64,000 nt of DNA from Crocinitomicaceae bacterium. GTDB taxonomy: Bacteria; Bacteroidota; Bacteroidia; Flavobacteriales_D; Crocinitomicaceae. Location of the stretch: contig JAJTCM010000006.1 of NCBI GenBank assembly GCA_021325675.1, positions 1 through 64,000 of the forward strand, written 5' to 3'. The position numbers and the translations under genes were made by a program. The notes beneath the pieces are model-generated. The model ran no database searches, was not told the DNA's origin, and saw nothing but the letters and a program-made list of their open reading frames with translations. Positions 1 to 64,000 of the stretch are shown one piece after another; within the stretch, counting starts at the first letter, position 1, and the number at the start of each line of letters is the position of its first letter.

Positions 1-1659
1 TTCCCAGCTTTCGCCGCAGTTTCCTGAAAACAATACGTATAATTTCTCTGCATTGGCAGCTGCACGCTTGCGGTAAGAGAAACGGAAAGATAATGTTACG
101 TTGGCGGAAGAAGTCACATCAGACAGATCAACAGGGTTGGCGATCAATTCATCCACGTTAGTTCCCGTTTGCCCGTAGTTCGGCAGTTTAACCGATTTGG
201 AGCCGGTGTGCGCTGCTGTCGTTGAAATCTGGAAAGTAGAGTTGTTCTGCTGGTTGTCAATTTCCCAGTAACCGCTGGATGCAAGTGTAGAATATGTTTC
301 AAAGCCATCCAGGAAAGGAAGCTCAACTCCTGCGCCTGTAACGGTAATGTAAGCGTTCATTGTTTTGGTCATCGTTGTGTTCCCGTCACCGGCAACGAGT
401 GTTACGCTGTACACGCCCGGCGTGTTGTACTGAACAACCGGGTTTTGCTCTGTTGAAGTTGTTGTCTCAGCCCCCTGGAAAGTCCAGTTCCAGCTGCTTA
501 CGTTGTTGTAAGAATTATCAAAAAACTCAACCGTGCTTCCTGCGCAGATCTTAACACGATCGGAGTAAAAATCGGCTGCACACAGGTAAGTGTCGCCATC
601 AGCACCGGTAAGTGTAAGATTGGACGCTGTCCAGAGGTTGTTGCGGCCTCCTGTTGAAGAGTTTAAAGCTGCGCGCATCCGGTTTTTCTGACCGCCGCTG
701 AACATTTTGGAGCAGTAGGAATAATCCATATAGTTTTCTACGTTGGCACGCGGACCGCAGCTTGCTTCGTTAAGCAAACAAGCCGTTACACCAATCGTGT
801 TCGGAGTGTCAGCTACGCCGTCATCCGTACTGCAGCTTGCAGGATCTCCCGGATCGTTGTTTGGCCCCCATGTATGCTCGAGATTCAGCCAGTGGCCAAC
901 TTCGTGCGTCAAAGCGCGGTCAGTTCCAACACCACCTGTACCGATTCTTCCTACATAATCATGTAAAATCCAGATTCCGTTATCCATACCGGTACCACTC
1001 CATCCGGAAGGTGTAAATGTGTAACCGGCAGCGCCGCCGATTTCTCCGCAAATGAAGATATTGAGGTATTTATTACCGGCCCATTCGCCGTTGTAAACAT
1101 CGTTTCCGTTAATGATAGCGTTTACCTGTGCGTCCCCATTATCGCTGTAGCTTTGAGAAGACTGGGTGCGTGTGATCCCGCTGAAGCAGGTTCCGTTCGG
1201 CGCTTTGGTAGCGAGGACGAATTCCACTTCGATATCTGCAGGCGTACAAACGGCATTCGGGTTTGAAGCGTTAAAATCAAAAACCACGTTATTTGCATCT
1301 GTATTCAGACGGCGGTAATCACGGTTCAGCACTTCCAAAGCGTCCAGGATCTGGGCGTTGGAAATGTTTTCGATGCCACCGTTATGCAATACGTGAAAAA
1401 CAACCGGAATTTTGTAAACGACACGAACCGGGCTGGTGTCCTGTGCCAATTGGTTTTCAATCTGGCGAAGCTGCTCTTGTTCCTGGAGGAATTGCTGCAA
1501 AAAAGCCGGGTTTTGTCGTAAAGCTTCCATTTTTTTATGATGGAGGCAGTATTCAACCGATTCACCGTCGCGCATATTATGCTCATCTAACTGAGCCGTA
1601 GCTGTAAAGGCGGCGAAAAAAATGAAAAGGCTTAAAATTCTGAGTTTGTTTTTATTCAT
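1..1659 (-). CDS. Secreted M43 (pappalysin-like) metalloprotease, C-terminus beyond window
   Basis: Open for 553 codons from ATG 1659 to the window edge without a stop, so the C-terminus is missing. The N-terminus is a signal peptide (about residues 1-23, ending TATAQ). The zinc motif HEVGHWLNLEHTWG lies near residues 252-265 (bases about 865-906), followed by the Met-turn MDYSYC. This is peptidase family M43B: zinc endopeptidases, usually secreted. Downstream is a PKD-like domain (bases about 340-540) and a jelly-roll-like segment. By family and by comparison with the neighbour at 1870-3926, the missing end should carry a T9SS sorting domain (inference). It is a tandem paralog of that neighbour; the PKD part is nearly identical between the two, whereas the protease parts have diverged. 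Confidence 0.88.
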   Translation of the reverse strand, partial: MNKNKLRILSLFIFFAAFTATAQLDEHNMRDGESVEYCLHHKKMEALRQNPAFLQQFLQEQEQLRQIENQLAQDTSPVRVVYKIPVVFHVLHNGGIENISNAQILDALEVLNRDYRRLNTDANNVVFDFNASNPNAVCTPADIEVEFVLATKAPNGTCFSGITRTQSSQSYSDNGDAQVNAIINGNDVYNGEWAGNKYLNIFICGEIGGAAGYTFTPSGWSGTGMDNGIWILHDYVGRIGTGGVGTDRALTHEVGHWLNLEHTWGPNNDPGDPASCSTDDGVADTPNTIGVTACLLNEASCGPRANVENYMDYSYCSKMFSGGQKNRMRAALNSSTGGRNNLWTASNLTLTGADGDTYLCAADFYSDRVKICAGSTVEFFDNSYNNVSSWNWTFQGAETTTSTEQNPVVQYNTPGVYSVTLVAGDGNTTMTKTMNAYITVTGAGVELPFLDGFETYSTLASSGYWEIDNQQNNSTFQISTTAAHTGSKSVKLPNYGQTGTNVDELIANPVDLSDVTSSANVTLSFRFSYRKRAAANAEKLYVLFSGNCGESWE

Positions 1660-1805
1660 TACATTTAGTTTTTCTATAGTTTAACAACGCGCCAAATTAA
1701 TAAAAAGTTGGCAAAAGGGGAGCAATTTTCGACGAATGGTAGTATTTATTGATTGATTAGTAATTAATTGTACTTAGTTATTTTTATAAAACAAGGTTTT
1801 CAAGC

Positions 1806-1839
1806 AAAAAAGCACCTCCATTCCGGGAAGTGCTTTAAT
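1806..1839 (-). terminator. Rho-independent terminator after the broken M43 gene
   Basis: Stem arms at 1809-1819 and 1826-1836 pair over 11 positions in the leftward transcript, including one G-U pair. T-rich tracts flank both sides, so it may work in both directions. It lies 34 bases past the stop at 1870 and separates the two M43 genes. Confidence 0.6.
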
Positions 1840-1869
1840 TTTTATATTACAAACTGCGTTTATGCTCAT

Positions 1870-3926
1870 TTATTTAACCATGAATTGTTTCACGTAGCTT
1901 TTTCCGTCAACTGTGATTTGTGCGTTGTATAAGCCCGGGGCTAAATTCTCCGTGCTGATTACCACCAGGTTTTCACCTGTCATGGAATTGATTTTATGCC
2001 CGGAAATCACTTTGCCTAACAAATCCACGACCTGAACAGTAGTTACTGTATTTCCGGAAACATGATACGAAATATTCAGCTCGCCGTCAGCAGGGTTCGG
2101 GAAAAGACTGATCCCTTCTAAGGCTTCCGGACCGGAAACAGAAGAAGTTTCTTCACCAACCAATACATCGGAAGGCCCGCCAGGATAGATATTGATGTTA
2201 TCCAGGTACAGGTTGTTTCCGCCGCTTCCCTCAAAACGGAACTTGTAACGGAAATTCTGGTTCCAGTACTGTGTCGTGATGTTTGTCATATGAACAGTTG
2301 TCCAGTGTTCCGGAAACGATGGCGTCCAGGAAGTGGAGAGCACTGTTGAACCTAATGCGCTTCCCTGCAAAGATTTACGGATTTCCCAGCTTTCGCCGCA
2401 GTTTCCTGAAAACAAAGCAACTCATCCACGTTGGTACCCGTTTGACCGAAGTTCGGCAGTTTAACCGATTTGGAGCCGGTGTGCGCTGCTGTCGTTGTAA
2501 CCTGGAAAGTAGAGTTGTTCTGCTGGTTATCAACTTCCCAGTAACCGCTGGATGCAAGTGTAGAATACGTTTCAAAGCCATCCAGGAAAGGAAGCTCAAC
2601 TCCTGCGCCTGTAACCGTGATGTAAGCGTTCATTGTTTTGGTCATCGTTGTGTTCCCGTCACCGGCAACGAGGGTTACGCTGTATACGCCCGGCGTGTTG
2701 TACTGAACAACCGGGTTTTGCTCTGTTGAAGTTGTTGTTTCAGCCCCCTGGAAAGTCCAGTTCCAGCTGCTTACATTGTTGTAAGAATTATCAAAAAACT
2801 GGATTGATCCGCCGGCACAGATTTGCACCTGGTTGGAATAGAAATCAGCTGCGCACAGGTAAGTATCACCATCCGCACCGACAAGCGCCAGGTTGGAAGC
2901 CGTCCAGATATTGTTTCGCCCGCCCACACTTGAAAGCAAAGCAGCACGCATGCGGTCTTTTTGTCCGTGTGAAAACATTTTTTCACAGTAGGAGTAATCC
3001 ATGTAATTTTCTACGTTGGCGCGCGGGCCGCAAAAACTTTCATTCAGCAGGCAGGCAGTTGAGCCCCTTGTTTCCGGCGTATCTTCCACATCGTCGTCAC
3101 CGCAGGTTGTTCCGGCATCATTGTTATCGCCCCACGTGTGGTTGAGGTTCAGCCAGTGGCCGACTTCGTGCGTCAGGGTGCGGGATGTTCCTTCGCTTCC
3201 TGTACCGATTCTTCCAAGGTAATCGTGGAGCAGGAAAATCCCATTGTCCATGGCGTTGCCCATCCAGTTGGACGGATTGTAGGTATAGCCTGCTGCGCCG
3301 CCGATGTCACCGCAAACAAATATATTCAGGTATTCGTCGCCAGCCCACTCGCCGGTGTATACATCGTTCCCGTTGATAATGGCGTTCAGCTGGTTGTCGC
3401 CGTCGCCACTGTAACTTTGTGAAGATTGGGTGCGCGTGATCCCGCTGAAGCAGGTCCCGTTCGGCGCTTTGGTTGCGAGCACAAACTCGATTTCAATATC
3501 CGCCGGTGTACAAACCGCCTCCGGGTTGGAAGGATTAAAGTCAAAGACAACACTGTTTGCATCTGAATTCAACAAACGGTAATCGCGGTTCAATACTTCC
3601 AAACCATCCATCACCTGGGCATTGGAAATATTCTCCAAACCGTTATTGTGCAAAATATGGAATACAACCGGAACTTTATAAATGACACGCTGGGGATCAT
3701 TTTGCTGTTTCATCTGGAGCTCTGTTTGCTTCATCAGCTGCTGGTCCTGCAAAAATTGCTGCATGAATGCCGGGTTCTGCCTAAGGGCATTCATTTTTTT
3801 GTGGGTAATGCAGTATTCTACCGATTCCCCTTCGCGCATATTGCTGGTATTAAGCTGGGCATGGCCCGAAAAAGCAGCAAATAAAGCAATGAACGCCAAT
3901 ATGCCGCCAGTTTTTTTATTTTTCAT
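1870..3926 (-). pseudogene. M43 metalloprotease with T9SS sorting domain, frameshifted by an internal deletion
   Basis: ATG at 3926 opens a signal peptide (MKNKK..., ending GHAQ), then an M43 catalytic domain with HEVGHWLNLNHTWG and MDYSYC, then a PKD domain. After the residues NVDEL (about base 2420) the frame shifts. It runs 20-odd unrelated residues to a stop at 2352-2354. The rest of the protein lies in another frame (2415-1870): end of the jelly-roll, then a type A sorting domain with FPNPADGEL and a basic end KQFMVK. Compared with the intact paralog (bases 34-144 there), 111 bases are replaced by 2, a net loss of 109. The protease and PKD domains could still be made, but without the domain that directs T9SS export and surface anchoring. 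An assembly error between near-identical paralogs is the alternative. Confidence 0.8.
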
Positions 3927-4017
3927 AAAGTAGTTTATCAATCGTAATAACGCGCCAAATTAGTAAAAAGTTGGAAATTAAGGCATTTAATTTTGGAACA
4001 AGCCGGGAATCCTAAAC

Positions 4018-4716
4018 TCAGGTAAATCGTGTTATTACTTTATCAAAGCCATTTTGCCAAAGGGAAAGCCTAATCTTCCGGGCAGTTTCTTCCGCTGACT
4101 GCAGCTCATCATTTTCGAATAATTGTTGAAAAGTTTCAAGCGAAGAAAAATCGGCCGGTTTACTCTCGCGAATGGTTTCCTGCATGCCGGTATTGATCAC
4201 GCCCGGGGCCAGCGAATAAACACGGGTGCGCTTGCCTTTTTCGCGCTCTTCAAACTGCAACGTTTCAGAAAATAAATCCAGCGCAGCTTTGGAAGCACAG
4301 TAATTTGCCCACGAAGGGATCGCCCTCCTGCCTGCGCCTGAGCTGATATTGAGAATTGTAAGCTCTGATCCCTCCTTTTCGCATTCCCGGAGAAATTTAC
4401 GCATGAGCTGGATCGGCGCAATCGTATTGACCTGGAAAATGCCTTTCGAATAATCCTGCTCCTGGTCCGAAACCCGCTGAACGGGACTGAGCACTCCGGC
4501 ATTGTTAATCAGCAGAACTTCCGGATCGGTACCGATTTCAATTTTCAAGGCTTCCACCTGGTCATAATCCGAGAGGTCGCAGGGAAGAAAGCTGTAATTT
4601 TCCGCCTGTATGGTATTTGAACGCCCGATACCTGTCACCCGGAAACCTTCGGACAGGTATTCCTGTACCAAAGCCAGGCCGAGGCCACGGGAAACGCCCG
4701 TAATGAAAACCTGCAT
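4018..4716 (-). CDS. Short-chain dehydrogenase/reductase
   Basis: Classical SDR, 232 residues: NAD(P)-binding TGVSRGLG at 6-13, NNAG at 71-74, catalytic Ser near 125-126, Tyr139 and Lys143 in the YCASK motif. These enzymes reduce carbonyls or oxidise alcohols with NAD(P)H; the substrate cannot be read from sequence. The overall look resembles the benzil reductase/sepiapterin reductase group (inference). Its ATG overlaps the stop of the upstream trans-sulfuration gene by one base (TAATG), so the two are probably translationally coupled. Confidence 0.88.
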   Translation of the reverse strand: MQVFITGVSRGLGLALVQEYLSEGFRVTGIGRSNTIQAENYSFLPCDLSDYDQVEALKIEIGTDPEVLLINNAGVLSPVQRVSDQEQDYSKGIFQVNTIAPIQLMRKFLRECEKEGSELTILNISSGAGRRAIPSWANYCASKAALDLFSETLQFEEREKGKRTRVYSLAPGVINTGMQETIRESKPADFSSLETFQQLFENDELQSAEETARKIRLSLWQNGFDKVITRFT

Positions 4717-5855
4717 TATGCCAAAGCCTGTTCGATATCGGCAATCAGGTCTTCCACGTCTTCCACGCCAACGCTGAGACGGAGCAGTGAATCCACAACA
4801 CCGGCTTTTTCACGCTCTTCTTTCGGAATGGAAGCATGGGTCATCGTTGCCGGGTGATTGATCAGGGATTCGACGCCGCCGAGCGATTCCGCAAGTGAAA
4901 ACACTTTAAATGACGAAGCTACGCGGAAAGTATTTTCGATGCTTTTATCTTTGAGTACGATTGAAATCATACCGCCGAAATCACGCATTTGCTTTTTGGC
5001 AATTTCATGGTTCGGATGTTCCGGGAAGCCCGGCCAGTAGATTTTTTCGATTTTCGGATGGGTTTTCAGGTATTCGGCGATTTTGCGGCCGTTAAAACAA
5101 TGGCGTTCCATGCGGAGGTGAAGCGTTTTGATCCCGCGCATTACGAGGAAGCTATCCATCGGTCCGGGATTTGCGCCGCTGCTGTTGAGAATGAAATATA
5201 ATTTTTCGTGGATCGCAGGATCGTTTGTAATCAAAGCGCCCATCACAACGTCACTGTGCCCGCCGAGGTATTTCGTTACGGAATGCATCACGATATCCGC
5301 ACCCAGGTCGAGCGGGTTTTGCAAATACGGCGAAGCAAAGGTGTTATCAACAACAAGCGTAATGTTTTTCGCTTTTGCAATCTCAGCGCAGGCAACGATA
5401 TCGATGATCTGCATCGTTGGGTTGGTTGGCGTTTCGAGCCAGATGAGCTTGGTATTTTCGTTCAGGTGATTGTTGATATTGCTGGCATCCGTCAGGTCAA
5501 TGAAGCGGAATTTAATCCCGTACGGCTCAAAAATTTTGGTGAACAAGCGGTATGTTCCACCATAAAGATCGTCGCCGGTAATTACCTCATCGCCGGGGCG
5601 GAGCATTTTCAATACGGCATCCGTTGCTGCCACACCGCTGCTGAAGCAAACGCAGTGTTTCCCGTTTTCGATCGCTGCAATGTTTTCCTGCAAAGCTTCG
5701 CGGGTCGGGTTTTTTCCACGGGCGTAGCCGTACCCTTTGTTCACACCCGGCGCTTCCTGCACATAGGTTGAAGTTTGATAAATCGGGGTCATGATGGCTC
5801 CTGTTGACGGGTCCGGGTGTGCACCGGCGTGGATGGCTTTTGTACCGAATTTCAT
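4716..5855 (-). CDS. Cystathionine gamma-synthase/lyase family PLP enzyme
   Basis: Cys/Met metabolism PLP enzyme, 379 residues from ATG 5855. The frame extends upstream only to a TTG, and MKFGTKAIHAG is the usual family N-terminus. The PLP lysine is K195 in HSVTKYLGGHSD, with the pyridine-binding Asp170 in VVDNTF and phosphate-binding SSG at 72-74. The family interconverts cysteine and homocysteine through cystathionine; synthase and lyase cannot be separated with certainty by eye. It starts an operon with the SDR gene. The upstream region (5856-6100) is AT-rich and holds its promoter, but I found no convincing box. Confidence 0.9.
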   Translation of the reverse strand: MKFGTKAIHAGAHPDPSTGAIMTPIYQTSTYVQEAPGVNKGYGYARGKNPTREALQENIAAIENGKHCVCFSSGVAATDAVLKMLRPGDEVITGDDLYGGTYRLFTKIFEPYGIKFRFIDLTDASNINNHLNENTKLIWLETPTNPTMQIIDIVACAEIAKAKNITLVVDNTFASPYLQNPLDLGADIVMHSVTKYLGGHSDVVMGALITNDPAIHEKLYFILNSSGANPGPMDSFLVMRGIKTLHLRMERHCFNGRKIAEYLKTHPKIEKIYWPGFPEHPNHEIAKKQMRDFGGMISIVLKDKSIENTFRVASSFKVFSLAESLGGVESLINHPATMTHASIPKEEREKAGVVDSLLRLSVGVEDVEDLIADIEQALA

Positions 5856-6100
5856 ATAGCGTTTTGTTTTTAGTAATCCTGAAGACAAAAATAGGGATAT
5901 TTAATGGAGATATGAAAATGGAAAACGGAGAATTCTTCCGCTCCAGTGAATTTATAAGATTTATGTAGTCGCTGTTTCCCGTTGGCAAGAAAGAAATACC
6001 GGTAATTTAATTTCATACTAATTTTAAAATTACACGACCATAATTTTAAATATGCATAAATTAACATTTCTTTTTATTTACCTATAACTAAGGCTTTAAG

Positions 6101-7318
6101 CTATTCAAAAACCACTTTATCGAAGAAATTTTTCGGGCGGTTGGAGTTCATGAATTTATTTCCTCCGTAGCAGATCAGCTTGACGAGCTTCCCATTGACG
6201 ATAAACACGCGTTTCCAGCTCAGGCCGGCGGCATATTCGTAACCAATTCCTTCGTAAGCTTCAATTTTTCCCTGGTGCATGACTTTCGTAATGCTTGATT
6301 TTTCAGGCACATTGATCACATCGGCAGCGTAAGAACCAAGATCGGAATCCTGTAAATCTTCGATTTCGATGATATATGAATTCCCCTGCCCCATTTCCTG
6401 GTAGATCAAACGGTAGTAGGCAACATTTGTGTCAAGCAGAGGTTTACCGCCAAAAACCGCTTTGAACCCCCGGGTTTTACTTACGTATGTATAGGAATTA
6501 AACTGCTGAAGCTTTTTCTCGGCATCCGATTTTGGCTCGGAATAATTGGCAACAACCTGCCGCACGTGATACCCTTTTTTCCGCAGCAGCTGGATAATGC
6601 CTTCTTCCCCCGCGAGGTGACCGGCGCCAACCGCTATGAAAAGGCTTTGCCGCCTGCAAAGTGTATCAATCCCATTCGCCATTGTGACATTTCGCTTCAC
6701 AATCAGGCGGTCGTAAGCTGCCCTGGAATGATTCATCTGGTTCTGAATGATGGTCCTCACATGTTCGATATCACCGCGCAGGTAAGCATTCAGCAGGTTG
6801 TCCTGGGTAAATTTGAGGTCTTCGAGGCTTCTTTGTGCATTGGAGCGTTCATACACAAAGTCCAGCGCTTCGATCTGATCTTCGATGGTTTCGAGGGCGT
6901 AAAAGCCTTTTCCCATGTTGTAGCCCATTTGCTGGAAATACAAATCAAGGAACTGGGGACGGCCGTCTTCACTTCCGTATTTCGTTTCGGAAGCGCGGTT
7001 GGAGGAGGTATAAGGCTTCCCGTTCGGGTCAAATTTCAGGTTGGCTTCTCCCAGACGCATATCTTCGGTAACGAAAAGCTGGTATATATCTGCTTCGAGC
7101 ACAACGGCATCAGCCGCGTAAAGCGCCGAGAAAGTGCTGTCGGACAGTTTGAAAATCCGGGAATCGTTGCTGTGATAGCTTCCGAAGAGGTAACTCGGCT
7201 TTTTCAAACCTTTGCCTGAAATCTGCCACAGGAGCTGATGATTGGTCACCAAATTCTGAGCCGGCAGCCACGGGGCAGCGAAACAGGAAATCAAACAAAC
7301 AAAAATCAAACGGTACAT
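6101..7318 (-). CDS. TraB/GumN-family protein, exported
   Basis: 405 residues with a signal peptide (about 1-21). The N-terminal half has the TraB/GumN hallmarks: WQISGKG, the GSYH motif at 46-49, and a later GAGHLAGEEG motif near 230-240. Bacterial members are periplasmic and have been proposed to be metal-dependent proteases related to the Tiki family; no bacterial substrate is established. The C-terminal 140 residues do not match anything I recognise and may be a separate domain. It stands alone, with about 95 bases to the upstream lipoprotein gene. Confidence 0.75.
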   Translation of the reverse strand: MYRLIFVCLISCFAAPWLPAQNLVTNHQLLWQISGKGLKKPSYLFGSYHSNDSRIFKLSDSTFSALYAADAVVLEADIYQLFVTEDMRLGEANLKFDPNGKPYTSSNRASETKYGSEDGRPQFLDLYFQQMGYNMGKGFYALETIEDQIEALDFVYERSNAQRSLEDLKFTQDNLLNAYLRGDIEHVRTIIQNQMNHSRAAYDRLIVKRNVTMANGIDTLCRRQSLFIAVGAGHLAGEEGIIQLLRKKGYHVRQVVANYSEPKSDAEKKLQQFNSYTYVSKTRGFKAVFGGKPLLDTNVAYYRLIYQEMGQGNSYIIEIEDLQDSDLGSYAADVINVPEKSSITKVMHQGKIEAYEGIGYEYAAGLSWKRVFIVNGKLVKLICYGGNKFMNSNRPKNFFDKVVFE

Positions 7319-7412
7319 GTGGTTTTACAACACTAAAATAATACCAAAGTTACATGATTTTATGCAATCATCCTGAAAATGAAGTGAAAGTCGTTGAAAA
7401 ACACGATAAAAG

Positions 7413-8720
7413 CTATTGGCAAACAGGAATTTCCAGGTTACCGAAACTATCGACATCTTTTTTGTATTTCAGCAGCAAAGCCCGTTTTTGTTCACATGTC
7501 ATGTGCTCTTCCAGTCGGCGAAAAGCCCAGCTGCGGTCAAACTTGTCAATTGCACCGAAATTTTTCACCACAAAATCAATCCATTGTCTTTTATCGGATT
7601 CTCCTAAAATGCAGCTTGGAAAAAGGAACTCGTCATTTAATTCGTGCAGGCTGGCTTTCAGGCAGGTGGCTTTCTCATAATTTTTAAAAAAGAGCTCAAA
7701 AGGATCATCAATTCCCAGTTTTTTGGCAAAATCGAATGTATTTTCCATGTTCCGGCAATCGGCTTCTGTGAGTGCACAAGGCTTGGTGAGCTTATTGTTC
7801 ATGTCTTCCAGCAGCTTCTTTTTGATTTTTTGCGGGAAAATGATTTCCGTATTATCCAGGCGTTCTTTGAAATAGCTGGCATCTCCGGTGGAACGGAATA
7901 ATTTGTACTGGAACTCGTCTTCTTTCACCACTTCTTCCATCCCGCCGATCAAGTGTAATTTGGAAATAAACTGATCGTTGGAAAGGCCCGTTTTTTTGTT
8001 TTTGATAGTATGCAGTGCGCTCGCTTTCCAGTTTTTATCTTTTTTACAATAATTGATGATTGCTTCCTGGTAGGTTTTTTCCACAAACATATCTTCGTTT
8101 CCGATTGAAAAGCTCAGCTCGTAATTCAGCTCGTCTGTCGGCGGGAGCTTGGAAAGCATCGTGTAGAGCTGCTTATCGGTGACCATGAGCTTACGCTCGC
8201 CGCTGATGTGTTTTTTCAAAGCTTCGCGCGGGCTTTCGAGCTTATCCAAATCCAGTTTTTTGAAATCCCCATGGGAAAAGCCGTCCTCATCAAGCGGATA
8301 TTCAGCGAGAAACCCGACTTTTTTGAAAGAGTGGAAAATCGCCACCGTTTCGCCTTTATAACCGAGCGCATAATGTGACCGGTCTTTGGAATGCTTTAAT
8401 TGGAGCTCAGCGACTGCGGCATCGATATCGAAGGTTTTTTCACAGGGATATTCGTAAATTTCCGTCAGGCCGTCCGGTGAGCTGATCGAAGCGTAAAACG
8501 CATAACCATAGGAAACATTCCGCTGAACAGGCCCGGGACGAAAAATTCCGTTGCGTCGAGTAAAGGTGCGGATTTCTTTGAGCTCAAAGAGCACTTTTTG
8601 CTTTTGCCCGGCGTGTATAAACTCAAATATCTGTGAGTCGAGCACGCTTTTGGTTACGTAAGTCCCATCGCAGGAAAGCAGCAGGGTGGATAAAAGTCCT
8701 AAAACAAGATATTTTCTCAT
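7413..8720 (-). CDS. Hypothetical lipoprotein, 435 residues
   Basis: Lipobox LLLSC with Cys17 predicts a lipid-anchored envelope protein. The remainder is hydrophilic, rich in Lys, Asp and Glu, mostly predicted helical, with no motif I recognise. Its ATG overlaps the stop of the upstream exonuclease gene by four bases (8717-8720), so the pair is co-transcribed. No function is assigned. Confidence 0.7.
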   Translation of the reverse strand: MRKYLVLGLLSTLLLSCDGTYVTKSVLDSQIFEFIHAGQKQKVLFELKEIRTFTRRNGIFRPGPVQRNVSYGYAFYASISSPDGLTEIYEYPCEKTFDIDAAVAELQLKHSKDRSHYALGYKGETVAIFHSFKKVGFLAEYPLDEDGFSHGDFKKLDLDKLESPREALKKHISGERKLMVTDKQLYTMLSKLPPTDELNYELSFSIGNEDMFVEKTYQEAIINYCKKDKNWKASALHTIKNKKTGLSNDQFISKLHLIGGMEEVVKEDEFQYKLFRSTGDASYFKERLDNTEIIFPQKIKKKLLEDMNNKLTKPCALTEADCRNMENTFDFAKKLGIDDPFELFFKNYEKATCLKASLHELNDEFLFPSCILGESDKRQWIDFVVKNFGAIDKFDRSWAFRRLEEHMTCEQKRALLLKYKKDVDSFGNLEIPVCQ

Positions 8721-9496
8721 GATTCAGCTAAATAAATTTCTTCTTCGTTTAATAAATTATCTCCCCGCATCCGCAGAAAAAGCTGCACAAGGGCTACGAC
8801 ATCTTTTTCACAGTAGCTTTTTACGCGTTCCAGTCCCGAGCTATAGCTTTGGGCATCGTTTTCGTAATAAACCCGGGCTACATCCGCTCCTGAAATATCG
8901 TCTTTCGGTGTCGGTATGCCGAACACGTGACATAAAAGCGAAAGCGAAGTAAAGGCTTTGTAATCTCCAAATTTCCAGAGCTCCAGCGTATCCAAATGGG
9001 CAATTTCCCAGGGTTTTTTACCGGCAATGTTAATTACAGACGGCAGCTTCATTCCGTTGATCAGCAGCCTGCGGCAAATATAGGGAATATCAAATTCTTT
9101 GGCGTTGTGGCCGCAAAGGGCGTGGTATGGCGTATTGTAATGGTCGTTGAGCAGGTTGCAAAATTGCTTCAGCAGGGTTTCTTCGTCTTCGTGGTAAAAA
9201 GATTTCAAGCGCAGCTGCTTGCCCGTGCGGGTTTCTTTGACAAAGCCAACGGAAATACAGACGATTTTACCGAATTCGGCCTGGATTCCGCCGATTTGCC
9301 CAAAAACGGCATTCCAGATTTCTGCTTCCGGTTTGTTGCAGTATTCCGGGTCAGCGGCAAGGCTTGAAAAACGGTAACGGTTTTTTGCGGTGAACAATTC
9401 CTGTGTTTTTTGGTCCCAATCTGAAAACTGGGCTACTTGTGGGACGGTTTCGATGTCAAGGAATAGGATTTTTTCAATTTGTACTTTTTCTAACAT
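8717..9496 (-). CDS. Predicted 3'-5' exonuclease, PolB-type DEDDy
   Basis: 259 residues. DEDDy exonuclease signature: Exo I FLDIETVPQ (D14, E16), Exo II HNAKEFDIP (D137), Exo III YCEKD (Y228, D232). It matches the stand-alone family related to the exonuclease domain of DNA polymerase B (PF10108 type), which lacks a polymerase domain. Likely a two-metal nuclease acting on DNA or RNA ends; its role is unknown. Divergent from the secreted-protein gene at 9630 and overlaps the lipoprotein gene downstream. Confidence 0.8.
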   Translation of the reverse strand: MLEKVQIEKILFLDIETVPQVAQFSDWDQKTQELFTAKNRYRFSSLAADPEYCNKPEAEIWNAVFGQIGGIQAEFGKIVCISVGFVKETRTGKQLRLKSFYHEDEETLLKQFCNLLNDHYNTPYHALCGHNAKEFDIPYICRRLLINGMKLPSVINIAGKKPWEIAHLDTLELWKFGDYKAFTSLSLLCHVFGIPTPKDDISGADVARVYYENDAQSYSSGLERVKSYCEKDVVALVQLFLRMRGDNLLNEEEIYLAES

Positions 9497-9601
9497 AAAT
9501 AATATAATAAATCAGGTTTTGTTGATTGAAGGTAAGAAGAATTTTCATATCTGCAAGCCGGATTTGCAAATTTCTAAAAAAAGCACGGCTGACCGAAAAC
9601 C

Positions 9602-9632
9602 CATACCCAAAATATTTTATATTTAGGGTATG
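9602..9632. promoter_or_regulatory. 31-base near-perfect palindrome covering a start codon
   Basis: CATACCC (9602-9608) pairs with GGGTATG (9626-9632), and AAATAT (9610-9615) with ATATTT (9619-9624), leaving one A-A mismatch and a TTT loop. The right arm contains the ATG of the 9630 gene. It could be an operator or an RNA hairpin that hides the start. A -7-like TATATTTA (9618-9625) lies inside it. Confidence 0.55.
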
Positions 9633-10094
9633 AAATTTCTAATCACACTCATATCAGGCCTTTTCATTTTTCCGGCCGCCCTCAGCCAGGAAATGAGCCC
9701 TAAATTAAACAAGGCCATTGCGAAGGATAATTTCCGGAAAGTCGAGCGCATCATCAAATGCCAGATCAAGAAGAACAAAAAAGGGGTGATCCCAGGCAAC
9801 GGCGAGGAAATTACCCACGCAGAAACGTTTGACTGGCTGGTGAGCTGGCTCAAAAAACACCCCAATGTAGAAGATGCGGCCTGGGACAAATGTGCCGTTA
9901 AAATCATGATCTACCCGGGAACTTCCATTCTGGGCGCTTTGTTTAAAACCGAAAACGGGACGCGTGAAATGTGTTTCCATGTCCAGGTAGGGAAGCTCGG
10001 GAAGGGGAATGATAAGCATGTGCTTGTTTATAAGGACATGGAAAAATGTGGCGGGTTTGTGAAACAGCAGAAAGAGAATTGTGCTGGGAAATAA
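9630..10094 (+). CDS. Small secreted cysteine-containing hypothetical protein
   Basis: 154 residues. Signal peptide about 1-19 (MKFLITLISGLF..., cleavage near ALS-Q). The mature part is basic with five cysteines (C44, C88, C115, C140, C151), consistent with periplasmic disulfides. No family recognised. The first ATG is chosen because it begins the signal peptide; the next Met (22) would remove it. That ATG sits inside a 31-base palindrome. Followed by a long hairpin-rich intergenic stretch. Confidence 0.7.
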   Translation: MKFLITLISGLFIFPAALSQEMSPKLNKAIAKDNFRKVERIIKCQIKKNKKGVIPGNGEEITHAETFDWLVSWLKKHPNVEDAAWDKCAVKIMIYPGTSILGALFKTENGTREMCFHVQVGKLGKGNDKHVLVYKDMEKCGGFVKQQKENCAGK

Positions 10095-10107
10095 AGACGT
10101 TCTTTGC

Positions 10108-10440
10108 AACTTTTTCTTGATAAAAAGTTGCGCAAAAATCAAGGTTCAAGTGAAGCCGCTCGGAGAAAAAGCCATCACGGAGCAATACAATACAAGTAGT
10201 GTGACAGGTCACAAACGGCAAGCGCCTTGTATGTATTGCATTACCGCTCAGGCTTTTTCTTTTCCTCACTTCTCTCACTTAAACCAAAGCTTCGGGTTGA
10301 TGTTTTTCATAAAGGATATCGGGGTGTTTTGGCACGGTTTCCGCCAAGGCGGATCAAAAACACGCGCCAAAACCTTAAGATTTACGCTTTTGCTACGAGG
10401 GGTTACATCCCCCGCAAGATATTTAATGCCTTCGGCATTT
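10108..10440. repeat. Multi-hairpin intergenic element between convergent genes
   Basis: No credible gene lies in 10095-10498. The stretch is a chain of inverted repeats: 10-base arms of a hairpin at 10108-10133; nested arms 10164-10173/10251-10260, 10182-10196/10226-10239 (one bulge) and 10200-10205/10208-10213; 10326-10333/10366-10373 enclosing CCGCC-AA-GGCGG (10341-10352); GGGG/CCCC at 10399-10412; and AATGCC/GGCATT at 10425-10439. It probably includes transcription terminators for the two convergent neighbours and resembles compound REP-type elements (inference). Confidence 0.6.
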
Positions 10441-10498
10441 CATGAAAAATAATCTGCGATATCAGCGTATAAATTTGCGTAAGTCAGCGGGCAAAAAT

Positions 10499-11185
10499 TC
10501 ACAATAAGAACTTATAGCCCACGCCGCGGATGCTATGGAAATGCACCGGGTTTTTGGGGTCTTTTTCGAAAATTTTACGGAAGGTGAGTATGTAGTTATC
10601 GATAGTCCGGGAAGTCGGGTATTGGTCGTCGCCCCAAAGCTCATCGAGAATTTCTTCGCGTGAAACGACAAGGCCTTGTTTCATAAAAAAGAGGCGCAGC
10701 AACTCCATTTCACGTTTGCTGAGCTCGGTTTCGAATTTCGTTTTGGGATTGCGGACCGTGTAGCTTGAAAAATCGATCTCAAATTCACCGATCTGTACAT
10801 TGTTCAATTGTTCCTGTTGGTTTTCCACGCCTTCGATCAGGATCTGTACGCGCAGCAGCAATTCTTCAAGGTCGAAGGGCTTTGGTAAATAATCGTTTGC
10901 GCCCAGCTTGAGACCGGCGATCCTGTCCTGGGTGGTTCCCTTCGCAGAAAGAAAAAGGACGGGAACTTTGGAATACTTGCGGATTTCCTTGCAAATTGTC
11001 AGCCCGCTCACTTCAGGGAGCATCACGTCGAGGATCACGAGCACAAACTGGTCCATGTCCGCAGCCTGCAAAAAGGCTTCCGTGCCGTGTGTAATCGTTT
11101 CTACCTGGTAACCTTCCAGCTCAAGGTTCATTTTAATCAGGTCCGACAGGCTTTCTTCGTCTTCTATGACACAAATCGATTTCAT
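10499..11185 (-). CDS. OmpR/PhoB-family response regulator
   Basis: 228 residues: receiver domain 1-120 with acidic pair E8-D9, phospho-acceptor D53 in ILDVMLP and Lys102 in LPKPFD. Then comes a C-terminal winged-helix DNA-binding domain (about 130-228) with the TIDNYI and IRGVGYKF motifs. It should bind DNA once phosphorylated by a histidine kinase. No kinase gene is next to it in this window, so it looks like an orphan regulator. Divergent from trpS, with a dispersed repeat between them. Confidence 0.92.
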   Translation of the reverse strand: MKSICVIEDEESLSDLIKMNLELEGYQVETITHGTEAFLQAADMDQFVLVILDVMLPEVSGLTICKEIRKYSKVPVLFLSAKGTTQDRIAGLKLGANDYLPKPFDLEELLLRVQILIEGVENQQEQLNNVQIGEFEIDFSSYTVRNPKTKFETELSKREMELLRLFFMKQGLVVSREEILDELWGDDQYPTSRTIDNYILTFRKIFEKDPKNPVHFHSIRGVGYKFLL

Positions 11186-11210
11186 TGCTGTAAATATAAT
11201 GAGAATTTGA

Positions 11211-11251
11211 GATTCGAAGATTCCCCGCTACGCGGATTCGAAAATTCGAAG
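11211..11251 (+). repeat. Dispersed repeat family 1, full copy
   Basis: 41-base unit with two TTCGAA palindromes flanking a small hairpin CCGC-TAC-GCGG. It aligns without gaps to 34501-34541 with 7 differences. Lies between the divergent response regulator and trpS. Confidence 0.7.
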
Positions 11252-11279
11252 CCTTACTATTCAAAAATTACTATTTTCG
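11245..11279 (+). promoter_or_regulatory. Candidate trpS promoter
   Basis: TAttTTCG at 11272-11279 matches the Bacteroidota -7 form (TAnnTTTG, one change). A weak upstream box TTCG lies at 11245-11248, 23 bases away. Predicted transcription start is about 9 bases before the ATG. Confidence 0.4.
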
Positions 11280-11293
11280 TAAAAAATTTTCAA

Positions 11294-12265
11294 ATGGCAC
11301 GTATTTTAACAGGAATTCAAAGCACCGGTATCCCGCATTTAGGCAATATCCTGGGGGCAATCCGTCCGGCAATTGAATTGTCTGAAAAAGAGGGAAATGA
11401 ATCTTTTTTGTTCATTGCCGATCTGCATTCCCTGACACAGATTAAAGACGCAGCGCTCCTGCGCAGCAATACGTATGCAACGGCGGCCACCTGGCTTGCT
11501 TTCGGGCTCGATCCTGAGAAAAGTGTTTTCTACCGCCAGAGTGATGTTCCGCAAGTGACGGAGCTCGCATGGCATTTGCTTTGTTTTTTTCCTTACCAGC
11601 GCCTGACCCTGGCCCACAGCTTTAAAGACAAGGCCGACCGCCTGGATGACGTGAATGCCGGTTTGTTCACTTACCCGATCCTGATGGCGGCGGATATTTT
11701 GATGTATGACGCCGAAATCGTCCCGGTGGGGAAAGACCAGTCACAGCACCTCGAGATGACACGCGACGTAGCTTCCCGTTTTCATGCCAAAATGGGCGAA
11801 ACTTTTGTGTTACCGAAAGAAATGATCCGCGAGGACGTGCAGATTGTTCCGGGAACAGATGGTAATAAAATGAGTAAATCCCGCAACAATATCATCAATG
11901 TTTTCCTGCCGGAGAAAGAGCTGAAACAGCAGGTAATGAGCATTGAAACGGACAGTACGCCACTGGAGGAACCGAAAAATCCGGATACATGCAATGTTTA
12001 TAATATTTACAAGCTGATCGCCACCCCGGAAGAAATTGCGGAGATCCGTCAAAAATACCTGGCTGGCGGCTACGGTTACGGGCACGCGAAAATCGCTTTG
12101 TTTGAATTGATCCTGGACCGTTTTGCAAAACCACGTGAAACCTTTGCTTATTACATGAACGACGTTTCTAAAATCGACGAGGTCTTACTCAAAGGCGCTG
12201 CAAAGGCGAAACGTGTTGCAGATGACGTTCTGGCGCGCGTACGCCATACTTTAGGCCTGAATTAA
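11294..12265 (+). CDS. trpS: Tryptophanyl-tRNA synthetase
   Basis: Class I aminoacyl-tRNA synthetase, 323 residues, charging tRNA-Trp with tryptophan using ATP. HIGH-like PHLGN at 14-18 and KMSKS at 192-196, with VGKDQSQH typical of TrpRS. The ATG at 11294 gives the family N-terminus MARILTGIQSTG; the frame is open further upstream but that part reads as intergenic repeat. Followed after 3 bases by an LD-carboxypeptidase gene, probably in one transcript. Confidence 0.96.
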   Translation: MARILTGIQSTGIPHLGNILGAIRPAIELSEKEGNESFLFIADLHSLTQIKDAALLRSNTYATAATWLAFGLDPEKSVFYRQSDVPQVTELAWHLLCFFPYQRLTLAHSFKDKADRLDDVNAGLFTYPILMAADILMYDAEIVPVGKDQSQHLEMTRDVASRFHAKMGETFVLPKEMIREDVQIVPGTDGNKMSKSRNNIINVFLPEKELKQQVMSIETDSTPLEEPKNPDTCNVYNIYKLIATPEEIAEIRQKYLAGGYGYGHAKIALFELILDRFAKPRETFAYYMNDVSKIDEVLLKGAAKAKRVADDVLARVRHTLGLN

Positions 12266-12268
12266 TTT

Positions 12269-13171
12269 ATGGAAACAAAAGCCCATATTCCTTATTTACA
12301 GCCCGGTGACCTGGTGAAGATCGTTTCCCCGGCGAAAGGCATTGAACCGGCTTTGGTTTTTGCAGCAAAGGAATTTCTTGAGGAGCAAGGCTTCCAGGTG
12401 GAGCTTGGTGAATTTTGTGTCGGGAAGTACAATTATTTTTCCGGCACGGATGAAGAACGCACCAAAGATTTCCAGGATGCGCTGGATAACCCGGAGGTAA
12501 AAGCGATTATCTGTGCCCGTGGCGGCTACGGCTGTGTACGCATTGTCGACTTGCTGAACTGGGCTGCTTTTATCCGCGGGCCTAAATGGATTGTCGGCTT
12601 TTCCGATGTGACGGTTTTTCACCAGCGCATCCAGCAATACGGTTTCCCGAGTATCCACGCTACCATGCCGCTCAATTACAAAAGCAACAGCAGCGAATCG
12701 CTTCAGACACTTATTGACTCCATGACCGGAAAGCTGGAACAAATTACCATTCCCGGCAATGAGCTCAACATCCGGGGAGAAGCTAAAGGCAGGCTGCTCG
12801 GCGGGAATTTATCCATTCTCTACAGTTTGATCGGTACAGACGACCAGCCTGATTATAACGGGAGTATTTTGTTTATCGAAGACCTGGCAGAACAGCTGTA
12901 CCACATTGACCGTATGTTTTACACACTGCAAAAATCCGGGATCATCAACCAGATCAAGGGCCTGATCGTTGGCGGGTTCACTGACCTGAAAGATACGGAG
13001 AACCCGTTCGGAAAAACATACGAGCAGGTTATTCTCGATCATTGCTCCTACCGGAATTTCCCTATTGTATTTGATTTCCCGGCGGGACATATTGATGATA
13101 ACCGCGCACTGATCTTAGGCAGGGAGGTCACGCTGAAAGTTGGCACCGGCGAAGTTTCACTTGGTTTTTAG
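12269..13171 (+). CDS. ldcA: LD-carboxypeptidase (S66), murein recycling
   Basis: 300 residues. Serine peptidase triad S112 (GFSDVT), E204 (IEDLAEQ) and H274 (AGHIDDN), with spacing close to E. coli LdcA, and the ARGGYG motif at 83-88. It trims the terminal D-Ala from cytoplasmic L,D-linked murein tetrapeptides. No signal peptide, consistent with a cytosolic role. Starts 3 bases after trpS; the pairing has no obvious functional logic. Confidence 0.9.
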   Translation: METKAHIPYLQPGDLVKIVSPAKGIEPALVFAAKEFLEEQGFQVELGEFCVGKYNYFSGTDEERTKDFQDALDNPEVKAIICARGGYGCVRIVDLLNWAAFIRGPKWIVGFSDVTVFHQRIQQYGFPSIHATMPLNYKSNSSESLQTLIDSMTGKLEQITIPGNELNIRGEAKGRLLGGNLSILYSLIGTDDQPDYNGSILFIEDLAEQLYHIDRMFYTLQKSGIINQIKGLIVGGFTDLKDTENPFGKTYEQVILDHCSYRNFPIVFDFPAGHIDDNRALILGREVTLKVGTGEVSLGF

Positions 13172-13308
13172 AAATCTGACCGGCTATTTTGAACTACATA
13201 AGGCATTTCAGAACATGTTAGATTTGCCTGTTGAAGATCATATAAGAATTAAAACGGGGTGAACTTTACTACTCGGCGTTAAACAGTGTTCTTTGCGTTC
13301 CCGTTTTA

Positions 13309-13680
13309 TTAAAAATCAAGGAAATCATCCAAATCGCGGCGGTCTTTTTTAGAAGGTTTGCCCGTCCCGTATTCCCGGTAAGCGCTTTGGGCCAGCTGAT
13401 AGGCTTTGTATTTCTCGATTTCCTCGGGTTTTGTAATGTCGCGCAGATAAGTTTCAACAAGCTTCGCCCCTACTCTTTTTTCCAGTAAATCAAGGACTTC
13501 ATATTCAAACAGGGCGCTGTTTTTCTGGATTCCAACCACATCGCCGATCTTGATATCGCGGGAAGGTTTGATCTCCTGTCCATTGATCCTGACCTTTCCT
13601 TTGCTGATTAGCTCGGTTGCCTGCGAGCGGGTCTTGGAGAGGCGCACGCACCACAGATATTTATCGACACGGATTTTCAT
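13309..13680 (-). CDS. S4-domain RNA-binding protein, Hsp15-like
   Basis: 123 residues: S4 domain 1-60 (RVDKYLWCVRLSKTRSQA, then KGKVRINGQ), then a basic tail. The family member HslR (Hsp15) recycles stalled 50S subunits that carry peptidyl-tRNA. Convergent with the LD-carboxypeptidase gene. In the 137-base gap, arms AAAACGGG (13251) and CCCGTTTT (13300) could form a weak two-way terminator. Confidence 0.85.
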   Translation of the reverse strand: MKIRVDKYLWCVRLSKTRSQATELISKGKVRINGQEIKPSRDIKIGDVVGIQKNSALFEYEVLDLLEKRVGAKLVETYLRDITKPEEIEKYKAYQLAQSAYREYGTGKPSKKDRRDLDDFLDF

Positions 13681-13701
13681 TGTTAAGTTTTGTTAAACTG
13701 C

Positions 13702-13733
13702 TTTGTTTGGGCTGCTATTCTGCCGTAAATTTA
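13702..13733 (+). promoter_or_regulatory. Candidate promoter of the 856-residue T9SS cargo gene
   Basis: TTTG at 13702-13705, 20-base spacer, TAAATTTA at 13726-13733: Bacteroidota -33/-7 pattern with one mismatch in the last base. The ATG follows 28 bases later. Confidence 0.5.
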
Positions 13734-13761
13734 GGCCTAGGATTTAAAAAATATACATATT

Positions 13762-16332
13762 ATGAAAAATTTTACCCAAACAAGCCTGCTTTTGCTCCTG
13801 CTAACTACTGTTTTTCAACTCAATGCACAAAACTGGACAGGAAACGTCAATTCAGACTGGAACAACGCTGCCAACTGGAGCATTGCCCCGGGCAACGGCA
13901 GCTCACCGGTAATTAACCCGGCCAACTACACCGGAGCAATGGCTTCACCTGTGCTTTCTTCCAACTCTTCGTTTTCACCTGCAACGATTATTGTTCAGAA
14001 CGGAGCTGTCCTGACGCTCAATGCCAATCTCACGACCCAGGAAGACGTGGAGGTAATTGACGCCGGGTCGCTTATCCATATTACGGGCGGCACATTCAGC
14101 GTCGGGCCTGGAAACGGCGGAAGGCTCGTTGCCGATCTCGGCGGGGCCATCACGGTTGACGGCGGCAACCTGGTAGTTGACGAGCGCCTGATCAGCGGTG
14201 CGGCTGCCCTGATTACCATTAACGATGGAAACGTAACAACCAACGAGCGTCTGCTGCTCGATCTCGGCGGAAAAATAATCCAAAACGGCGGAACAGTTGA
14301 AGTGGGTGCTACTTTTGCCCTTGCCGACGGGGAAGGCGCAATTTCCTGCTTATATGAAATGAATGCCGGAACGCTCAACGTTACCGGGGAAATGGCCCTG
14401 GAAAACGAAGCCGGTGATTTTTCGCCTACGTTTAATATGACTGGCGGAACGCTGAACCTGGACGGCGACCTGATCTGGTTTGGCGAAGCGCCCGGAACAG
14501 GAACCCCGAGAGTACACCTGAGCGGCGGTACGGCCAATATTGACGGTTTGATCACCAATCTTGCCGGAAGCACGGTAAATATGCACCTGACTGTTGACGG
14601 ATCTGCAACCCTGAATTTCAGCGGGGCAAGCATTGATATGATCCAAATTACGGATTCAATTATCCAGCGCGGAACGGGAGCTGCTATTCATTTAACGAAT
14701 ACAAGCTCATGGAACAACACCGGGGTTTTTTGGGCTGAAAATACGACCACGCATTTTGACGGAACAACAACCCTGAACGGAACAGGAAGCTACCAGTTTC
14801 ATTCCGTGATAATCCATCCCCTGGCTTCGCTTGTTCACGGCAACCCGGCGGTGATTTCACTGAGCGGTGACCTGATGCATGGCGGGAACTTTGTTTCCAA
14901 TAGCAATACGGTTCGCCTGAACGGAACAGATGAACAATTTTTGTCCGGGGAAACAATTGATTTTTACACGGTAACATTAGAAAATTCCTCTCCGGAGGGA
15001 GTAACGCTGCAAACGGAAACCCATATTTTCAATGAGCTTGCTTTTATTTCCGGTAAAATCAACTCCAACGGTGCGGCATTCCTTGTGTTCGAAGACAATG
15101 CCACAAGTATCGGAAGTTCGGCAACACGCTTTGTAAACGGGCCGGTACGTAAAAACGGGAACGATGCTTTCATTTTCCCGATTGGAAAAAACGATACCTG
15201 GGGCCGCCTTGGAATTTCCGGGACAGCATCTGCAACGAACAGCTTTACGGCCGAATATTTTGATGAAGCCATGATTGGCGCTTCCATCGTAATGCCGCCG
15301 CTCACAGCTATCAGCCCTCTGGAACACTGGACGTTTCAGAGAGAGACGGGAACAACGGAAGAAGTCAATGTCGCGCTCTATTGGGAAGATGCGGCTGCCA
15401 GCGGGATCACCAACTGTGATGAAACGACCATCGCTTCCTTTGACGGCGGCAGCTGGTTCAATGCTGTCTCCACAGCCAGCGGGGATTGCACCGGGAACGG
15501 AAGCGGCTTCCTGAACTCTGTGGCAACGCTTAGTCAATACAATGCATACACTTTCGGGTTTTTGGGCGAGGTTACGGTAGTTGACACAACAGTTTGCGCC
15601 GGGGGAAGCTACTCAATCGGGACAAGCACCTACACGGCGAGCGGAACTTACCTGGATGTGCTGACTTCTTCCCAGAATACAGACAGTACAGTTGTGACAC
15701 ATTTAACGGTCCTTGACCCGATTATTGCTACGGAAAATGTGGTGTTGTGCTTTGGTGACAGTGTTTTGGTTGATGGGGTGTATTATCAAGGTGCAGGCAC
15801 TTACCCGACATTTTTTACAGCGGCGAATGGCTGCGACAGTCTTTTGAATACAGTTGTAACCGTTCTTCCGGAAATTAACCTCAACGTTTTGGTTTCGGGC
15901 ACCATATTAACAGCTGAAAATTCCGCAGCTGACAACTATCAATGGATCGACTGCGACAACAACCAAGCCGTAAGCGGTGAAAATGACGCTTCTTTCTCCC
16001 CCACTGAAAACGGAAGTTATGCCGTAATTATCACCAGCGGGGATTGCTCTGATACAAGCGAATGCTACACCGTGAACTCCGTTGGGCTCCATTCTTTAGA
16101 AAAAACGGCGTCGTTCTCAGTTTATCCAAACCCTTCGGGCGGAACATTCAATTTGCTGACGAAAGGCTTGAACAATTTCAAAATCCAGGTTACAGACCTA
16201 CAGGGAAAACTCATTTACAGCAGGGAAAACTGCCCGGCGGAAATGGAGCTGAGTCTCGGTCAAAGCGGTATTTATTTCCTGGAAGTGGAATCTGCTGAAG
16301 GAAGATTTGTGGAGAAGATCAGTGTGCGCTGA
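13762..16332 (+). CDS. Large T9SS type A cargo protein with beta-helix-like repeats
   Basis: 856 residues. Signal peptide 1-22 ending LNAQ. Residues about 30-330 are a run of short repeats with GGT/GGN turns (for example ITGGTFSVG, MTGGTLNLDG, LSGGTANIDG), suggesting a right-handed beta-helix. A middle part (about 450-600) and a Cys-containing part (about 610-770) follow. The C-terminus carries a type A sorting domain starting FSVYPNPSGGTFNL and ending in basic KISVR. Such proteins pass the outer membrane by T9SS and are attached to the surface or released. No enzymatic motif is seen, so an adhesin or structural role is a guess. Confidence 0.85.
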   Translation: MKNFTQTSLLLLLLTTVFQLNAQNWTGNVNSDWNNAANWSIAPGNGSSPVINPANYTGAMASPVLSSNSSFSPATIIVQNGAVLTLNANLTTQEDVEVIDAGSLIHITGGTFSVGPGNGGRLVADLGGAITVDGGNLVVDERLISGAAALITINDGNVTTNERLLLDLGGKIIQNGGTVEVGATFALADGEGAISCLYEMNAGTLNVTGEMALENEAGDFSPTFNMTGGTLNLDGDLIWFGEAPGTGTPRVHLSGGTANIDGLITNLAGSTVNMHLTVDGSATLNFSGASIDMIQITDSIIQRGTGAAIHLTNTSSWNNTGVFWAENTTTHFDGTTTLNGTGSYQFHSVIIHPLASLVHGNPAVISLSGDLMHGGNFVSNSNTVRLNGTDEQFLSGETIDFYTVTLENSSPEGVTLQTETHIFNELAFISGKINSNGAAFLVFEDNATSIGSSATRFVNGPVRKNGNDAFIFPIGKNDTWGRLGISGTASATNSFTAEYFDEAMIGASIVMPPLTAISPLEHWTFQRETGTTEEVNVALYWEDAAASGITNCDETTIASFDGGSWFNAVSTASGDCTGNGSGFLNSVATLSQYNAYTFGFLGEVTVVDTTVCAGGSYSIGTSTYTASGTYLDVLTSSQNTDSTVVTHLTVLDPIIATENVVLCFGDSVLVDGVYYQGAGTYPTFFTAANGCDSLLNTVVTVLPEINLNVLVSGTILTAENSAADNYQWIDCDNNQAVSGENDASFSPTENGSYAVIITSGDCSDTSECYTVNSVGLHSLEKTASFSVYPNPSGGTFNLLTKGLNNFKIQVTDLQGKLIYSRENCPAEMELSLGQSGIYFLEVESAEGRFVEKISVR

Positions 16333-16404
16333 TCCGGATCGAAGAGTTGAAATTAGCTGCGCTGCTGCATGTGGCGGGGCGAAGATGGATAGAGATTATA
16401 TTGA

Positions 16405-16453
16405 TTTCCCTTTGGTGTGTACGGTTTTAACCTGCTCACCAAAGGGATTTTAT
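16405..16453 (+). terminator. Rho-independent terminator
   Basis: TCCCTTTGGTG (16407-16417) pairs perfectly with CACCAAAGGGA (16437-16447), followed by TTTTATT. It ends the T9SS cargo transcript. Confidence 0.75.
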
Positions 16454-16504
16454 TGATTCAACACATTAAGATTCATTAAAGACGGGCTTACGGTTAACAA
16501 ATAT

Positions 16505-16535
16505 TTTGCAGGCGCTGAAAGTTTTTATACTTTTA
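16505..16535 (+). promoter_or_regulatory. Candidate promoter of the TPR protein gene
   Basis: TTTG at 16505-16508, 19-base spacer, TACTTTTA at 16528-16535 (one mismatch to TAnnTTTG); 22 bases to the ATG at 16558. Confidence 0.5.
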
Positions 16536-16557
16536 TCGCGTTTTGCACACTATTTAT

Positions 16558-18168
16558 ATGAAAAAGTTACTCCTGTTCTTGTTGGTCCTGGTTTTTCAAA
16601 CCGCGATTTATGGCCAAAAATCTGCTCTATTATACAACAAAGGGCTGAAATTTTTGGACCAGGAAAAAGACGAAAAAGCAATTGCCTGTTTCAAAAAATC
16701 CATCAAAGCCGACCAAAACTTTAAGCCTTCTTATGTTATCCTGGGAATTTTAGCCGGTGAAAAACAAGAATTTCTGTCAGCCAGATCGTATTTCAAGCGG
16801 GCAGTTGAAATTGATAACACGGATTCAGGGCTTTATTATTACCTGGGAAACGTTTATAGCCACTTAAACCGGAACGATTCTGCGGTTTTTTATTACGAAA
16901 AAAGCCTGTTCCTTGAACCTGAAAACTTACTGACGCTCTTTGAGCTTGGGAACGTTAATTACGGCCTTAAAAATTTTGCGGTTTCAGCTGCTTATCTCAA
17001 AAAGTGTCACGATCTGGGATTCAAAAAAACGGAGTTGAACGTTTTGTTAGCCAGCGCTTATGCGGGCCTTGAAGATGCCGAAAACACCCGAAAATATGCA
17101 GATCTGTCCATTGATCAAAACGGGGAAACAAACGATGCGCTCCGCCTGCGGGGATATTCCAGATATCTGCTCGACGACCTGGATGGGGCTTATTTTGACC
17201 TGGAAAAATCAATCGGCCTGAGCAAGCAAAAAGATACCGTTGATTATTATGCTATGTTTTATATGGGACTGGTAAATCTGCGGCTGAAGCAATATTCCGA
17301 GGCGATCATTAATTTTTCGAACAGTGAGGTAATGCTGAAGGAAGCCAATGTTTATTACAACCGGGGCCTTGTCAAAAAATACCTGACGGACTATGATGGG
17401 GCTATCGTTGATTTTAAAAAGGCATTGGAAATAAAGCCCCTTTATGCGGAAGCCCTGGATGAGCTTGTCCGCTTATATGTTTTCGCCGGCGATGAAGATG
17501 AAGCTTTTTCTTTGGTAGAGCGGTCCATACAGGAAGGCCCTTATGAAGCCTCAAATTATTTCCTCCGGGCGCAGCTTTTATATGAGGTGGATTCAATAGG
17601 TGCAGCTATTGCTTCCCTGGATAAAGCCATTGAACTTGACGCTTCCTATTTACCAGCCTATACCATGCGGGCCCTATACAAATATGACTATTTTGAAGAT
17701 CAGTTAATTGACCGGCCGGATTACGAGGACCTGACGGAAGAAGAGGAAGATTCTATTATTGCAGCTAATCAAAAAGATATTGAAGCGGATTTCGACAAAG
17801 CCCTGAGCTTCAAAATGGATGAGGACTATATTTATTACCAGCGCGGAATTTATTATTTCATGGACGGGTATTATACCAAAGCGATTGAAGATTTCAAGCG
17901 TCTTACAGATAACCCGGATTATTTAACTTCCTCAAATTATTACCTCGGCCGGTGTTACCAGGAAGTGAACCATCATAAGCAGGCGATCGAGCATTTTCAA
18001 AAAGCTATTGAATTAGAAGAGGAAAAAGAAAACGCCGAAATCTATTATTATATCTCCATTTCGTATTACAAAACCAAACAGCAGGAAAAATTTTGCTTCT
18101 TTATACGTAAAGCAATTGCATTGGGCTATGAAACTACCTTAGAGGCCAAATGCGCCGAAGACCGCTAG
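16558..18168 (+). CDS. Secreted tetratricopeptide-repeat protein
   Basis: 536 residues. ATG 16558 gives a clean signal peptide MKKLLLFLLVLVFQTAIYGQ; a start five codons earlier would spoil it. The mature protein is almost all TPR-type helical repeats (about 25-530), for example SVFYYEKSLFLEPENLLT-like units, in two blocks separated by an acidic stretch near 405-420 (EEEEDS). It is probably a periplasmic scaffold for protein contacts; the partner is unknown. Convergent with the ABC operon, with only 5 bases between stops. Confidence 0.8.
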   Translation: MKKLLLFLLVLVFQTAIYGQKSALLYNKGLKFLDQEKDEKAIACFKKSIKADQNFKPSYVILGILAGEKQEFLSARSYFKRAVEIDNTDSGLYYYLGNVYSHLNRNDSAVFYYEKSLFLEPENLLTLFELGNVNYGLKNFAVSAAYLKKCHDLGFKKTELNVLLASAYAGLEDAENTRKYADLSIDQNGETNDALRLRGYSRYLLDDLDGAYFDLEKSIGLSKQKDTVDYYAMFYMGLVNLRLKQYSEAIINFSNSEVMLKEANVYYNRGLVKKYLTDYDGAIVDFKKALEIKPLYAEALDELVRLYVFAGDEDEAFSLVERSIQEGPYEASNYFLRAQLLYEVDSIGAAIASLDKAIELDASYLPAYTMRALYKYDYFEDQLIDRPDYEDLTEEEEDSIIAANQKDIEADFDKALSFKMDEDYIYYQRGIYYFMDGYYTKAIEDFKRLTDNPDYLTSSNYYLGRCYQEVNHHKQAIEHFQKAIELEEEKENAEIYYYISISYYKTKQQEKFCFFIRKAIALGYETTLEAKCAEDR

Positions 18169-18173
18169 TATGA

Positions 18174-18854
18174 TCACATCCGGATAATCCTGCCGTCCTG
18201 CATTTCGATGATCCGGTCGGTGTTTTCCGCAAATTCCTGGTCGTGGGTAACGATTAAAAGCGTTTGCTTGAATTCATGCGCCAGTTCCTTGAACGTGTCA
18301 AATACGATATTCGCGTTTTTCTTATCCAGGTTCCCTGTTGGCTCATCGCCCATGATTATCAGCGGATCGTTGATCAATGCCCGGGCGATTGCTACCCGCT
18401 GCTTTTGTCCGCCGGAAAGCTGGTTGGGTTTTTTCATCACCTCATCCTGCAAACCAAGGATTTTCAGTTTTTCAAAAGCGCGGTGCTCAATTTCCTGTTC
18501 GGAATATTGGTTCAGCTTCAGACCGGGGAGCATCACATTTCGCAGGACGCTGAATTCATTGAGCAAGTAATGAAACTGGAAGACGAAACCGATTTTTTCG
18601 TTTCGTACCCGCGCCAGCTGGCTTTCTTTGCGATCACGCATCAATTCGCCATCGATCAGTAAATCGCCTTCATAATCGGTATCCATCGTGGATAAAATAT
18701 AAAGCAGGGTTGATTTGCCGCAGCCGGATTTGCCGATAACGGACACAAATTCGCCCTTCCTGACCTGGAAGGTAATATCTTTCAAAACCGGGATTGTTAC
18801 CGGGTCATGGAAACTTTTGTTGATATTTCTGGTCTCTAAAACGATCGCTTCCAT
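18174..18854 (-). CDS. ABC transporter ATP-binding protein, LolD/MacB type
   Basis: 226 residues. Walker [10 protein letters not shown] at 41-49, signature LSGGQ at 146-150, Walker B IIMGDE at 166-171. It belongs to the LolD/FtsE/MacB group that powers mechanotransmission permeases. Last gene of a three-gene exporter set, 1 base after the permease gene. Confidence 0.93.
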
Positions 18855-18855
18855 C

Positions 18856-20115
18856 TTATTTGCCTCGGATAATAATTACGGGATCAATTTTACTTGCTTT
18901 TTTGGCCGGGAAATAGCCCGCAAAATAGGTGGTTATAAGCGAAAATACGCCGCCAATGATGTAATATTTCGGATCGTAGCGCACGGGAAAAGTTTTGATC
19001 GTTGGCAGGGCAGGCGTATCAAAAGGGATCTGGTCGATGAGCGAAGTGAGCCCAAGGCCAAAGAGTAAGCCGAAGATCCCGCCGAACAAGCCGATACTGA
19101 TGGCAATGGAAATGAAAATCCGCTTCACGTCCGACCCGGCGAAACCCGTTGCTTTGAGAATAGCGATGGAATCCATTTTTTCGTAGATCATCATGTTCAG
19201 GATATTGTAGATCCCGAAGCCGGCCACAATCAGCAGCGTAATTCCAACGGCATACGAAATCAGGTTCCGGATCTTGCTTCCCGTTTCAAACTGTGCGTTC
19301 GCCGCCTGGATGTCTTCGGCATCGGTTTCGTATTTTCGCCCGAATTCTTTTGCCAAAGCCGGCGCCTGGGCCATGTCCACAAGCTTGATCTGGATATCCG
19401 TCACGTAAGACGTGTTTTTGCCCAAAATCTTCTGCACCGTTCCGATCGACGCGTAGCTTTGCACTTTATCGAGCTCCTGCAAACCTGACTGGAACAAACC
19501 AACAACTTTCAGCTGAACCCGCTCGCCCTGTGATGTTGTAATCTGCACCAGGTCGCCCACCTCCACCATCATCGTTTCAGCTAGCGCTTTACCTAAAATA
19601 ATGCTGTTAGGAATGTTTTTCAGATCGAGATAGTCGCCCTTTACGACATACTCGTTGAATTTAAACAGCCTGTTTTCCAGGTCGGGGTCAATTCCGTTGA
19701 TGGCAGCTGTGAGATCAGTGGCGCCCACATTGAAAAAAACCTGGGTGACGACTTTCGGTGCATATCCCAATACGCGTTTGTCCTTGTTCAGTGAATTCGT
19801 GACTGCCAGGTAATTGCGGATTTCTTTCGTCGTTTTGCCGGGTTTCACCGAGCGGACAAAATTGTAGCTTTTGCTGTATTTCGGATCGAGGTTAACGGGC
19901 TGAACCTCCGTCGGCTTGATTTCATTATACAATTTCACGTGGGGCGTCCGGTTCAGGATGAGGCCATCCAATAAATCGTTGAGACCGTTCATGAAGCTGA
20001 GCAGGGTAACAAACATCGTAATACTGAAGGTAACACCAATCGCCGCGACGAGGGTTTGTCTCCAGCGGGCCAGCAGCAGCGAACGGGCAATATTGCTCAG
20101 CAGCCGGAATTTCAT
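18856..20115 (-). CDS. ABC permease, FtsX/MacB-like
   Basis: 419 residues. One N-terminal membrane helix (about 21-43), a large periplasmic MacB-type domain (about 45-280), then three helices (about 285-310, 335-360, 388-410): the FtsX/LolC/MacB topology. With the adjacent ATPase and membrane-fusion protein it forms a tripartite pump for lipoproteins, peptides or small molecules; the substrate is unknown. Overlaps the upstream fusion-protein gene by four bases (20112-20115). Confidence 0.9.
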   Translation of the reverse strand: MKFRLLSNIARSLLLARWRQTLVAAIGVTFSITMFVTLLSFMNGLNDLLDGLILNRTPHVKLYNEIKPTEVQPVNLDPKYSKSYNFVRSVKPGKTTKEIRNYLAVTNSLNKDKRVLGYAPKVVTQVFFNVGATDLTAAINGIDPDLENRLFKFNEYVVKGDYLDLKNIPNSIILGKALAETMMVEVGDLVQITTSQGERVQLKVVGLFQSGLQELDKVQSYASIGTVQKILGKNTSYVTDIQIKLVDMAQAPALAKEFGRKYETDAEDIQAANAQFETGSKIRNLISYAVGITLLIVAGFGIYNILNMMIYEKMDSIAILKATGFAGSDVKRIFISIAISIGLFGGIFGLLFGLGLTSLIDQIPFDTPALPTIKTFPVRYDPKYYIIGGVFSLITTYFAGYFPAKKASKIDPVIIIRGK

Positions 20116-21191
20116 TCTGGGAGGGTTAAAACATCATTTTTGCTGATCCCGCTCAAAATCTCCACTTTCTGGTAATCTTTCAGGCCGGTTTTGACCTTGA
20201 TTTTTTTACCGTCCCGGCGGATCACGTAAGTATCGTCGACGAGGAATTTACGTGGAATAAGCAAGGCCCCTTTTTTGGAGGAAACAACAATATTTGCTTC
20301 AAGCGAAAGATTAGGATATAGCTGCGGTGGTTTTTGGGTAAAGGCCGCTTCCACGGTAAAAGTCCGGCTGCGCTCATTGAGGTAGGGATTGATTTTAGTG
20401 ACCTGCGCCTCAAAAGTCTGGTCTTTGTAGCTGTCGAGGATAACGACAAGCTTTTGACCGGTACGGATGCGCACAATGTCATTTTCGTCAATCTGCAGCT
20501 CCACCAGGAACCGCTCCGCATCGCCGATAATTGCAACGGGCGTTTGCATATTGACCATTTCTCCTTTTTCTTTGAGAATGGCATATACTTTCCCGGTTTG
20601 CTCACTTTTCACGAGGAAATCACTTTCCATATTCCGGGAAATTTCAAGGTTTCGCTGGGATTGCCGGGAAGAAAAAGAAAGCTGGCGCTGTAAATCATTG
20701 TAACGCAGCTGCGCAGATCGATAAGCCGTTTTGGAATTTTCATACAGCAGCTCGCTCTGCTCATAGGTGTTCCTGGAAATAATTTCCTGCCTGTAAAGTG
20801 ACTTCTGTCGCTCAAAATTGATGGAGTCGTTCCGCATTTTGTTCCGCGCCAGGTCAATGTTCATTTTCAGCTCACGCAGCTTATCCTGGTTGTTCTCAAA
20901 AGAGCTGAATTCGGCTTGCAGCTGTGCGTTTTCACGGGAAAGCTTCGATGTTTCGTTGTAGATTGAAAACAGGACCTGCCCGTCTTTGACTACATCGCCT
21001 TCCTGCACAAAAAGCGCTTCCAAAGTTCCGTTCGAACGCGGATAAACCTGGTACTGCCCTTCACTTTTAACAATGCCGGAAGCATAAACGGATTCAGTTA
21101 TATCGCCTTGCTCGGGAGAAGCCGTTTCCGTTTTTTTGGAGCAGGAAAACAGCAGTAAGATCATCAGCAGCAGGCAGCAGCAATTTTTCAT
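20112..21191 (-). CDS. Periplasmic membrane-fusion lipoprotein, HlyD/MacA type
   Basis: 359 residues. Lipobox LLFSC (Cys17). Lipoyl/barrel-sandwich halves flank a long coiled coil (about 75-190, rich in Arg, Gln and Glu), then a beta-barrel segment (about 215-300). It links the inner-membrane permease to an outer-membrane channel. No TolC-like gene is adjacent, so the exit duct must be encoded elsewhere. First gene of the MFP-permease-ATPase set. Confidence 0.9.
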   Translation of the reverse strand: MKNCCCLLLMILLLFSCSKKTETASPEQGDITESVYASGIVKSEGQYQVYPRSNGTLEALFVQEGDVVKDGQVLFSIYNETSKLSRENAQLQAEFSSFENNQDKLRELKMNIDLARNKMRNDSINFERQKSLYRQEIISRNTYEQSELLYENSKTAYRSAQLRYNDLQRQLSFSSRQSQRNLEISRNMESDFLVKSEQTGKVYAILKEKGEMVNMQTPVAIIGDAERFLVELQIDENDIVRIRTGQKLVVILDSYKDQTFEAQVTKINPYLNERSRTFTVEAAFTQKPPQLYPNLSLEANIVVSSKKGALLIPRKFLVDDTYVIRRDGKKIKVKTGLKDYQKVEILSGISKNDVLTLPE

Positions 21192-21242
21192 AATATCAGG
21201 AAAAATATTCAGATAAAGGTATGAAAAAACGCGATACTTCCT

Positions 21243-21602
21243 TTACATCAGCACGGACAAAATTTTAGGAATAAAAATAATCGCGCCAATGGCCAGCGCA
21301 AAGAGACAGGCGAGTAAGACGACAGCAGCGGAAGCATCTTTAATAATCTTGATTTCCGGGTGGATTTCCCTGCTCATAAAATTGGCAAGCCGTTCGAGTA
21401 CCGTGTTTAAAGCCTCGAAACAAATCACCAGCGCGGAGCACAAAATGACGGCCAGCCACTCGTAAGCCGAGATTTTCAGCCAAAAACCCAGCAGAACGGC
21501 TATCCCCAGGAAAAATAAATGAAGCCGGATGCTCCTGTCACCAAAAACGAGGAATTTAAGTCCTTCAAAAGCAAAGAAAAAGCGTTTGAAAAGCGGTTTC
21601 AT
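21243..21602 (-). CDS. DgkA-family kinase (diacylglycerol/undecaprenol kinase)
   Basis: 119 residues, three membrane helices. Family motifs: an early acidic/AFEG segment, EALNTVLERL near 61-70, and KDASAAVVL near 85-93. These small integral-membrane kinases phosphorylate diacylglycerol or undecaprenol, feeding lipid or cell-wall carrier recycling. Sits 6 bases after the 3-hydroxyanthranilate dioxygenase gene. Confidence 0.88.
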   Translation of the reverse strand: MKPLFKRFFFAFEGLKFLVFGDRSIRLHLFFLGIAVLLGFWLKISAYEWLAVILCSALVICFEALNTVLERLANFMSREIHPEIKIIKDASAAVVLLACLFALAIGAIIFIPKILSVLM

Positions 21603-21608
21603 GATATT

Positions 21609-22133
21609 TTAAACGAAACGCTCGTCGACTTCCATCACATGGCCGCAGGATTTGCAGGTACGCATATCTTCGGAGCTGTAAAACTCCCTGAAACGGGAAA
21701 TAAAATCGTGCTCGATGTTCTCCAGCTTGAATTCGTATTGCTTGAGCGGATAGTTGCATTTTTCGCAATACCAGTGCAAACCATCGACCATGTCTGTTCC
21801 CTGGCGCACACGCTCAATTACGAGCCCAACAGTATTGGCTCCGCGGATCGGTGAATGGGGAATTTTGCCCGGAAGCAGGAAAATATCACCTTCTTTGATG
21901 TGGATTTCCTGCGCTTTTCCGTCGAGCTGAACCCTCACCATAATATCACCTTCAACCTGGTAAAAAAGCTCCTCACTTTCATTGAAATGATAATCCTTAC
22001 GGGCGTTAGGGCCCCCAACGATCATGACGATAAAATCGCCGGCTTGCTTGTACAGGTTTTTATTTCCAATGGGTGGTTTGAGCAAATCCCGGTTTTCATC
22101 TATCCAGGCCTGCAAATTAAATGGCATCATCAT
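21609..22133 (-). CDS. 3-hydroxyanthranilate 3,4-dioxygenase
   Basis: 174 residues, cupin fold. Iron ligands H49, E55 and H93, substrate arginines R45 and R97, and a C-terminal rubredoxin-like site C123-x2-C126 and C160-x2-C163, all at the positions expected for the bacterial enzyme. It opens the ring of 3-hydroxyanthranilate, giving the precursor of quinolinate and so NAD, or of tryptophan breakdown. No other kynurenine-pathway gene is in the window. Three ATGs in a row (22133, 22130, 22127) make the exact start uncertain. Confidence 0.92.
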   Translation of the reverse strand: MMMPFNLQAWIDENRDLLKPPIGNKNLYKQAGDFIVMIVGGPNARKDYHFNESEELFYQVEGDIMVRVQLDGKAQEIHIKEGDIFLLPGKIPHSPIRGANTVGLVIERVRQGTDMVDGLHWYCEKCNYPLKQYEFKLENIEHDFISRFREFYSSEDMRTCKSCGHVMEVDERFV

Positions 22134-22139
22134 ATTCTG

Positions 22140-24320
22140 TTATCTTATCAGGTGAAAATATCCGTGTCCCTCTTTCACTTCACCGTTTTGGCCGACACCC
22201 GAATACCTGTAAAAATAAACGGCTTCTTCGGCTTCTTTTCCATCGATTGTTCCGTCCCATCTTGGATTGGTCAGGTCACCCTCGAAAAGCAGGTTGCCCC
22301 AGCGGTTGAAGATACTAAATGTGAAGGTTTCGAAATTTAACGGGCTTAAGGTGAAATAAGCATTGATCGTATCCCCGTTCGGCGTAAAGACGTTTGGCGT
22401 GATATAGCTTGGTATGGCGATCAGCTCAAAGCTTAGCTGCATACTATCGATACATACTCCTTGTTGAATCGCATAAAGCCACGTGCTATACACTGTATTC
22501 TCCGGATAAAGCGCGCTTTGGTTGCCCAGGCTGTCGACGGTAAGCTCTTCACCGTTCCCGAAAACCCAGGTATACGTGTCGGCGTTCTGGCTGGAATTAG
22601 AGAAAACAATCGTTTGCGGGGCCGCTCCCGGTGTTGTTACCAGTGAGAAATCGGCTACCGGCGGTTCGAGCTTATCTACAAAAATGCTGTCGCTGTCCGT
22701 ACACACATTATCTACAACCGTGAGATAATACCAGCCATCTTCGAGGCCTGTCAATGAAGGTGTGCTTCCGATAACGCCGCCTGAAGGGCCGGGGCCGCTC
22801 CAGTTATAGCTCACAGAGCCTGTTGCCCCGCTCACAAAAGAATTGACCGTTCCGTTATCTTCACAGCTATTGGCGGGAGTTGCCGCAAGCGAATCGATGC
22901 TCAGCGTCTGGTTAAGGATTACAAAAACACTGTCTGAAACTATATTTCCGCAGGCATCGGTTGCTGTTACCTGGAAAGCGATCGTGTCGTTGACAAGAAT
23001 ACTGACCATTGTGGAATCGTTCGCCGTGCCGTTGCTCCACATATACGTGTAAGGATCAAAGCCATTCCCCGCTTCAGCAGTCAGGATAAGCTCGTCATCC
23101 GGGCACTGGATCAGCTTGTCCGGGGCGTTCATTGTTAATACCGGCGGATCTTCGGAAATCTCAAACGTAGAGGTTACAATCACCGTGTCCCCGCAGTGGG
23201 AAATGTAAGTTGCGGTAACAATTACGATTTCGTTTCCTTCATCCAGGTTGTCAAAAAAGGCCTGCAGCTCGAGTGTAACTGAATCAATTCCCGGCAAAAA
23301 TGTAATCGTATCCGGTAAAGCCGTATAATCTACGCCCGGTGTTGCAACCCCTGTCACCGTAAGGGATACCGTTGTTGTATCGGCGAGCATGCTTTCAGGA
23401 CGGCTGACAATAATCTGGTCGGCGGAAGTACAGCTTTCATAAATGATAGATTCACCGGAAACCGTTTGCAGGTTGAGGTCCAGGCCAATAGAGTTCAAGC
23501 TTCCGGCTTCGAGGAATACCCCGGAATCGTAGCTCGGGTCACCTGCGTCGGCGATTGCCATTTTGATGTGATATGTTTGACCGCACTGCACCGGGGAAAC
23601 TGCCGTAAGCACCCGGGTCATCCCGTCATATTGGATAAAATCCTGCGTGTTGTTGTTGTAATAAATGCTGTAGCTTTCCCAGTTCGGGTCAATGTCCTCA
23701 CAGGTTTCCGGATCGCCGCTATCGCCGGCAACACCCAGGTTCACCGTATTAATTGCAACTGCCGTGTTTGTACCCGGAATTCTTGCAATATTCTCAGCGC
23801 CATCCGTAAAAGGGCCGTTAATGCCCGGGCCGCTGATGAAAAAGCCGAAAACGTCATTGTATCCCGAACAGACAAATTCATTGTATTCTTCCGAAGCAAA
23901 CACATAACGGAAGGAAACCGTATCACCGGACGGAACGAAATCGAATTCAAGCACGGCAACATCTTCCAGTGTATTGGTTGAAATCATATCGAGGTCAGGA
24001 TCTGAAACAAAAGTCACGGCTCCGTCACCTGTCATGCTTCCCTGGTCGTTTGGCCCAGGCGCTACGTCGACATCCCCGCTTCCGAGGATCATTCCCGCCT
24101 GCAGGCCCAGGTTGGTCCCGTTGCTCAGGAAAGAACCGCACATCGAATCAATGATACTTCCTGACAAGCCGTTAAATGTAACATTGCTTACTTCTACACC
24201 GCTTCCGGCAAGAATATTCTGGACTAACTGCTCAGGAGTCAAAGATTTGTCAACTGTTAATTGAGCCTTAAGGCCCAGGCTTAAAAAAAGCAGGAACGAT
24301 AATAGTAAAGTTTTCTTCAT
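22140..24320 (-). CDS. Choice-of-anchor L protein with T9SS type B (gliding-motility) C-terminus
   Basis: 726 residues. Signal peptide 1-19 (GLKAQ). Choice-of-anchor L domain about 22-260, with VRYVFASEEYNEFV-like and VFGFFISGPG motifs. A Calx-beta-like segment (about 285-390) follows, then PKD/SprB-like repeats (about 395-620), then the gliding motility-associated C-terminal domain (about 640-726: TPNVFTPNGD, FNRWGNLLFEG, KEGHGYFHLIR). It is a cell-surface protein delivered by T9SS, perhaps an adhesin. Six bases separate it from the dioxygenase gene, so they may share a transcript. Confidence 0.9.
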   Translation of the reverse strand: MKKTLLLSFLLFLSLGLKAQLTVDKSLTPEQLVQNILAGSGVEVSNVTFNGLSGSIIDSMCGSFLSNGTNLGLQAGMILGSGDVDVAPGPNDQGSMTGDGAVTFVSDPDLDMISTNTLEDVAVLEFDFVPSGDTVSFRYVFASEEYNEFVCSGYNDVFGFFISGPGINGPFTDGAENIARIPGTNTAVAINTVNLGVAGDSGDPETCEDIDPNWESYSIYYNNNTQDFIQYDGMTRVLTAVSPVQCGQTYHIKMAIADAGDPSYDSGVFLEAGSLNSIGLDLNLQTVSGESIIYESCTSADQIIVSRPESMLADTTTVSLTVTGVATPGVDYTALPDTITFLPGIDSVTLELQAFFDNLDEGNEIVIVTATYISHCGDTVIVTSTFEISEDPPVLTMNAPDKLIQCPDDELILTAEAGNGFDPYTYMWSNGTANDSTMVSILVNDTIAFQVTATDACGNIVSDSVFVILNQTLSIDSLAATPANSCEDNGTVNSFVSGATGSVSYNWSGPGPSGGVIGSTPSLTGLEDGWYYLTVVDNVCTDSDSIFVDKLEPPVADFSLVTTPGAAPQTIVFSNSSQNADTYTWVFGNGEELTVDSLGNQSALYPENTVYSTWLYAIQQGVCIDSMQLSFELIAIPSYITPNVFTPNGDTINAYFTLSPLNFETFTFSIFNRWGNLLFEGDLTNPRWDGTIDGKEAEEAVYFYRYSGVGQNGEVKEGHGYFHLIR

Positions 24321-24405
24321 GATTTGTGTAAAGTAACATGTAAAAATATAAAAATAAAGTTAATTTTATCACAAATTTTATGTGAAATATTTAACAAATA
24401 TTGAA

Positions 24406-25797
24406 ATGCAAAATACCCAAACTTACATCCAGGCCAACAAGGAAAAATTTTTAAATGAATTATTCCACTTACTCCGCATTCCTTCGATTTCAGCCGACCC
24501 GGCCTATGCTTCTGATGTTCAGAAAGCTGCACAGGAAATTTCCGCACAAATGAAAAACATCGGGATGCAAAAAGTTGCTGTTTACCCGACAGCCGGCCAC
24601 CCGATTGTTTACGGTGAAAAAATAATCAATTCTTCCCTTCCAACCGTTCTCGTTTACGGTCATTATGACGTTCAGCCCGCCGATCCGCTGGAGCTTTGGA
24701 CAAGTCCGCCATTTGAGCCGGTCGTTGTAAAAACCGAAATCCACCCGGAAGGGGCGATTTTCGGACGCGGCACCTGTGATGATAAAGGACAAATGTTCAT
24801 GCACCTGAAAGCTGTGGAAGCCATGATCGCATCCGAAGAGCTGGCTTGCAACGTAAAGATCATGATCGAAGGCGAAGAAGAGGTCGGGAGCGCCAACCTT
24901 GGCCTTTTCATTAATGAACACAAAGACTTGCTGAAAGCTGATATTATCCTCGTTTCTGATACGGGAATGCTGGCAAATGATACGCCTTCCATCACGACAG
25001 GACTGCGCGGGCTCAGCTACGTGGAAGTAGAGGTTACGGGACCGAACAGGGATTTACACTCCGGTATTTACGGGGGTTGTGTTGCCAATCCGATCAATGC
25101 TTTGTGTGAAATGATCGCTTCTTTACACGACGAAAATATGCACATCACTATCCCCGGGTTTTACGATAAAGTTCAGGAATTGAGTCAGAACGAACGCGAT
25201 GAAATGGCAAAAGCGCCTTTCAGCCACGAGGATTACTGCAAAGCACTTGATATCAAAGATGTTTCCGGTGAAAGAGGCTACAGCACTCCCGAACGCGGAT
25301 CCATTCGCCCGACACTGGACGTAAACGGAATCTGGGGAGGTTACACGGGCGAAGGCGCCAAAACGGTGATTGCTTCCAAAGCTTTCGCTAAAATATCAAT
25401 GCGCCTTGTTCCTGACCAGATGCCGGAAGAAATCACGGAGCTTTTTCAAAAACACTTTGAATCCATTGCCCCGGCCGGAATTACAGTGAAAGTGCACCCG
25501 CACCATGGAGGTGAGCCGGTTGTAACACCGATTGATTCTATTGCTTACCAGGCAGCGAGCAACGCGTATGAAAAAACGTTCGGCAAAAAACCAATCCCTG
25601 TAAGAAGCGGCGGAAGTATCCCGATCATTGCCTTGTTTGAGCAGGTTCTCGGCTTGAAAACCATCATGATGGGCTTCGGGTTGAATTCAGATGCGATCCA
25701 CTCTCCAAATGAACATTACGGTCTGTTTAATTTCTACAAAGGCATTGAGACCATTCCGTATTTTTACCAGGAATATGCCAAACTTTCCAAAGGATAA
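24406..25797 (+). CDS. M20 family dipeptidase
   Basis: 463 residues from ATG 24406 (the frame could begin at a GTG 24 bases earlier, but MQNTQTYIQANKE is the usual start). Metal-site motifs: YGHYDVQPAD (H86, D88), RGTCDDKGQ (Asp near 125), IEGEEEVGS (Glu near 157-158). Cytosolic M20A-type enzymes hydrolyse dipeptides or remove N-acyl groups using two zinc ions. The following lipoprotein gene begins 27 bases later. Confidence 0.92.
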   Translation: MQNTQTYIQANKEKFLNELFHLLRIPSISADPAYASDVQKAAQEISAQMKNIGMQKVAVYPTAGHPIVYGEKIINSSLPTVLVYGHYDVQPADPLELWTSPPFEPVVVKTEIHPEGAIFGRGTCDDKGQMFMHLKAVEAMIASEELACNVKIMIEGEEEVGSANLGLFINEHKDLLKADIILVSDTGMLANDTPSITTGLRGLSYVEVEVTGPNRDLHSGIYGGCVANPINALCEMIASLHDENMHITIPGFYDKVQELSQNERDEMAKAPFSHEDYCKALDIKDVSGERGYSTPERGSIRPTLDVNGIWGGYTGEGAKTVIASKAFAKISMRLVPDQMPEEITELFQKHFESIAPAGITVKVHPHHGGEPVVTPIDSIAYQAASNAYEKTFGKKPIPVRSGGSIPIIALFEQVLGLKTIMMGFGLNSDAIHSPNEHYGLFNFYKGIETIPYFYQEYAKLSKG

Positions 25798-25824
25798 GCC
25801 GGTACCATTCCACAATCATCTCTT

Positions 25825-26289
25825 ATGAAAAAATTACTTTATTTTATAGTTTTAACTATTTTATTAGTATCATGTGAGTTCCACGAGCTGGACTTCGACG
25901 GCATGGATAGCTACAAAATGGAGAAGTTCGAAGACAACAAGCTTCACGTGCTGCTGCGCCTGAAAATCGGGAACGAAAACTGGTTCAAGCTGAAAATCAA
26001 GCCTTCATTTATGACGGTGAGTGTTGATGGAAAAGAGCTTGGCGTGGTGTACCTGGATGAGAAGGTGAAAATCAAAAAGAAGACGAACGATATTTACGAA
26101 GCTAAAATCCACCTGGAATTGGCAGACGGAGCGATGTTTATGCTCCCAACCCTCATGGCAAAGCAACAGGTAAACCTCACCTTTGAAGGAAATGTGAAAG
26201 GCAAAGTATTTATTTTCGGAAAAAAAATCAAGGTCAAAGAGACGCGGACGATAGATACCAAAAGCCTTCTATTTAATTTCTTCCAGTAA
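25825..26289 (+). CDS. LEA14-like lipoprotein
   Basis: 154 residues. Lipobox LLVSC (Cys17). The remainder alternates short beta-strands (KLHVLLRLKIGN, FMTVSVDGKELG, VNLTFEGNVKG) like the small LEA type 2 immunoglobulin-like fold common in Bacteroidota lipoproteins; this is by pattern only. Its stop and the next gene's ATG overlap by one base (TAATG at 26287). Confidence 0.65.
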   Translation: MKKLLYFIVLTILLVSCEFHELDFDGMDSYKMEKFEDNKLHVLLRLKIGNENWFKLKIKPSFMTVSVDGKELGVVYLDEKVKIKKKTNDIYEAKIHLELADGAMFMLPTLMAKQQVNLTFEGNVKGKVFIFGKKIKVKETRTIDTKSLLFNFFQ

Positions 26290-26849
26290 TGCTTCCTGAT
26301 TTTGAGCTGAGCGACCGGGGCAAATATGAAGATTTCCTGGAAAGCCGTGACATTGACACTTTCAGCAAGCTTTGCGCTTTCGTCCGGCAAATTCCTTATG
26401 GCCGCACTTCCGACCGCAGCAAGCCGGAGCTCGTGTTTACTGAAAACAAAGGCACCTGCTCTTCCAAACATGGGATTTTAATGGAAATCTGTGAAATAAA
26501 CGGCCGCCGTGACATAGAGCTGATAGTTGGAATTTTCCTGATGAATGAAAGTTACAGCTCCAAAATTGCACCTGTGCTTGCGAAATACGGACTGGAAAAT
26601 ATTCCCGAAGCCCACTGTTACCTGCGCCACGAAGGCAAACGCTACGATTTCACCGGCCCAAAAGCTGATCCGGCGCGTTTCGAGCCTTACCTCGTCCGGG
26701 AACAGCGCTGCGATTCCCAGCAGGTGATCGACTGGAAACCCATGATCCACAAGCATTATATCGAAAGCTGGCTCAAACGCAAAAACCTGGATGTTCCTTC
26801 CGAAAAAATCTGGGAAGTCCGGGAGGAATGCATAGCAGCTTTGGGCTGA
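26289..26849 (+). CDS. Transglutaminase-like cysteine enzyme, hypothetical
   Basis: 186 residues, no signal peptide. A candidate triad is visible: Cys57 in NKGTCSSKH, His109 in EAHCYL, Asp120 in KRYDFTG, the order and context of transglutaminase/protease-like folds. The function is unknown. It is translationally coupled to the lipoprotein upstream. A degenerate copy of repeat family 1 follows the stop. Confidence 0.65.
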   Translation: MLPDFELSDRGKYEDFLESRDIDTFSKLCAFVRQIPYGRTSDRSKPELVFTENKGTCSSKHGILMEICEINGRRDIELIVGIFLMNESYSSKIAPVLAKYGLENIPEAHCYLRHEGKRYDFTGPKADPARFEPYLVREQRCDSQQVIDWKPMIHKHYIESWLKRKNLDVPSEKIWEVREECIAALG

Positions 26850-26864
26850 TCCGAACATTCAAAA

Positions 26865-26903
26865 ATTGAAGATTCGAAGAATTATCATGCCTGGATTTTC
26901 GAA
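26865..26903 (+). repeat. Dispersed repeat family 1, degenerate copy
   Basis: Carries TTGAAGATTCGAAG and, 20 bases on, GGATTTTCGAA, the ends of the family 1 unit with a diverged centre. Lies just upstream of the cysS promoter. Confidence 0.4.
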
Positions 26904-26925
26904 TTCCTAAATCTTTGTACATTTG
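26895..26925 (+). promoter_or_regulatory. Candidate cysS promoter
   Basis: TACATTTG at 26918-26925 matches TAnnTTTG exactly. A TTTTCG box at about 26895-26900 lies 17 bases upstream. The ATG follows 20 bases after the box. Confidence 0.5.
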
Positions 26926-26945
26926 TATTTCATTTTCAAAACCCT

Positions 26946-28412
26946 ATGGACAAGCAAAACAAATTGATGATTTATTCCTCCCTGAGCGGAAAGAAGGAAG
27001 AATTTATTCCACTGAATAAAAATTTTGTCGGTTTATATGTATGCGGCCCAACCGTGTACAGCAATGTTCACCTGGGAAATTGCCGCACGTTCATTTCTTT
27101 TGATATGATTTACCGCTATCTTGTACACCAGGGATATAAGGTGCGCTATTTACGGAATATCACAGACGTCGGCCACATCACCGCTGAGTTTGATGAAGGC
27201 GTGGACCGCATCGGCGAGCAGGCAAAGCTGGAAATGCTCGAGCCTATGGAAATCGTGCAGAAGTATACCGTTTATTTCCGCGAAATCATGGGCTTGTTCA
27301 ACGCGCTGCCGCCAAGTATTGAGCCAACGGCCACCGGCCATTTGATTGAGCAGATTGCCTTTATTGAAAAAATAATTGAAAACGGCTATGCTTACGAAAT
27401 CAACGGCTCGGTTTATTTTGATGTCTTGAAATACAATAACGATCACAACTACGGGATCCTTTCCGGGCGTAAGATCGACGAGCTGATTTCCGGCACACGC
27501 GACCTGGACGGACAAGACGAAAAGCGCAACCCGCTCGATTTTGCCCTTTGGAAAAACGCTGCACCGGAACATATCATGAAATGGCCGTCACCCTGGGGAA
27601 TGGGTTTCCCGGGCTGGCACCTCGAATGCTCGGCCATGAGCACTAAATATTTAGGTGATGAATTCGATATTCACGGCGGCGGAATGGACCTGAAATTCCC
27701 GCACCATGAATGTGAAATCGCGCAAGGCTGCTCGGCAACCGGGAAATCGCCTGTAAAATACTGGATGCATACTAACATGCTGACTTTGAACGGTAAAAAA
27801 ATGTCGAAATCAACCGGAAACTTCCTGAACCCGGATGAATTGTTTAGCGGCAAATCCGAATTGCTTACGAAAGCTTTCGATCCCATGGTCGTGCGCTTTT
27901 TCATGATGCAGGCCCATTATTCAAGTATGCTGGATTTCACTTCGGATGCATTGATGGCTTCAGAAAAAGGGTTTCATAAGCTCATGGAAGCCGTTGCCAG
28001 GCTGGAAAACCTTCCAACTGGAAATAGCTCAGGCTTCGACGTGCAGGCCTTGGTACAAAGTTTCTACGATGCTATGAATGATGATTTCAATACACCGATC
28101 CTCGTTTCTCACCTCTTTGAAGCCGTACGCTGCATCAATCTTATTTCCGATGGAAAAGAAACGATCTCTGCTGCCGACCTGGAGTTCCTGAAAAAAGAAA
28201 TCCACGGTTTCGTGTTTGATGTGCTTGGCCTGAAAAACAGCAAAACAGAGGGCAATAACGATAAGCTGGATAAAGTGATGGAGCTTGTGCTCGAAATGCG
28301 CCAGCAAGCCCGTACAGACAAAAACTGGCCGCTTTCCGACCTCATACGCGATCGTTTACAAGATGCAGGTTTTACGGTCAAAGACGGGAAAGAAGGCGCT
28401 TCGTGGAGTTAA
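26946..28412 (+). CDS. cysS: Cysteinyl-tRNA synthetase
   Basis: 488 residues, class I synthetase. Zinc/HIGH region [15 protein letters not shown] (C33, HLGN 42-45) and KMSKS at 285-289; the GWHLECSAM zinc-ligand and [13 protein letters not shown] motifs are present. It charges tRNA-Cys. The TAA stop (28410-28412) is the first part of an inverted repeat shared with the convergent antiporter gene. Confidence 0.97.
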
Positions 28413-28487
28413 TGTGTTAATATGCTAATGATTAATATGTTAATTTCTGGGATCACTCATTCGCATATTAAAACAATTAGCACATTA
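28410..28487. repeat. Dispersed repeat family 2 bridging two stop codons
   Basis: Arms TAATGTGTTAAT (28410-28421) and ATTAGCACATTA (28476-28487) are inverted copies with one mismatch. The left arm contains the cysS stop, and the right arm the antiporter stop on the other strand. It may act as a two-way terminator. Confidence 0.6.
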
Positions 28488-30638
28488 CTTCTTAAAAATA
28501 CTCCCCACTTCCTTACCGATTTTCTGGATGGTTTCAACTCCTTTCGAAATGGCTTCGGCAGAGATGTCATCGTAAGTGGAGAAAACGTTTTCTGTGACTT
28601 CCTGCGAAGGGTAAATCACGATTTTGTCGTTTTGCTCGAACGCTTTTTCAATTTTCGGCAGGAAATGATCGATATTGATAGACCAGGAAACTGAACCGGG
28701 ACGCGAGCTGCACATGATCAGCAAATCTGTCCGCTCAATCTTGAAGTTCTGAAGGAAAAAATCATCCAGCTCAACAATATTCTTGTGTTCCATATCGGCA
28801 CTGGTTTTCCGGTAATCGAAATAAAGCCTGATCTTTTCGAAAGTGGGCTCCTGGGCAAAAATAACAAGCTCCAGGCGCAATTCTTTTGTAAGGCGTAAAA
28901 TCCGCTCCAGCCAGGACGCAAAGCTGTTTTCGAGATCGGCGAACGGCGGACAAATGAGTATAATTCGTTTTTTCTCAGCAAAGGAACGGTCGAGCTGGCA
29001 GAAAAATACCGTTTTTGGGCAAACGTCCAGCAAATGATCACGGTCGTCGCCCACAATCCGGAGCAGCAGGTTCATTTTGTGGCTATCGTTCAGGATCACG
29101 ATATCAGCGGCCAGTTCTTTGGAAGTACGGGCAATCCCGCTCGAAAGGTTATGATCGATCGTCGCAATGGCGTTCACGACAATTTCCCCGCTGGAGTAAT
29201 GGCGCGTAATTTCTTCCATGTGGTTTCGCGAAGCCCGGATACGTTTTTCAGCTTCCTGGTCGTTGGCGAGCACACTCACCACTGAAATCGGGTTCGTCAC
29301 GGTTTTATCCGTAATCAGCATCGATAAGTCGAGTAAATTTTCGTTGCCGCGCAGCTCATTGGTTGCCACGAGCAAATGCTGGGACCGTTTTTGGGGCGCG
29401 TGGAGCAATTCGTCATCCCGCGTTTCGATCAGGAGCTTGCGGCCGGCGTTTTCCGTCACAAAAGAAGCCACCATGCAGGTGATCAGGATGAGGATAATCG
29501 TTCCGTTCACAATTTCAATGCTCAGGATTTCTTTTTGGAAACCAACCATGATAATCGCCAGGGTAGCCGCTGCGTGGGCCGTGCTCAACCCGAAAATAAT
29601 CTGGCGCTCGGAGCTTGTCATCCGGAATATCAGCTGCATCAGCAAAGCCGCAAGCCATTTGGAGAAAATCGCAAAAGTAGTCAGCACGCCGGCAATGATC
29701 AAGGCCCAGTAACCGTGGAAAAGCACTTTGACATCCACCACCATTCCCACTGAAATCAGGAAAAACGGGATAAAAATTGCGTTCCCGATGAATTCTATGC
29801 GGTTCATCAATGCGGACGAATGCGGAATGAGCTTGTTGAGCACCAAACCGGCAACGAAAGCCCCGATAATGTGTTCCACACCGGCCATTTCAGCTAAAAA
29901 GGCCGCAAAGCAAATAATGGAGAGCACAAAAATATAGTGTGATGTTTTTTCACTCTCCAGCTTCCCAAAAAACCAGCGGGCGATGCGCGGAATGAAAATG
30001 AACATGATGATCGAAAAAATCGTCAGGGAAGAAATCAGCCTGACCCAGAAATCAAGGTCGAGGTTGCCGTTTGCCGAGCTGGAAATAACCGCCAGGATGA
30101 TCAGCACCGCCGTATCCGTCAGGATTGTTCCGCCAATGGAAATTGCTACCGCGGGACGTTTGGTGATCCCGTATTTGCTCACAATCGGGTAAGCCACCAG
30201 CGTGTGTGTCGCAAACATGGAAGCCGTCAGCAAGCTGGCCGTAAAATCAAGCTTCAGCCCGTAATAACAAATCGGGAAACCGAGTGTGATCGGCACAATA
30301 AAGGTCAGGAAACCAAAAGTGAAGCTTTTATTCCGGTACTTACGAAACTCGTTCATATCGAGCTCCAGGCCGGCCATAAACATGATGTACAGCAAGCCGA
30401 TCGTAGCAAAGAGCTTCATTGCCCCGTCGGATTCCATCAGTTTTTCACCGATCAGGTTGAAGCCTTTCGGCCCGATCACGACACCTGAGATAATCAAGCC
30501 GATAATCGCCGGGATCCTGAGTCTCCGCAATAAAATCGGGGAAAGCAGGATAATAAAAAGAATGAGGGAAAATATTAAAACAGGGTTTTTCAGCGGCAAA
30601 TGGAAGGCGTTAGAAATGTGACTAAAAAAATCATCCAT
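28485..30638 (-). CDS. CPA2-type cation:proton antiporter with C-terminal Usp-like region
   Basis: 717 residues. The N-terminal 400 residues hold about 12 membrane helices with Kef/NapA-type features (GLIISGVVIGP, MFMAGLELDMNEF, GAFVAGLVLN). The cytosolic C-terminus (about 425-715) looks like two universal-stress-protein-like nucleotide-binding lobes, a regulatory tail in place of TrkA-N. Exchanges Na+ or K+ for protons at the inner membrane (family knowledge); ion selectivity cannot be read here. Stands alone, divergent from mgtE. Confidence 0.9.
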   Translation of the reverse strand: MDDFFSHISNAFHLPLKNPVLIFSLILFIILLSPILLRRLRIPAIIGLIISGVVIGPKGFNLIGEKLMESDGAMKLFATIGLLYIMFMAGLELDMNEFRKYRNKSFTFGFLTFIVPITLGFPICYYGLKLDFTASLLTASMFATHTLVAYPIVSKYGITKRPAVAISIGGTILTDTAVLIILAVISSSANGNLDLDFWVRLISSLTIFSIIMFIFIPRIARWFFGKLESEKTSHYIFVLSIICFAAFLAEMAGVEHIIGAFVAGLVLNKLIPHSSALMNRIEFIGNAIFIPFFLISVGMVVDVKVLFHGYWALIIAGVLTTFAIFSKWLAALLMQLIFRMTSSERQIIFGLSTAHAAATLAIIMVGFQKEILSIEIVNGTIILILITCMVASFVTENAGRKLLIETRDDELLHAPQKRSQHLLVATNELRGNENLLDLSMLITDKTVTNPISVVSVLANDQEAEKRIRASRNHMEEITRHYSSGEIVVNAIATIDHNLSSGIARTSKELAADIVILNDSHKMNLLLRIVGDDRDHLLDVCPKTVFFCQLDRSFAEKKRIILICPPFADLENSFASWLERILRLTKELRLELVIFAQEPTFEKIRLYFDYRKTSADMEHKNIVELDDFFLQNFKIERTDLLIMCSSRPGSVSWSINIDHFLPKIEKAFEQNDKIVIYPSQEVTENVFSTYDDISAEAISKGVETIQKIGKEVGSIFKK

Positions 30639-30723
30639 TTGGAGCTGAATTCGAATTTAGGCAAAGGTATAACAAATTTTGTGCAAAAATCGATTCAGTG
30701 TGAATTTATTGGATATTCTTGTG

Positions 30724-30731
30724 TAATTTTG
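30724..30731 (+). promoter_or_regulatory. mgtE -7 box, 3 bases from the start codon
   Basis: TAATTTTG is an exact TAnnTTTG match. Only TGT separates it from ATG 30735, so transcription would begin at or next to the start codon. No clear TTTG lies 17-23 bases upstream. Confidence 0.45.
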
Positions 30732-30734
30732 TGT

Positions 30735-32084
30735 ATGCGTTTCGAGTTAACAAAAGACTTTTTGGCTGAACTCCGGGTGGCGGTTCAAACGCAGAACGAA
30801 ACCTGGATCATCCAGCATGTTCTCGGGCTCCATTTTGCTGATATAGCCGAAATCCTGGGCGAGCTTGACAACAACCAGGCGCGTTACATCTATTATTTGC
30901 TCGAAGAAGACGTTCAGGCTGATGTTTTGATGGAGCTGGAAGAAGAAATCCGCGATCGTCTCCTGAAATCACTCTCTTCCAAAGAAATTGCCGAACAGCT
31001 CGAAAACCTCGATTCCGATGACGCGGCCGACATTCTCGGGGAGCTTTCCGATAAGGAAATCCAGGAAGTAATCTCCCAGATGGAAGATGACGAGGCCGCC
31101 GACGATATCGTTGACCTCCTCAATTATGACGAAGACACTGCCGGTGGTCTCATGCAGAAAGAGTTTATCCAGGCAAGGCTCGACTGGCCGGTTGACCGCT
31201 GTATTGTAGAGCTCCGCCGCCAAGCCGAAGACGTAGAAAAAGTGTATACGATCTACGTCATTGATAATTCCAACAAGCTGGTAGGGTTTTTATCCCTCAA
31301 ACGCCTGTTGTTCGCTAAGCCGAAAACAAAGATCAGCGATTTGTACCAGAGTAAAAACATGATCGCAGTGAAAACCACCGATTCCAGCGAAGAAGTGGCG
31401 CGCGTCATGGATAAATACGACCTTGTTTCCGTTCCCGTGGTTGATTTCCAGAACAAGCTCGTTGGGCGGATTACGATCGATGACGTTGTAGATATCATCA
31501 AAGAAGAAGCCGACAAAGATTTCCAGCTCGCTTCCGGTATCTCCGAAAAAGTGGAGGCCAACGCAAGTATCTGGCGGATTTCCCGTTCACGTTTGCCCTG
31601 GCTGCTGATTGGTATGCTTGGCGGGATCCTGGGCGCACAGGTGATCTCCTCCTTCGAGGGAAATATTACGGCCATTCCCGCCCTGGCTTTTTTCATCCCG
31701 CTTATTACGGCGATGGGTGGAAATGTGGGTGTACAATCCTCCGCAATCGTGGTGCAATCGCTAGCTAAAGGCAACCAGCTGGAGAAAATTATCACCAAAG
31801 TTGGAAAGGAAGCCAGTCTTGGATTGTTCAACGCCATGATCTGTTCCAGCATTATTTTTGGAATTTCTTACCTTTTTGAAAACCTAAAGCTCGCCATAGT
31901 CGTAAGTATTTCGCTGTTTATTGTGATTTTGTTCGCAGCAATCAACGGAACACTGATCCCGCTGGTGCTCAACAAATATAAAATTGATCCCGCATTGGCT
32001 ACAGGGCCGTTCGTTACAACCCTGAATGATGTGCTCGGACTTTTTATTTACTTCACAATCAGCTTATTCATTTATCATATGTGA
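30735..32084 (+). CDS. mgtE: Magnesium transporter MgtE
   Basis: 449 residues. ATG 30735 gives the usual start MRFELTKDF; the open frame upstream is ignored. MgtE N-domain of helical repeats (about 20-125), two CBS domains (about 130-255), a plug helix, then five membrane helices (about 285-449) with PLITAMGGNVG and the final GPFVTTLNDVLGL. It imports Mg2+ and is gated by Mg2+ binding to the N and CBS domains. Four bases before the first of two small paralogous genes. Confidence 0.95.
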   Translation: MRFELTKDFLAELRVAVQTQNETWIIQHVLGLHFADIAEILGELDNNQARYIYYLLEEDVQADVLMELEEEIRDRLLKSLSSKEIAEQLENLDSDDAADILGELSDKEIQEVISQMEDDEAADDIVDLLNYDEDTAGGLMQKEFIQARLDWPVDRCIVELRRQAEDVEKVYTIYVIDNSNKLVGFLSLKRLLFAKPKTKISDLYQSKNMIAVKTTDSSEEVARVMDKYDLVSVPVVDFQNKLVGRITIDDVVDIIKEEADKDFQLASGISEKVEANASIWRISRSRLPWLLIGMLGGILGAQVISSFEGNITAIPALAFFIPLITAMGGNVGVQSSAIVVQSLAKGNQLEKIITKVGKEASLGLFNAMICSSIIFGISYLFENLKLAIVVSISLFIVILFAAINGTLIPLVLNKYKIDPALATGPFVTTLNDVLGLFIYFTISLFIYHM

Positions 32085-32087
32085 GCT

Positions 32088-32501
32088 ATGTACCAGGAAG
32101 ACAGGTTGATTACCAAAATTGAAACGGACAAAGTAATTGTCGGCTTAAGAGGGGATGATATCGTGCATGTCTATTACAAAAGAGGAACGATTCTCAACCC
32201 CGAACTGCAGGATTTAATGGTTGGCTATTTCAACGAAATAGCCGGAAACCGCAAGCTGCCCTTTATTTTTGAGGCCGACGTGAACGTGGGCGTAACCCGC
32301 GAAGCCCGTTACAGGGCCCTTCAAATTGAAGACCAAACCCCGATTAGTTGTACTGCCATTTATGCCCAGAATTTTATCTACAAGCTTTTAGGTGATTTTT
32401 ACTTGCTGATCAACCGGCCGAAATGTCCGTACATGGTGTTTACTGATTTCCAGCACGCAATCGACTGGCTTCAGAAAATGCATCACAAAATAATGGATTA
32501 G
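32088..32501 (+). CDS. 137-residue STAS-like hypothetical protein, paralog 1
   Basis: Soluble alpha/beta protein: KVIVGLRGDDIVHVYYKRG, then a helix, KLPFIFEADVNVGVT, EARYRAL, SCTAIYAQNF. The size and order resemble the SpoIIAA/STAS-like domain found in many Bacteroidota hypothetical proteins (by pattern only). It starts 3 bases after mgtE, so it is probably co-transcribed. The next gene is its tandem copy. Confidence 0.7.
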   Translation: MYQEDRLITKIETDKVIVGLRGDDIVHVYYKRGTILNPELQDLMVGYFNEIAGNRKLPFIFEADVNVGVTREARYRALQIEDQTPISCTAIYAQNFIYKLLGDFYLLINRPKCPYMVFTDFQHAIDWLQKMHHKIMD

Positions 32502-32527
32502 GCGAACCCTGAAAACCCTTTTACTTC

Positions 32528-32941
32528 ATGCACCAAAGATCCATGATTATACGGCAGATCGAAACTCCGAAGGTGATAGTTGCCCTTCGCAGTGACGATA
32601 TTCTGCATGTTTTTTATAAAAAAGGAACCATACTAGACCCGGCGCTCCAGGACGAAATGATCGGATATTTTAAAGAGCTGGCGGGAAACCGCAAAATCCC
32701 TTTTATTTTCGAACCTGATGCAAACGTCTCTATGACCAGGGAAGCACGCCACCGCGCAACGGGCCTGGAACCGCAAATGCCTATCACCTGTTCCGTGATT
32801 TACGCACAGAGCTTTATTCATAAAGTAATCGGGGATTTTTTCCTGATGATCAAACGGCCAAAAACACCTTACCTGGTTTTCACCAATTTTGAGGAAGCCA
32901 TCAGCTGGCTATTGAAAACACACGCCCGCATTACGGGTTAA
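32528..32941 (+). CDS. 137-residue STAS-like hypothetical protein, paralog 2
   Basis: Same length as the preceding gene and alignable end to end without gaps (for example DDILHVFYKKGTILDP against DDIVHVYYKRGTILNP), so a tandem duplication that has since diverged. ATG 32528 is chosen because it aligns with the start of paralog 1. Its last 11 bases overlap the 3' end of the anti-sigma gene on the other strand. Confidence 0.7.
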   Translation: MHQRSMIIRQIETPKVIVALRSDDILHVFYKKGTILDPALQDEMIGYFKELAGNRKIPFIFEPDANVSMTREARHRATGLEPQMPITCSVIYAQSFIHKVIGDFFLMIKRPKTPYLVFTNFEEAISWLLKTHARITG

Positions 32942-33938
32942 CTGCCAGCACATCTTCGTTTACCGGAGCTGTTTTCCGTGAAAACTCAAATTTGCCGATC
33001 TTCAGGTAGAAACCTCCCTGCTTGTGTTTACTGGCTTTGGCTGTACGTAAATCAACATCCTGCTTGAAGCGGTTTTTGATTCCGTTCGTGACAAAGGGGA
33101 TTGGGTTCTTCATCTCGCTTAAACCGAGGTAATAACCGGATTCACTTTCATCCGCTTCTACGTGGTTTTCCGGTTTTAAATTCAGCGCTACAAGCTCTTT
33201 CTCGCCGGGAACAGTCTCGATCCGGGTTGCTTTTTTCGCTTGCAAAACCGCAACGGTGTTCTTTTCCCGTCCGTTTGCTGCGCTTGTTTGTGTTCCGTGC
33301 TCTTCAGCTTGAAGGCCTGCGAAATGGGACGGTTTTGTTTTTCTTTGGATCTCAGAAGGTATTTTCCTTGTGTTTTCCTTTGCCTGAATATCCAGATCAA
33401 CAGAAAGTGAAGCTACCTGAGCAGACATAACGCTCTCCGGGTCAGTATTCCACGGAATGAAGGTCAGGACCAGCAAGATACTTGCGGCAACGGCAGCAAT
33501 CCGCACATACATCGGGATCACCGTTCCGCGTTTCAATGCCGCTTTATTTGGATAAACGATGGAAGTATCCGCCACCAAACGCGTTTTGGCATATAAATCC
33601 AGCTCAGGTTTCAAATGCGGGCGGCGGGCGATAAAATCATTCAGCTCAACTTGTTTCGTTGCCGGGAGCGCGCCTTCAACGGAAGCAATCATAAACTGCT
33701 CGTAATTGGTTTCGGTAATGCCTTCGGCGGCGTCAAAAACTTTCAAACCGGCAATAAAACCGGCATCCAGCTGTGCAGCGCTATCTTCTTTAAATGAAGG
33801 CAGGTCTTCTTCCATCTTCAGTTCCGGGTTCTGGTCCAGGAACTGCAGGAAAGCACGCATTTGCTCTTCGTCCAGGTTCCCTTCCAGGTAATCCAGGTAA
33901 AAAGCTTCGTAATTTTCTATGTTAACCAGGATGCTCAT
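32931..33938 (-). CDS. Anti-sigma factor, membrane-anchored
   Basis: 335 residues. Cytosolic part 1-140, one membrane helix about 144-162 (IAAVAASILLVLTF), then a periplasmic tail of about 170 residues rich in Lys and Glu. Overlaps the ECF sigma gene by four bases, the standard sigma/anti-sigma arrangement. The cytosolic part contains two similar modules, NYEAFYLDYLEGNL (9-22) and NYEQFMIASVEGAL (78-91), not the usual zinc HxxxCxxC motif. Expected to hold the sigma factor at the membrane until a signal arrives. Confidence 0.75.
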   Translation of the reverse strand: MSILVNIENYEAFYLDYLEGNLDEEQMRAFLQFLDQNPELKMEEDLPSFKEDSAAQLDAGFIAGLKVFDAAEGITETNYEQFMIASVEGALPATKQVELNDFIARRPHLKPELDLYAKTRLVADTSIVYPNKAALKRGTVIPMYVRIAAVAASILLVLTFIPWNTDPESVMSAQVASLSVDLDIQAKENTRKIPSEIQRKTKPSHFAGLQAEEHGTQTSAANGREKNTVAVLQAKKATRIETVPGEKELVALNLKPENHVEADESESGYYLGLSEMKNPIPFVTNGIKNRFKQDVDLRTAKASKHKQGGFYLKIGKFEFSRKTAPVNEDVLAVNP

Positions 33939-34423
33939 GCGACTAACTCCTTCTGCTTTAAAAATGTTTTTAAACTCTGTCTCGCCCGGAAAATATACAC
34001 TTTCACCTGTGATTCGCTGAGCGAGGTAATTTCTGCGATCTCATCATAAGGATAACCTTCATAATCCCGCAGTAAAACGACTGTTTTCTGGATTTCCGGC
34101 AGGCGGTTCAAGGCCCATTCCAAAATTCCCTGCAGGTCAAATTCAGCACCGGCCGAAGTACTCAACGCTGATTGGTCGGCCAAATCAAAATCGGCGCTGC
34201 GCTTTTCCTTTTTTATCCAGTCGATAATCGCATGATATGCCGTTGTAAATAAATACGATTTGACTTTCTCATGGCTGACTTCTTCATGCTTGTCCCACAC
34301 CTTCATGAACGTTTCCTGTACAATATCTTTAGCAGACATCTCATTTTTAAGATGTTTCAGCGCAAAGCGATAAATATTATCGGCATACGTTTCTACTGCA
34401 ATATTGTACTCTTTAGCGTTCAA
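33935..34423 (-). CDS. ECF-type RNA polymerase sigma-70 factor
   Basis: 162 residues. Region 2 (about 10-75: DIVQETFMKVWDKH, SYLFTTAYHAIIDW) and region 4 (about 105-160: LLRDYEGYPYDEIAEITS, SQVKVYIFRARQSL). Directs polymerase to a small regulon, usually including its own operon. The start appears to be TTG at 34423: an in-frame stop lies four codons upstream and the next ATG would cut into region 2. Confidence 0.9.
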   Translation of the reverse strand: MNAKEYNIAVETYADNIYRFALKHLKNEMSAKDIVQETFMKVWDKHEEVSHEKVKSYLFTTAYHAIIDWIKKEKRSADFDLADQSALSTSAGAEFDLQGILEWALNRLPEIQKTVVLLRDYEGYPYDEIAEITSLSESQVKVYIFRARQSLKTFLKQKELVA

Positions 34424-34500
34424 TAAGTCGTTTTATACCCGTTAGACTGCCAAGTTACAAAAAAGTTACAGGGAGGTGAAAAATTTTTTTGAGAAAATTT

Positions 34501-34604
34501 TATTTGAAGATTCTCCACTGCGTGGATTTGAAAATTCGAAGATTCGTGAATTTGACGGAACAATCTTCGAATCCTGCGTAGCAGGGGAATCTTCGAATTT
34601 CGAA
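34501..34604. repeat. Dispersed repeat family 1, two inverted full copies
   Basis: Copy one (34501-34541, +) aligns base for base with 11211-11251; its hairpin reads CCAC-TGC-GTGG, a compensatory change from CCGC-TAC-GCGG. Copy two (34561-34604, minus strand) has CCTGC-TAC-GCAGG, one extra matched pair. Lies between the divergent sigma-factor and dus genes. Confidence 0.7.
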
Positions 34605-34609
34605 TAATT

Positions 34610-34641
34610 TTTGCCGGGTCGTTAATAATTCCGTAATTTTG
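34610..34641 (+). promoter_or_regulatory. dus promoter, leaderless
   Basis: TTTG (34610-34613), 20-base spacer, TAATTTTG (34634-34641): exact at both boxes. Four bases later comes the GTG start, so the mRNA would start at the first codon. Confidence 0.65.
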
Positions 34642-34645
34642 CAAG

Positions 34646-35641
34646 GTGGTAAAGATCCGTGATATAGAATTGGGAGAATTCCCCTTGCTGCTGGCGCCAA
34701 TGGAAGATGTCAGCGACCCGCCGTTCAGGGCCTTGTGCAAAAAGCATGGCGCCGACCTGATGTATACGGAGTTTATTTCTTCAGAAGGGCTGATCCGCGA
34801 TGCAGCAAAAAGCGTTCAGAAGCTTGATATTTACGAATATGAGCGCCCGGTCGGCATCCAGATATTTGGCTACGACATCGACAGTATGCGCGAAGCCACG
34901 AAGATCATTGAAAAAACCAATCCCGATATTATCGACATCAATTTTGGCTGCCCGGTCAAAAAAGTGACCTGCAAAGGCGCCGGCGCCGGGATGCTGCAGG
35001 ATATCCCGAAGCTGGTGAGCATGACCAAAGAAATTGTGAAAGCGACCAATCTCCCGGTAACCGTAAAAACGCGCCTGGGTTGGGATGAAGATTCCAAATT
35101 TGTGGTAAGCACTGCCGAAAAGCTCCAGGATGTGGGCATTGAAGCCATTGCGATCCACGGCCGTACCCGCAAGCAATTGTATAAAGGAGAGGCCGACTGG
35201 ACGCTTATCGGGGATGTGAAGAACAACCCGCGCATGAAAATCCCGGTGTTTGGCAACGGTGATATCGATTCTCCGGAAAAAGCAGTCGAATACAAAAACC
35301 GCTACGGTGTTGACGGTATTATGATCGGCCGCGCAACCATCGGCTATCCATGGTTTTTCAATGAAGTAAAGCACTACATGAATACCGGCGAAAAATTAGC
35401 GCCGCCAACTATCGCCGACCGCGTACAGGCCGCCAAAGAACATTTGCTGATGAGCATTGAATGGAAAGGCCAGATGCTCGGAATTGCTGAAATGAAACGC
35501 CATTACACGAACTATTTCCGCGGGATCGCCCATTTTAAGGAATACCGCATGAAATTAGTTTCATCCTTCGACCTGAACGAAATTCTCGACACACTTGCAT
35601 TTATAGAAGCCCACAAGGACGAATTTGTTTTTGCCGTCTAA
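34646..35641 (+). CDS. dusB: tRNA-dihydrouridine synthase
   Basis: 331 residues, FMN-binding TIM barrel. LLLAPMEDVSDPPFRAL near the N-terminus, NFGCPVKKVTCKGAGAG with catalytic Cys102, KTRLGWD, HGRTRKQLYKG and GNGDI. It reduces uridines in tRNA D-loops with NADPH. The GTG at 34646 is preferred since it gives the family N-terminus VKIRDIELGEFPLL; no ATG is available before residue 19. Followed after 17 bases by a short MscS gene. Confidence 0.94.
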   Translation: MVKIRDIELGEFPLLLAPMEDVSDPPFRALCKKHGADLMYTEFISSEGLIRDAAKSVQKLDIYEYERPVGIQIFGYDIDSMREATKIIEKTNPDIIDINFGCPVKKVTCKGAGAGMLQDIPKLVSMTKEIVKATNLPVTVKTRLGWDEDSKFVVSTAEKLQDVGIEAIAIHGRTRKQLYKGEADWTLIGDVKNNPRMKIPVFGNGDIDSPEKAVEYKNRYGVDGIMIGRATIGYPWFFNEVKHYMNTGEKLAPPTIADRVQAAKEHLLMSIEWKGQMLGIAEMKRHYTNYFRGIAHFKEYRMKLVSSFDLNEILDTLAFIEAHKDEFVFAV

Positions 35642-35658
35642 CATTCAAAACCTACGCT

Positions 35659-36165
35659 ATGTTTCAACTTTTCAAAGGATACGAACACCAGATATTTCTT
35701 ACAATTATCGTACTGGCCTGCTGGCTGATGACCCGCTTTCTGACCAAACGCGCCATTAAAAAATTATCGATTAAGTTCGGGATTGCCATTGAGCGCCGCC
35801 GCATTACGGTGAAAATCCTGAATATCATTTTTGTGCTCCTGACCGTTGTTTTTATTATCACGATCTGGGGGGTAAACAAAAATCAGCTTTTCCTCTTCTT
35901 TACCTCTATTATTACGGTATTAGGAATCGGTTTTTTCGCGCAATGGTCGATTTTGGCAAACATTACCTCCGGGATCATTATTTTCTTCAGTCACCCGATC
36001 AAGCTGGGCCAAAAGGTAAAGTTTGTTGACAAAGACTTTGATATCGAAGGACGCCTCGTCAATATTTCATTTTTCTACATGCACCTGGAAAACGATAAAA
36101 ATGAAAAAATCACCATCCCCAATTCCGTTGCGCTCCAAAAAACAATTGTGATCGAGGACCACTAA
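35659..36165 (+). CDS. Minimal MscS-like mechanosensitive channel
   Basis: 168 residues. Two outer helices (about 12-30 and 50-68), the pore helix region (TVLGIGFFAQWSILANITSG, about 86-105) and a short beta domain (HPIKLGQKVKF to NSVALQKTIVIEDH). It stops where longer MscS proteins continue into the large C-terminal vestibule. Such short forms could still form a heptameric channel releasing solutes under osmotic downshock; this is inference. Same direction as dus, 17 bases after it. Confidence 0.8.
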   Translation: MFQLFKGYEHQIFLTIIVLACWLMTRFLTKRAIKKLSIKFGIAIERRRITVKILNIIFVLLTVVFIITIWGVNKNQLFLFFTSIITVLGIGFFAQWSILANITSGIIIFFSHPIKLGQKVKFVDKDFDIEGRLVNISFFYMHLENDKNEKITIPNSVALQKTIVIEDH

Positions 36166-36198
36166 ATTTGACTTCAGATTAATTCGGGCTGAAAGGTA

Positions 36199-37803
36199 TT
36201 ATATTGCTTCAAAAAAATCATTCCCTTTATCATCAGTAATGATAAATGCCGGGAAATCCTTGATGGTAATTTTGCGTACTGCTTCCATTCCCATTTCTTC
36301 GAAATCAATTACTTCAACAGCCGTAATGTTTTCCTTGGCTAAAATCGCAGCCGGGCCGCCAACCGAGCCGAGGTAAAAGCCCCCGTATTTGCTGCAGGCA
36401 TTTTTTACTTCTGCAGAACGGTTTCCTTTCGCCAGCATTACCATGCTTCCGCCCTGGCTTTGGAATAAATCCACGTAGGAATCCATTCTTCCGGCAGTTG
36501 TTGGCCCAAAGCTTCCTGATGCCATTCCTTCCGGTGTTTTCGCCGGACCGGCATAGTAAACCGGGTGGTTTTTGAAGTATTCCGGCATCGGCTTTCCGGC
36601 GTCGAGCAACTCTTTAATCTTGGCGTGCGCCATATCACGGGCAACAATCAATGTTCCGTTCAGCTTCAGGCGCGTTTTGATTGGATATTTGCTTAATTCA
36701 GCTAAAATTTCCGGCATCGGGCGGTTGAGGTCAATTTCTACCGGCGGCTGTAAATGCGGCGCTTGTGCAGGAAGCAATCTTCTCGGGTTTCTTTCGAGCT
36801 CTTCCAAAAACAAGCCTTCTTTCGTAATTTTTGCTTTGATATTGCGGTCGGCAGAGCAGGAAACACCCAAACCTACCGGGCAGGAAGCTGCGTGGCGCGG
36901 CAAACGGATCACGCGCACGTCGTGTGTGAAATATTTTCCTCCAAACTGGGCGCCAATCTGGCTTTCCTGGCAAATTTTGTGCACGCGCTGTTCCCATTCT
37001 AGGTCGCGGAAAGCCTGTCCGGCCATGTTCCCTTCCGTTGGCAAATGATCGAAATAGCCCGCAGACGCTTTTTTTACCGCTGCAAGATTAGCTTCCGCCG
37101 ATGTTCCACCGATCACCAAAGCTAAGTGGTAAGGCGGACAGGCAGCTGTTCCGAGGTCTTTGATTTTATCCTGGATAAACTCCGTGAGCGATTTTTCGTT
37201 CAGCAAAGATTTCGTTTTCTGGTACAGAAAGCTTTTGTTCGCCGAACCTCCGCCTTTTGCCATAAAGAGAAATTCGTAGGAGCTTCCTTTTTTAGCATAA
37301 ATATCAATCTGTGCCGGCAGGTTTGAGCCCGAGTTTTTCTCTTCAAACATATTCAGCGGCACAATCTGCGAATAACGTAAATTGCGCTCCTGGTAAGTAT
37401 TGTAAATTCCTTTGGAAATGTATTCCGCATCATCTGCACCGGTATAAACGTCTTCCCCTTTTTTTGCCAAAACGATGGCTGTTCCCGTATCCTGGCAGGA
37501 AGGTAATTGTCCTTCAGCGGCAACCGTCGCATTTTGCAGCAGGTTATACGCAACAAAACGGTCGTTATCCGTTGCTTCCGGGTCATTGAGAATAGCTGTC
37601 AGTTTTTCCAGGTGTGCCGTCCTCAGGAAAAAGGACACATCGCCCATCGCTTCCTGCGCCAATAATTCCAGCGCTTTGGGTTCGATATGAAGCACTTCAC
37701 GCCCGCCGTAATTCTCCACTTTTACATAATCGGAAGAAATTTTGCGGTATTTCGTATCATCTTTCGTTAAAGGATAAGGGTCCTGGTAAAAAAAATCAGC
37801 CAT
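36199..37803 (-). CDS. Class I fumarate hydratase (iron-sulfur)
   Basis: 534 residues, same layout as E. coli FumA/FumB. Iron-sulfur cysteines C103 (PSCQDTG), C222 (AACPPYH) and C316 (VSCSADRN) match FumA with a constant shift of two. GGTSAEANL, the KGGGSANK loop and the C-terminal [15 protein letters not shown] catalytic region are all present. Converts fumarate to malate in the TCA cycle; the [4Fe-4S] cluster makes it oxygen-sensitive. Divergent from the acetyltransferase gene. Confidence 0.95.
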
Positions 37804-37823
37804 GTTATACGTGTTTCAGGCAG

Positions 37824-37831
37824 CAAAAATA
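37824..37831 (-). promoter_or_regulatory. Fumarase -7 box
   Basis: On the minus strand this reads TATTTTTG, an exact TAnnTTTG match, 20 bases before the ATG. The -33 region is T-rich without a clean TTTG at the right distance. Confidence 0.45.
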
Positions 37832-37895
37832 GCTAAAAAAGCAAAAAGATAAAAGACTTTAGACGAAAGATAAAGACAGTCTGCTATCTTACCCT

Positions 37896-37926
37896 TTTGC
37901 CTTCTTCCTGATAAAGACTATTTTTG
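37896..37926 (+). promoter_or_regulatory. Acetyltransferase promoter
   Basis: TTTG (37896-37899), 19-base spacer, TATTTTTG (37919-37926), exact at both boxes. The ATG comes 7 bases later, so any leader is one or two bases long. Confidence 0.65.
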
Positions 37927-37933
37927 TGTCATT

Positions 37934-38419
37934 ATGGAAAAAATAGTTTACCGCCTGGTCCAGCCTGGAGATAACGCTGAGCTTGCCGCCATGATCCGCG
38001 GCGTACTGGAAGAATTTGGCGTCAACCAGCCGGGAACCGTTTACACTGACCCAACGACTGATCGTTTGTATGAGCTTTTTGCGGAAGTTAAAGCGCCCTA
38101 CCGGCTAGCTCTGGATGGAGAGAAAATAATCGGCGCTTGCGGCTTGTATCCCACACCCGGCTTGCCAAAAGACTGCGTGGAGCTCGTGAAATTTTACGTA
38201 AATTCTGCCTACCGCGGACTGGGAATCGGTAAAAAGCTGATGAACATGAGCCTGGAAGATGCCAAAAACCTGGGCTATACTTCCGTTTACCTGGAATCTT
38301 TGCCTCAATTGAATACCGCAGTCGGCATGTATGAAAAAGCGGGGTTTGAACATATCCCGGAACGGCTGGGCGAATCCGGTCATTTTGCCTGCAATATCTT
38401 AATGCTTAAAAAACTCTGA
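37934..38419 (+). CDS. GNAT-family N-acetyltransferase
   Basis: 161 residues. Acetyl-CoA loop YRGLGIGK at 93-100 after the beta-4 strand VELVKFYVN, then MYEKAGFEHI typical of GNAT. It transfers acetyl from acetyl-CoA to an amine; the substrate is unknown. Monocistronic by its own promoter and the repeat that follows. Confidence 0.9.
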   Translation: MEKIVYRLVQPGDNAELAAMIRGVLEEFGVNQPGTVYTDPTTDRLYELFAEVKAPYRLALDGEKIIGACGLYPTPGLPKDCVELVKFYVNSAYRGLGIGKKLMNMSLEDAKNLGYTSVYLESLPQLNTAVGMYEKAGFEHIPERLGESGHFACNILMLKKL

Positions 38420-38462
38420 GGGGTTTGAGTGTAAGCAGCAACGGAGTTAAACTGTTAAACTA

Positions 38463-38474
38463 ATTAGCACATTA
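38463..38474 (+). repeat. Dispersed repeat family 2, single arm
   Basis: ATTAGCACATTA, identical to the right arm at 28476-28487. Two tandem GTTAAACT units precede it (about 38443-38458). It lies 15 bases before the hemJ -7 box. Confidence 0.5.
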
Positions 38475-38488
38475 ACATATTAAATAAT

Positions 38489-38496
38489 TAAATTTG
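38489..38496 (+). promoter_or_regulatory. hemJ -7 box, 4 bases from the start codon
   Basis: TAAATTTG, an exact TAnnTTTG match, then CCCC and ATG 38501. Suggests a leaderless transcript; no TTTG is visible at the -33 position. Confidence 0.5.
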
Positions 38497-38500
38497 CCCC

Positions 38501-39049
38501 ATGGATATCCTTACGCTCAAATCCCTGCATATTATTTTCGTTGTTAGCTGGTTTGCCGGCCTTTTCTACATGGTCAGGCTTTTCATTTACCATGTTGAAG
38601 CCCAGGAAAAAACGGAGCTGGAGCGCGGGATCCTTTCCCGGCAGTTTATCATCATGCAGAAAAAATTGTGGTGGATCATCACAACCCCGGCAATGGTGCT
38701 GACAATCATCTTCGGAACCTGGATGATCGTCGTTAACCCAAGCTATCTGTACGCACCATGGATGCACATTAAACTGGGATTTGTAGGCTTGCTCCTGATC
38801 TATCATTTCATTTGTCAAAACATCATGAACCAGTTCCGGGTTGGGGTTTTCAAATGGAAATCAGGACACCTCAGGTTATGGAATGAATTGGCAACTTTAT
38901 TTTTAGTTGCAATTGTATTTTTAGTTGTTTTAAAATCAACACTCAACTGGATTACGGGAACAGTTGTTTTCTTTTTAGTAGCGATTATCCTAATGCTTGC
39001 CGTAAAGCTTTACAAGCGGCTCCGGGCAAAAAACGAACAAAAAAAATAG
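38501..39049 (+). CDS. hemJ: Protoporphyrinogen IX oxidase HemJ
   Basis: 182 residues, four or five membrane helices. HemJ (UPF0093) features: LKSLHIIFVVSWFAGLFYM with His10, RLFIYH, and MHIKLGFV (Lys91) in the conserved His/Lys pattern. It oxidises protoporphyrinogen to protoporphyrin IX, the penultimate step of haem synthesis, at the inner membrane. The earlier steps hemA, hemC and hemD are 5 kb downstream. Confidence 0.9.
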   Translation: MDILTLKSLHIIFVVSWFAGLFYMVRLFIYHVEAQEKTELERGILSRQFIIMQKKLWWIITTPAMVLTIIFGTWMIVVNPSYLYAPWMHIKLGFVGLLLIYHFICQNIMNQFRVGVFKWKSGHLRLWNELATLFLVAIVFLVVLKSTLNWITGTVVFFLVAIILMLAVKLYKRLRAKNEQKK

Positions 39050-39052
39050 CCT

Positions 39053-39406
39053 ATGGACTTCCCCGTTGAACAACACCTGATCCCAATTCTGCAGGAAGAA
39101 AACTACCGCCTGATGCTACAAAAGCAACTGTTGAAGGATTTTACGAATTCAGGCCTGCAGCTTCCCTCAGAAATTGAACATGTAACTTTCAGCCTGACTG
39201 AGCTGTTTGATCTTATCCGGGAACAAATCATCCTGCAGCTGGAAAAAGGGGAGCGCCAAACGCTCAGCCTGATGTATGCCGTTGATATTCCCGAAAAAAC
39301 TTTCCTGAAAATTTTGGGTGAAGCGGATTTCGCCAGTGTTTTAACCCGCCTGGTAATTGAACGCGAAGCACAAAAGATTTATTTCAGAGTGAATTTTTCC
39401 AAGTAA
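39053..39406 (+). CDS. Conserved-looking hypothetical protein, 117 residues
   Basis: Starts 3 bases after hemJ and so is probably co-transcribed. Soluble, mostly helical in prediction (LFDLIREQIILQLEKG), ending in a short strand IYFRVNFSK. I recognise no family. Convergent with the lytic transglycosylase gene. Confidence 0.55.
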   Translation: MDFPVEQHLIPILQEENYRLMLQKQLLKDFTNSGLQLPSEIEHVTFSLTELFDLIREQIILQLEKGERQTLSLMYAVDIPEKTFLKILGEADFASVLTRLVIEREAQKIYFRVNFSK

Positions 39407-39450
39407 GGTGCTGCGTCTTCGTAGGGAAATGGGTCATACCCAAACGAACA

Positions 39451-41226
39451 TCACTTCACCCTCAGCTTCTGTCCCACGTTAATCCGGTCGGGTTTAACCG
39501 TTGGGTTGAGCTTTTGGAGCTGCTGGGTAGTTAAGCCGTGTTTTTGGGCAATACGATTGAAGAGATCGCCGGATTTAACCGTGTAAAACTTCTTTTGTGG
39601 TGTAACGGGTTTTTCCTCCGGCTTGGGAGTCTCCTCGATTTTCGTGTTTGGAACAAGTCCCGGTTTAGACATTTTGATTGTCGTCAGGATCAGTAAACGC
39701 TGTTCAAGGTTGATCCAGTTGTCTTTCAGGTTATTCCATTTTTTGATGTCTTCCGGCTTCACCTTGTATTTTGCGGCAATATAATCCAGGCTTTCGTTGC
39801 GCTGAACGACATGGTAAACGGTCACCAAAGAATCGTAGTAAACCAATCCCATAACAGAATCCGCGCGTTCCACCGTCAGGATTTCCGGGGTATCCGTTTT
39901 GATTTTTTGCCCGATCTTAAGGATTTTCCCAACAGGGACTTTTGTTGAACGGAGATTGTTCCATTCCATCACCTGGCTGTTCGTCACTTTGTACTTTTGG
40001 GAAATCCGGGTCAGTGTTTCCCCTTTGCGGACCTTGTGATTGATGAAGGTATATCCCGCGAGGGCCATTTGATCGAGGCTGTCGGAATCATCTGATGACT
40101 TGGTCTCTACCTGGGAATTATTGTTTTGTGGAATGATTATTTGTCCTCCGGCGCCGTATGTCTTGCGTTCCATCGCATACAAACTGTCCTCGAGGGAAAC
40201 CAGCCTGCCGATTTTCATCAATGGCCCTGTGAGACACTGGCCCGGGGCAGTTTGCGGGATATAAGTCCGTTTGTAAACCGGGTTCAGTGACTTGATTTCG
40301 TCCAGATCCCAATCCAGGAGCCTGGAAACGGTTTCCATGTGCACGCCTTTGCTGAGACAGATTGTATCCAGCTGCGAGTAATGGATTTTGGCTTCCATCG
40401 GCACGAGGTTGTGCTCGGCGTGATAAGTCATTAAATAAGCCGCCGCAATAAAATTCGGGACGTAACCCTGGGTTTCGCGCGGTAAAAAAGGGCGGACTTC
40501 CCAGTATGTACGCTTGCCTCCGGAACGGCGGATTGCTTTGTTAATGTTACCCGGACCTGCATTATAAGCCGCAAGCGCGAGGTTCCAGTCACCATATATA
40601 TCATAAAGCTTTTTGAGGTAGCGACAAGCCGCATCCGTAGATTTATGCGGGTCCATACGCTCATCGAAGAATGAATTTTCCTTCAGGCCATACATTTTTC
40701 CTGTGCCGTACATGAACTGCCAGAGTCCCAGGGCCCCGGCCGGTGATTTCACCTGCGGGCGCAAACCGCTTTCGATTACGGAAAGAAAACGCAGGTCGAT
40801 TGGCAGATCGTATTTATCCAGCGCCGCTTCGTACATGTCAAAATAAAGCTTTGATCTTCCCAAAGCAATACGAATGAAGCTGCGGCGGTTTTTATTGAAA
40901 AAGCGGATCACCGAAATTGTTGTAGGGTTGCAATCAAGGTGAAAAGGCGAAACTTCGTTCATTTTGGTCAAACGCTCGCAAATCACTTCGTCGGACACTT
41001 CCGGGATTTGGTTGGCTTCGTATTCCAGGGCGTCAATGATCGAATCGTAATTGGCATCTTTAGCATATTCTGCATAAAAAGTCTCCAGCGATTGCTCAAC
41101 CATCTGTAAAAATGCCTGGCTGCTGATTGAATCTTTAACAATTGGCTTCGGTTTTCTTGGCTGTTGCCCGAAAAGCAGGCCCGAAGTTCCTAAAAAAACG
41201 AAAAAAAGTGTTAAAGCTCTCTGCAT
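39451..41226 (-). CDS. Membrane-bound lytic transglycosylase with three LysM domains
   Basis: 591 residues. Signal peptide 1-20 (LLFGQ). SLT/MltD catalytic domain about 115-300, with catalytic Glu152 in SVIESGLRP, GALGLWQF and AYNAGPGN. Three C-terminal LysM repeats (about 395-440, 465-510, 545-591), each ending in WNNL or LNP. It cleaves glycan strands in the periplasm and anchors to peptidoglycan through LysM. Ten bases after gatA; the pairing appears chance. Confidence 0.93.
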   Translation of the reverse strand: MQRALTLFFVFLGTSGLLFGQQPRKPKPIVKDSISSQAFLQMVEQSLETFYAEYAKDANYDSIIDALEYEANQIPEVSDEVICERLTKMNEVSPFHLDCNPTTISVIRFFNKNRRSFIRIALGRSKLYFDMYEAALDKYDLPIDLRFLSVIESGLRPQVKSPAGALGLWQFMYGTGKMYGLKENSFFDERMDPHKSTDAACRYLKKLYDIYGDWNLALAAYNAGPGNINKAIRRSGGKRTYWEVRPFLPRETQGYVPNFIAAAYLMTYHAEHNLVPMEAKIHYSQLDTICLSKGVHMETVSRLLDWDLDEIKSLNPVYKRTYIPQTAPGQCLTGPLMKIGRLVSLEDSLYAMERKTYGAGGQIIIPQNNNSQVETKSSDDSDSLDQMALAGYTFINHKVRKGETLTRISQKYKVTNSQVMEWNNLRSTKVPVGKILKIGQKIKTDTPEILTVERADSVMGLVYYDSLVTVYHVVQRNESLDYIAAKYKVKPEDIKKWNNLKDNWINLEQRLLILTTIKMSKPGLVPNTKIEETPKPEEKPVTPQKKFYTVKSGDLFNRIAQKHGLTTQQLQKLNPTVKPDRINVGQKLRVK

Positions 41227-41235
41227 AATCTGATC

Positions 41236-42651
41236 TTAAACAAGATTTTGTTCACCCAAATACGCTGCAAAATCCAGCATTTCTTTTTCGGCAAAAGGCT
41301 TCGCCATCAACTGCAAACCGAAGGGCAGGTTTTCTTCATCTGTCCCGAAAGGAATGGAGATTGCCGGGTTTCCGGTGAGGTTGGCATGAACCGTAAATAT
41401 ATCCTGCAGGTACATTTGGATCGGGTCTTTCACAGAAGCCACGTCAAATGCGCTGGAAGGCGTTGTTGGTGTCAGGATGAAATCAGCCTGCTCAAAAATT
41501 TCTTTGGTTTTATTCTGCAAAATGCGGCGCACCTGCTGGCCTTTGGTGTAATACGCATCGTAGTAACCGTGGGACAAAACGAAGGTTCCTGTCATGATGC
41601 GGCGTTTGACTTCCATTCCAAAACCTTCGGAACGGGAAGCTTTATACGTTTCTTCCACGCCAACAGCATTTGGTGAGCGGTAACCGTAATGCACGCCGTC
41701 AAAGCGCGACAGGTTGGACGAAGCTTCAGCCGTTGTGAGCACGTAATACGTCGGCACCATGTATTCCAGGTAAGGAAAAGAAACCGCTTCAACGGAATGA
41801 CCGAGATCGCGGAGCTGCTTCATGGTGTTTTCCAGCCGGGCTTTAAGCTTCGGGTGAATGCCTTCCGTTTCGAAAGCTTCTTTGATATAAGCGATTTTCT
41901 TGCCGCCGCTTACCGGGGAAAGTGTATACGATCCAACTTCTTTGGAGGAAGAAGTGCTGTCCATCTGGTCTTTTCCTGCCATAATTTCGGTCAGCAAAGC
42001 CGTATCGTGCATATCGTTGGCAAAAACGCCGATCTGGTCGAAAGACGAAGCGTAAGCAATCACGCCGTAGCGGCTGATCCGCCCGTAAGTCGGCTTGAGA
42101 CCGAAAATCCCGCTGAAAGATGCCGGCTGGCGAACAGATCCTCCCGTGTCGCTTCCCAGCGCCATGTTGCACATCTTTCCGGCCACAGCCACAGCTGATC
42201 CACCGGATGACCCACCGGGAACCTTAGCTTCGTTGAGGGCATTGCGTACCGCGCCGAAAGCCGAATTTTCATTGGAGCTTCCCATGGCGAACTCGTCGCA
42301 GTTGGTACGACCGATGATAATTGCATCCTCATCGATCAAACGCTGGAGCGCAGTTGCCGTATACAAAGATTCGAAACCTTCCAGGATTTTGGAAGAAGCC
42401 GAAACCTTGTGGTTTTTATAACAAATATTGTCTTTGATCGCAATCACCGCACCGGCCAGGCGACCGGCTTTCCCTTCCTTGATTTTCTGGTCTACGATGC
42501 GCGCCTGTTCGCGGGCAGAATCGTGAAACACTTCCAGGAAAGCATTCAGGTTTTTGCGTTTTTCAATTTCGGAAAAATACGTTTCAAGCACGTCCACAAG
42601 GGTAGTGCCTGAAGCTAATGCTTTTTTAACTTCAGTTAATGTTGCGTACAT
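41236..42651 (-). CDS. gatA: Aspartyl/glutamyl-tRNA amidotransferase subunit A
   Basis: 471 residues, amidase-signature enzyme. Catalytic K73 (AIKDN), S148 (PGGSSGG) and S172 (SDTGGSVRQP), with spacing identical to S. aureus GatA. It releases ammonia from glutamine to turn Glu-tRNA-Gln or Asp-tRNA-Asn into the amidated form; gatB and gatC are not in the window, as often seen in Bacteroidota. Confidence 0.93.
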   Translation of the reverse strand: MYATLTEVKKALASGTTLVDVLETYFSEIEKRKNLNAFLEVFHDSAREQARIVDQKIKEGKAGRLAGAVIAIKDNICYKNHKVSASSKILEGFESLYTATALQRLIDEDAIIIGRTNCDEFAMGSSNENSAFGAVRNALNEAKVPGGSSGGSAVAVAGKMCNMALGSDTGGSVRQPASFSGIFGLKPTYGRISRYGVIAYASSFDQIGVFANDMHDTALLTEIMAGKDQMDSTSSSKEVGSYTLSPVSGGKKIAYIKEAFETEGIHPKLKARLENTMKQLRDLGHSVEAVSFPYLEYMVPTYYVLTTAEASSNLSRFDGVHYGYRSPNAVGVEETYKASRSEGFGMEVKRRIMTGTFVLSHGYYDAYYTKGQQVRRILQNKTKEIFEQADFILTPTTPSSAFDVASVKDPIQMYLQDIFTVHANLTGNPAISIPFGTDEENLPFGLQLMAKPFAEKEMLDFAAYLGEQNLV

Positions 42652-42660
42652 AAATTGCTG

Positions 42661-42837
42661 TTACTTGTTCTCTTCTGAATCCGCAGGTTTTTCTTCCCCT
42701 TTGGAAGCGTCTTTGAATTCTCTTACTCCTTTACCCAAACCTTTCATCAATTCCGGGATTTTTTTACCGCCGAACAGTAAAAGCACAATTGCTAAAATCA
42801 GGATGATCTCGGTTGGACCCAACGCGCCTAAAATCAT
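42661..42837 (-). CDS. tatA: Twin-arginine translocase subunit TatA, copy 1
   Basis: 58 residues: [40 protein letters not shown] and an acidic tail [11 protein letters not shown]. One membrane helix, the FGxKKIPEL hinge and an amphipathic helix define TatA/E. It forms the pore of the Tat export route for folded proteins. Nine bases upstream of gatA. A near-copy lies at 43213. Confidence 0.93.
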
Positions 42838-43212
42838 TTCGTTTGAATTTGAATTTGTACAAAATTAGTGATTAATATTGGAAAAACCTAAAACGCACAG
42901 TCATTCAGCCACCAAGACGCTAAGACACAAGGTTTTTTTTAACCACATAGGGAACATAGTTTTTTGTTGTGGAAGCTCTGGAAATGAATTTCGTTATGTG
43001 AACTAAATTTTTATGACCACTTTAAAGCAGCAATCTCCTCCCTCCCCCGATAACTATCGGGACTCCCAAGGGGGAAGATTGTATATCCCAAATCTGTGAT
43101 TATCCGCGAACCAATCAGCGTAAATCTGCGGGAACCCAAAAACACTATAAACGAAAAATCGGGCACAGCCGAAGCCATACCCGATATATTCTTAACTTGC
43201 TGAAAGCGGAAA
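42838..43212. other. Intergenic stretch with degenerate repeats, no gene
   Basis: Contains the tatA copy 1 -7 box (TAATTTTG on the minus strand, 42860-42867), then phrases of common Bacteroidota intergenic repeats: CCACCAAGACGCTAAGACAC (about 42908), CCACATAGGGAACATAG (about 42943), a palindrome CCCGATA-AC-TATCGGG (43046-43061) and ATCAGCGTAAATCTGCGGG (about 43113). No plausible reading frame. Confidence 0.55.
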
Positions 43213-43398
43213 TTAAGCCTGCTTATTCTCCGTTGTTTCGGCAGTTGTTGTTTCTTCTCCTTTAGAAGCGTCCTTGAATTCTCTAACGCCTCTTCCGAGC
43301 CCTTTCATCAGCTCAGGAATTTTCTTCCCGCCGAACAGTAAAAGAACTACTGCTAATATCAAGATAATTTCTTTTGGACCCAATGCACCTAAAATCAT
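43213..43398 (-). CDS. tatA: Twin-arginine translocase subunit TatA, copy 2
   Basis: 61 residues from ATG 43398: [40 protein letters not shown], tail [14 protein letters not shown]. The first 45 residues match copy 1 almost completely; only the tails differ (Thr-rich here, Glu/Asp-rich there). Its own -7 box is TAACTTTG (minus strand, 43425-43432). Confidence 0.93.
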
Positions 43399-43710
43399 AT
43401 TGCCTGTTTTTAATAATTTCGATGCAAAGTTAGGGAATTCTCTGCTACAAATACGGTCAACGTTAGAAAAAAACGAAAAAAAACCACATTTGACATTTCT
43501 GTGACAAAACAAGCGGGTTTTGGACCCAAAATGGTCTTTTTCAGGACAAAATCACTTAAAAGGGCGATGAAAAAAAATGATGGGCACCGAAAAATCCAAA
43601 AGCCCGGTTCTATCGTAATTTAAATTAATTCTAAATAGTTTGAAGTGACAGTTTTATGACAAAACTCCTCGTATTCATTCGCAATTTTGCATAACTAATT
43701 GGAAAAATTA
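43399..43710. other. Divergent intergenic region between tatA copy 2 and hemA
   Basis: Holds the tatA -7 box at 43425-43432 (minus strand) and, on the plus strand, a weak CAATTTTG at 43682-43689 that may serve hemA. The middle is purine-rich A tracts without clear structure. I see no gene. Confidence 0.5.
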
Positions 43711-44943
43711 ATGTTGTCAGCTTTTCACATCATTGCATTTACCCACCGCAACATGGACGTGTCGGAGGTAGGAAAATTGCATATCGGGACTGATAATCAA
43801 CAAACAAGACTCACTACGTTAAAAGAAAAAAGCCAGCTTACCGAGCTGATGTTCCTTTCTACCTGTAACCGGGTGGAATACCTTTTTTGTACGGAACAAG
43901 TGATCAGCGCGGACTTTCTGCGGGATTTTTTCAGCAATTTATACCCTGAATTCAGCCTGCAGGAAATAAACGGGCTGATTGAAAAAGCACAAATCTGCTC
44001 CGGTCTCGGTGCAGTAGAACATATTTTACAGGTTGCTTCCTCCATTGATTCGATGATCGTGGGCGAGCGCGAAATCATCACACAGGTGCGCAATGCATTT
44101 GAAAGCTCCAAAAAAATGGGCTTAACCGGTGATTTCATCCGCCTGGTAATGCGCCATACTGTTGAAACCGCCAAGCGGGTTTATACCGAAACCAGCATTG
44201 CTACAAAACCCGTTTCCGTTGTTGCCCTTGCCTATCATACGCTGCGCGACATGAACATCGGTTTGGACGCGCGGATCCTGATCGTTGGCGCCGGAATGAC
44301 GAACACGAACATGGGAAAATTCCTCCGCAAGCATGGATACCGCAATTTTGCCGTTTTCAACCGCACGTTTTCAAAAGCGGAAAACCTGGCGAAAGACCTG
44401 AACGGCTTAGCTTTTCCATTGACGGACCTCGCAACTTACGACAAAGGCTTTGATATTATCATTACCTGCACAGGCGCTGAGAACCATGTGATCTCGGAAT
44501 CTATTTACGAAAACCTCCTGCAGGGCGAAAGCGGCAAAAAAGTAGTGATTGATATCGCCATCCCGCATGACCTCGACAAAGCTATTGTTGACCGCTTCCA
44601 CGTGACGCATATTTCTGTGGACCACCTGCAAAAAATTTCTGACCAGAACCTTAAAGAACGCTCGAAGGAAATCACCCACGTGGAAGACATCCTGAAAGAA
44701 GCCATGTACGAATTCCGCCAGCTGAACCATGTTCGCAAGATCGAGCTGGCCATGCGCGAAGTTCCGATGATGGTGAAAGACATTAAATCTACGGCGGTAA
44801 ACCACGTTTTCCGTGACGAGCTCCAGAACATGACGGAAGATTCCCGCGAAGTGCTCGAAAAAATCATGGAATACATGGAGAAAAAATACATGAGCGTACC
44901 GATGAAAATGGCGAAGGAAATTTTATTGAAACAAGAAATCTAA
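43711..44943 (+). CDS. hemA: Glutamyl-tRNA reductase
   Basis: 410 residues from ATG 43711 (an in-frame TTG lies 12 bases upstream). Catalytic Cys52 in STCNRVE, GEREIITQVRNAF, the NADPH site VGAGMTNTNMGKFL, and a C-terminal dimerisation helix. It reduces glutamyl-tRNA to glutamate-1-semialdehyde, the first committed step of C5 haem synthesis. First gene of hemA-hemC-hemD. Confidence 0.95.
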   Translation: MLSAFHIIAFTHRNMDVSEVGKLHIGTDNQQTRLTTLKEKSQLTELMFLSTCNRVEYLFCTEQVISADFLRDFFSNLYPEFSLQEINGLIEKAQICSGLGAVEHILQVASSIDSMIVGEREIITQVRNAFESSKKMGLTGDFIRLVMRHTVETAKRVYTETSIATKPVSVVALAYHTLRDMNIGLDARILIVGAGMTNTNMGKFLRKHGYRNFAVFNRTFSKAENLAKDLNGLAFPLTDLATYDKGFDIIITCTGAENHVISESIYENLLQGESGKKVVIDIAIPHDLDKAIVDRFHVTHISVDHLQKISDQNLKERSKEITHVEDILKEAMYEFRQLNHVRKIELAMREVPMMVKDIKSTAVNHVFRDELQNMTEDSREVLEKIMEYMEKKYMSVPMKMAKEILLKQEI

Positions 44944-44946
44944 TCC

Positions 44947-45831
44947 ATGCAGCACGTTATTATCGGGTCACGCGGCAGTGATCTCGCCCTCTGGCAGGCA
45001 CACCACGTTAAAAATCAGTTGGAGAATTTAGGCGCAACTGTTGAAATTAAAATCATCATTACACAAGGCGACGCGATCCAGAACCTCAGTTTTGACAAGC
45101 TCGAAGGCAAAGGCTTTTTCACCAAGGAAATCGAACAAGAGCTGCTCGACCTGAAAATCGACCTGGCTGTTCATTCTCACAAAGACCTGGAAACCAATCC
45201 TCCGGCAGGCTTGAAAATTGCAGCCGTTTCAGAGCGTGAAGACCCATCCGAATTGTTACTTATCAATAAAAATAAGAGGGATAATTCCGAAAAATGGAAC
45301 CTGGCAAAAGGTGCTGTCATCGGGACTTCTTCTGCCCGCCGGAAATCCATTCTCCAGAGCTTACGCCCGGATTTGCAGATCAAGGATTTGCGTGGAAACG
45401 TTCCTACCCGGGTGCAAAAGCTCCGCGACGGGAATTATGATGCCATTCTGCTTGCTAAAGCCGGCGTTGACCGCCTGGGCCTTGATCTTTCCGACTTTTA
45501 TGTGGAAGTCCTCGACCCGACAGAATTTGTTCCTGCCCCGGCACAGGGCGTTTTAGGCCTGCAGATCCGTGAAAACGATGAAGCGATGGAACAACTGATG
45601 GCGAAAATGAACCATGCTGATGTAGAATCCGTCATCCGGATCGAGCGCAAAGTCCTGAACCTGATGGAAGGCGGATGCCAGTTGCCTTTGGGTGTTTATT
45701 GCCCGGACAAAAAAACAGCATACGTAGCCTTTGCAAATTCTTCAGCCGAAGCCGCCAAACACTTCCGTTTTGACCTCGATGGAATGGAAAACCCGGCTGA
45801 AACAATTGTTTCCGCTTTAAAATCCAATTAA
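44947..45831 (+). CDS. hemC: Hydroxymethylbilane synthase (porphobilinogen deaminase)
   Basis: 294 residues. GSRGSDLALWQA at 8-19, KEIEQELL, HSHKDLE (76-82), GTSSARR (126-132), and the dipyrromethane-cofactor Cys244 in EGGCQLPLG. It joins four porphobilinogens into hydroxymethylbilane. Begins 3 bases after hemA. Confidence 0.96.
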   Translation: MQHVIIGSRGSDLALWQAHHVKNQLENLGATVEIKIIITQGDAIQNLSFDKLEGKGFFTKEIEQELLDLKIDLAVHSHKDLETNPPAGLKIAAVSEREDPSELLLINKNKRDNSEKWNLAKGAVIGTSSARRKSILQSLRPDLQIKDLRGNVPTRVQKLRDGNYDAILLAKAGVDRLGLDLSDFYVEVLDPTEFVPAPAQGVLGLQIRENDEAMEQLMAKMNHADVESVIRIERKVLNLMEGGCQLPLGVYCPDKKTAYVAFANSSAEAAKHFRFDLDGMENPAETIVSALKSN

Positions 45832-45832
45832 A

Positions 45833-46501
45833 ATGCCCGTTTCTTCCGTGTTTATCAGTAAAAATCCGGGAGAAGTACAAGCAATTGCTTCTTTCTGCAC
45901 CGAACGCGGAATTGATCTCCATGCCGAAGCTTTCATTTCTTTTGAAGCAACAGGAATTTCCTGCAAGCCCACTTCTGATGTTTACGTTTTCGGCAGTAAA
46001 AATGCCTTCGATTTTTTCCTGGAACAGAAGCCCGGCACAGAAAATAAATTATTTGCCGTGATCGGCGAAGCAACTAAAAAACATATTGAATCCAAAGGCT
46101 ATCCCGTAGCTTTTTCAGGCAAGGAAGCCGGGAAACCCGATTTGGTAGCCCGCGAATTTGCGACCTGGCTCGATGGCCGGCGTGCTTCGTTTTTCCTTTC
46201 AGACATCAGCAAAAAATCCCTGGCGGCCTATCTTGACCCGGAGCAGTACGAAGAATTCATCATTTATAAAACGGAGCTGCTTTCCAAAAAAGTTGACCGT
46301 CATTTCGATGTGTATGCTTTCACGAGCCCCAGCAACGCGGAAGCTTTTTTACAGCAAAATAACATTCCCGATGGGGCAATTGTTGTTTCCTGGGGAGAAA
46401 GCACGACAACAGCGTTAAAAAAACATCATATAAGCCCACAGCATACGCTTAGGGATTCCTCACAAGAAGAACTCATTCAAGTGATGAATATTGAATTGTG
46501 A
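45833..46501 (+). CDS. hemD: Uroporphyrinogen-III synthase
   Basis: 222 residues. Poorly conserved family, recognised by length, the FGSKNAFDFFL-type motif near 50-60, AVIGEATKKHI near 72-82, FTSPSNAEAFL near 163-173, WGESTTTALK, and position right after hemC (1-base gap). It closes hydroxymethylbilane into the asymmetric uroporphyrinogen III. Its last codons run into a TGAATGTTGAAT-type AT repeat. Confidence 0.88.
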   Translation: MPVSSVFISKNPGEVQAIASFCTERGIDLHAEAFISFEATGISCKPTSDVYVFGSKNAFDFFLEQKPGTENKLFAVIGEATKKHIESKGYPVAFSGKEAGKPDLVAREFATWLDGRRASFFLSDISKKSLAAYLDPEQYEEFIIYKTELLSKKVDRHFDVYAFTSPSNAEAFLQQNNIPDGAIVVSWGESTTTALKKHHISPQHTLRDSSQEELIQVMNIEL

Positions 46502-46660
46502 ATGTTGAATAAATTCATCCCTTAACATTTATATGATTTAACTGAACTCCGGAGTAAACTCAGGCCACGAATTCACGAATCTTTTGAAAATCCTTAGCTA
46601 TTCTAAATTGATATTACCGAATACACTTTGTGAAATCCAACAACAATCATAGCCATGCTA

Positions 46661-46672
46661 ATCAGCACATTA
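46661..46672 (-). repeat. Dispersed repeat family 2, arm containing a stop codon
   Basis: ATCAGCACATTA, one base from the ATTAGCACATTA arm. Its last three bases are the TAA stop (minus strand) of the DUF420 gene, the same arrangement as at 28485-28487. Confidence 0.5.
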
Positions 46673-47203
46673 ATAATACGGTGAGATCATCAAATAAACA
46701 ATAACTCCCGTCACGGCTACGTAGAACCAGATCGGCCAGGTGATTTTTGTCCATTTGCGGTGCTTTTCGAATTTACCTTCCCAGGCGAAAAGGTAACTGC
46801 GGAGAACCATTGGCACCACGGCAACACTCAGGATAATGTGGGTAAGCAAAATGAAATAATAAACATATTTCAGCGCGCCTGTGCCCCCGTAGGGAGTTGA
46901 GTCGGAAGTCATGTGGTAAGCAACGTAGCAGGCCAGGAACAATAAAGAAAGCACCATGCAGCAATTAATCAGCCTTTCGTGGCGCAGCCTGTTACCTTTT
47001 TTGATTGCCATCAGCGCAGCTACCAATAAAATGGCTGTCAAACCATTGATCCCGGCGTAGATCGGCGGAAGGAAGCTTAAGTCAACACCCTCAATTTTCA
47101 CCTTAAACAAGGTTGCAACCACCAAAGGAATGGCAATTGACGCAATCGTGATGAGGATTTTAAAGCGCTTTACTTTACTCTCTGATATCAAGTTCGTATT
47201 CAT
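46670..47203 (-). CDS. DUF420 membrane protein of the oxidase cluster
   Basis: 177 residues, about five membrane helices (IASIAIPLVVATLF, GLTAILLVAALMAI, LLFLACYVAYHMT, LTHIILSVAVVPMVL, WFYVAVTGVIVYLM). YozB/DUF420 proteins accompany cytochrome oxidase assembly genes; conserved histidines suggest haem or copper handling, but the role is unproven. Last gene of the operon; its start overlaps the SCO gene by 29 bases. Confidence 0.85.
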   Translation of the reverse strand: MNTNLISESKVKRFKILITIASIAIPLVVATLFKVKIEGVDLSFLPPIYAGINGLTAILLVAALMAIKKGNRLRHERLINCCMVLSLLFLACYVAYHMTSDSTPYGGTGALKYVYYFILLTHIILSVAVVPMVLRSYLFAWEGKFEKHRKWTKITWPIWFYVAVTGVIVYLMISPYY

Positions 47204-47855
47204 ATTTTAATAATTTGCGTAAATCTGTGTGGAGCTTATCCACTTCTTTCGTGTCGGTTCCGTTATACATTCCGCGGATATAGCCCTCCTTGTCCACCAG
47301 TACGAAAGCTTCTGAATGAGCGTATCCACCTTCCGAGCCTAAATCCTCGCGGGCGTTGACCAAAAAGTTTTCATCGCCGAGCAAATGCACTTCCGCTTCG
47401 GATTTCCCGGTGAAGAACTGCCAGTTTTTGGCCTGGATCCCGTAATGTGCGATATAACGCTTCAAAACATGCGGTTTGTCGTTATCGGGATTGATACTGA
47501 AGGACATGAACTGGATTTCCTTTTCGAGGTCTTTGGTTAGAACCGACAGGCGTTTCATCTGGGAAGTCATTTTCGGGCAGATAGTCGGGCAGGAAGTGAA
47601 AAAGAAGTCCGCCACCCAGATTTTGCCTTTCATGTCCTTGGAAGAAACCCAAACCGAGTCCTGGTTGAGGAATTTAAACGCCGGGATGCGCGGGTAAACG
47701 GTGTCTGTGACTTCTTTCCCGTCTACTGTTTTATATTCCACGTCATAATGCCCGATAAAAGGCAAAACGCGCTCTTTCTTTTCTTCGGAACAAGCTCCCA
47801 AAAGGCTTGCGATAACCAGCAGCAGGCAGATCGTGTGTCCTGTGAGTTTTTTCAT
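47175..47855 (-). CDS. SCO1/SenC copper chaperone lipoprotein
   Basis: 226 residues. Lipobox LLGAC (Cys22). Thioredoxin fold with copper-binding C89-x3-C93 (TSCPTICPKM) and the conserved His179 (YAHSEAF). It delivers copper to the CuA site of cytochrome c oxidase or reduces it. The second, atypical SCO-like gene lies 42 bases upstream. Confidence 0.93.
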   Translation of the reverse strand: MKKLTGHTICLLLVIASLLGACSEEKKERVLPFIGHYDVEYKTVDGKEVTDTVYPRIPAFKFLNQDSVWVSSKDMKGKIWVADFFFTSCPTICPKMTSQMKRLSVLTKDLEKEIQFMSFSINPDNDKPHVLKRYIAHYGIQAKNWQFFTGKSEAEVHLLGDENFLVNAREDLGSEGGYAHSEAFVLVDKEGYIRGMYNGTDTKEVDKLHTDLRKLLKYEYELDIRE

Positions 47856-47897
47856 AACCTATATTTTTCGGAAAGCATCCGCCGCCGGGGCGAAAAC

Positions 47898-48578
47898 TCA
47901 GTTTTTCTTTTTCGCGGCCGCTTTATCGTATTGCTTGTCCAGCAGCGCCATGTGTTCTTTCATTCGCCGGATCATGCCTTCAGCGTTGCCTTTGAGCACC
48001 ATTCTTAAATGGTTTTCCTTATCGGCCAGCAGCAGCAATTCCTGGAAAGCTTCTCCGCCATAATAGGTTTCCCCTTCTTTCAGGAGATTTTCGCCGTTAC
48101 GGGTAATGTCGTAGAGCTTGCGTGCATCGCCCGAAGCCAGGATCCAGATTGACGGATCGTAGCCTTCGACCTGGTCCCTGATCACGGCATCCATGTTGTG
48201 CAGGTCTTTTACCGGGTTGCCCTGGCCGTCGGTTACAAAGGAAACGATTTTCGCATGGTTGAGCTTTTTCTGGTTTTTGCGGATATGCTGAAAAATCATC
48301 TGGTCGAGGTGCCAGAACGAAACCGCGCAGGAATCCGGGCAGGTAAGCTGGATCGTTGTAAAGAGGACCATTTTGCCTTTGAAATCTTTCGCGGTATAGG
48401 TTTTCCCGTTTACGCCTTCGAAGGTGTAGGCCGGCATTTCGCCCATGTCATCGAGCACCTTGAATTTATGCTCACAACCGCGGGTGGAAATGAATACCAA
48501 TAAAAAAGCCGGACCAAACACAAGCAATAGCATGAGTATCACTTTGTATCGTCCGGCAGAAGCTTTTTGTTCAGCCAT
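47898..48578 (-). CDS. SCO-like thioredoxin-fold protein lacking the copper His
   Basis: 226 residues. N-terminal membrane anchor (about 13-31) instead of a lipobox. CxxxC at C80/C84 (LTCPDSCAVSF). At the position of the SCO histidine this protein reads YYGGEAFQELLLLADKE, with Gly in place of His. It may be a thiol reductase for CuA cysteines rather than a copper carrier (inference). Between the subunit IV and SCO genes. Confidence 0.82.
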   Translation of the reverse strand: MAEQKASAGRYKVILMLLLVFGPAFLLVFISTRGCEHKFKVLDDMGEMPAYTFEGVNGKTYTAKDFKGKMVLFTTIQLTCPDSCAVSFWHLDQMIFQHIRKNQKKLNHAKIVSFVTDGQGNPVKDLHNMDAVIRDQVEGYDPSIWILASGDARKLYDITRNGENLLKEGETYYGGEAFQELLLLADKENHLRMVLKGNAEGMIRRMKEHMALLDKQYDKAAAKKKN

Positions 48579-48591
48579 TATAAGCTAGCTT

Positions 48592-48963
48592 TTAAAGTCC
48601 CATATATTGCTTCAAAGCAGAGTCAACAGCCAAAGCTTCGACGATCAGAATGAAGATCAGATAAAGGATAAAAATAAAGTAAGGGATCAGGATCATGTAC
48701 TTGAGTGACTTTTTCTCGTCGCCTAAGTGCATAAACACCAAAACAATGTATCCGGCTTTGAACAGGGTCAGGATGATGAACGCCCATTTTACCAGTTCCC
48801 AGATAGAAGAATGCTGTTTAACAAAGATCCCGGTAATAACCTCAACAGCTGTAATTGCTGTCAGGATTGCAGTTACCATCCAGATCTTTCTGCGGATTTT
48901 TTTACCCTGCTCTTCGTCGTGGTGAGCGTGTAAAGAATATTCTATGATATCGTCTCTTTCCAT
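48592..48963 (-). CDS. Cytochrome c oxidase subunit IV
   Basis: 123 residues, three membrane helices, with VFMHLGDEKKSLKY typical of bacterial subunit IV (CtaF-like). Accessory subunit of the haem-copper oxidase. 13 bases before the SCO-like gene and 19 after subunit III. Confidence 0.88.
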   Translation of the reverse strand: MERDDIIEYSLHAHHDEEQGKKIRRKIWMVTAILTAITAVEVITGIFVKQHSSIWELVKWAFIILTLFKAGYIVLVFMHLGDEKKSLKYMILIPYFIFILYLIFILIVEALAVDSALKQYMGL

Positions 48964-48982
48964 AATATCTTAATTAATGCGA

Positions 48983-50038
48983 TTAAACCAAATAGAAGAA
49001 GGTAAATACAAATACCCACACCAAATCGACAAAGTGCCAGTATAAACCTGTTTTCTCAACCATTTCATAGTGTCCGCGGCCATGGTACAAACCACGTGCA
49101 ACACCTAAGAAAATGATAATGTTGATAATCACCCCGGAGAATACGTGGAAACCGTGAAAACCGGTGATGAAGAAGAAGAACTGTCCGTACTGGGCAGGGC
49201 CATATTCGTTTTGCTGAAGGTCCGCGCCGTAAATCACCCGGTTACGCTCACCGCTGGTGATAGCTTCCGTGTACATTTTTTCAGCGTCATGTCCTGTAAT
49301 CAATATTGGTGTTTTGTCACCTGACTTAACTACATATTTAGAACCTGATTCTTTAATAACAAGCTTGTCAATGTGATCTTTTTCCTTGTTTACTTTCGCA
49401 ACGGAACCGTCATGCATTTTTACCATGTATGTGCCGCCCTGCATCGTTACATTTCCGTCAAGGATTGCGTGATGGAACTCATGGAGCAGATCGTCTTTGA
49501 TCACTTCGCCTTTTTTGTGGTGGTGACCGGCTTCAACAACCGTAAAGTTCTTGATTTCGCCGAAATGACCTTTTACAATAGCGCGGGAACCGTCAGCAAG
49601 CTCCACTTTACCGAATTCGGAACCGTGGATGAAGTGATACCACTCCCAGGCCTGTGAGCCAACGAAGAAGAAACCACCGATAATGGTTGCAACCATCCAT
49701 TTCATCACGCCTTTTTTATCCATCCTGTGGCCGGCTTCTACCGCGAGCACCATCGTAACAGAGGAAACGATGAGGATAAATGTCATTAATGCTACGTAAA
49801 TCAGCGGGTATCCGTGACCTAAGAAAGGCAGGGAATTAAACGTTTCTTCACCGATCGGCCAGGAAACCTGGGCATCGTGTCTTGTAAAGCCGTAAGAAAC
49901 AAGTAAACCCCCGAAAGTCAAAGCATCGGAGACAAGGAAAAACCACATCATTAATTTCCCGTAGCTCGTGCTGAACGGGGAAACTTTACCACCCCAAAGG
50001 GTAGCAGAATCAGTTGGATTTGAAGCGTGACCTGCCAT
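48983..50038 (-). CDS. Cytochrome c oxidase subunit III, insert-bearing copy A
   Basis: 351 residues. Starts SYGKLMMWFFLVSDALTFGG, with helices to about 138 ending SQAWEWYHFIHG, then resumes at FFFFITGFHGFHVFSGV (287-303) to the end KTGLYWHFVDLVWVFVFTF. Residues about 140-278 are a soluble His- and Lys-rich insert (for example AGHHHKKGEV). A similar insert occurs in flavobacterial homologues as I remember them. Part of the aa3/caa3 oxidase; subunits I and II are not in the window. Confidence 0.9.
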   Translation of the reverse strand: MAGHASNPTDSATLWGGKVSPFSTSYGKLMMWFFLVSDALTFGGLLVSYGFTRHDAQVSWPIGEETFNSLPFLGHGYPLIYVALMTFILIVSSVTMVLAVEAGHRMDKKGVMKWMVATIIGGFFFVGSQAWEWYHFIHGSEFGKVELADGSRAIVKGHFGEIKNFTVVEAGHHHKKGEVIKDDLLHEFHHAILDGNVTMQGGTYMVKMHDGSVAKVNKEKDHIDKLVIKESGSKYVVKSGDKTPILITGHDAEKMYTEAITSGERNRVIYGADLQQNEYGPAQYGQFFFFITGFHGFHVFSGVIINIIIFLGVARGLYHGRGHYEMVEKTGLYWHFVDLVWVFVFTFFYLV

Positions 50039-50059
50039 TCTAAAAATTTTTTTGCAAGT

Positions 50060-51115
50060 TTAATGAATAAAAAGTAAAAAAACCAACAAATAAATCCATA
50101 ATATCCCTAAAAAATGCCAGAAAATTGAGCCTAAACGTATACTCAATTGATTATCAGCTGTTAGTGTGGATTTAAAAGTGATTAGAACCATTCTAAATAA
50201 GTAAATCAGGGCTGCCAGGATGTGTAAAAGGTGCAAAAATGTGATGATAAACAAATAGGAAGTTGCCGTATCATTGGCCTGGTTTAATTTGAGCTGTAAA
50301 GGTGCCGACAGCTTGCGTTTGCCATAGTACAAATCGCGGTTTTTGTAAGTCAGTTCTTTACCTTTATAATAGATTTTGAAATCTTTACCGAGCGTTCCGC
50401 GGTGGAAGAAATCCCCCCGGCTGTCGCGGATGTTCCAGACGAGGTATTGCAGGCGGAGCATTTCAACGTATTTGAGCTCTTTGCCGCTGGAAGTAACGAG
50501 CTTATCACCTTTCACTGAAACCGGCTCCCCCTCGTAGAACAACGTGTACTTCGGATCGAGTGATTTGATGGAATATCCTTTCTGGCTGGCGATGTGCTCA
50601 AAAGGCTTTACAAAATCCTGCAGGCTTTTCATTTGCCCGGCGTTCATGGGCTTGCCGTCAAGCGTATAATTGTTGGCATCAACCCCGACAAATTTATCCC
50701 CGGCTTTGATTTCGAAATAATCGCCGTAACGCCCTTCGGTAACGAGGATTGGCTCAACAAAATGTGCCCCCTGGTCGAAAAGCTGACCATAACCTTTGAA
50801 CTGGTAAAACGAAAACCCGATCCCGAGCAGGAAAGTGATTATCATAAATACCTTTACTTTTTTAAAATCCTGCTTATGGGTATAGGATACCGCTATCATA
50901 TAGGTGATACTGCTCAGGACAATCATCGAGGTACTGATCCAGAAGGCTACCGGGAGCGGATATTTCACCCAGAATGTATCTCCCATGGAAACAATATAAG
51001 CCGATGTAAAACCGGCAAAAATCATTACAATACTGAAAATGGATACGTAAACCAGGTTTTTCTTCATTTTGAGCTTAACCACCGGGTCCAGCTCATCGCT
51101 GTATTTCTTTTGCAT
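50060..51115 (-). CDS. Cytochrome c oxidase subunit III-like, insert-bearing copy B
   Basis: 351 residues. Helices at about 20-44, 56-76 and 88-106, then a soluble segment about 108-283 (strand-rich; KAGDKFVGVD, FYEGEPVSVKGDKL), then ITFLHLLHILAALIYLF and a last helix. The flavobacterial equivalent I recall is about 195 residues with no insert, so the 175-residue insertion is notable. Tandem with copy A; 3 bases after ctaB. Confidence 0.85.
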   Translation of the reverse strand: MQKKYSDELDPVVKLKMKKNLVYVSIFSIVMIFAGFTSAYIVSMGDTFWVKYPLPVAFWISTSMIVLSSITYMIAVSYTHKQDFKKVKVFMIITFLLGIGFSFYQFKGYGQLFDQGAHFVEPILVTEGRYGDYFEIKAGDKFVGVDANNYTLDGKPMNAGQMKSLQDFVKPFEHIASQKGYSIKSLDPKYTLFYEGEPVSVKGDKLVTSSGKELKYVEMLRLQYLVWNIRDSRGDFFHRGTLGKDFKIYYKGKELTYKNRDLYYGKRKLSAPLQLKLNQANDTATSYLFIITFLHLLHILAALIYLFRMVLITFKSTLTADNQLSIRLGSIFWHFLGILWIYLLVFLLFIH

Positions 51116-51118
51116 AAT

Positions 51119-51988
51119 TTAAAGCTTATCGAAAACGTATAAAAACTGAATAATAGGAAGGTAAATGAAGGATGCAAACATGAGCTTCCTGGCGTCTTTG
51201 TCTTCACAGCTAATGAAAAGACGGTAAGCATACCAGAAGAAAAAGAAGCTGACAACAGTGGCAACCACCAGGCTCACTGTTCCCGTCCAGCCCAGAACCC
51301 ACGGAAGCAAGCTGAATGGGATGAGCAAAAAGGAATACACCATGATCTGGTAAGCCGAACCTTTTCCTTTGCCGTCTTTGGAAGGAAGCAAGCTGAAGCC
51401 ACCAGCCTTGTAATCATCAAACACCACCCAGGCGATTGCCCAAAAATGCGGGAACTGCCAGATAAACTGCACAAAAAACAGCACCCCGGCTTCGAGACCG
51501 AATTGTCCGTCTTCCGCAATATAACCGAGCATTGGCGGCATCGCTCCCGGGAAAGCCCCGACTAAAACCGCCCAGGGACTGATCCGTTTCATCGGCGTGT
51601 AAATGAACACGTACATGATATAGGAAAGCAAGCCGAGCAGGGCCGTCTGGATATTGAGCATGTAAAGCAGCACGAGACCGGCCACAAGGCAAAGGACCAC
51701 CACAACATAGCTTTCGTTGAGGGACATTGTTTTTTGCGGCAAAGGGCGTGATTGGGTGCGTTTCATTAATTTGTCGAGGTCGCGCTCCCAGATCTGGTTG
51801 GATCCGTTGGAGGCCGCCGTCACCAGTAAACCGCCCACCAGAAGGTAAGTGATTTCCAGTCCGTCCCTTCCTCCTGCAAAAAGATAACCCGAAAGGGCGG
51901 ATATCACGACAAGGGCTGAAAGCCTGAATTTCGTGAAGGAAATGTAAGCTTTGTATTTGGAAGCTTTAACCGTAACGGACTGATCCAC
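51119..51988 (-). CDS. ctaB: Haem O synthase (protohaem IX farnesyltransferase)
   Basis: 289 residues, UbiA family, about eight membrane helices. Prenyl-diphosphate motif NQIWERDLDKLMKRT (64-78) and a second Asp motif in the VFDDYKAGG region. It adds a farnesyl group to haem B for the oxidase. The start reads GTG (51988), with no earlier in-frame ATG seen. First gene of the operon running left to DUF420. Confidence 0.94.
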   Translation of the reverse strand: MDQSVTVKASKYKAYISFTKFRLSALVVISALSGYLFAGGRDGLEITYLLVGGLLVTAASNGSNQIWERDLDKLMKRTQSRPLPQKTMSLNESYVVVVLCLVAGLVLLYMLNIQTALLGLLSYIMYVFIYTPMKRISPWAVLVGAFPGAMPPMLGYIAEDGQFGLEAGVLFFVQFIWQFPHFWAIAWVVFDDYKAGGFSLLPSKDGKGKGSAYQIMVYSFLLIPFSLLPWVLGWTGTVSLVVATVVSFFFFWYAYRLFISCEDKDARKLMFASFIYLPIIQFLYVFDKL

Positions 51989-52001
51989 AAAAAAATTTTT
52001 G

Positions 52002-52009
52002 CAAAGTTA
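52002..52009 (-). promoter_or_regulatory. ctaB operon -7 box
   Basis: Minus strand TAACTTTG, an exact TAnnTTTG match, 13 bases before the GTG start. No clear -33 TTTG. Confidence 0.45.
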
Positions 52010-52075
52010 CTTATTATTTAGAAATGCGGCTTTTTTAACGAAAATTTTTTATGGTAAAGTGACAGAGGTTAAAAT

Positions 52076-52107
52076 AAAAAAACCGCTTTTCTAAGAGCGG
52101 TTTTTTT
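52076..52107. terminator. Strong two-way terminator
   Basis: AAAAAAACCGCT (52076-52087) pairs over 12 bases with AGCGGTTTTTTT (52096-52107). It ends the 52144-52798 transcript, 37 bases past its stop, and insulates the ctaB operon. Confidence 0.85.
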
Positions 52108-52143
52108 AAGCGCTAACGCTTTATGTATCAAATTTTGTTTTTT

Positions 52144-52503
52144 TTATTCCTCGGCTTCGTCTTCTTCTTCGCCGTCATCCTCATCGGCAACGTCGTAGTC
52201 ATCGTCTTCTTCTTCCTCAAAGGAATCCTCTTCCTCGCCTTTTACGTCATCGTATTTCGGCAATTCTTCATCAAAGTCGTCTTCGTCGTCATCCACGCTT
52301 TTGGCCTTTACTGAGGGTTTCGGTATTTTGACCAGGTAAATAATCTCTTCTGTTTCCCAAAGCAGTGCATCCAGGGTTTCACCTGTAGGTGTTTTAATCT
52401 GGGTCATGCCACTGCTGAACCCGTCCGGAAAGGCAATTAAAAGCTGCTTTTTTTGATCTATTGAAAGCTTTTCGTAACTAATTATGGCGCGTTTTTTAGT
52501 CAT
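52144..52503 (-). CDS. Small protein with long acidic tail
   Basis: 119 residues from ATG 52503 (the frame opens earlier only at TTG). Residues 1-68 form a basic, folded-looking part (KKRAIISYEKLSIDQKKQ, LDALLWETEEIIYLVKIPK). From about 75 to the end it is nearly all Asp and Glu. The N-terminal part resembles a small conserved Bacteroidota protein of unknown function. A tail like this suits binding to basic proteins, RNA-binding factors or metal ions, but this is a guess. 7 bases after the partner gene. Confidence 0.75.
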   Translation of the reverse strand: MTKKRAIISYEKLSIDQKKQLLIAFPDGFSSGMTQIKTPTGETLDALLWETEEIIYLVKIPKPSVKAKSVDDDEDDFDEELPKYDDVKGEEEDSFEEEEDDDYDVADEDDGEEEDEAEE

Positions 52504-52510
52504 TGTTGTT

Positions 52511-52798
52511 TTATATTTCAAGTTTATGGATCCTGTTAATTGGCAATACTGTATTCTGCTTCAGCACGATAGCTGAGTCGGTAACGGCCCAAATGGTTGT
52601 TTCTACTCTTTTTTTCCCGGCGTTATCCGAAAAATAAATGGTCACTTTCTGATGCTCGAGGTTTCCCAAAGCAATTGCCCGGTGAATTTCCTCGCTGCGT
52701 ATTTTCATCTCCTTGTCGCTTTTTAAAATCTCTTCTTTCGGAAAGTGAAGGCTTGAAATTTCTTCCTTATTGATAAGTTTAAATGTGTTATCGGACAT
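52511..52798 (-). CDS. Small conserved Bacteroidota protein, 95 residues
   Basis: Features KSDKEMKIRSEEIHRAIALG, then GNLEHQKVTIYFSD, then VETTIWAVTDSAIVLKQN and PINRIHKLEI: a helix followed by a small beta sheet, much like a short conserved hypothetical I know from this phylum. No function is known. Shares a promoter at 52819-52848 with the acidic-tail gene. Confidence 0.8.
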   Translation of the reverse strand: MSDNTFKLINKEEISSLHFPKEEILKSDKEMKIRSEEIHRAIALGNLEHQKVTIYFSDNAGKKRVETTIWAVTDSAIVLKQNTVLPINRIHKLEI

Positions 52799-52818
52799 GC
52801 AGATGAGTTTTTTAATGG

Positions 52819-52848
52819 CAAAAATAGATTAAAACATCAATTGTCAAA
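52819..52848 (-). promoter_or_regulatory. Promoter of the small two-gene operon
   Basis: Minus strand TTTG (52848-52845), 18-base spacer, TATTTTTG (52826-52819), exact at both boxes, 20 bases before the ATG at 52798. Confidence 0.65.
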
Positions 52849-52867
52849 AAAAAAACAAATTTTTTTT

Positions 52868-52901
52868 CAAAAAAAAAGACTTCCGATAAAAGAGAAGTCT
52901 T
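52868..52901 (-). terminator. Terminator downstream of the LytTR regulator
   Basis: GAAGTCTT (52894-52901) and AAGACTTC (52876-52883) pair over 8 bases around a 10-base loop, followed leftward by a long T run on the minus strand. Confidence 0.65.
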
Positions 52902-52950
52902 GACCAATAGTAGAAGGGATGAAAAATGTAACCCGGATATAAAAAAAATA

Positions 52951-53065
52951 AAGTCAGGTTAATTATCAAATTTATGCAGATACAAAATGCTAAAACTCCC
53001 AAAATTTGGTGAAAAACTAAAACTAAAAAACTACTCGTATCTAAATTTGTAAGTTAACCTGACTT
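52951..53065. repeat. 115-base hairpin of three nested stems
   Basis: Perfect inverted arms: AAGTCAGGTTAA (52951-52962)/TTAACCTGACTT (53054-53065), CAAATTTA (52967-52974)/TAAATTTG (53042-53049) and GATAC (52979-52983)/GTATC (53037-53041), 25 pairs in all, with a 53-base A-rich loop. Leftward it is followed by TTTATTTTTTTT. The whole gap 52799-53204 otherwise holds only a promoter and a terminator. It could be a small RNA, a 3' UTR structure or a MITE-like element. Confidence 0.65.
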
Positions 53066-53204
53066 ACTTCTTTCACTCGTTGTAAATCTAGTAATGTAAA
53101 TTGATTCAGATCGTCAAAATGAAAATTTGAGCCATTCCGTTTACCATTTTAGGGCTACAAATTATTTTTTTTTTCCAACCATTGGATTTGGGCTTAAAAA
53201 AGCC

Positions 53205-53945
53205 TTACATATTCTCCAGAATTTTGAAGAAAATATCGCGTTTGGCAGGACTGAGAGGAACCTCTGAGCCGTCTTTCATGATAACGGACCCTCCGTGCGC
53301 CTTATCGTAGCGGTCTACGTAATCAAGGTTTACAAGGTGTGACTGTTGCACTCTCAGGAAGTTATGCCCTGTCAAAAGCGTTTCGTAATCTTTCAGCGTT
53401 TTGGAAACGAGAATTTTTTTCTGATCAACCAGATAAAAGGAAGTGTAGTTCCTGTCCGCTTCGCAGCGAATGATCTTATCCAGGTCGACTACATGCACGC
53501 TTTCCTGGGTTTTAAGCACTAATCTTCTTTTTTGGGAAGGCTGGATATTAAGCTGCAAGGCTTCAAACTGGGATTCCTCGCGTTTCTGGTCAATGCTCTC
53601 AATCGCTTTTTCAACGGATTTTTTGAGCTCTTCCGGATCGATCGGCTTTAATATATAGTCCAGCGCACTGAATTTGATGGCTTTGATCGCGAATTCTTCG
53701 TGTGCAGTAATAAAAATAACTTCGAAGTTTTTTTGCGGGATCATTTTAAGCAGGTCAAAACCCGTTCCGTCCGGCATTTGAATATCCAGGAAAACAATAT
53801 CCGGGTGAATAGTCTCAATAGCTTTTAAACCCGTGGTAACGCTCTCCCCGAGCGGGAAAGTTTCGATCCCCAGGTCAAATGACTCTATCAGCTTGGCGAT
53901 CAGTTCCCTGGTCCTTTTTTCATCATCGATGATTACTGCCTTCAT
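53205..53945 (-). CDS. LytTR-family response regulator
   Basis: 246 residues from ATG 53945 (the frame opens earlier at a non-ATG codon, but MKAVIIDDEKRTREL is the family start). Receiver domain 1-120 with D7-D8 and phospho-acceptor D54; LytTR DNA-binding domain about 145-246 (IIRCEADRNYTSFYL, HNFLRVQQSHLVNL). Partner of the kinase gene 73 bases upstream. Confidence 0.94.
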   Translation of the reverse strand: MKAVIIDDEKRTRELIAKLIESFDLGIETFPLGESVTTGLKAIETIHPDIVFLDIQMPDGTGFDLLKMIPQKNFEVIFITAHEEFAIKAIKFSALDYILKPIDPEELKKSVEKAIESIDQKREESQFEALQLNIQPSQKRRLVLKTQESVHVVDLDKIIRCEADRNYTSFYLVDQKKILVSKTLKDYETLLTGHNFLRVQQSHLVNLDYVDRYDKAHGGSVIMKDGSEVPLSPAKRDIFFKILENM

Positions 53946-54018
53946 AAGTCCCTTTCTTTTAGTAGTTGTTTCAATCAATGCCTGTTTTGCGGCGACACTT
54001 TGCGGATAAAGATAATAA

Positions 54019-56241
54019 TTAAATTTGATTTTGAACCCGGTACGGAATAGAAATCAAAACTTTGGTCCCGGTTTCATCTTCCTTATTATAATCCTCGATC
54101 ATCAGGAAACCTTCAGCGCGGTATTTTTTGTTCAGGTTGTCAATCCTGTCTCGCGTGATCTTCATCGCCATGCTTTTATGTTCCTTGCTTTTTTTGTTCA
54201 TTTCCGCCCCTTTCCGGCCAACGCCGTTATCTTCGACCGTAATCCGAAGCATATTTTCGTGCTTGAAAAAATGAACGTTAATAAAGCCGTCTTCCTCCAG
54301 GTGCAGCCTTCCGTGCTCAATTGCATTTTCAATAAAAGGCTGGGTAATCATCGGTGGAATGATCGCTTCTTCTTCATAGAGTATGTCATCTACAACAATG
54401 CTGAACTCAAAGCGCTCTTCGAAACGCAGTTTCTGGATATTGAGGTATTTTTCGAGGATCTCGTATTCAGTCTGGATCGGAATGAAATCTTTGGAGGAGT
54501 TCTCCAGGATCAGGCGCATCAGCTTGGAAAAGTTGACAAGGAATTTTGCTGAGTTCTTCGTATCGTTATCATATATATAGCTTTGGATTACCGACATGGC
54601 ATTGAAGACAAAATGCGGGTTCATCTGTGCCCGGAGCAAAGTCTGGTTCATTTCCGCCTGCTGCTGCTGCTGCTTGATCTTCGTCTGGTTCCAGCGGTAA
54701 AAGCCGATCACCCCCGCGAGCAGCATGAAAACGACAAAACCAATTATAATATAGGTTTGCAGGTTTCCCTTCAGCTTTGCTGTTTCCAGCTTAGCCGAAG
54801 TCAGGGCCTTTTCCTGGCGCTGCATGGCAATGGAATCTGCCTGCATGGAAATAATTTTACTGTCCTGTTCCGTCCGGTAAACGGTGCTCAGCTCTGCAAT
54901 TTTAGTGATGGATTCCAGTGTTTTGGCACTATCGGCATAGTCTGAGTATAATCTCAGGTAATGGTAAGCGAGCTTTTGGTTGCCTGTTTTGAAATACACC
55001 TCCGAAATGGTATGGTATGTCGGGTAAACCGAGCCTTTGTAGCCGAACTGCGAACGGATCTTCACGGAACGGTTCAGGTAGTTGAGGGCGTTCCCGTATT
55101 TGCCCTGCTTTTCAAATACATAACCTACATTGTGGTAAACCGTAGCGATTTTTTCCTGGTTACCTGAAGATTCGAAATACACCAGCGCCTTATTATAATT
55201 GCTCAATGCTTTGGCGAAGTCTTTTTGTTCGCGGTAAATATCCCCAATCGCATTATGGGCGCTCCCCAAACCATCGTAATCATCGTAAGGCAATAACAAT
55301 TTCAAAGCCTTGCGCTGCATCTCGAGGGCTTTGTTATAATCTTTCTTCATCCGGTAAACATTGCCCAGGTCGATTTCTGCAATCGCCACGGTCCGCTTGT
55401 CCCGGATCCTGTTCGCGTTGTCAATTGCTATCAGGAAATGGCGCTCTGCCTCTTTGTAGTTCAGGATGGAAAGCTGGGCCTCCCCAATGCGGTTCGAAAT
55501 GCTGGCAATCCGGTAATGGTCGCCTTCGTCATTCGCCAGCTCCAGCGCAATCATCCCTTTGGCTACACCAAGCTCCACCTGTCCGAAATAATTGAATATG
55601 ATGGATTGGTTGTTAAATGCATCTGACTGTACCCTTTTTTTGGCCGAACGCCTCGCAAACTGGATGGCTTCATCTGCAAAATAACCGGCTGAGTCTTTTT
55701 GGTTCAGGAGCATGTGAGACTGTGAGATCAAAACATAAGTCTCCGAAATCTCTTTGTTGTTGCGTGCCTTCCGGGCAATTTTCAAGGCATCTTTCAGGAA
55801 GATCTTGGATTGTTCGACCTGTCTTTTATAAAGGTGGAACTCCGCGATCCGCTGATAGAGGTCGAGCTTGATCATCGGGGATTGCGTAATCGATATATAA
55901 GACTGCAGATCAAGGACTTTATTGTAATAAATATCTTTGTCCCCGTTGTAGAAATCTACTTCCGCATCAAAAATCTGGGCCAGGTAACGCGCCGAATCGT
56001 TGGAGCTGTAGCTCAGTGTAATCAATGAGCTGCGGATAGAATCGGCTTTTTCGAAATTGTTCTCGTGGTAATAGCTTGCCAATTCATACAGTTTCCAAAA
56101 GCGTTTGTTCGGGTTATCCTCTTTTTTATACTCCCGGATCATCTTTTTTTCCTTACTAGACTGCGCATATACCAAAGTATTCGCCGATACAAGCAAAAAC
56201 AGGAGCAACAAAAATGGGCGGTATACCAATTTAAATGACAT
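54019..56241 (-). CDS. LytS-type sensor histidine kinase with TPR sensor region
   Basis: 740 residues. Signal peptide 1-26 (NTLVYAQ), TPR-like repeats about 35-440, a coiled coil, one membrane helix about 488-510 (IIIGFVVFMLLAGVIGFYRW), His_kinase domain with phospho-acceptor His543 in QMNPHFVFNAMS, and an ATPase domain (QPFIENAIEHG, VEDNGVGRKG). The TPR region faces the periplasm and would sense a protein or peptide partner. Forms a two-component system with the LytTR gene. Confidence 0.93.
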   Translation of the reverse strand: MSFKLVYRPFLLLLFLLVSANTLVYAQSSKEKKMIREYKKEDNPNKRFWKLYELASYYHENNFEKADSIRSSLITLSYSSNDSARYLAQIFDAEVDFYNGDKDIYYNKVLDLQSYISITQSPMIKLDLYQRIAEFHLYKRQVEQSKIFLKDALKIARKARNNKEISETYVLISQSHMLLNQKDSAGYFADEAIQFARRSAKKRVQSDAFNNQSIIFNYFGQVELGVAKGMIALELANDEGDHYRIASISNRIGEAQLSILNYKEAERHFLIAIDNANRIRDKRTVAIAEIDLGNVYRMKKDYNKALEMQRKALKLLLPYDDYDGLGSAHNAIGDIYREQKDFAKALSNYNKALVYFESSGNQEKIATVYHNVGYVFEKQGKYGNALNYLNRSVKIRSQFGYKGSVYPTYHTISEVYFKTGNQKLAYHYLRLYSDYADSAKTLESITKIAELSTVYRTEQDSKIISMQADSIAMQRQEKALTSAKLETAKLKGNLQTYIIIGFVVFMLLAGVIGFYRWNQTKIKQQQQQAEMNQTLLRAQMNPHFVFNAMSVIQSYIYDNDTKNSAKFLVNFSKLMRLILENSSKDFIPIQTEYEILEKYLNIQKLRFEERFEFSIVVDDILYEEEAIIPPMITQPFIENAIEHGRLHLEEDGFINVHFFKHENMLRITVEDNGVGRKGAEMNKKSKEHKSMAMKITRDRIDNLNKKYRAEGFLMIEDYNKEDETGTKVLISIPYRVQNQI

Positions 56242-56292
56242 TTCAGCGACTAATGTAAGTGATTTTTTGATTCGGAGATTCGAGAAGAAAAA

Positions 56293-56384
56293 ATAATGTG
56301 CTAATAATAGTCCATTCTAACATGAATACTTTAGTAAAGTTAATTCAATTAGTACATTGATTCATTAGCATATTAGCACATTAT
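56293..56384. repeat. Dispersed repeat family 2, full inverted element
   Basis: ATAATGTGCTAAT (56293-56305) and ATTAGCACATTAT (56372-56384) are a perfect 13-base inverted pair 66 bases apart. An additional direct ATTAGCATATTAGCAC tract sits at the right arm. Between the divergent kinase gene and leuS; the leuS -7 box begins 12 bases after it. A fragment of family 1 (GATTCGGAGATTCGAGAAG) adjoins its left end. Confidence 0.65.
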
Positions 56385-56395
56385 CCATTAAATTG

Positions 56396-56403
56396 TATCT
56401 TTG
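56396..56403 (+). promoter_or_regulatory. leuS -7 box
   Basis: TATCTTTG, an exact TAnnTTTG match, 27 bases before the ATG at 56431. The -33 region lies within the repeat arm. Confidence 0.5.
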
Positions 56404-56430
56404 CTGCTTTCAAAACTTAAAACCCTTCGA

Positions 56431-59376
56431 ATGGATTACAATCATTTGGATATTGAACGTAAATGGCGCAAACATTGGTCTGAAAACCAAACATTTAAAT
56501 CAGAAGACAATTCCGAAAAAGAGAAATACTATGTCCTTGACATGTTTCCTTACCCATCCGGTGCAGGCTTACACGTAGGCCACCCGCTCGGGTATATTGC
56601 TTCGGATATTTATGCACGCTACAAACGTTTACAGGGTTTTAATGTGCTCCACCCGATGGGCTACGATTCTTTCGGGCTTCCGGCCGAGCAATATGCTATT
56701 CAAACCGGGCAGCACCCTGAAAAAACGACCAAAGAAAACATTGCACGCTACCGCACGCAGCTGGATAAAATCGGCTTTTCCTTTGACTGGTCGCGCGAGG
56801 TGCGCACTTCGGACCCTTCTTATTATAAATGGACACAATGGATTTTCATCCGCCTGTTTGACGCCTGGTACAACCCGGTTAAAGACAAGGCTGAAGACAT
56901 TCAAACGCTTATCGATATTTTCCAAACCCAGGGCTTTAGCGGCAACGCAGGCGATGCACTCACCGGTGGAATTGAGCACAATATCCGGCCTTTCAGCGCT
57001 TCCGAATGGAAAGAATTTGAAGAAAGCAAACAACGTGAGATCCTGATGCATTTCCGCCTGGCTTACCTGGATAATACCTGGGTAAACTGGTGTCCTGCGC
57101 TGGGAACGGTGCTCGCCAACGACGAAGTGGTGAACGGGGTTTCCGAACGCGGCGGCCACCCGGTTGAACGCAAAAAAATGCAGCAGTGGAGCCTGCGCAT
57201 CACAGCTTATGCGGAACGCTTGCTCACCGGGCTCGACGGACTGGACTGGACGGAATCGATCAAAGACATGCAGCGCAACTGGATAGGGAAATCCAAGGGC
57301 TGTACGATCCGCTTCAAAACGGCTGACGACAAGCACAACATTGAAGTGTTTACCACACGTCCGGACACGATTTTCGGTGTAAGCTACGTAACGCTTGCGC
57401 CGGAACATGACCTCGTTTCCCAACTGACAACAGAAGAAAACAAAGAAAAAATCGAAGCCTACGTTGCCTACGCCAAAAACCGAAGCGAACGCGAACGCCA
57501 GGCCGATGTGAAAAATATTACAGGTGAATTTACAGGCGCTTACGTGATCCATCCGTTCACACAGCAGCAAATCCCGGTGTGGATCGGCGACTACGTCCTG
57601 GCGGGTTATGGAACAGGCGCCGTGATGGCCGTTCCTTCCCACGACGAGCGCGATTACCGTTTTGCAAAGCATTTTTCGCTGCCAAGACCGGTTGTCGTTG
57701 AAGCGCCGCAGGACTGGGATTTTGAACAGGAAGCCTGGGTTGAAAAATCCGGGAAAATCGTTAATTCTGACTTCCTGAACGGATTGGACGTAAAGCAAGC
57801 TGTTGTAAAAGCCATTGAGGAAATCGAAAAAGCCGGTATCGGTTTAGGAAAAGTAAATTACCGCCTGCGTGACGCCGTTTTCGGAAGACAGCGCTATTGG
57901 GGCGAGCCAATCCCGGTTTATTACAAAAACGGTCTTCCATACACTATGGATGAAGCCGATTTGCCGCTGAACCTGCCGGAAGTCGATAAATTTCTACCGA
58001 CTGAGGACGGTGAGCCGCCGCTGGCCCGGGCCAACAACTGGAAATACAAGGACGAATACGAATACGAAAAAACAACCATGCCGGGCTGGGCCGGAAGCTC
58101 CTGGTACTTCCTCCGTTACATGGACCCGCATAACATGCAGGAATTCGTCAGCAAAGCGAAAGTAGATTACTGGAAAAATGTCGATCTTTACATAGGAGGT
58201 TCCGAGCACGCAACCGGACACTTGCTGTATTCCCGCTTCTGGACGAAATTCCTCTTTGATCTCGGCTTTATCAGCTTTGATGAGCCTTTCCGGAAAATGA
58301 TCAACCAGGGAATGATTTTGGGGAGAAGCAGTATTGTATATAGACTATCATACTCCAAACAGGCTGAAGTTGAGTTTAAAGGAGAGATTCTAATTTCTTC
58401 AAAATTAAAATCTGTCGTTGATAAACACTTTGATATAAATCAAAAACTAACAAGTGAAGAAAATCGGCTATACGAATATGTTTTAAATGAAATTGAAAGA
58501 CTTAGAAATAAAATTCATATTGATTCCGTGAATCTAGCAACCTACGCTGTTCCATTAAACGTAGATATTTCTTTCGTTGATAACGACAAATTAAATATTG
58601 AAGATTTTAAAAACTGGCGTAACGAATTTAAAAATGCCGAGTTCATTTTTGAAGAAGACGGAACTTTTCTCTGTTCTTCCGAAGTCGAAAAAATGTCTAA
58701 ATCAAAATACAACGTGCAAACCCCGGACGAGCTGGTTGAAAAATTCGGCGCGGACACGCTGCGTATGTATGAAATGTTCCTCGGCCCGCTTGAGCAAAGC
58801 AAACCCTGGGACACGAAAGGCATCAACGGCGTTTCGAATTTCCTGCGTAAACTCTGGCGCTTGTTTAACTTCGACGAAAACGGCGCTGCGCAGCTGCATG
58901 GTGAAACGGCAAATGACAGCCTGAAAAGCCTGCATAAATGTATCCAGAAAGTGACCACTGATTTGAACCGTTTTTCATTCAACACGGGCGTTTCGAATTT
59001 CATGATCTGCGTCAACGAGCTCACGGAGCAAAAATGCAATAGCCGTGAAATCCTGGAGCAGTTGGTGATCCTCATGTCGCCTTACGCACCGCATATCTGC
59101 GAAGAATTGTGGACGAAGCTCGGCAACGCTCCCGGAACAGTTTCTTACGCCAAATTCCCGGAATTCAACCCGGATTACCTGGTGTCGGACGCTTTCTCCT
59201 ACCCTGTTTCTTTCAACGGAAAAGTGCGCTTCAACCTCGAATTCCCGACAAGCATGTCCCCGAAAGAAATCGAGGAGCTCGTTCTCGCTGACGAAAACAC
59301 GGCGAAATGGCTCGAAGGCAAAAGCCCGAAAAAAGTGATCGTTGTGCCGGGGCGGATTGTAAACGTGGTGGTTTAA
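56431..59376 (+). CDS. leuS: Leucyl-tRNA synthetase with AT-rich internal insertion
   Basis: 981 residues from ATG 56431. HIGH motif HVGH at 48-51, a CP1 editing domain (about 290-470), KMSKS at 754-758 and a C-terminal anticodon-binding region. Charges tRNA-Leu. Residues about 627-757 (58310-58700) are encoded by much more AT-rich DNA: I count 89 G+C in the 300 bases 58321-58620, against 31 of 60 just before (58201-58260) and 33 of 60 just after (58741-58800). The segment carries about 50 extra residues (about 640-700, helical and charged) compared with the Bacteroidota LeuRS I recall, and uses AGA and ATA codons rare in the flanks. The frame is unbroken. Confidence 0.95.
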   Translation: MDYNHLDIERKWRKHWSENQTFKSEDNSEKEKYYVLDMFPYPSGAGLHVGHPLGYIASDIYARYKRLQGFNVLHPMGYDSFGLPAEQYAIQTGQHPEKTTKENIARYRTQLDKIGFSFDWSREVRTSDPSYYKWTQWIFIRLFDAWYNPVKDKAEDIQTLIDIFQTQGFSGNAGDALTGGIEHNIRPFSASEWKEFEESKQREILMHFRLAYLDNTWVNWCPALGTVLANDEVVNGVSERGGHPVERKKMQQWSLRITAYAERLLTGLDGLDWTESIKDMQRNWIGKSKGCTIRFKTADDKHNIEVFTTRPDTIFGVSYVTLAPEHDLVSQLTTEENKEKIEAYVAYAKNRSERERQADVKNITGEFTGAYVIHPFTQQQIPVWIGDYVLAGYGTGAVMAVPSHDERDYRFAKHFSLPRPVVVEAPQDWDFEQEAWVEKSGKIVNSDFLNGLDVKQAVVKAIEEIEKAGIGLGKVNYRLRDAVFGRQRYWGEPIPVYYKNGLPYTMDEADLPLNLPEVDKFLPTEDGEPPLARANNWKYKDEYEYEKTTMPGWAGSSWYFLRYMDPHNMQEFVSKAKVDYWKNVDLYIGGSEHATGHLLYSRFWTKFLFDLGFISFDEPFRKMINQGMILGRSSIVYRLSYSKQAEVEFKGEILISSKLKSVVDKHFDINQKLTSEENRLYEYVLNEIERLRNKIHIDSVNLATYAVPLNVDISFVDNDKLNIEDFKNWRNEFKNAEFIFEEDGTFLCSSEVEKMSKSKYNVQTPDELVEKFGADTLRMYEMFLGPLEQSKPWDTKGINGVSNFLRKLWRLFNFDENGAAQLHGETANDSLKSLHKCIQKVTTDLNRFSFNTGVSNFMICVNELTEQKCNSREILEQLVILMSPYAPHICEELWTKLGNAPGTVSYAKFPEFNPDYLVSDAFSYPVSFNGKVRFNLEFPTSMSPKEIEELVLADENTAKWLEGKSPKKVIVVPGRIVNVVV

Positions 59377-59423
59377 TGAAAATTGACCGTTGCAAGCAGT
59401 AATGATTAATTGAACTAATTTTT

Positions 59424-59451
59424 CATTCTACATTCTTCATTCTCCATTTTT
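59424..59451. repeat. Four tandem heptamers CATTCTN
   Basis: CATTCTA, CATTCTT, CATTCTC and CATTTTT follow one another downstream of leuS, a typical AT-rich microrepeat of this phylum's intergenic DNA. Confidence 0.5.
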
Positions 59452-59490
59452 TTACTATCTTTCCTGTGCTAAAATTGTAAAAGCCTATTT

Positions 59491-60789
59491 ATGAAACATA
59501 TTCTACTTGCATTTCTTGTTTGCGGAGGCGCTGCTGCCCAGGCACAAACAACCCACAGATGTTACTCCAAAGAAGGGATTGACCACCAGGAGCAGCTGAT
59601 GCCCGGTTACAAAAACCTCGTAAACGAGCAGTTTGAGCTGGCGAAACAATGGTCTCAAAACCATGAGCCAAAGCGGAATATTTACACCATTCCGGTCGTA
59701 TTTCACGTAGTTTATAATAACCCCGAAGAAAATATTTCCGACGAAATCCTTCAAAACCAAATTGATATCCTCAATGCGGATTATGCCCGCTTAAACGCCG
59801 ATACAGTAAATTTACGCTCCGAATTTGATCCGGTGGCAGGAGCTACAAATATCCGCTTCGCGCTTGCACAGGTTGACCCGGACGGAAACCCGACAACAGG
59901 GATTACCCGTACTGAAACAAATATCGAAACGTTTGGGACCCTCTTTCTCGATTTTGATGTCCTGGAACAAGTGAAATCAACTGCCAATGGCGGAATTGAT
60001 CCCTGGGACCAGGCACATTACCTGAATATCTGGGTGTGCGATATGTCAATCGATTTCCTGGGTGAACAATTCGTGATGCTCCTGGGTTATGCCACACCGC
60101 CGGATGGCTTGCCTAACTGGCCTGCAGGAAGTGTTGACGGTTTGGGAGATGGCGTTGTATTGCAGTACCATGCTGTTGGCGACGAGGATCACAATGGAAA
60201 CGATATGGTTCCCGGATCATTGGGAAGAACTGCCGTTCACGAAGTAGGACATTACCTCGGCCTGCGCCACATTTGGGGTGATGGCGACTGTACAGAAGAC
60301 GATGGCGTTGAAGATACGCCGGATGCAACGGAAGCTTCCGAGCAGGACTGCAACCTGACGCGTAACTCGTGCAACGCTGATGTTGTTGGCTTGGGCGACT
60401 TGCACGATATGGTTGAGAATTTCATGGATTATTCGGCGGAAACATGCCAGAATTCATTCACCCGCAAACAAACCGATCTGATGCACGGCGTACTTGAAAA
60501 TGACCGCTACGACCTGGTGCACGCAAACCCGGTACTTGGCTTGCAAGAGCTTCCGGCTGTTGCTTTCGATGCCTTCCCGAACCCGGCTGATTCTTACATC
60601 AAAATCAAGGCAAAAGAACAAATTTCAGGGATTGAAGTTCATGACGTAAACGGCAGGATGCTGGCTCAAAATAAAGTTTCCGGCAGCGAAAATGCAATCA
60701 GTTTAGATAACCTCAAAGCAGGTGTTTACGTCCTGACAGTTCATTTCAGCAACGGACAAACGGCGCAAAAACGGATCAGCAAAAGATAA
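59491..60789 (+). CDS. Secreted M43 metalloprotease with T9SS type A sorting domain
   Basis: 432 residues. Signal peptide 1-18 (AAAQAQ). M43B catalytic domain with HEVGHYLGLRHIWG: H250, E251, H254, H260; the Met-turn MDYSAETC near 313. C-terminal sorting domain about 355-432: FPNPADSYIKI and closing KRISKR. Intact version of the architecture seen at 1-3926, without the PKD and jelly-roll parts. A TATCTTTC box at 59456-59463 may be its -7. Confidence 0.92.
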   Translation: MKHILLAFLVCGGAAAQAQTTHRCYSKEGIDHQEQLMPGYKNLVNEQFELAKQWSQNHEPKRNIYTIPVVFHVVYNNPEENISDEILQNQIDILNADYARLNADTVNLRSEFDPVAGATNIRFALAQVDPDGNPTTGITRTETNIETFGTLFLDFDVLEQVKSTANGGIDPWDQAHYLNIWVCDMSIDFLGEQFVMLLGYATPPDGLPNWPAGSVDGLGDGVVLQYHAVGDEDHNGNDMVPGSLGRTAVHEVGHYLGLRHIWGDGDCTEDDGVEDTPDATEASEQDCNLTRNSCNADVVGLGDLHDMVENFMDYSAETCQNSFTRKQTDLMHGVLENDRYDLVHANPVLGLQELPAVAFDAFPNPADSYIKIKAKEQISGIEVHDVNGRMLAQNKVSGSENAISLDNLKAGVYVLTVHFSNGQTAQKRISKR

Positions 60790-60952
60790 ATTTATTTGAA
60801 CCCTGTAAGTTTCTTGTATGTGTCTTTTCATTTATGAGAACATATAAGCGTTTTGCTCTTCCCGATAAGTGCTCCTTATAATTCTTAAATGTCTTATCTG
60901 GTTCAAAAATCATCTCTCTCTGCTTGCAGTGAACCAAATTCTCTTTTAGTTG

Positions 60953-60960
60953 TATCTTTA
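60953..60960 (+). promoter_or_regulatory. Candidate -7 box of the 60978 gene
   Basis: TATCTTTA, one mismatch to TAnnTTTG, 17 bases before the ATG. Upstream is a short inverted pair GGTTCA/TGAACC (60900-60935). Confidence 0.35.
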
Positions 60961-60977
60961 CGCTAAATACAAATCCT

Positions 60978-61631
60978 ATGCTTCGTTTTGCACTTTTGTT
61001 TTCTTCGTTTATGGTCATTTTCGGCTCACAGGCCCAGCGCTCGTATGAATTCAAGTCGGCAGTGCCACCCGAAGGAGAACTTGTAAAAACGGTCGACCCT
61101 ACTCTTTTTGGTGTTTACAAGAATGCGGAAACCGGGACGGAGTTTGTTCTGAATGCGGAGGGCATCAGCATGGTAACAATCATTAATTCTTACATCACGC
61201 GGGAGCAGGTACGCGAAACGAGCAAATACCAGGTGCGCAACGGTTATCTTTTCGGTGTGAAAGAAAACGATTCCATTCCCTGCATTGAAGAAGGCGATAA
61301 ATATTTTTTCGGGATCAGGCATAAAATCAACCTGAACGACGCAGAACATAAAGCCTTGATCAAAAAAATCAGCGCGCAATCTTATATGCTGAACTTCATT
61401 GAAACCAAAGGATATTCGCCCAGCCTGATTACTTTTAAGGGAAATGCCATGCAAATCCAGCATTTTACTTATCCCGGCGAAGCAGAAAAACTATTCAGAG
61501 TGATCAATAAGCAGGAAAAAAGCAAGGAAACCAGTTACGATCTTATTCTGCTCAGTCCCAATCAGAAAGAATGGAATAAACTCGATAAAAACCAGATTTT
61601 TGATTCGGATATTATATTCCAGAAGTTATAG
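60978..61631 (+). CDS. Secreted hypothetical protein, 217 residues
   Basis: Signal peptide about 1-19 (FGSQAQ). The mature part is beta-rich and basic (EFVLNAEGISMVTIIN, FFGIRHKINLNDAEHKAL); no family recognised. Its own candidate promoter and the gap on each side suggest a single-gene unit. Convergent with the helicase gene across 106 bases of degenerate repeat (GCAAAGT-type phrases). Confidence 0.65.
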   Translation: MLRFALLFSSFMVIFGSQAQRSYEFKSAVPPEGELVKTVDPTLFGVYKNAETGTEFVLNAEGISMVTIINSYITREQVRETSKYQVRNGYLFGVKENDSIPCIEEGDKYFFGIRHKINLNDAEHKALIKKISAQSYMLNFIETKGYSPSLITFKGNAMQIQHFTYPGEAEKLFRVINKQEKSKETSYDLILLSPNQKEWNKLDKNQIFDSDIIFQKL

Positions 61632-61737
61632 GATCGCAAAGTTCACAAAGGATTATCGCAAAGTACGCGAAGGGATTATGAAATGAATGTCTATTAAACT
61701 TTGCGTACATGGCGCAAACTTAGCCACCTCCTCGATC

Positions 61738-64000
61738 CTAAACAACATACTTAATCTTCCAGCCGCGTTTCTGCATGACTTCGTGAAACGTTTTCAGCTC
61801 AGCTACATCAGGCAGTTGCCGGTAAACCCGTGGAATTGTCATTTCTTTGCCGGAGATTTCCGCCCGGATCCCGAAAGGCAGGCCTGATTCTTCCTCTTTA
61901 TTTTCGGTTTCGAGATCGAGCAGGTACAGGCGCAGTAAGTTGATTGCTTCATTCGCTGACAGCTGAAAATCCGAAGCCTTGACCGAGCTGAAAAAATGGA
62001 TTTGCTCAATCGCCCGGGTAAAGAGCACGTTCAGGCGCTTCGTCCCGTTTTTCTGGTTCAAAGGCCCGAAACGGTGATGGAACTGTCCTTCTTTATTGCG
62101 GCCGTAACCCAGGCTGATGATCAGCGTATCACATTCTTCTCCCTGGACTTGCTCCAAAGCCTTGAAAAAAACACGGTTTTCACGGATCCGCTCGTCAATC
62201 AGCGCATGAAATTCCGGTTTAATTTGCTTCCAGATACAACTCAGCTGATGTTCGGAAAAAGCGACAATTCCCAGCGTTTTATCTTTTTTGATTTCGGCTT
62301 CGATCAAACCCGCAACGGCCGCTGCTTCCGCTACATTTTGCCGCTCATCGAAAACACCTTTTTCCACATAATGCCATTGCAGCGCTTTATGTGAAGCCTG
62401 CGCAGACGGGTAAACAATCAGCCCGCTGCTGTAAAAATGACGGTTCGAAAACCGGATCAGCTCCGGGTGAACAGAGCGGTAATGGTGTTTCAAGCCATAT
62501 TGTTTGAGGTAATAGCTCGCCTGGTGCAGTAAATCAACTCCGCTTCGCATACCCGAAAAAAAGCTTCCCGGCGCCATTTGCTGGGAATCACCGGCAACAA
62601 GCATCCGTTCGGCCCGCTGCAAGCTGCAAATCGCTTTCGGAAGTGCGAGCTGTGATGCTTCGTCAAAAATCACGCATTCGAAAAAGCCTTTTTCCAACGG
62701 AATATTACGCGACAAATGTGCCGGTGTGCTCAGGTGAACCGGCGTCAGTAAATCAATCCAAAGCCGTGCATCGCTTGTCATCAGCTCCCGCATACTTTTG
62801 TGCTGCCGGCTTTTTGCGAATTCTTTCACGAGCAGCGCTTTTCCTGCTTTCAGCTGTGCCCTCAATTCCTTTTGCCCGCCTTTCAGCCTGGAAGATGGCT
62901 GCTGCAGTAAATGATGATACGCCTTGAAACGTTGTTTGCGCTGAGCTATTAATTGCTTGGCAAAAAGCCCTGCTTCCTGTTCTTCCTCTCGGGAAAGAGA
63001 AGCAAGCGTTTCAGATAATTTCCCCCCGGTAAAACGCGCTAATTCCGGGTAGGCGGAAGCAAAACGAACCCAGTTGGATTTCAAAACAAGCTGTTCGAAT
63101 TGCTCTGCAGAATTGCACACATGTAAATTCCGGTAAACTGCCGGCGGAAGCTCCCGGAAATTCTGCTGCTGGGCACAAAGCGCGGCCAAATGTCCGTGTA
63201 TTAATGTTAATGCGTCTTCAAGCTCTTCTTCCGGGGAAAGATGAAAATAATCTTCCAGCTCATTGACAAGATTTTTAACCGATTGAGCCGATTGAAGCAA
63301 AATGTGCTGGTCCGCTTTTTTTAATTCACGCACGGCCTGCCATTCTTGAGGAAAAATTTTATTTTTTTCAGTGAGAACGTAATCGATTACGCTCAGCTCA
63401 AATTCAGGTTTTTCTATACCGAGCCCAAACAGATTGTGGATTACGGCGTGAAGCTCTGCTTTTGTTTGCAGGTAATCACGCGTCCGCTGGAGTAAGATCC
63501 CCAAATCAAGCGGAATCCCCTTCAGGATTTGACTGATATGTTTTTTCGTTTTGCGTTTCTGTAACCACGAAGATTTTTGCAGGAACTGTAGCCAGCTTTC
63601 TACTTCGCTTAAGCTCGGAATTTGTTTCCAGGAATGCGTTTCATTTTCCTGTGCTTCCAGTTTTTGGTTCAGCAGGCGATACTGCTTTTTAAGCTTTTCG
63701 TATTTTTTAATGTCCCGCTCCGAATCAAGCAGCCCGGCATATTTTTGGGCTTGTTCGTTGTGAAGCAACTGTAAAACAATCGCTTTCCGGTTGAGGCGGC
63801 GCAATTCATCCAGGTTGTTAAAATCAAAATTCCGTTTGAGATCGTCGTGTTGGCTTTTGACTTTTTCCAGCAGCTCATCCACTTTGATTTTCAGCGCCGG
63901 GGCCTTGATTTTACCCAAGACCTGCGGATTCTTAATGTTTTGGTAAATGCTATCAACCAAGGGCCGGATTGTTTTCCACTCATCGATTTCCGGCAGGGCC
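61738..64000 (-). CDS. Superfamily 1 DNA/RNA helicase, N-terminus beyond window
   Basis: Stop at 61738; the frame remains open through base 64000, so the start and Walker A are outside. The visible part is a long charged, coiled-coil-like region (about 62800-63950), then helicase core motifs: II FDEASQLALP, III AGDSQQMAPGSF, a HYRSVHPELI motif IV-like segment, V QVQGEECDTLIISLGYG, VI LNVLFTRAIEQI. This is the AAA_11/AAA_12 (Upf1/DNA2-like) layout of large bacterial helicases often linked to repair or defence. No nuclease domain is visible at the C-terminus, which ends in about 60 unassigned residues. Confidence 0.88.
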   Translation of the reverse strand, partial: ALPEIDEWKTIRPLVDSIYQNIKNPQVLGKIKAPALKIKVDELLEKVKSQHDDLKRNFDFNNLDELRRLNRKAIVLQLLHNEQAQKYAGLLDSERDIKKYEKLKKQYRLLNQKLEAQENETHSWKQIPSLSEVESWLQFLQKSSWLQKRKTKKHISQILKGIPLDLGILLQRTRDYLQTKAELHAVIHNLFGLGIEKPEFELSVIDYVLTEKNKIFPQEWQAVRELKKADQHILLQSAQSVKNLVNELEDYFHLSPEEELEDALTLIHGHLAALCAQQQNFRELPPAVYRNLHVCNSAEQFEQLVLKSNWVRFASAYPELARFTGGKLSETLASLSREEEQEAGLFAKQLIAQRKQRFKAYHHLLQQPSSRLKGGQKELRAQLKAGKALLVKEFAKSRQHKSMRELMTSDARLWIDLLTPVHLSTPAHLSRNIPLEKGFFECVIFDEASQLALPKAICSLQRAERMLVAGDSQQMAPGSFFSGMRSGVDLLHQASYYLKQYGLKHHYRSVHPELIRFSNRHFYSSGLIVYPSAQASHKALQWHYVEKGVFDERQNVAEAAAVAGLIEAEIKKDKTLGIVAFSEHQLSCIWKQIKPEFHALIDERIRENRVFFKALEQVQGEECDTLIISLGYGRNKEGQFHHRFGPLNQKNGTKRLNVLFTRAIEQIHFFSSVKASDFQLSANEAINLLRLYLLDLETENKEEESGLPFGIRAEISGKEMTIPRVYRQLPDVAELKTFHEVMQKRGWKIKYVV

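Follow-up and report, generated by a model that had tools for sequence, protein, structure and literature searches.

It is usual to regard aminoacyl-tRNA synthetases as core genes that evolve slowly, and they are antibiotic targets. Within bacterial leucyl-tRNA synthetase (LeuRS), an ECOD-based account describes the leucine-specific domain (LSD) as lying N-terminal to the KMSKS motif, as variable and at times absent, and as having an unclear main function, and it distinguishes two bacterial topologies, LS1 in E. coli and LS2 in T. thermophilus (ECOD; PMC6588880). The segment described below is like that domain in lying between the catalytic domain and KMSKS and in being variable; the variation and occasional absence recounted in that account, however, are found between distant bacteria and their distant orthologs (PMC6588880), whereas in the present case unrelated versions replace one another between sister species and turn up again in other genera. 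A second point of comparison is AgnB2, presented in the agrocin 84 literature as the LeuRS that gives the producer its self-immunity; this enzyme is without the LSD (PMC5059758). The parallel may be drawn in outline: both are LeuRS enzymes altered at the LSD, and the host of AgnB2 must, by the same account, resist a LeuRS inhibitor (PMC5059758). AgnB2 is an extra, plasmid-encoded synthetase, whereas here it is the genome's one full-length LeuRS match that bears the change; an extra resistance synthetase of the AgnB2 type was set aside, since genome G000 has that single full-length match and five others that are short and weak. Modules moved by recombination are familiar from mosaic penicillin-binding proteins and from the target-recognition domains of type I restriction systems, and the present case is like these in that a divergent module lies between conserved flanks. 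We know of no such recombined module in a cytosolic essential aminoacyl-tRNA synthetase, and a literature search covering titles and abstract openings, mostly of open papers, returned no description of an exchanged LSD in such a synthetase.

The window analysed here is a 64,000-nucleotide stretch of contig JAJTCM010000006.1 from a Crocinitomicaceae bacterium, and the features of its leuS gene are as follows.

56431..59373, + strand: leuS, leucyl-tRNA synthetase of 981 aa, matching the curated bacterial LeuRS model TIGR00396 above its cut-off (953.5 vs 548.4 bits)
58303..58341, + strand: NQGMILGRSSIVY, left edge of the exchanged region, conserved in long and short forms alike
58330..58707, + strand: AT-rich tract, GC3 0.22, delimited by a two-break GC3 scan; putative import
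58342..58554, + strand: hypervariable cassette core of the LSD, 71 codons, GC3 0.18
58555..58689, + strand: right-hand block of the segment, alignable and also AT-rich, closest to L038 of another genus
58690..58704, + strand: KMSKS catalytic motif, intact, right edge of the exchanged region

The original prediction singled out a sharply AT-rich segment inside one intact leuS gene, and this description is accurate: G+C falls to 119 of 391 bases (30.4%) at 58310-58700 against 50.1% in the rest of the gene, the frame is unbroken over all 981 codons, and the predicted count of 89 in 300 is nearly matched by the lowest 300-nt stretch of leuS (84/300, starting at 58332). A sharp change of composition within an intact gene, as in mosaic genes, is therefore present. 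Specifically, the two-break scan places the tract at residues 634-759 (GC3 0.22 inside, 0.59 outside) with a log-likelihood gain of 31.4; in 40 shuffles of the codons, scanned more coarsely than the real gene, the gain never exceeded 9.9. GC3 is 0.61 in the flanks and 0.18 in the cassette core; for the segment it is 0.25, while equally long codon blocks taken from the 1,500 nt upstream of NQGM all reach at least 0.49. A claimed switch to AGA and ATA codons held for AGA (3 of the tract's 5 Arg codons, 3 of 41 outside) and was weak for ATA (1 of 10 Ile codons), and the counts inside and outside the tract make CTA the more striking case (5 of 11 Leu codons, against 1 of 65 elsewhere in leuS). The lowest G+C stretch of the window as a whole is found at 52681-52980 (about 0.26-0.30), outside the listed open reading frames of at least 150 aa.

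Aligned to T. thermophilus LeuRS, a Bacteroidota LeuRS profile stops at residue 583 and resumes at residue 637, which indicates that the tract occupies the place of the LSD; like that domain it is inserted directly before KMSKS, here between NQGMI-G-S and the motif. The claim of about 50 extra residues was confirmed within the genus, in that NQGM to KMSKS spans 134 aa in the window and 84 aa in the short form of L004. AlphaFold2 predicts a folded strand-strand-helix-helix-strand domain for the segment, with a mean pLDDT of 78.9 for the full protein and 83.6 for the domain alone, four of the seven ten-residue blocks of the core exceeding 90, and the full model aligns to solved LeuRS chains with Z of about 31. 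The domain model alone matched nothing at E 0.001 among solved or viral structures and nothing at Z 2, a result that does not show the predicted fold to be new. Pfam searches of eight segments, including that of the window, gave no match above curated cut-offs, and at that threshold neither an intein nor a nuclease domain was found in the window segment; its DUF3114 match (E 0.0021, 18 bits, cut-off 25) was taken as chance. The 196-aa segment of L301, from genome G037, contains a DUF559-like stretch (E 0.0078, 16.5 bits, cut-off 20.6). DUF559 has a Vsr-like nuclease fold, of which the usual catalytic pattern looks incomplete in L301.

Tract and flanks have different nearest relatives. While the window's flanks are closest to same-genus G002 (78.6% amino acid identity), the right-hand block is closest to L038 of another genus (77%, against 58%, 65%, 65%, and 30% in same-genus L002, L003, L004, and L005), and the core is closest to L346 of another family and L031 of another genus. 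These findings bear out the mosaic synthetase that had been suggested, and the AT-richness of the right-hand block, together with its nearest relative in another genus, fits a single import from about NQGM to KMSKS. The nearest cores are only 35-40% identical and are thus distant relatives: among 108 long loci L031 alone is related to the window's core, L346 having been found besides. In a class search of 394 other genomes with the window's core, G1028 alone was a clear carrier, and three weak matches (E about 0.006) that gave no leuS segment were dropped. Collections of viral, phage, and plasmid sequences, searched for LeuRS, yielded whole or partial LeuRS genes in 4 viral loci, 56 phage records, and 112 plasmid records, the segment being read in the viral loci L329 and L330. 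The largest drop in G+C observed (-0.29, from 0.63 in the leuS flanks to 0.34 in the segment) occurs in L329 (positions 2291-7016 of IMGVR_UViG_3300008885_000007), where leuS directly precedes an integrase-like open reading frame on a contig filed as viral; we read this locus as what looks like a host leuS beside the integrase-like frame, perhaps with a prophage integrated next to leuS.

The phenomenon is class-wide in Bacteroidia, and the window's tract is one allele of it. An even draw of near-complete genomes comprised 73 at class level or nearer, from which 70 Bacteroidia leuS loci were examined, the window's included: the LSD is long and hypervariable in 30, short and conserved in 36, and intermediate in 4 (two of the long loci, L272 and L273, were read apart from the other 68). 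The three genomes outside the 70 are G366, which is long, G393, which is short by contiguous match, and G326, which was left out. Frequencies are taken from this draw alone, because the larger locus set is enriched for long forms through best scorers and deliberate picks; that set consists of 297 extracted loci less 8 duplicates, or 289, divided into 108 long loci, 178 short loci, and 3 of 97-99 aa that are excluded from long/short counts. Two of the 108, L152 and L157, are in fact short forms extended on the right-hand side; they are counted in the GC3 slopes and in the flank-neighbour and tree counts but dropped from the correlations (106 loci) and the counts of flank pairs. One genome was sampled per species, so exchange within species lies outside the view of this set, and many loci are metagenome bins, the named isolates of Hymenobacter, Mucilaginibacter, and Maribacter showing the same pattern.

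Both states occur inside a single genus, the window's among them (G003 long, G004 short). In addition to the mosaic, the original prediction had offered a lineage-specific insertion, a reading not supported, in view of the alternation of long and short forms across the class; nor do the four same-genus relatives share the window's insertion and composition, L004 and L005 being short forms of two different kinds and L002 and L003 long forms not detectably related to that of the window. The earlier interpretation as a whole is thus partly supported. In genus g38, 68 of 72 genomes were matched: 59 with short forms at 90-100% identity to the query, 6 with long forms, and 3 with loci truncated by contig ends. 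Nineteen loci from other classes of the phylum comprise 15 without an LSD and 4 short forms; in the former (L350-L354, L357-L360, L363-L368) KMSKS follows almost directly upon an NQG[MT]ILGE-type sequence. A third short allele class, of the pattern GKSAIAY..REVRI..IDL..VDKMSKR, has KMSKR in place of KMSKS at seven loci (L005, L066, L074, L146, L294, L299, L321), five of which belong, by group code, to five different genera of the window's family. The segment is not variable in E. coli, where identity is 95% or more in every one of the 5374 matched genomes (of 5426). In four genomes from the genus of the window, IleRS, ValRS, and MetRS show no comparable internal block. Genome G621, which is about 3% contaminated, has two leuS-like places (C6 and C8), both of the short type, reflecting either duplication or contamination.

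Comparison of cassettes with their flanks across the locus set reveals discordance. The upstream and downstream halves of the flanks agree (r = 0.87), an agreement that does not extend to the core (r = 0.11 between upstream flank and core; 106 long loci). Pairs with flank DNA identity of at least 90% number 6 long-long, 15 long-short, and 25 short-short, and none of the six long-long pairs shares a core at a BLAST E of 1e-3. L036 and L301, the closest sisters, have flanks that agree at 95.3% over 2,169 nt and cores without a BLAST match at that threshold (35% amino acid identity over 63 residues when alignment is forced), and in the window's genus the long G003 and the short G004 have flanks 91.1% identical. 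The borders are sharp: between L235 and L174, 28-30 of every 30 nt agree through the first 30 nt of the segment, 8-16 thereafter, and identity returns some 150 nt ahead of the last base of KMSKS. When each of the 108 long loci is paired with its nearest flank neighbour, that neighbour is short in 37 cases, long without a related core in 56, and long with a related core in 15. At least 67 changes of long/short state are required on the flank tree, against 76-97 in 200 label shuffles, so some inheritance of the state remains. Related cores recur in other genera and families: that of Maribacter L072 is related to those of L248 and L253 of group g30 (Flavobacterium-like, in our reading), and that of L003, from the window's genus, to that of L229 of another family. 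In the pair L240/L247 the core dS (0.15) is far below the flank dS (0.71), and this cassette has probably moved recently.

Across the set, core GC3 plotted against flank GC3 has a slope of 0.35 for long cassettes (n = 108) and 1.00 for short segments (n = 178), the short core comprising only about 21 codons, and mean GC3 relative to the flanks is -0.168 for long and -0.085 for short forms. Four long Hymenobacter loci have segments of 0.39-0.45 G+C within flanks of 0.62-0.65, while L272, L273, L167, and L049 are counterexamples that are long yet not AT-rich relative to their flanks. We read AT-richness as the look of a common Bacteroidia pool cassette in a GC-richer host, the window being one such case.

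Taken together, these data make it very probable that the window's tract is a horizontally acquired LSD allele and that the LSD of Bacteroidia is an exchangeable cassette. Homologous recombination is the mechanism that we infer: the conserved leuS sequences on either side (NQGMI-G-S and KMSKS) would let it swap only the intervening part, such that close species come to carry short, or mutually unrelated long, versions in otherwise near-identical genes. Turnover of cassettes may outpace the amelioration of base composition, in which case the cassettes would keep the AT-rich make-up of a shared pool. Selection is suggested by the restriction of the discordance to this one domain of an essential gene, next to the KMSKS loop. 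The driver that we tentatively favour is escape from a putative antagonist acting near KMSKS, which could be a toxin, a phage protein, or a natural inhibitor that recognises the LeuRS face beside the KMSKS loop; a new cassette would alter or shield that surface while tRNA charging goes on. The original prediction had likewise raised, as a possibility, escape from an inhibitor directed at the catalytic site. Pairwise dN/dS, a crude measure given that dS is saturated in many pairs, gave no sign of positive selection in 15 pairs. Core values are 0.06-0.68 in 15 of 16 pairs, the remaining pair being without usable dS, and, as these lie below 1, the cassettes have the look of domains in use, on which constraint is weaker or has shifted.

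Several other accounts must be weighed, and those that concern the driver are compatible with an exchanged cassette and not exclusive of it. Import itself is dispensed with if the LSD merely tolerates insertions and drifts fast, within lineages, to an AT-rich state. Such relaxation would suit the variability and occasional absence of the LSD described across bacteria (PMC6588880), the 15 of 19 loci from other classes that are without it, and the fact that core dN/dS is well above that of the flanks (0.03-0.09 in 12 of 16 pairs). Drift within lineages is nonetheless improbable, given that one cassette type recurs in distant flanks, that short forms are so well conserved across the 59 genomes of g38, and that the GC3 of long cores fails to track the host whereas that of short cores does; the low core dS of L240/L247 already strains it. 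Alternatively, the whole of leuS might recombine neutrally, the variable domain alone making this visible. No selecting agent is known, and the borders fall in conserved sequence where recombination is easy. The agreement of the flank halves, however, indicates that distant exchange is not spread over leuS, and among further class I synthetases no such tract was seen in the only three examined, from four genomes of the genus, such that neutral exchange, though a serious contender, is on the unlikely side.

With regard to what the cassettes might respond to, co-adaptation with tRNA-Leu would have the LSD, which is near the tRNA, track differences in that molecule. For this to hold, tRNA-Leu would have to differ as fast between sisters whose flanks are 95% identical and whose cassettes differ wholly, and we regard it as very unlikely. 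The antagonist might instead be a kinase or other enzyme that docks on the LSD and modifies the KMSKS loop, much as kinases of the HipA family act on other synthetases. The cassette lies immediately before KMSKS, and the third allele class replaces that motif with KMSKR at its seven loci; to our knowledge there is no LeuRS-modifying enzyme of this kind, the literature search found no related paper, and we consider the proposal unlikely. Even less credence is given to insertion into the LSD of a selfish in-frame element, such as an intein or a homing element. The DUF559-like stretch of L301, though below its curated cut-off, speaks for one, but the window segment and six others are without a Pfam match above cut-off, cores keep the dN/dS below 1 of used domains, and long and short forms have an FVS-type strand and the right-hand block in common, leaving such an element extremely improbable.

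Replacement of the LSD between sister species, with the rest of leuS in place, points to an agent that acts on LeuRS and that would do so in a bacterial group that is among the commonest. The cassettes found in nature would be a tool with which to find that agent, and they bear on what the LSD is for. It is possible, and we suggest it with reserve, that the LSD is the front of an arms race or of a kin-discrimination system, in which toxins, phage proteins, or natural inhibitors would know LeuRS by its LSD and species would evade them by taking in another cassette from a shared AT-rich pool; if the arms-race reading is true, an essential enzyme of translation carries something like an exchangeable serotype.
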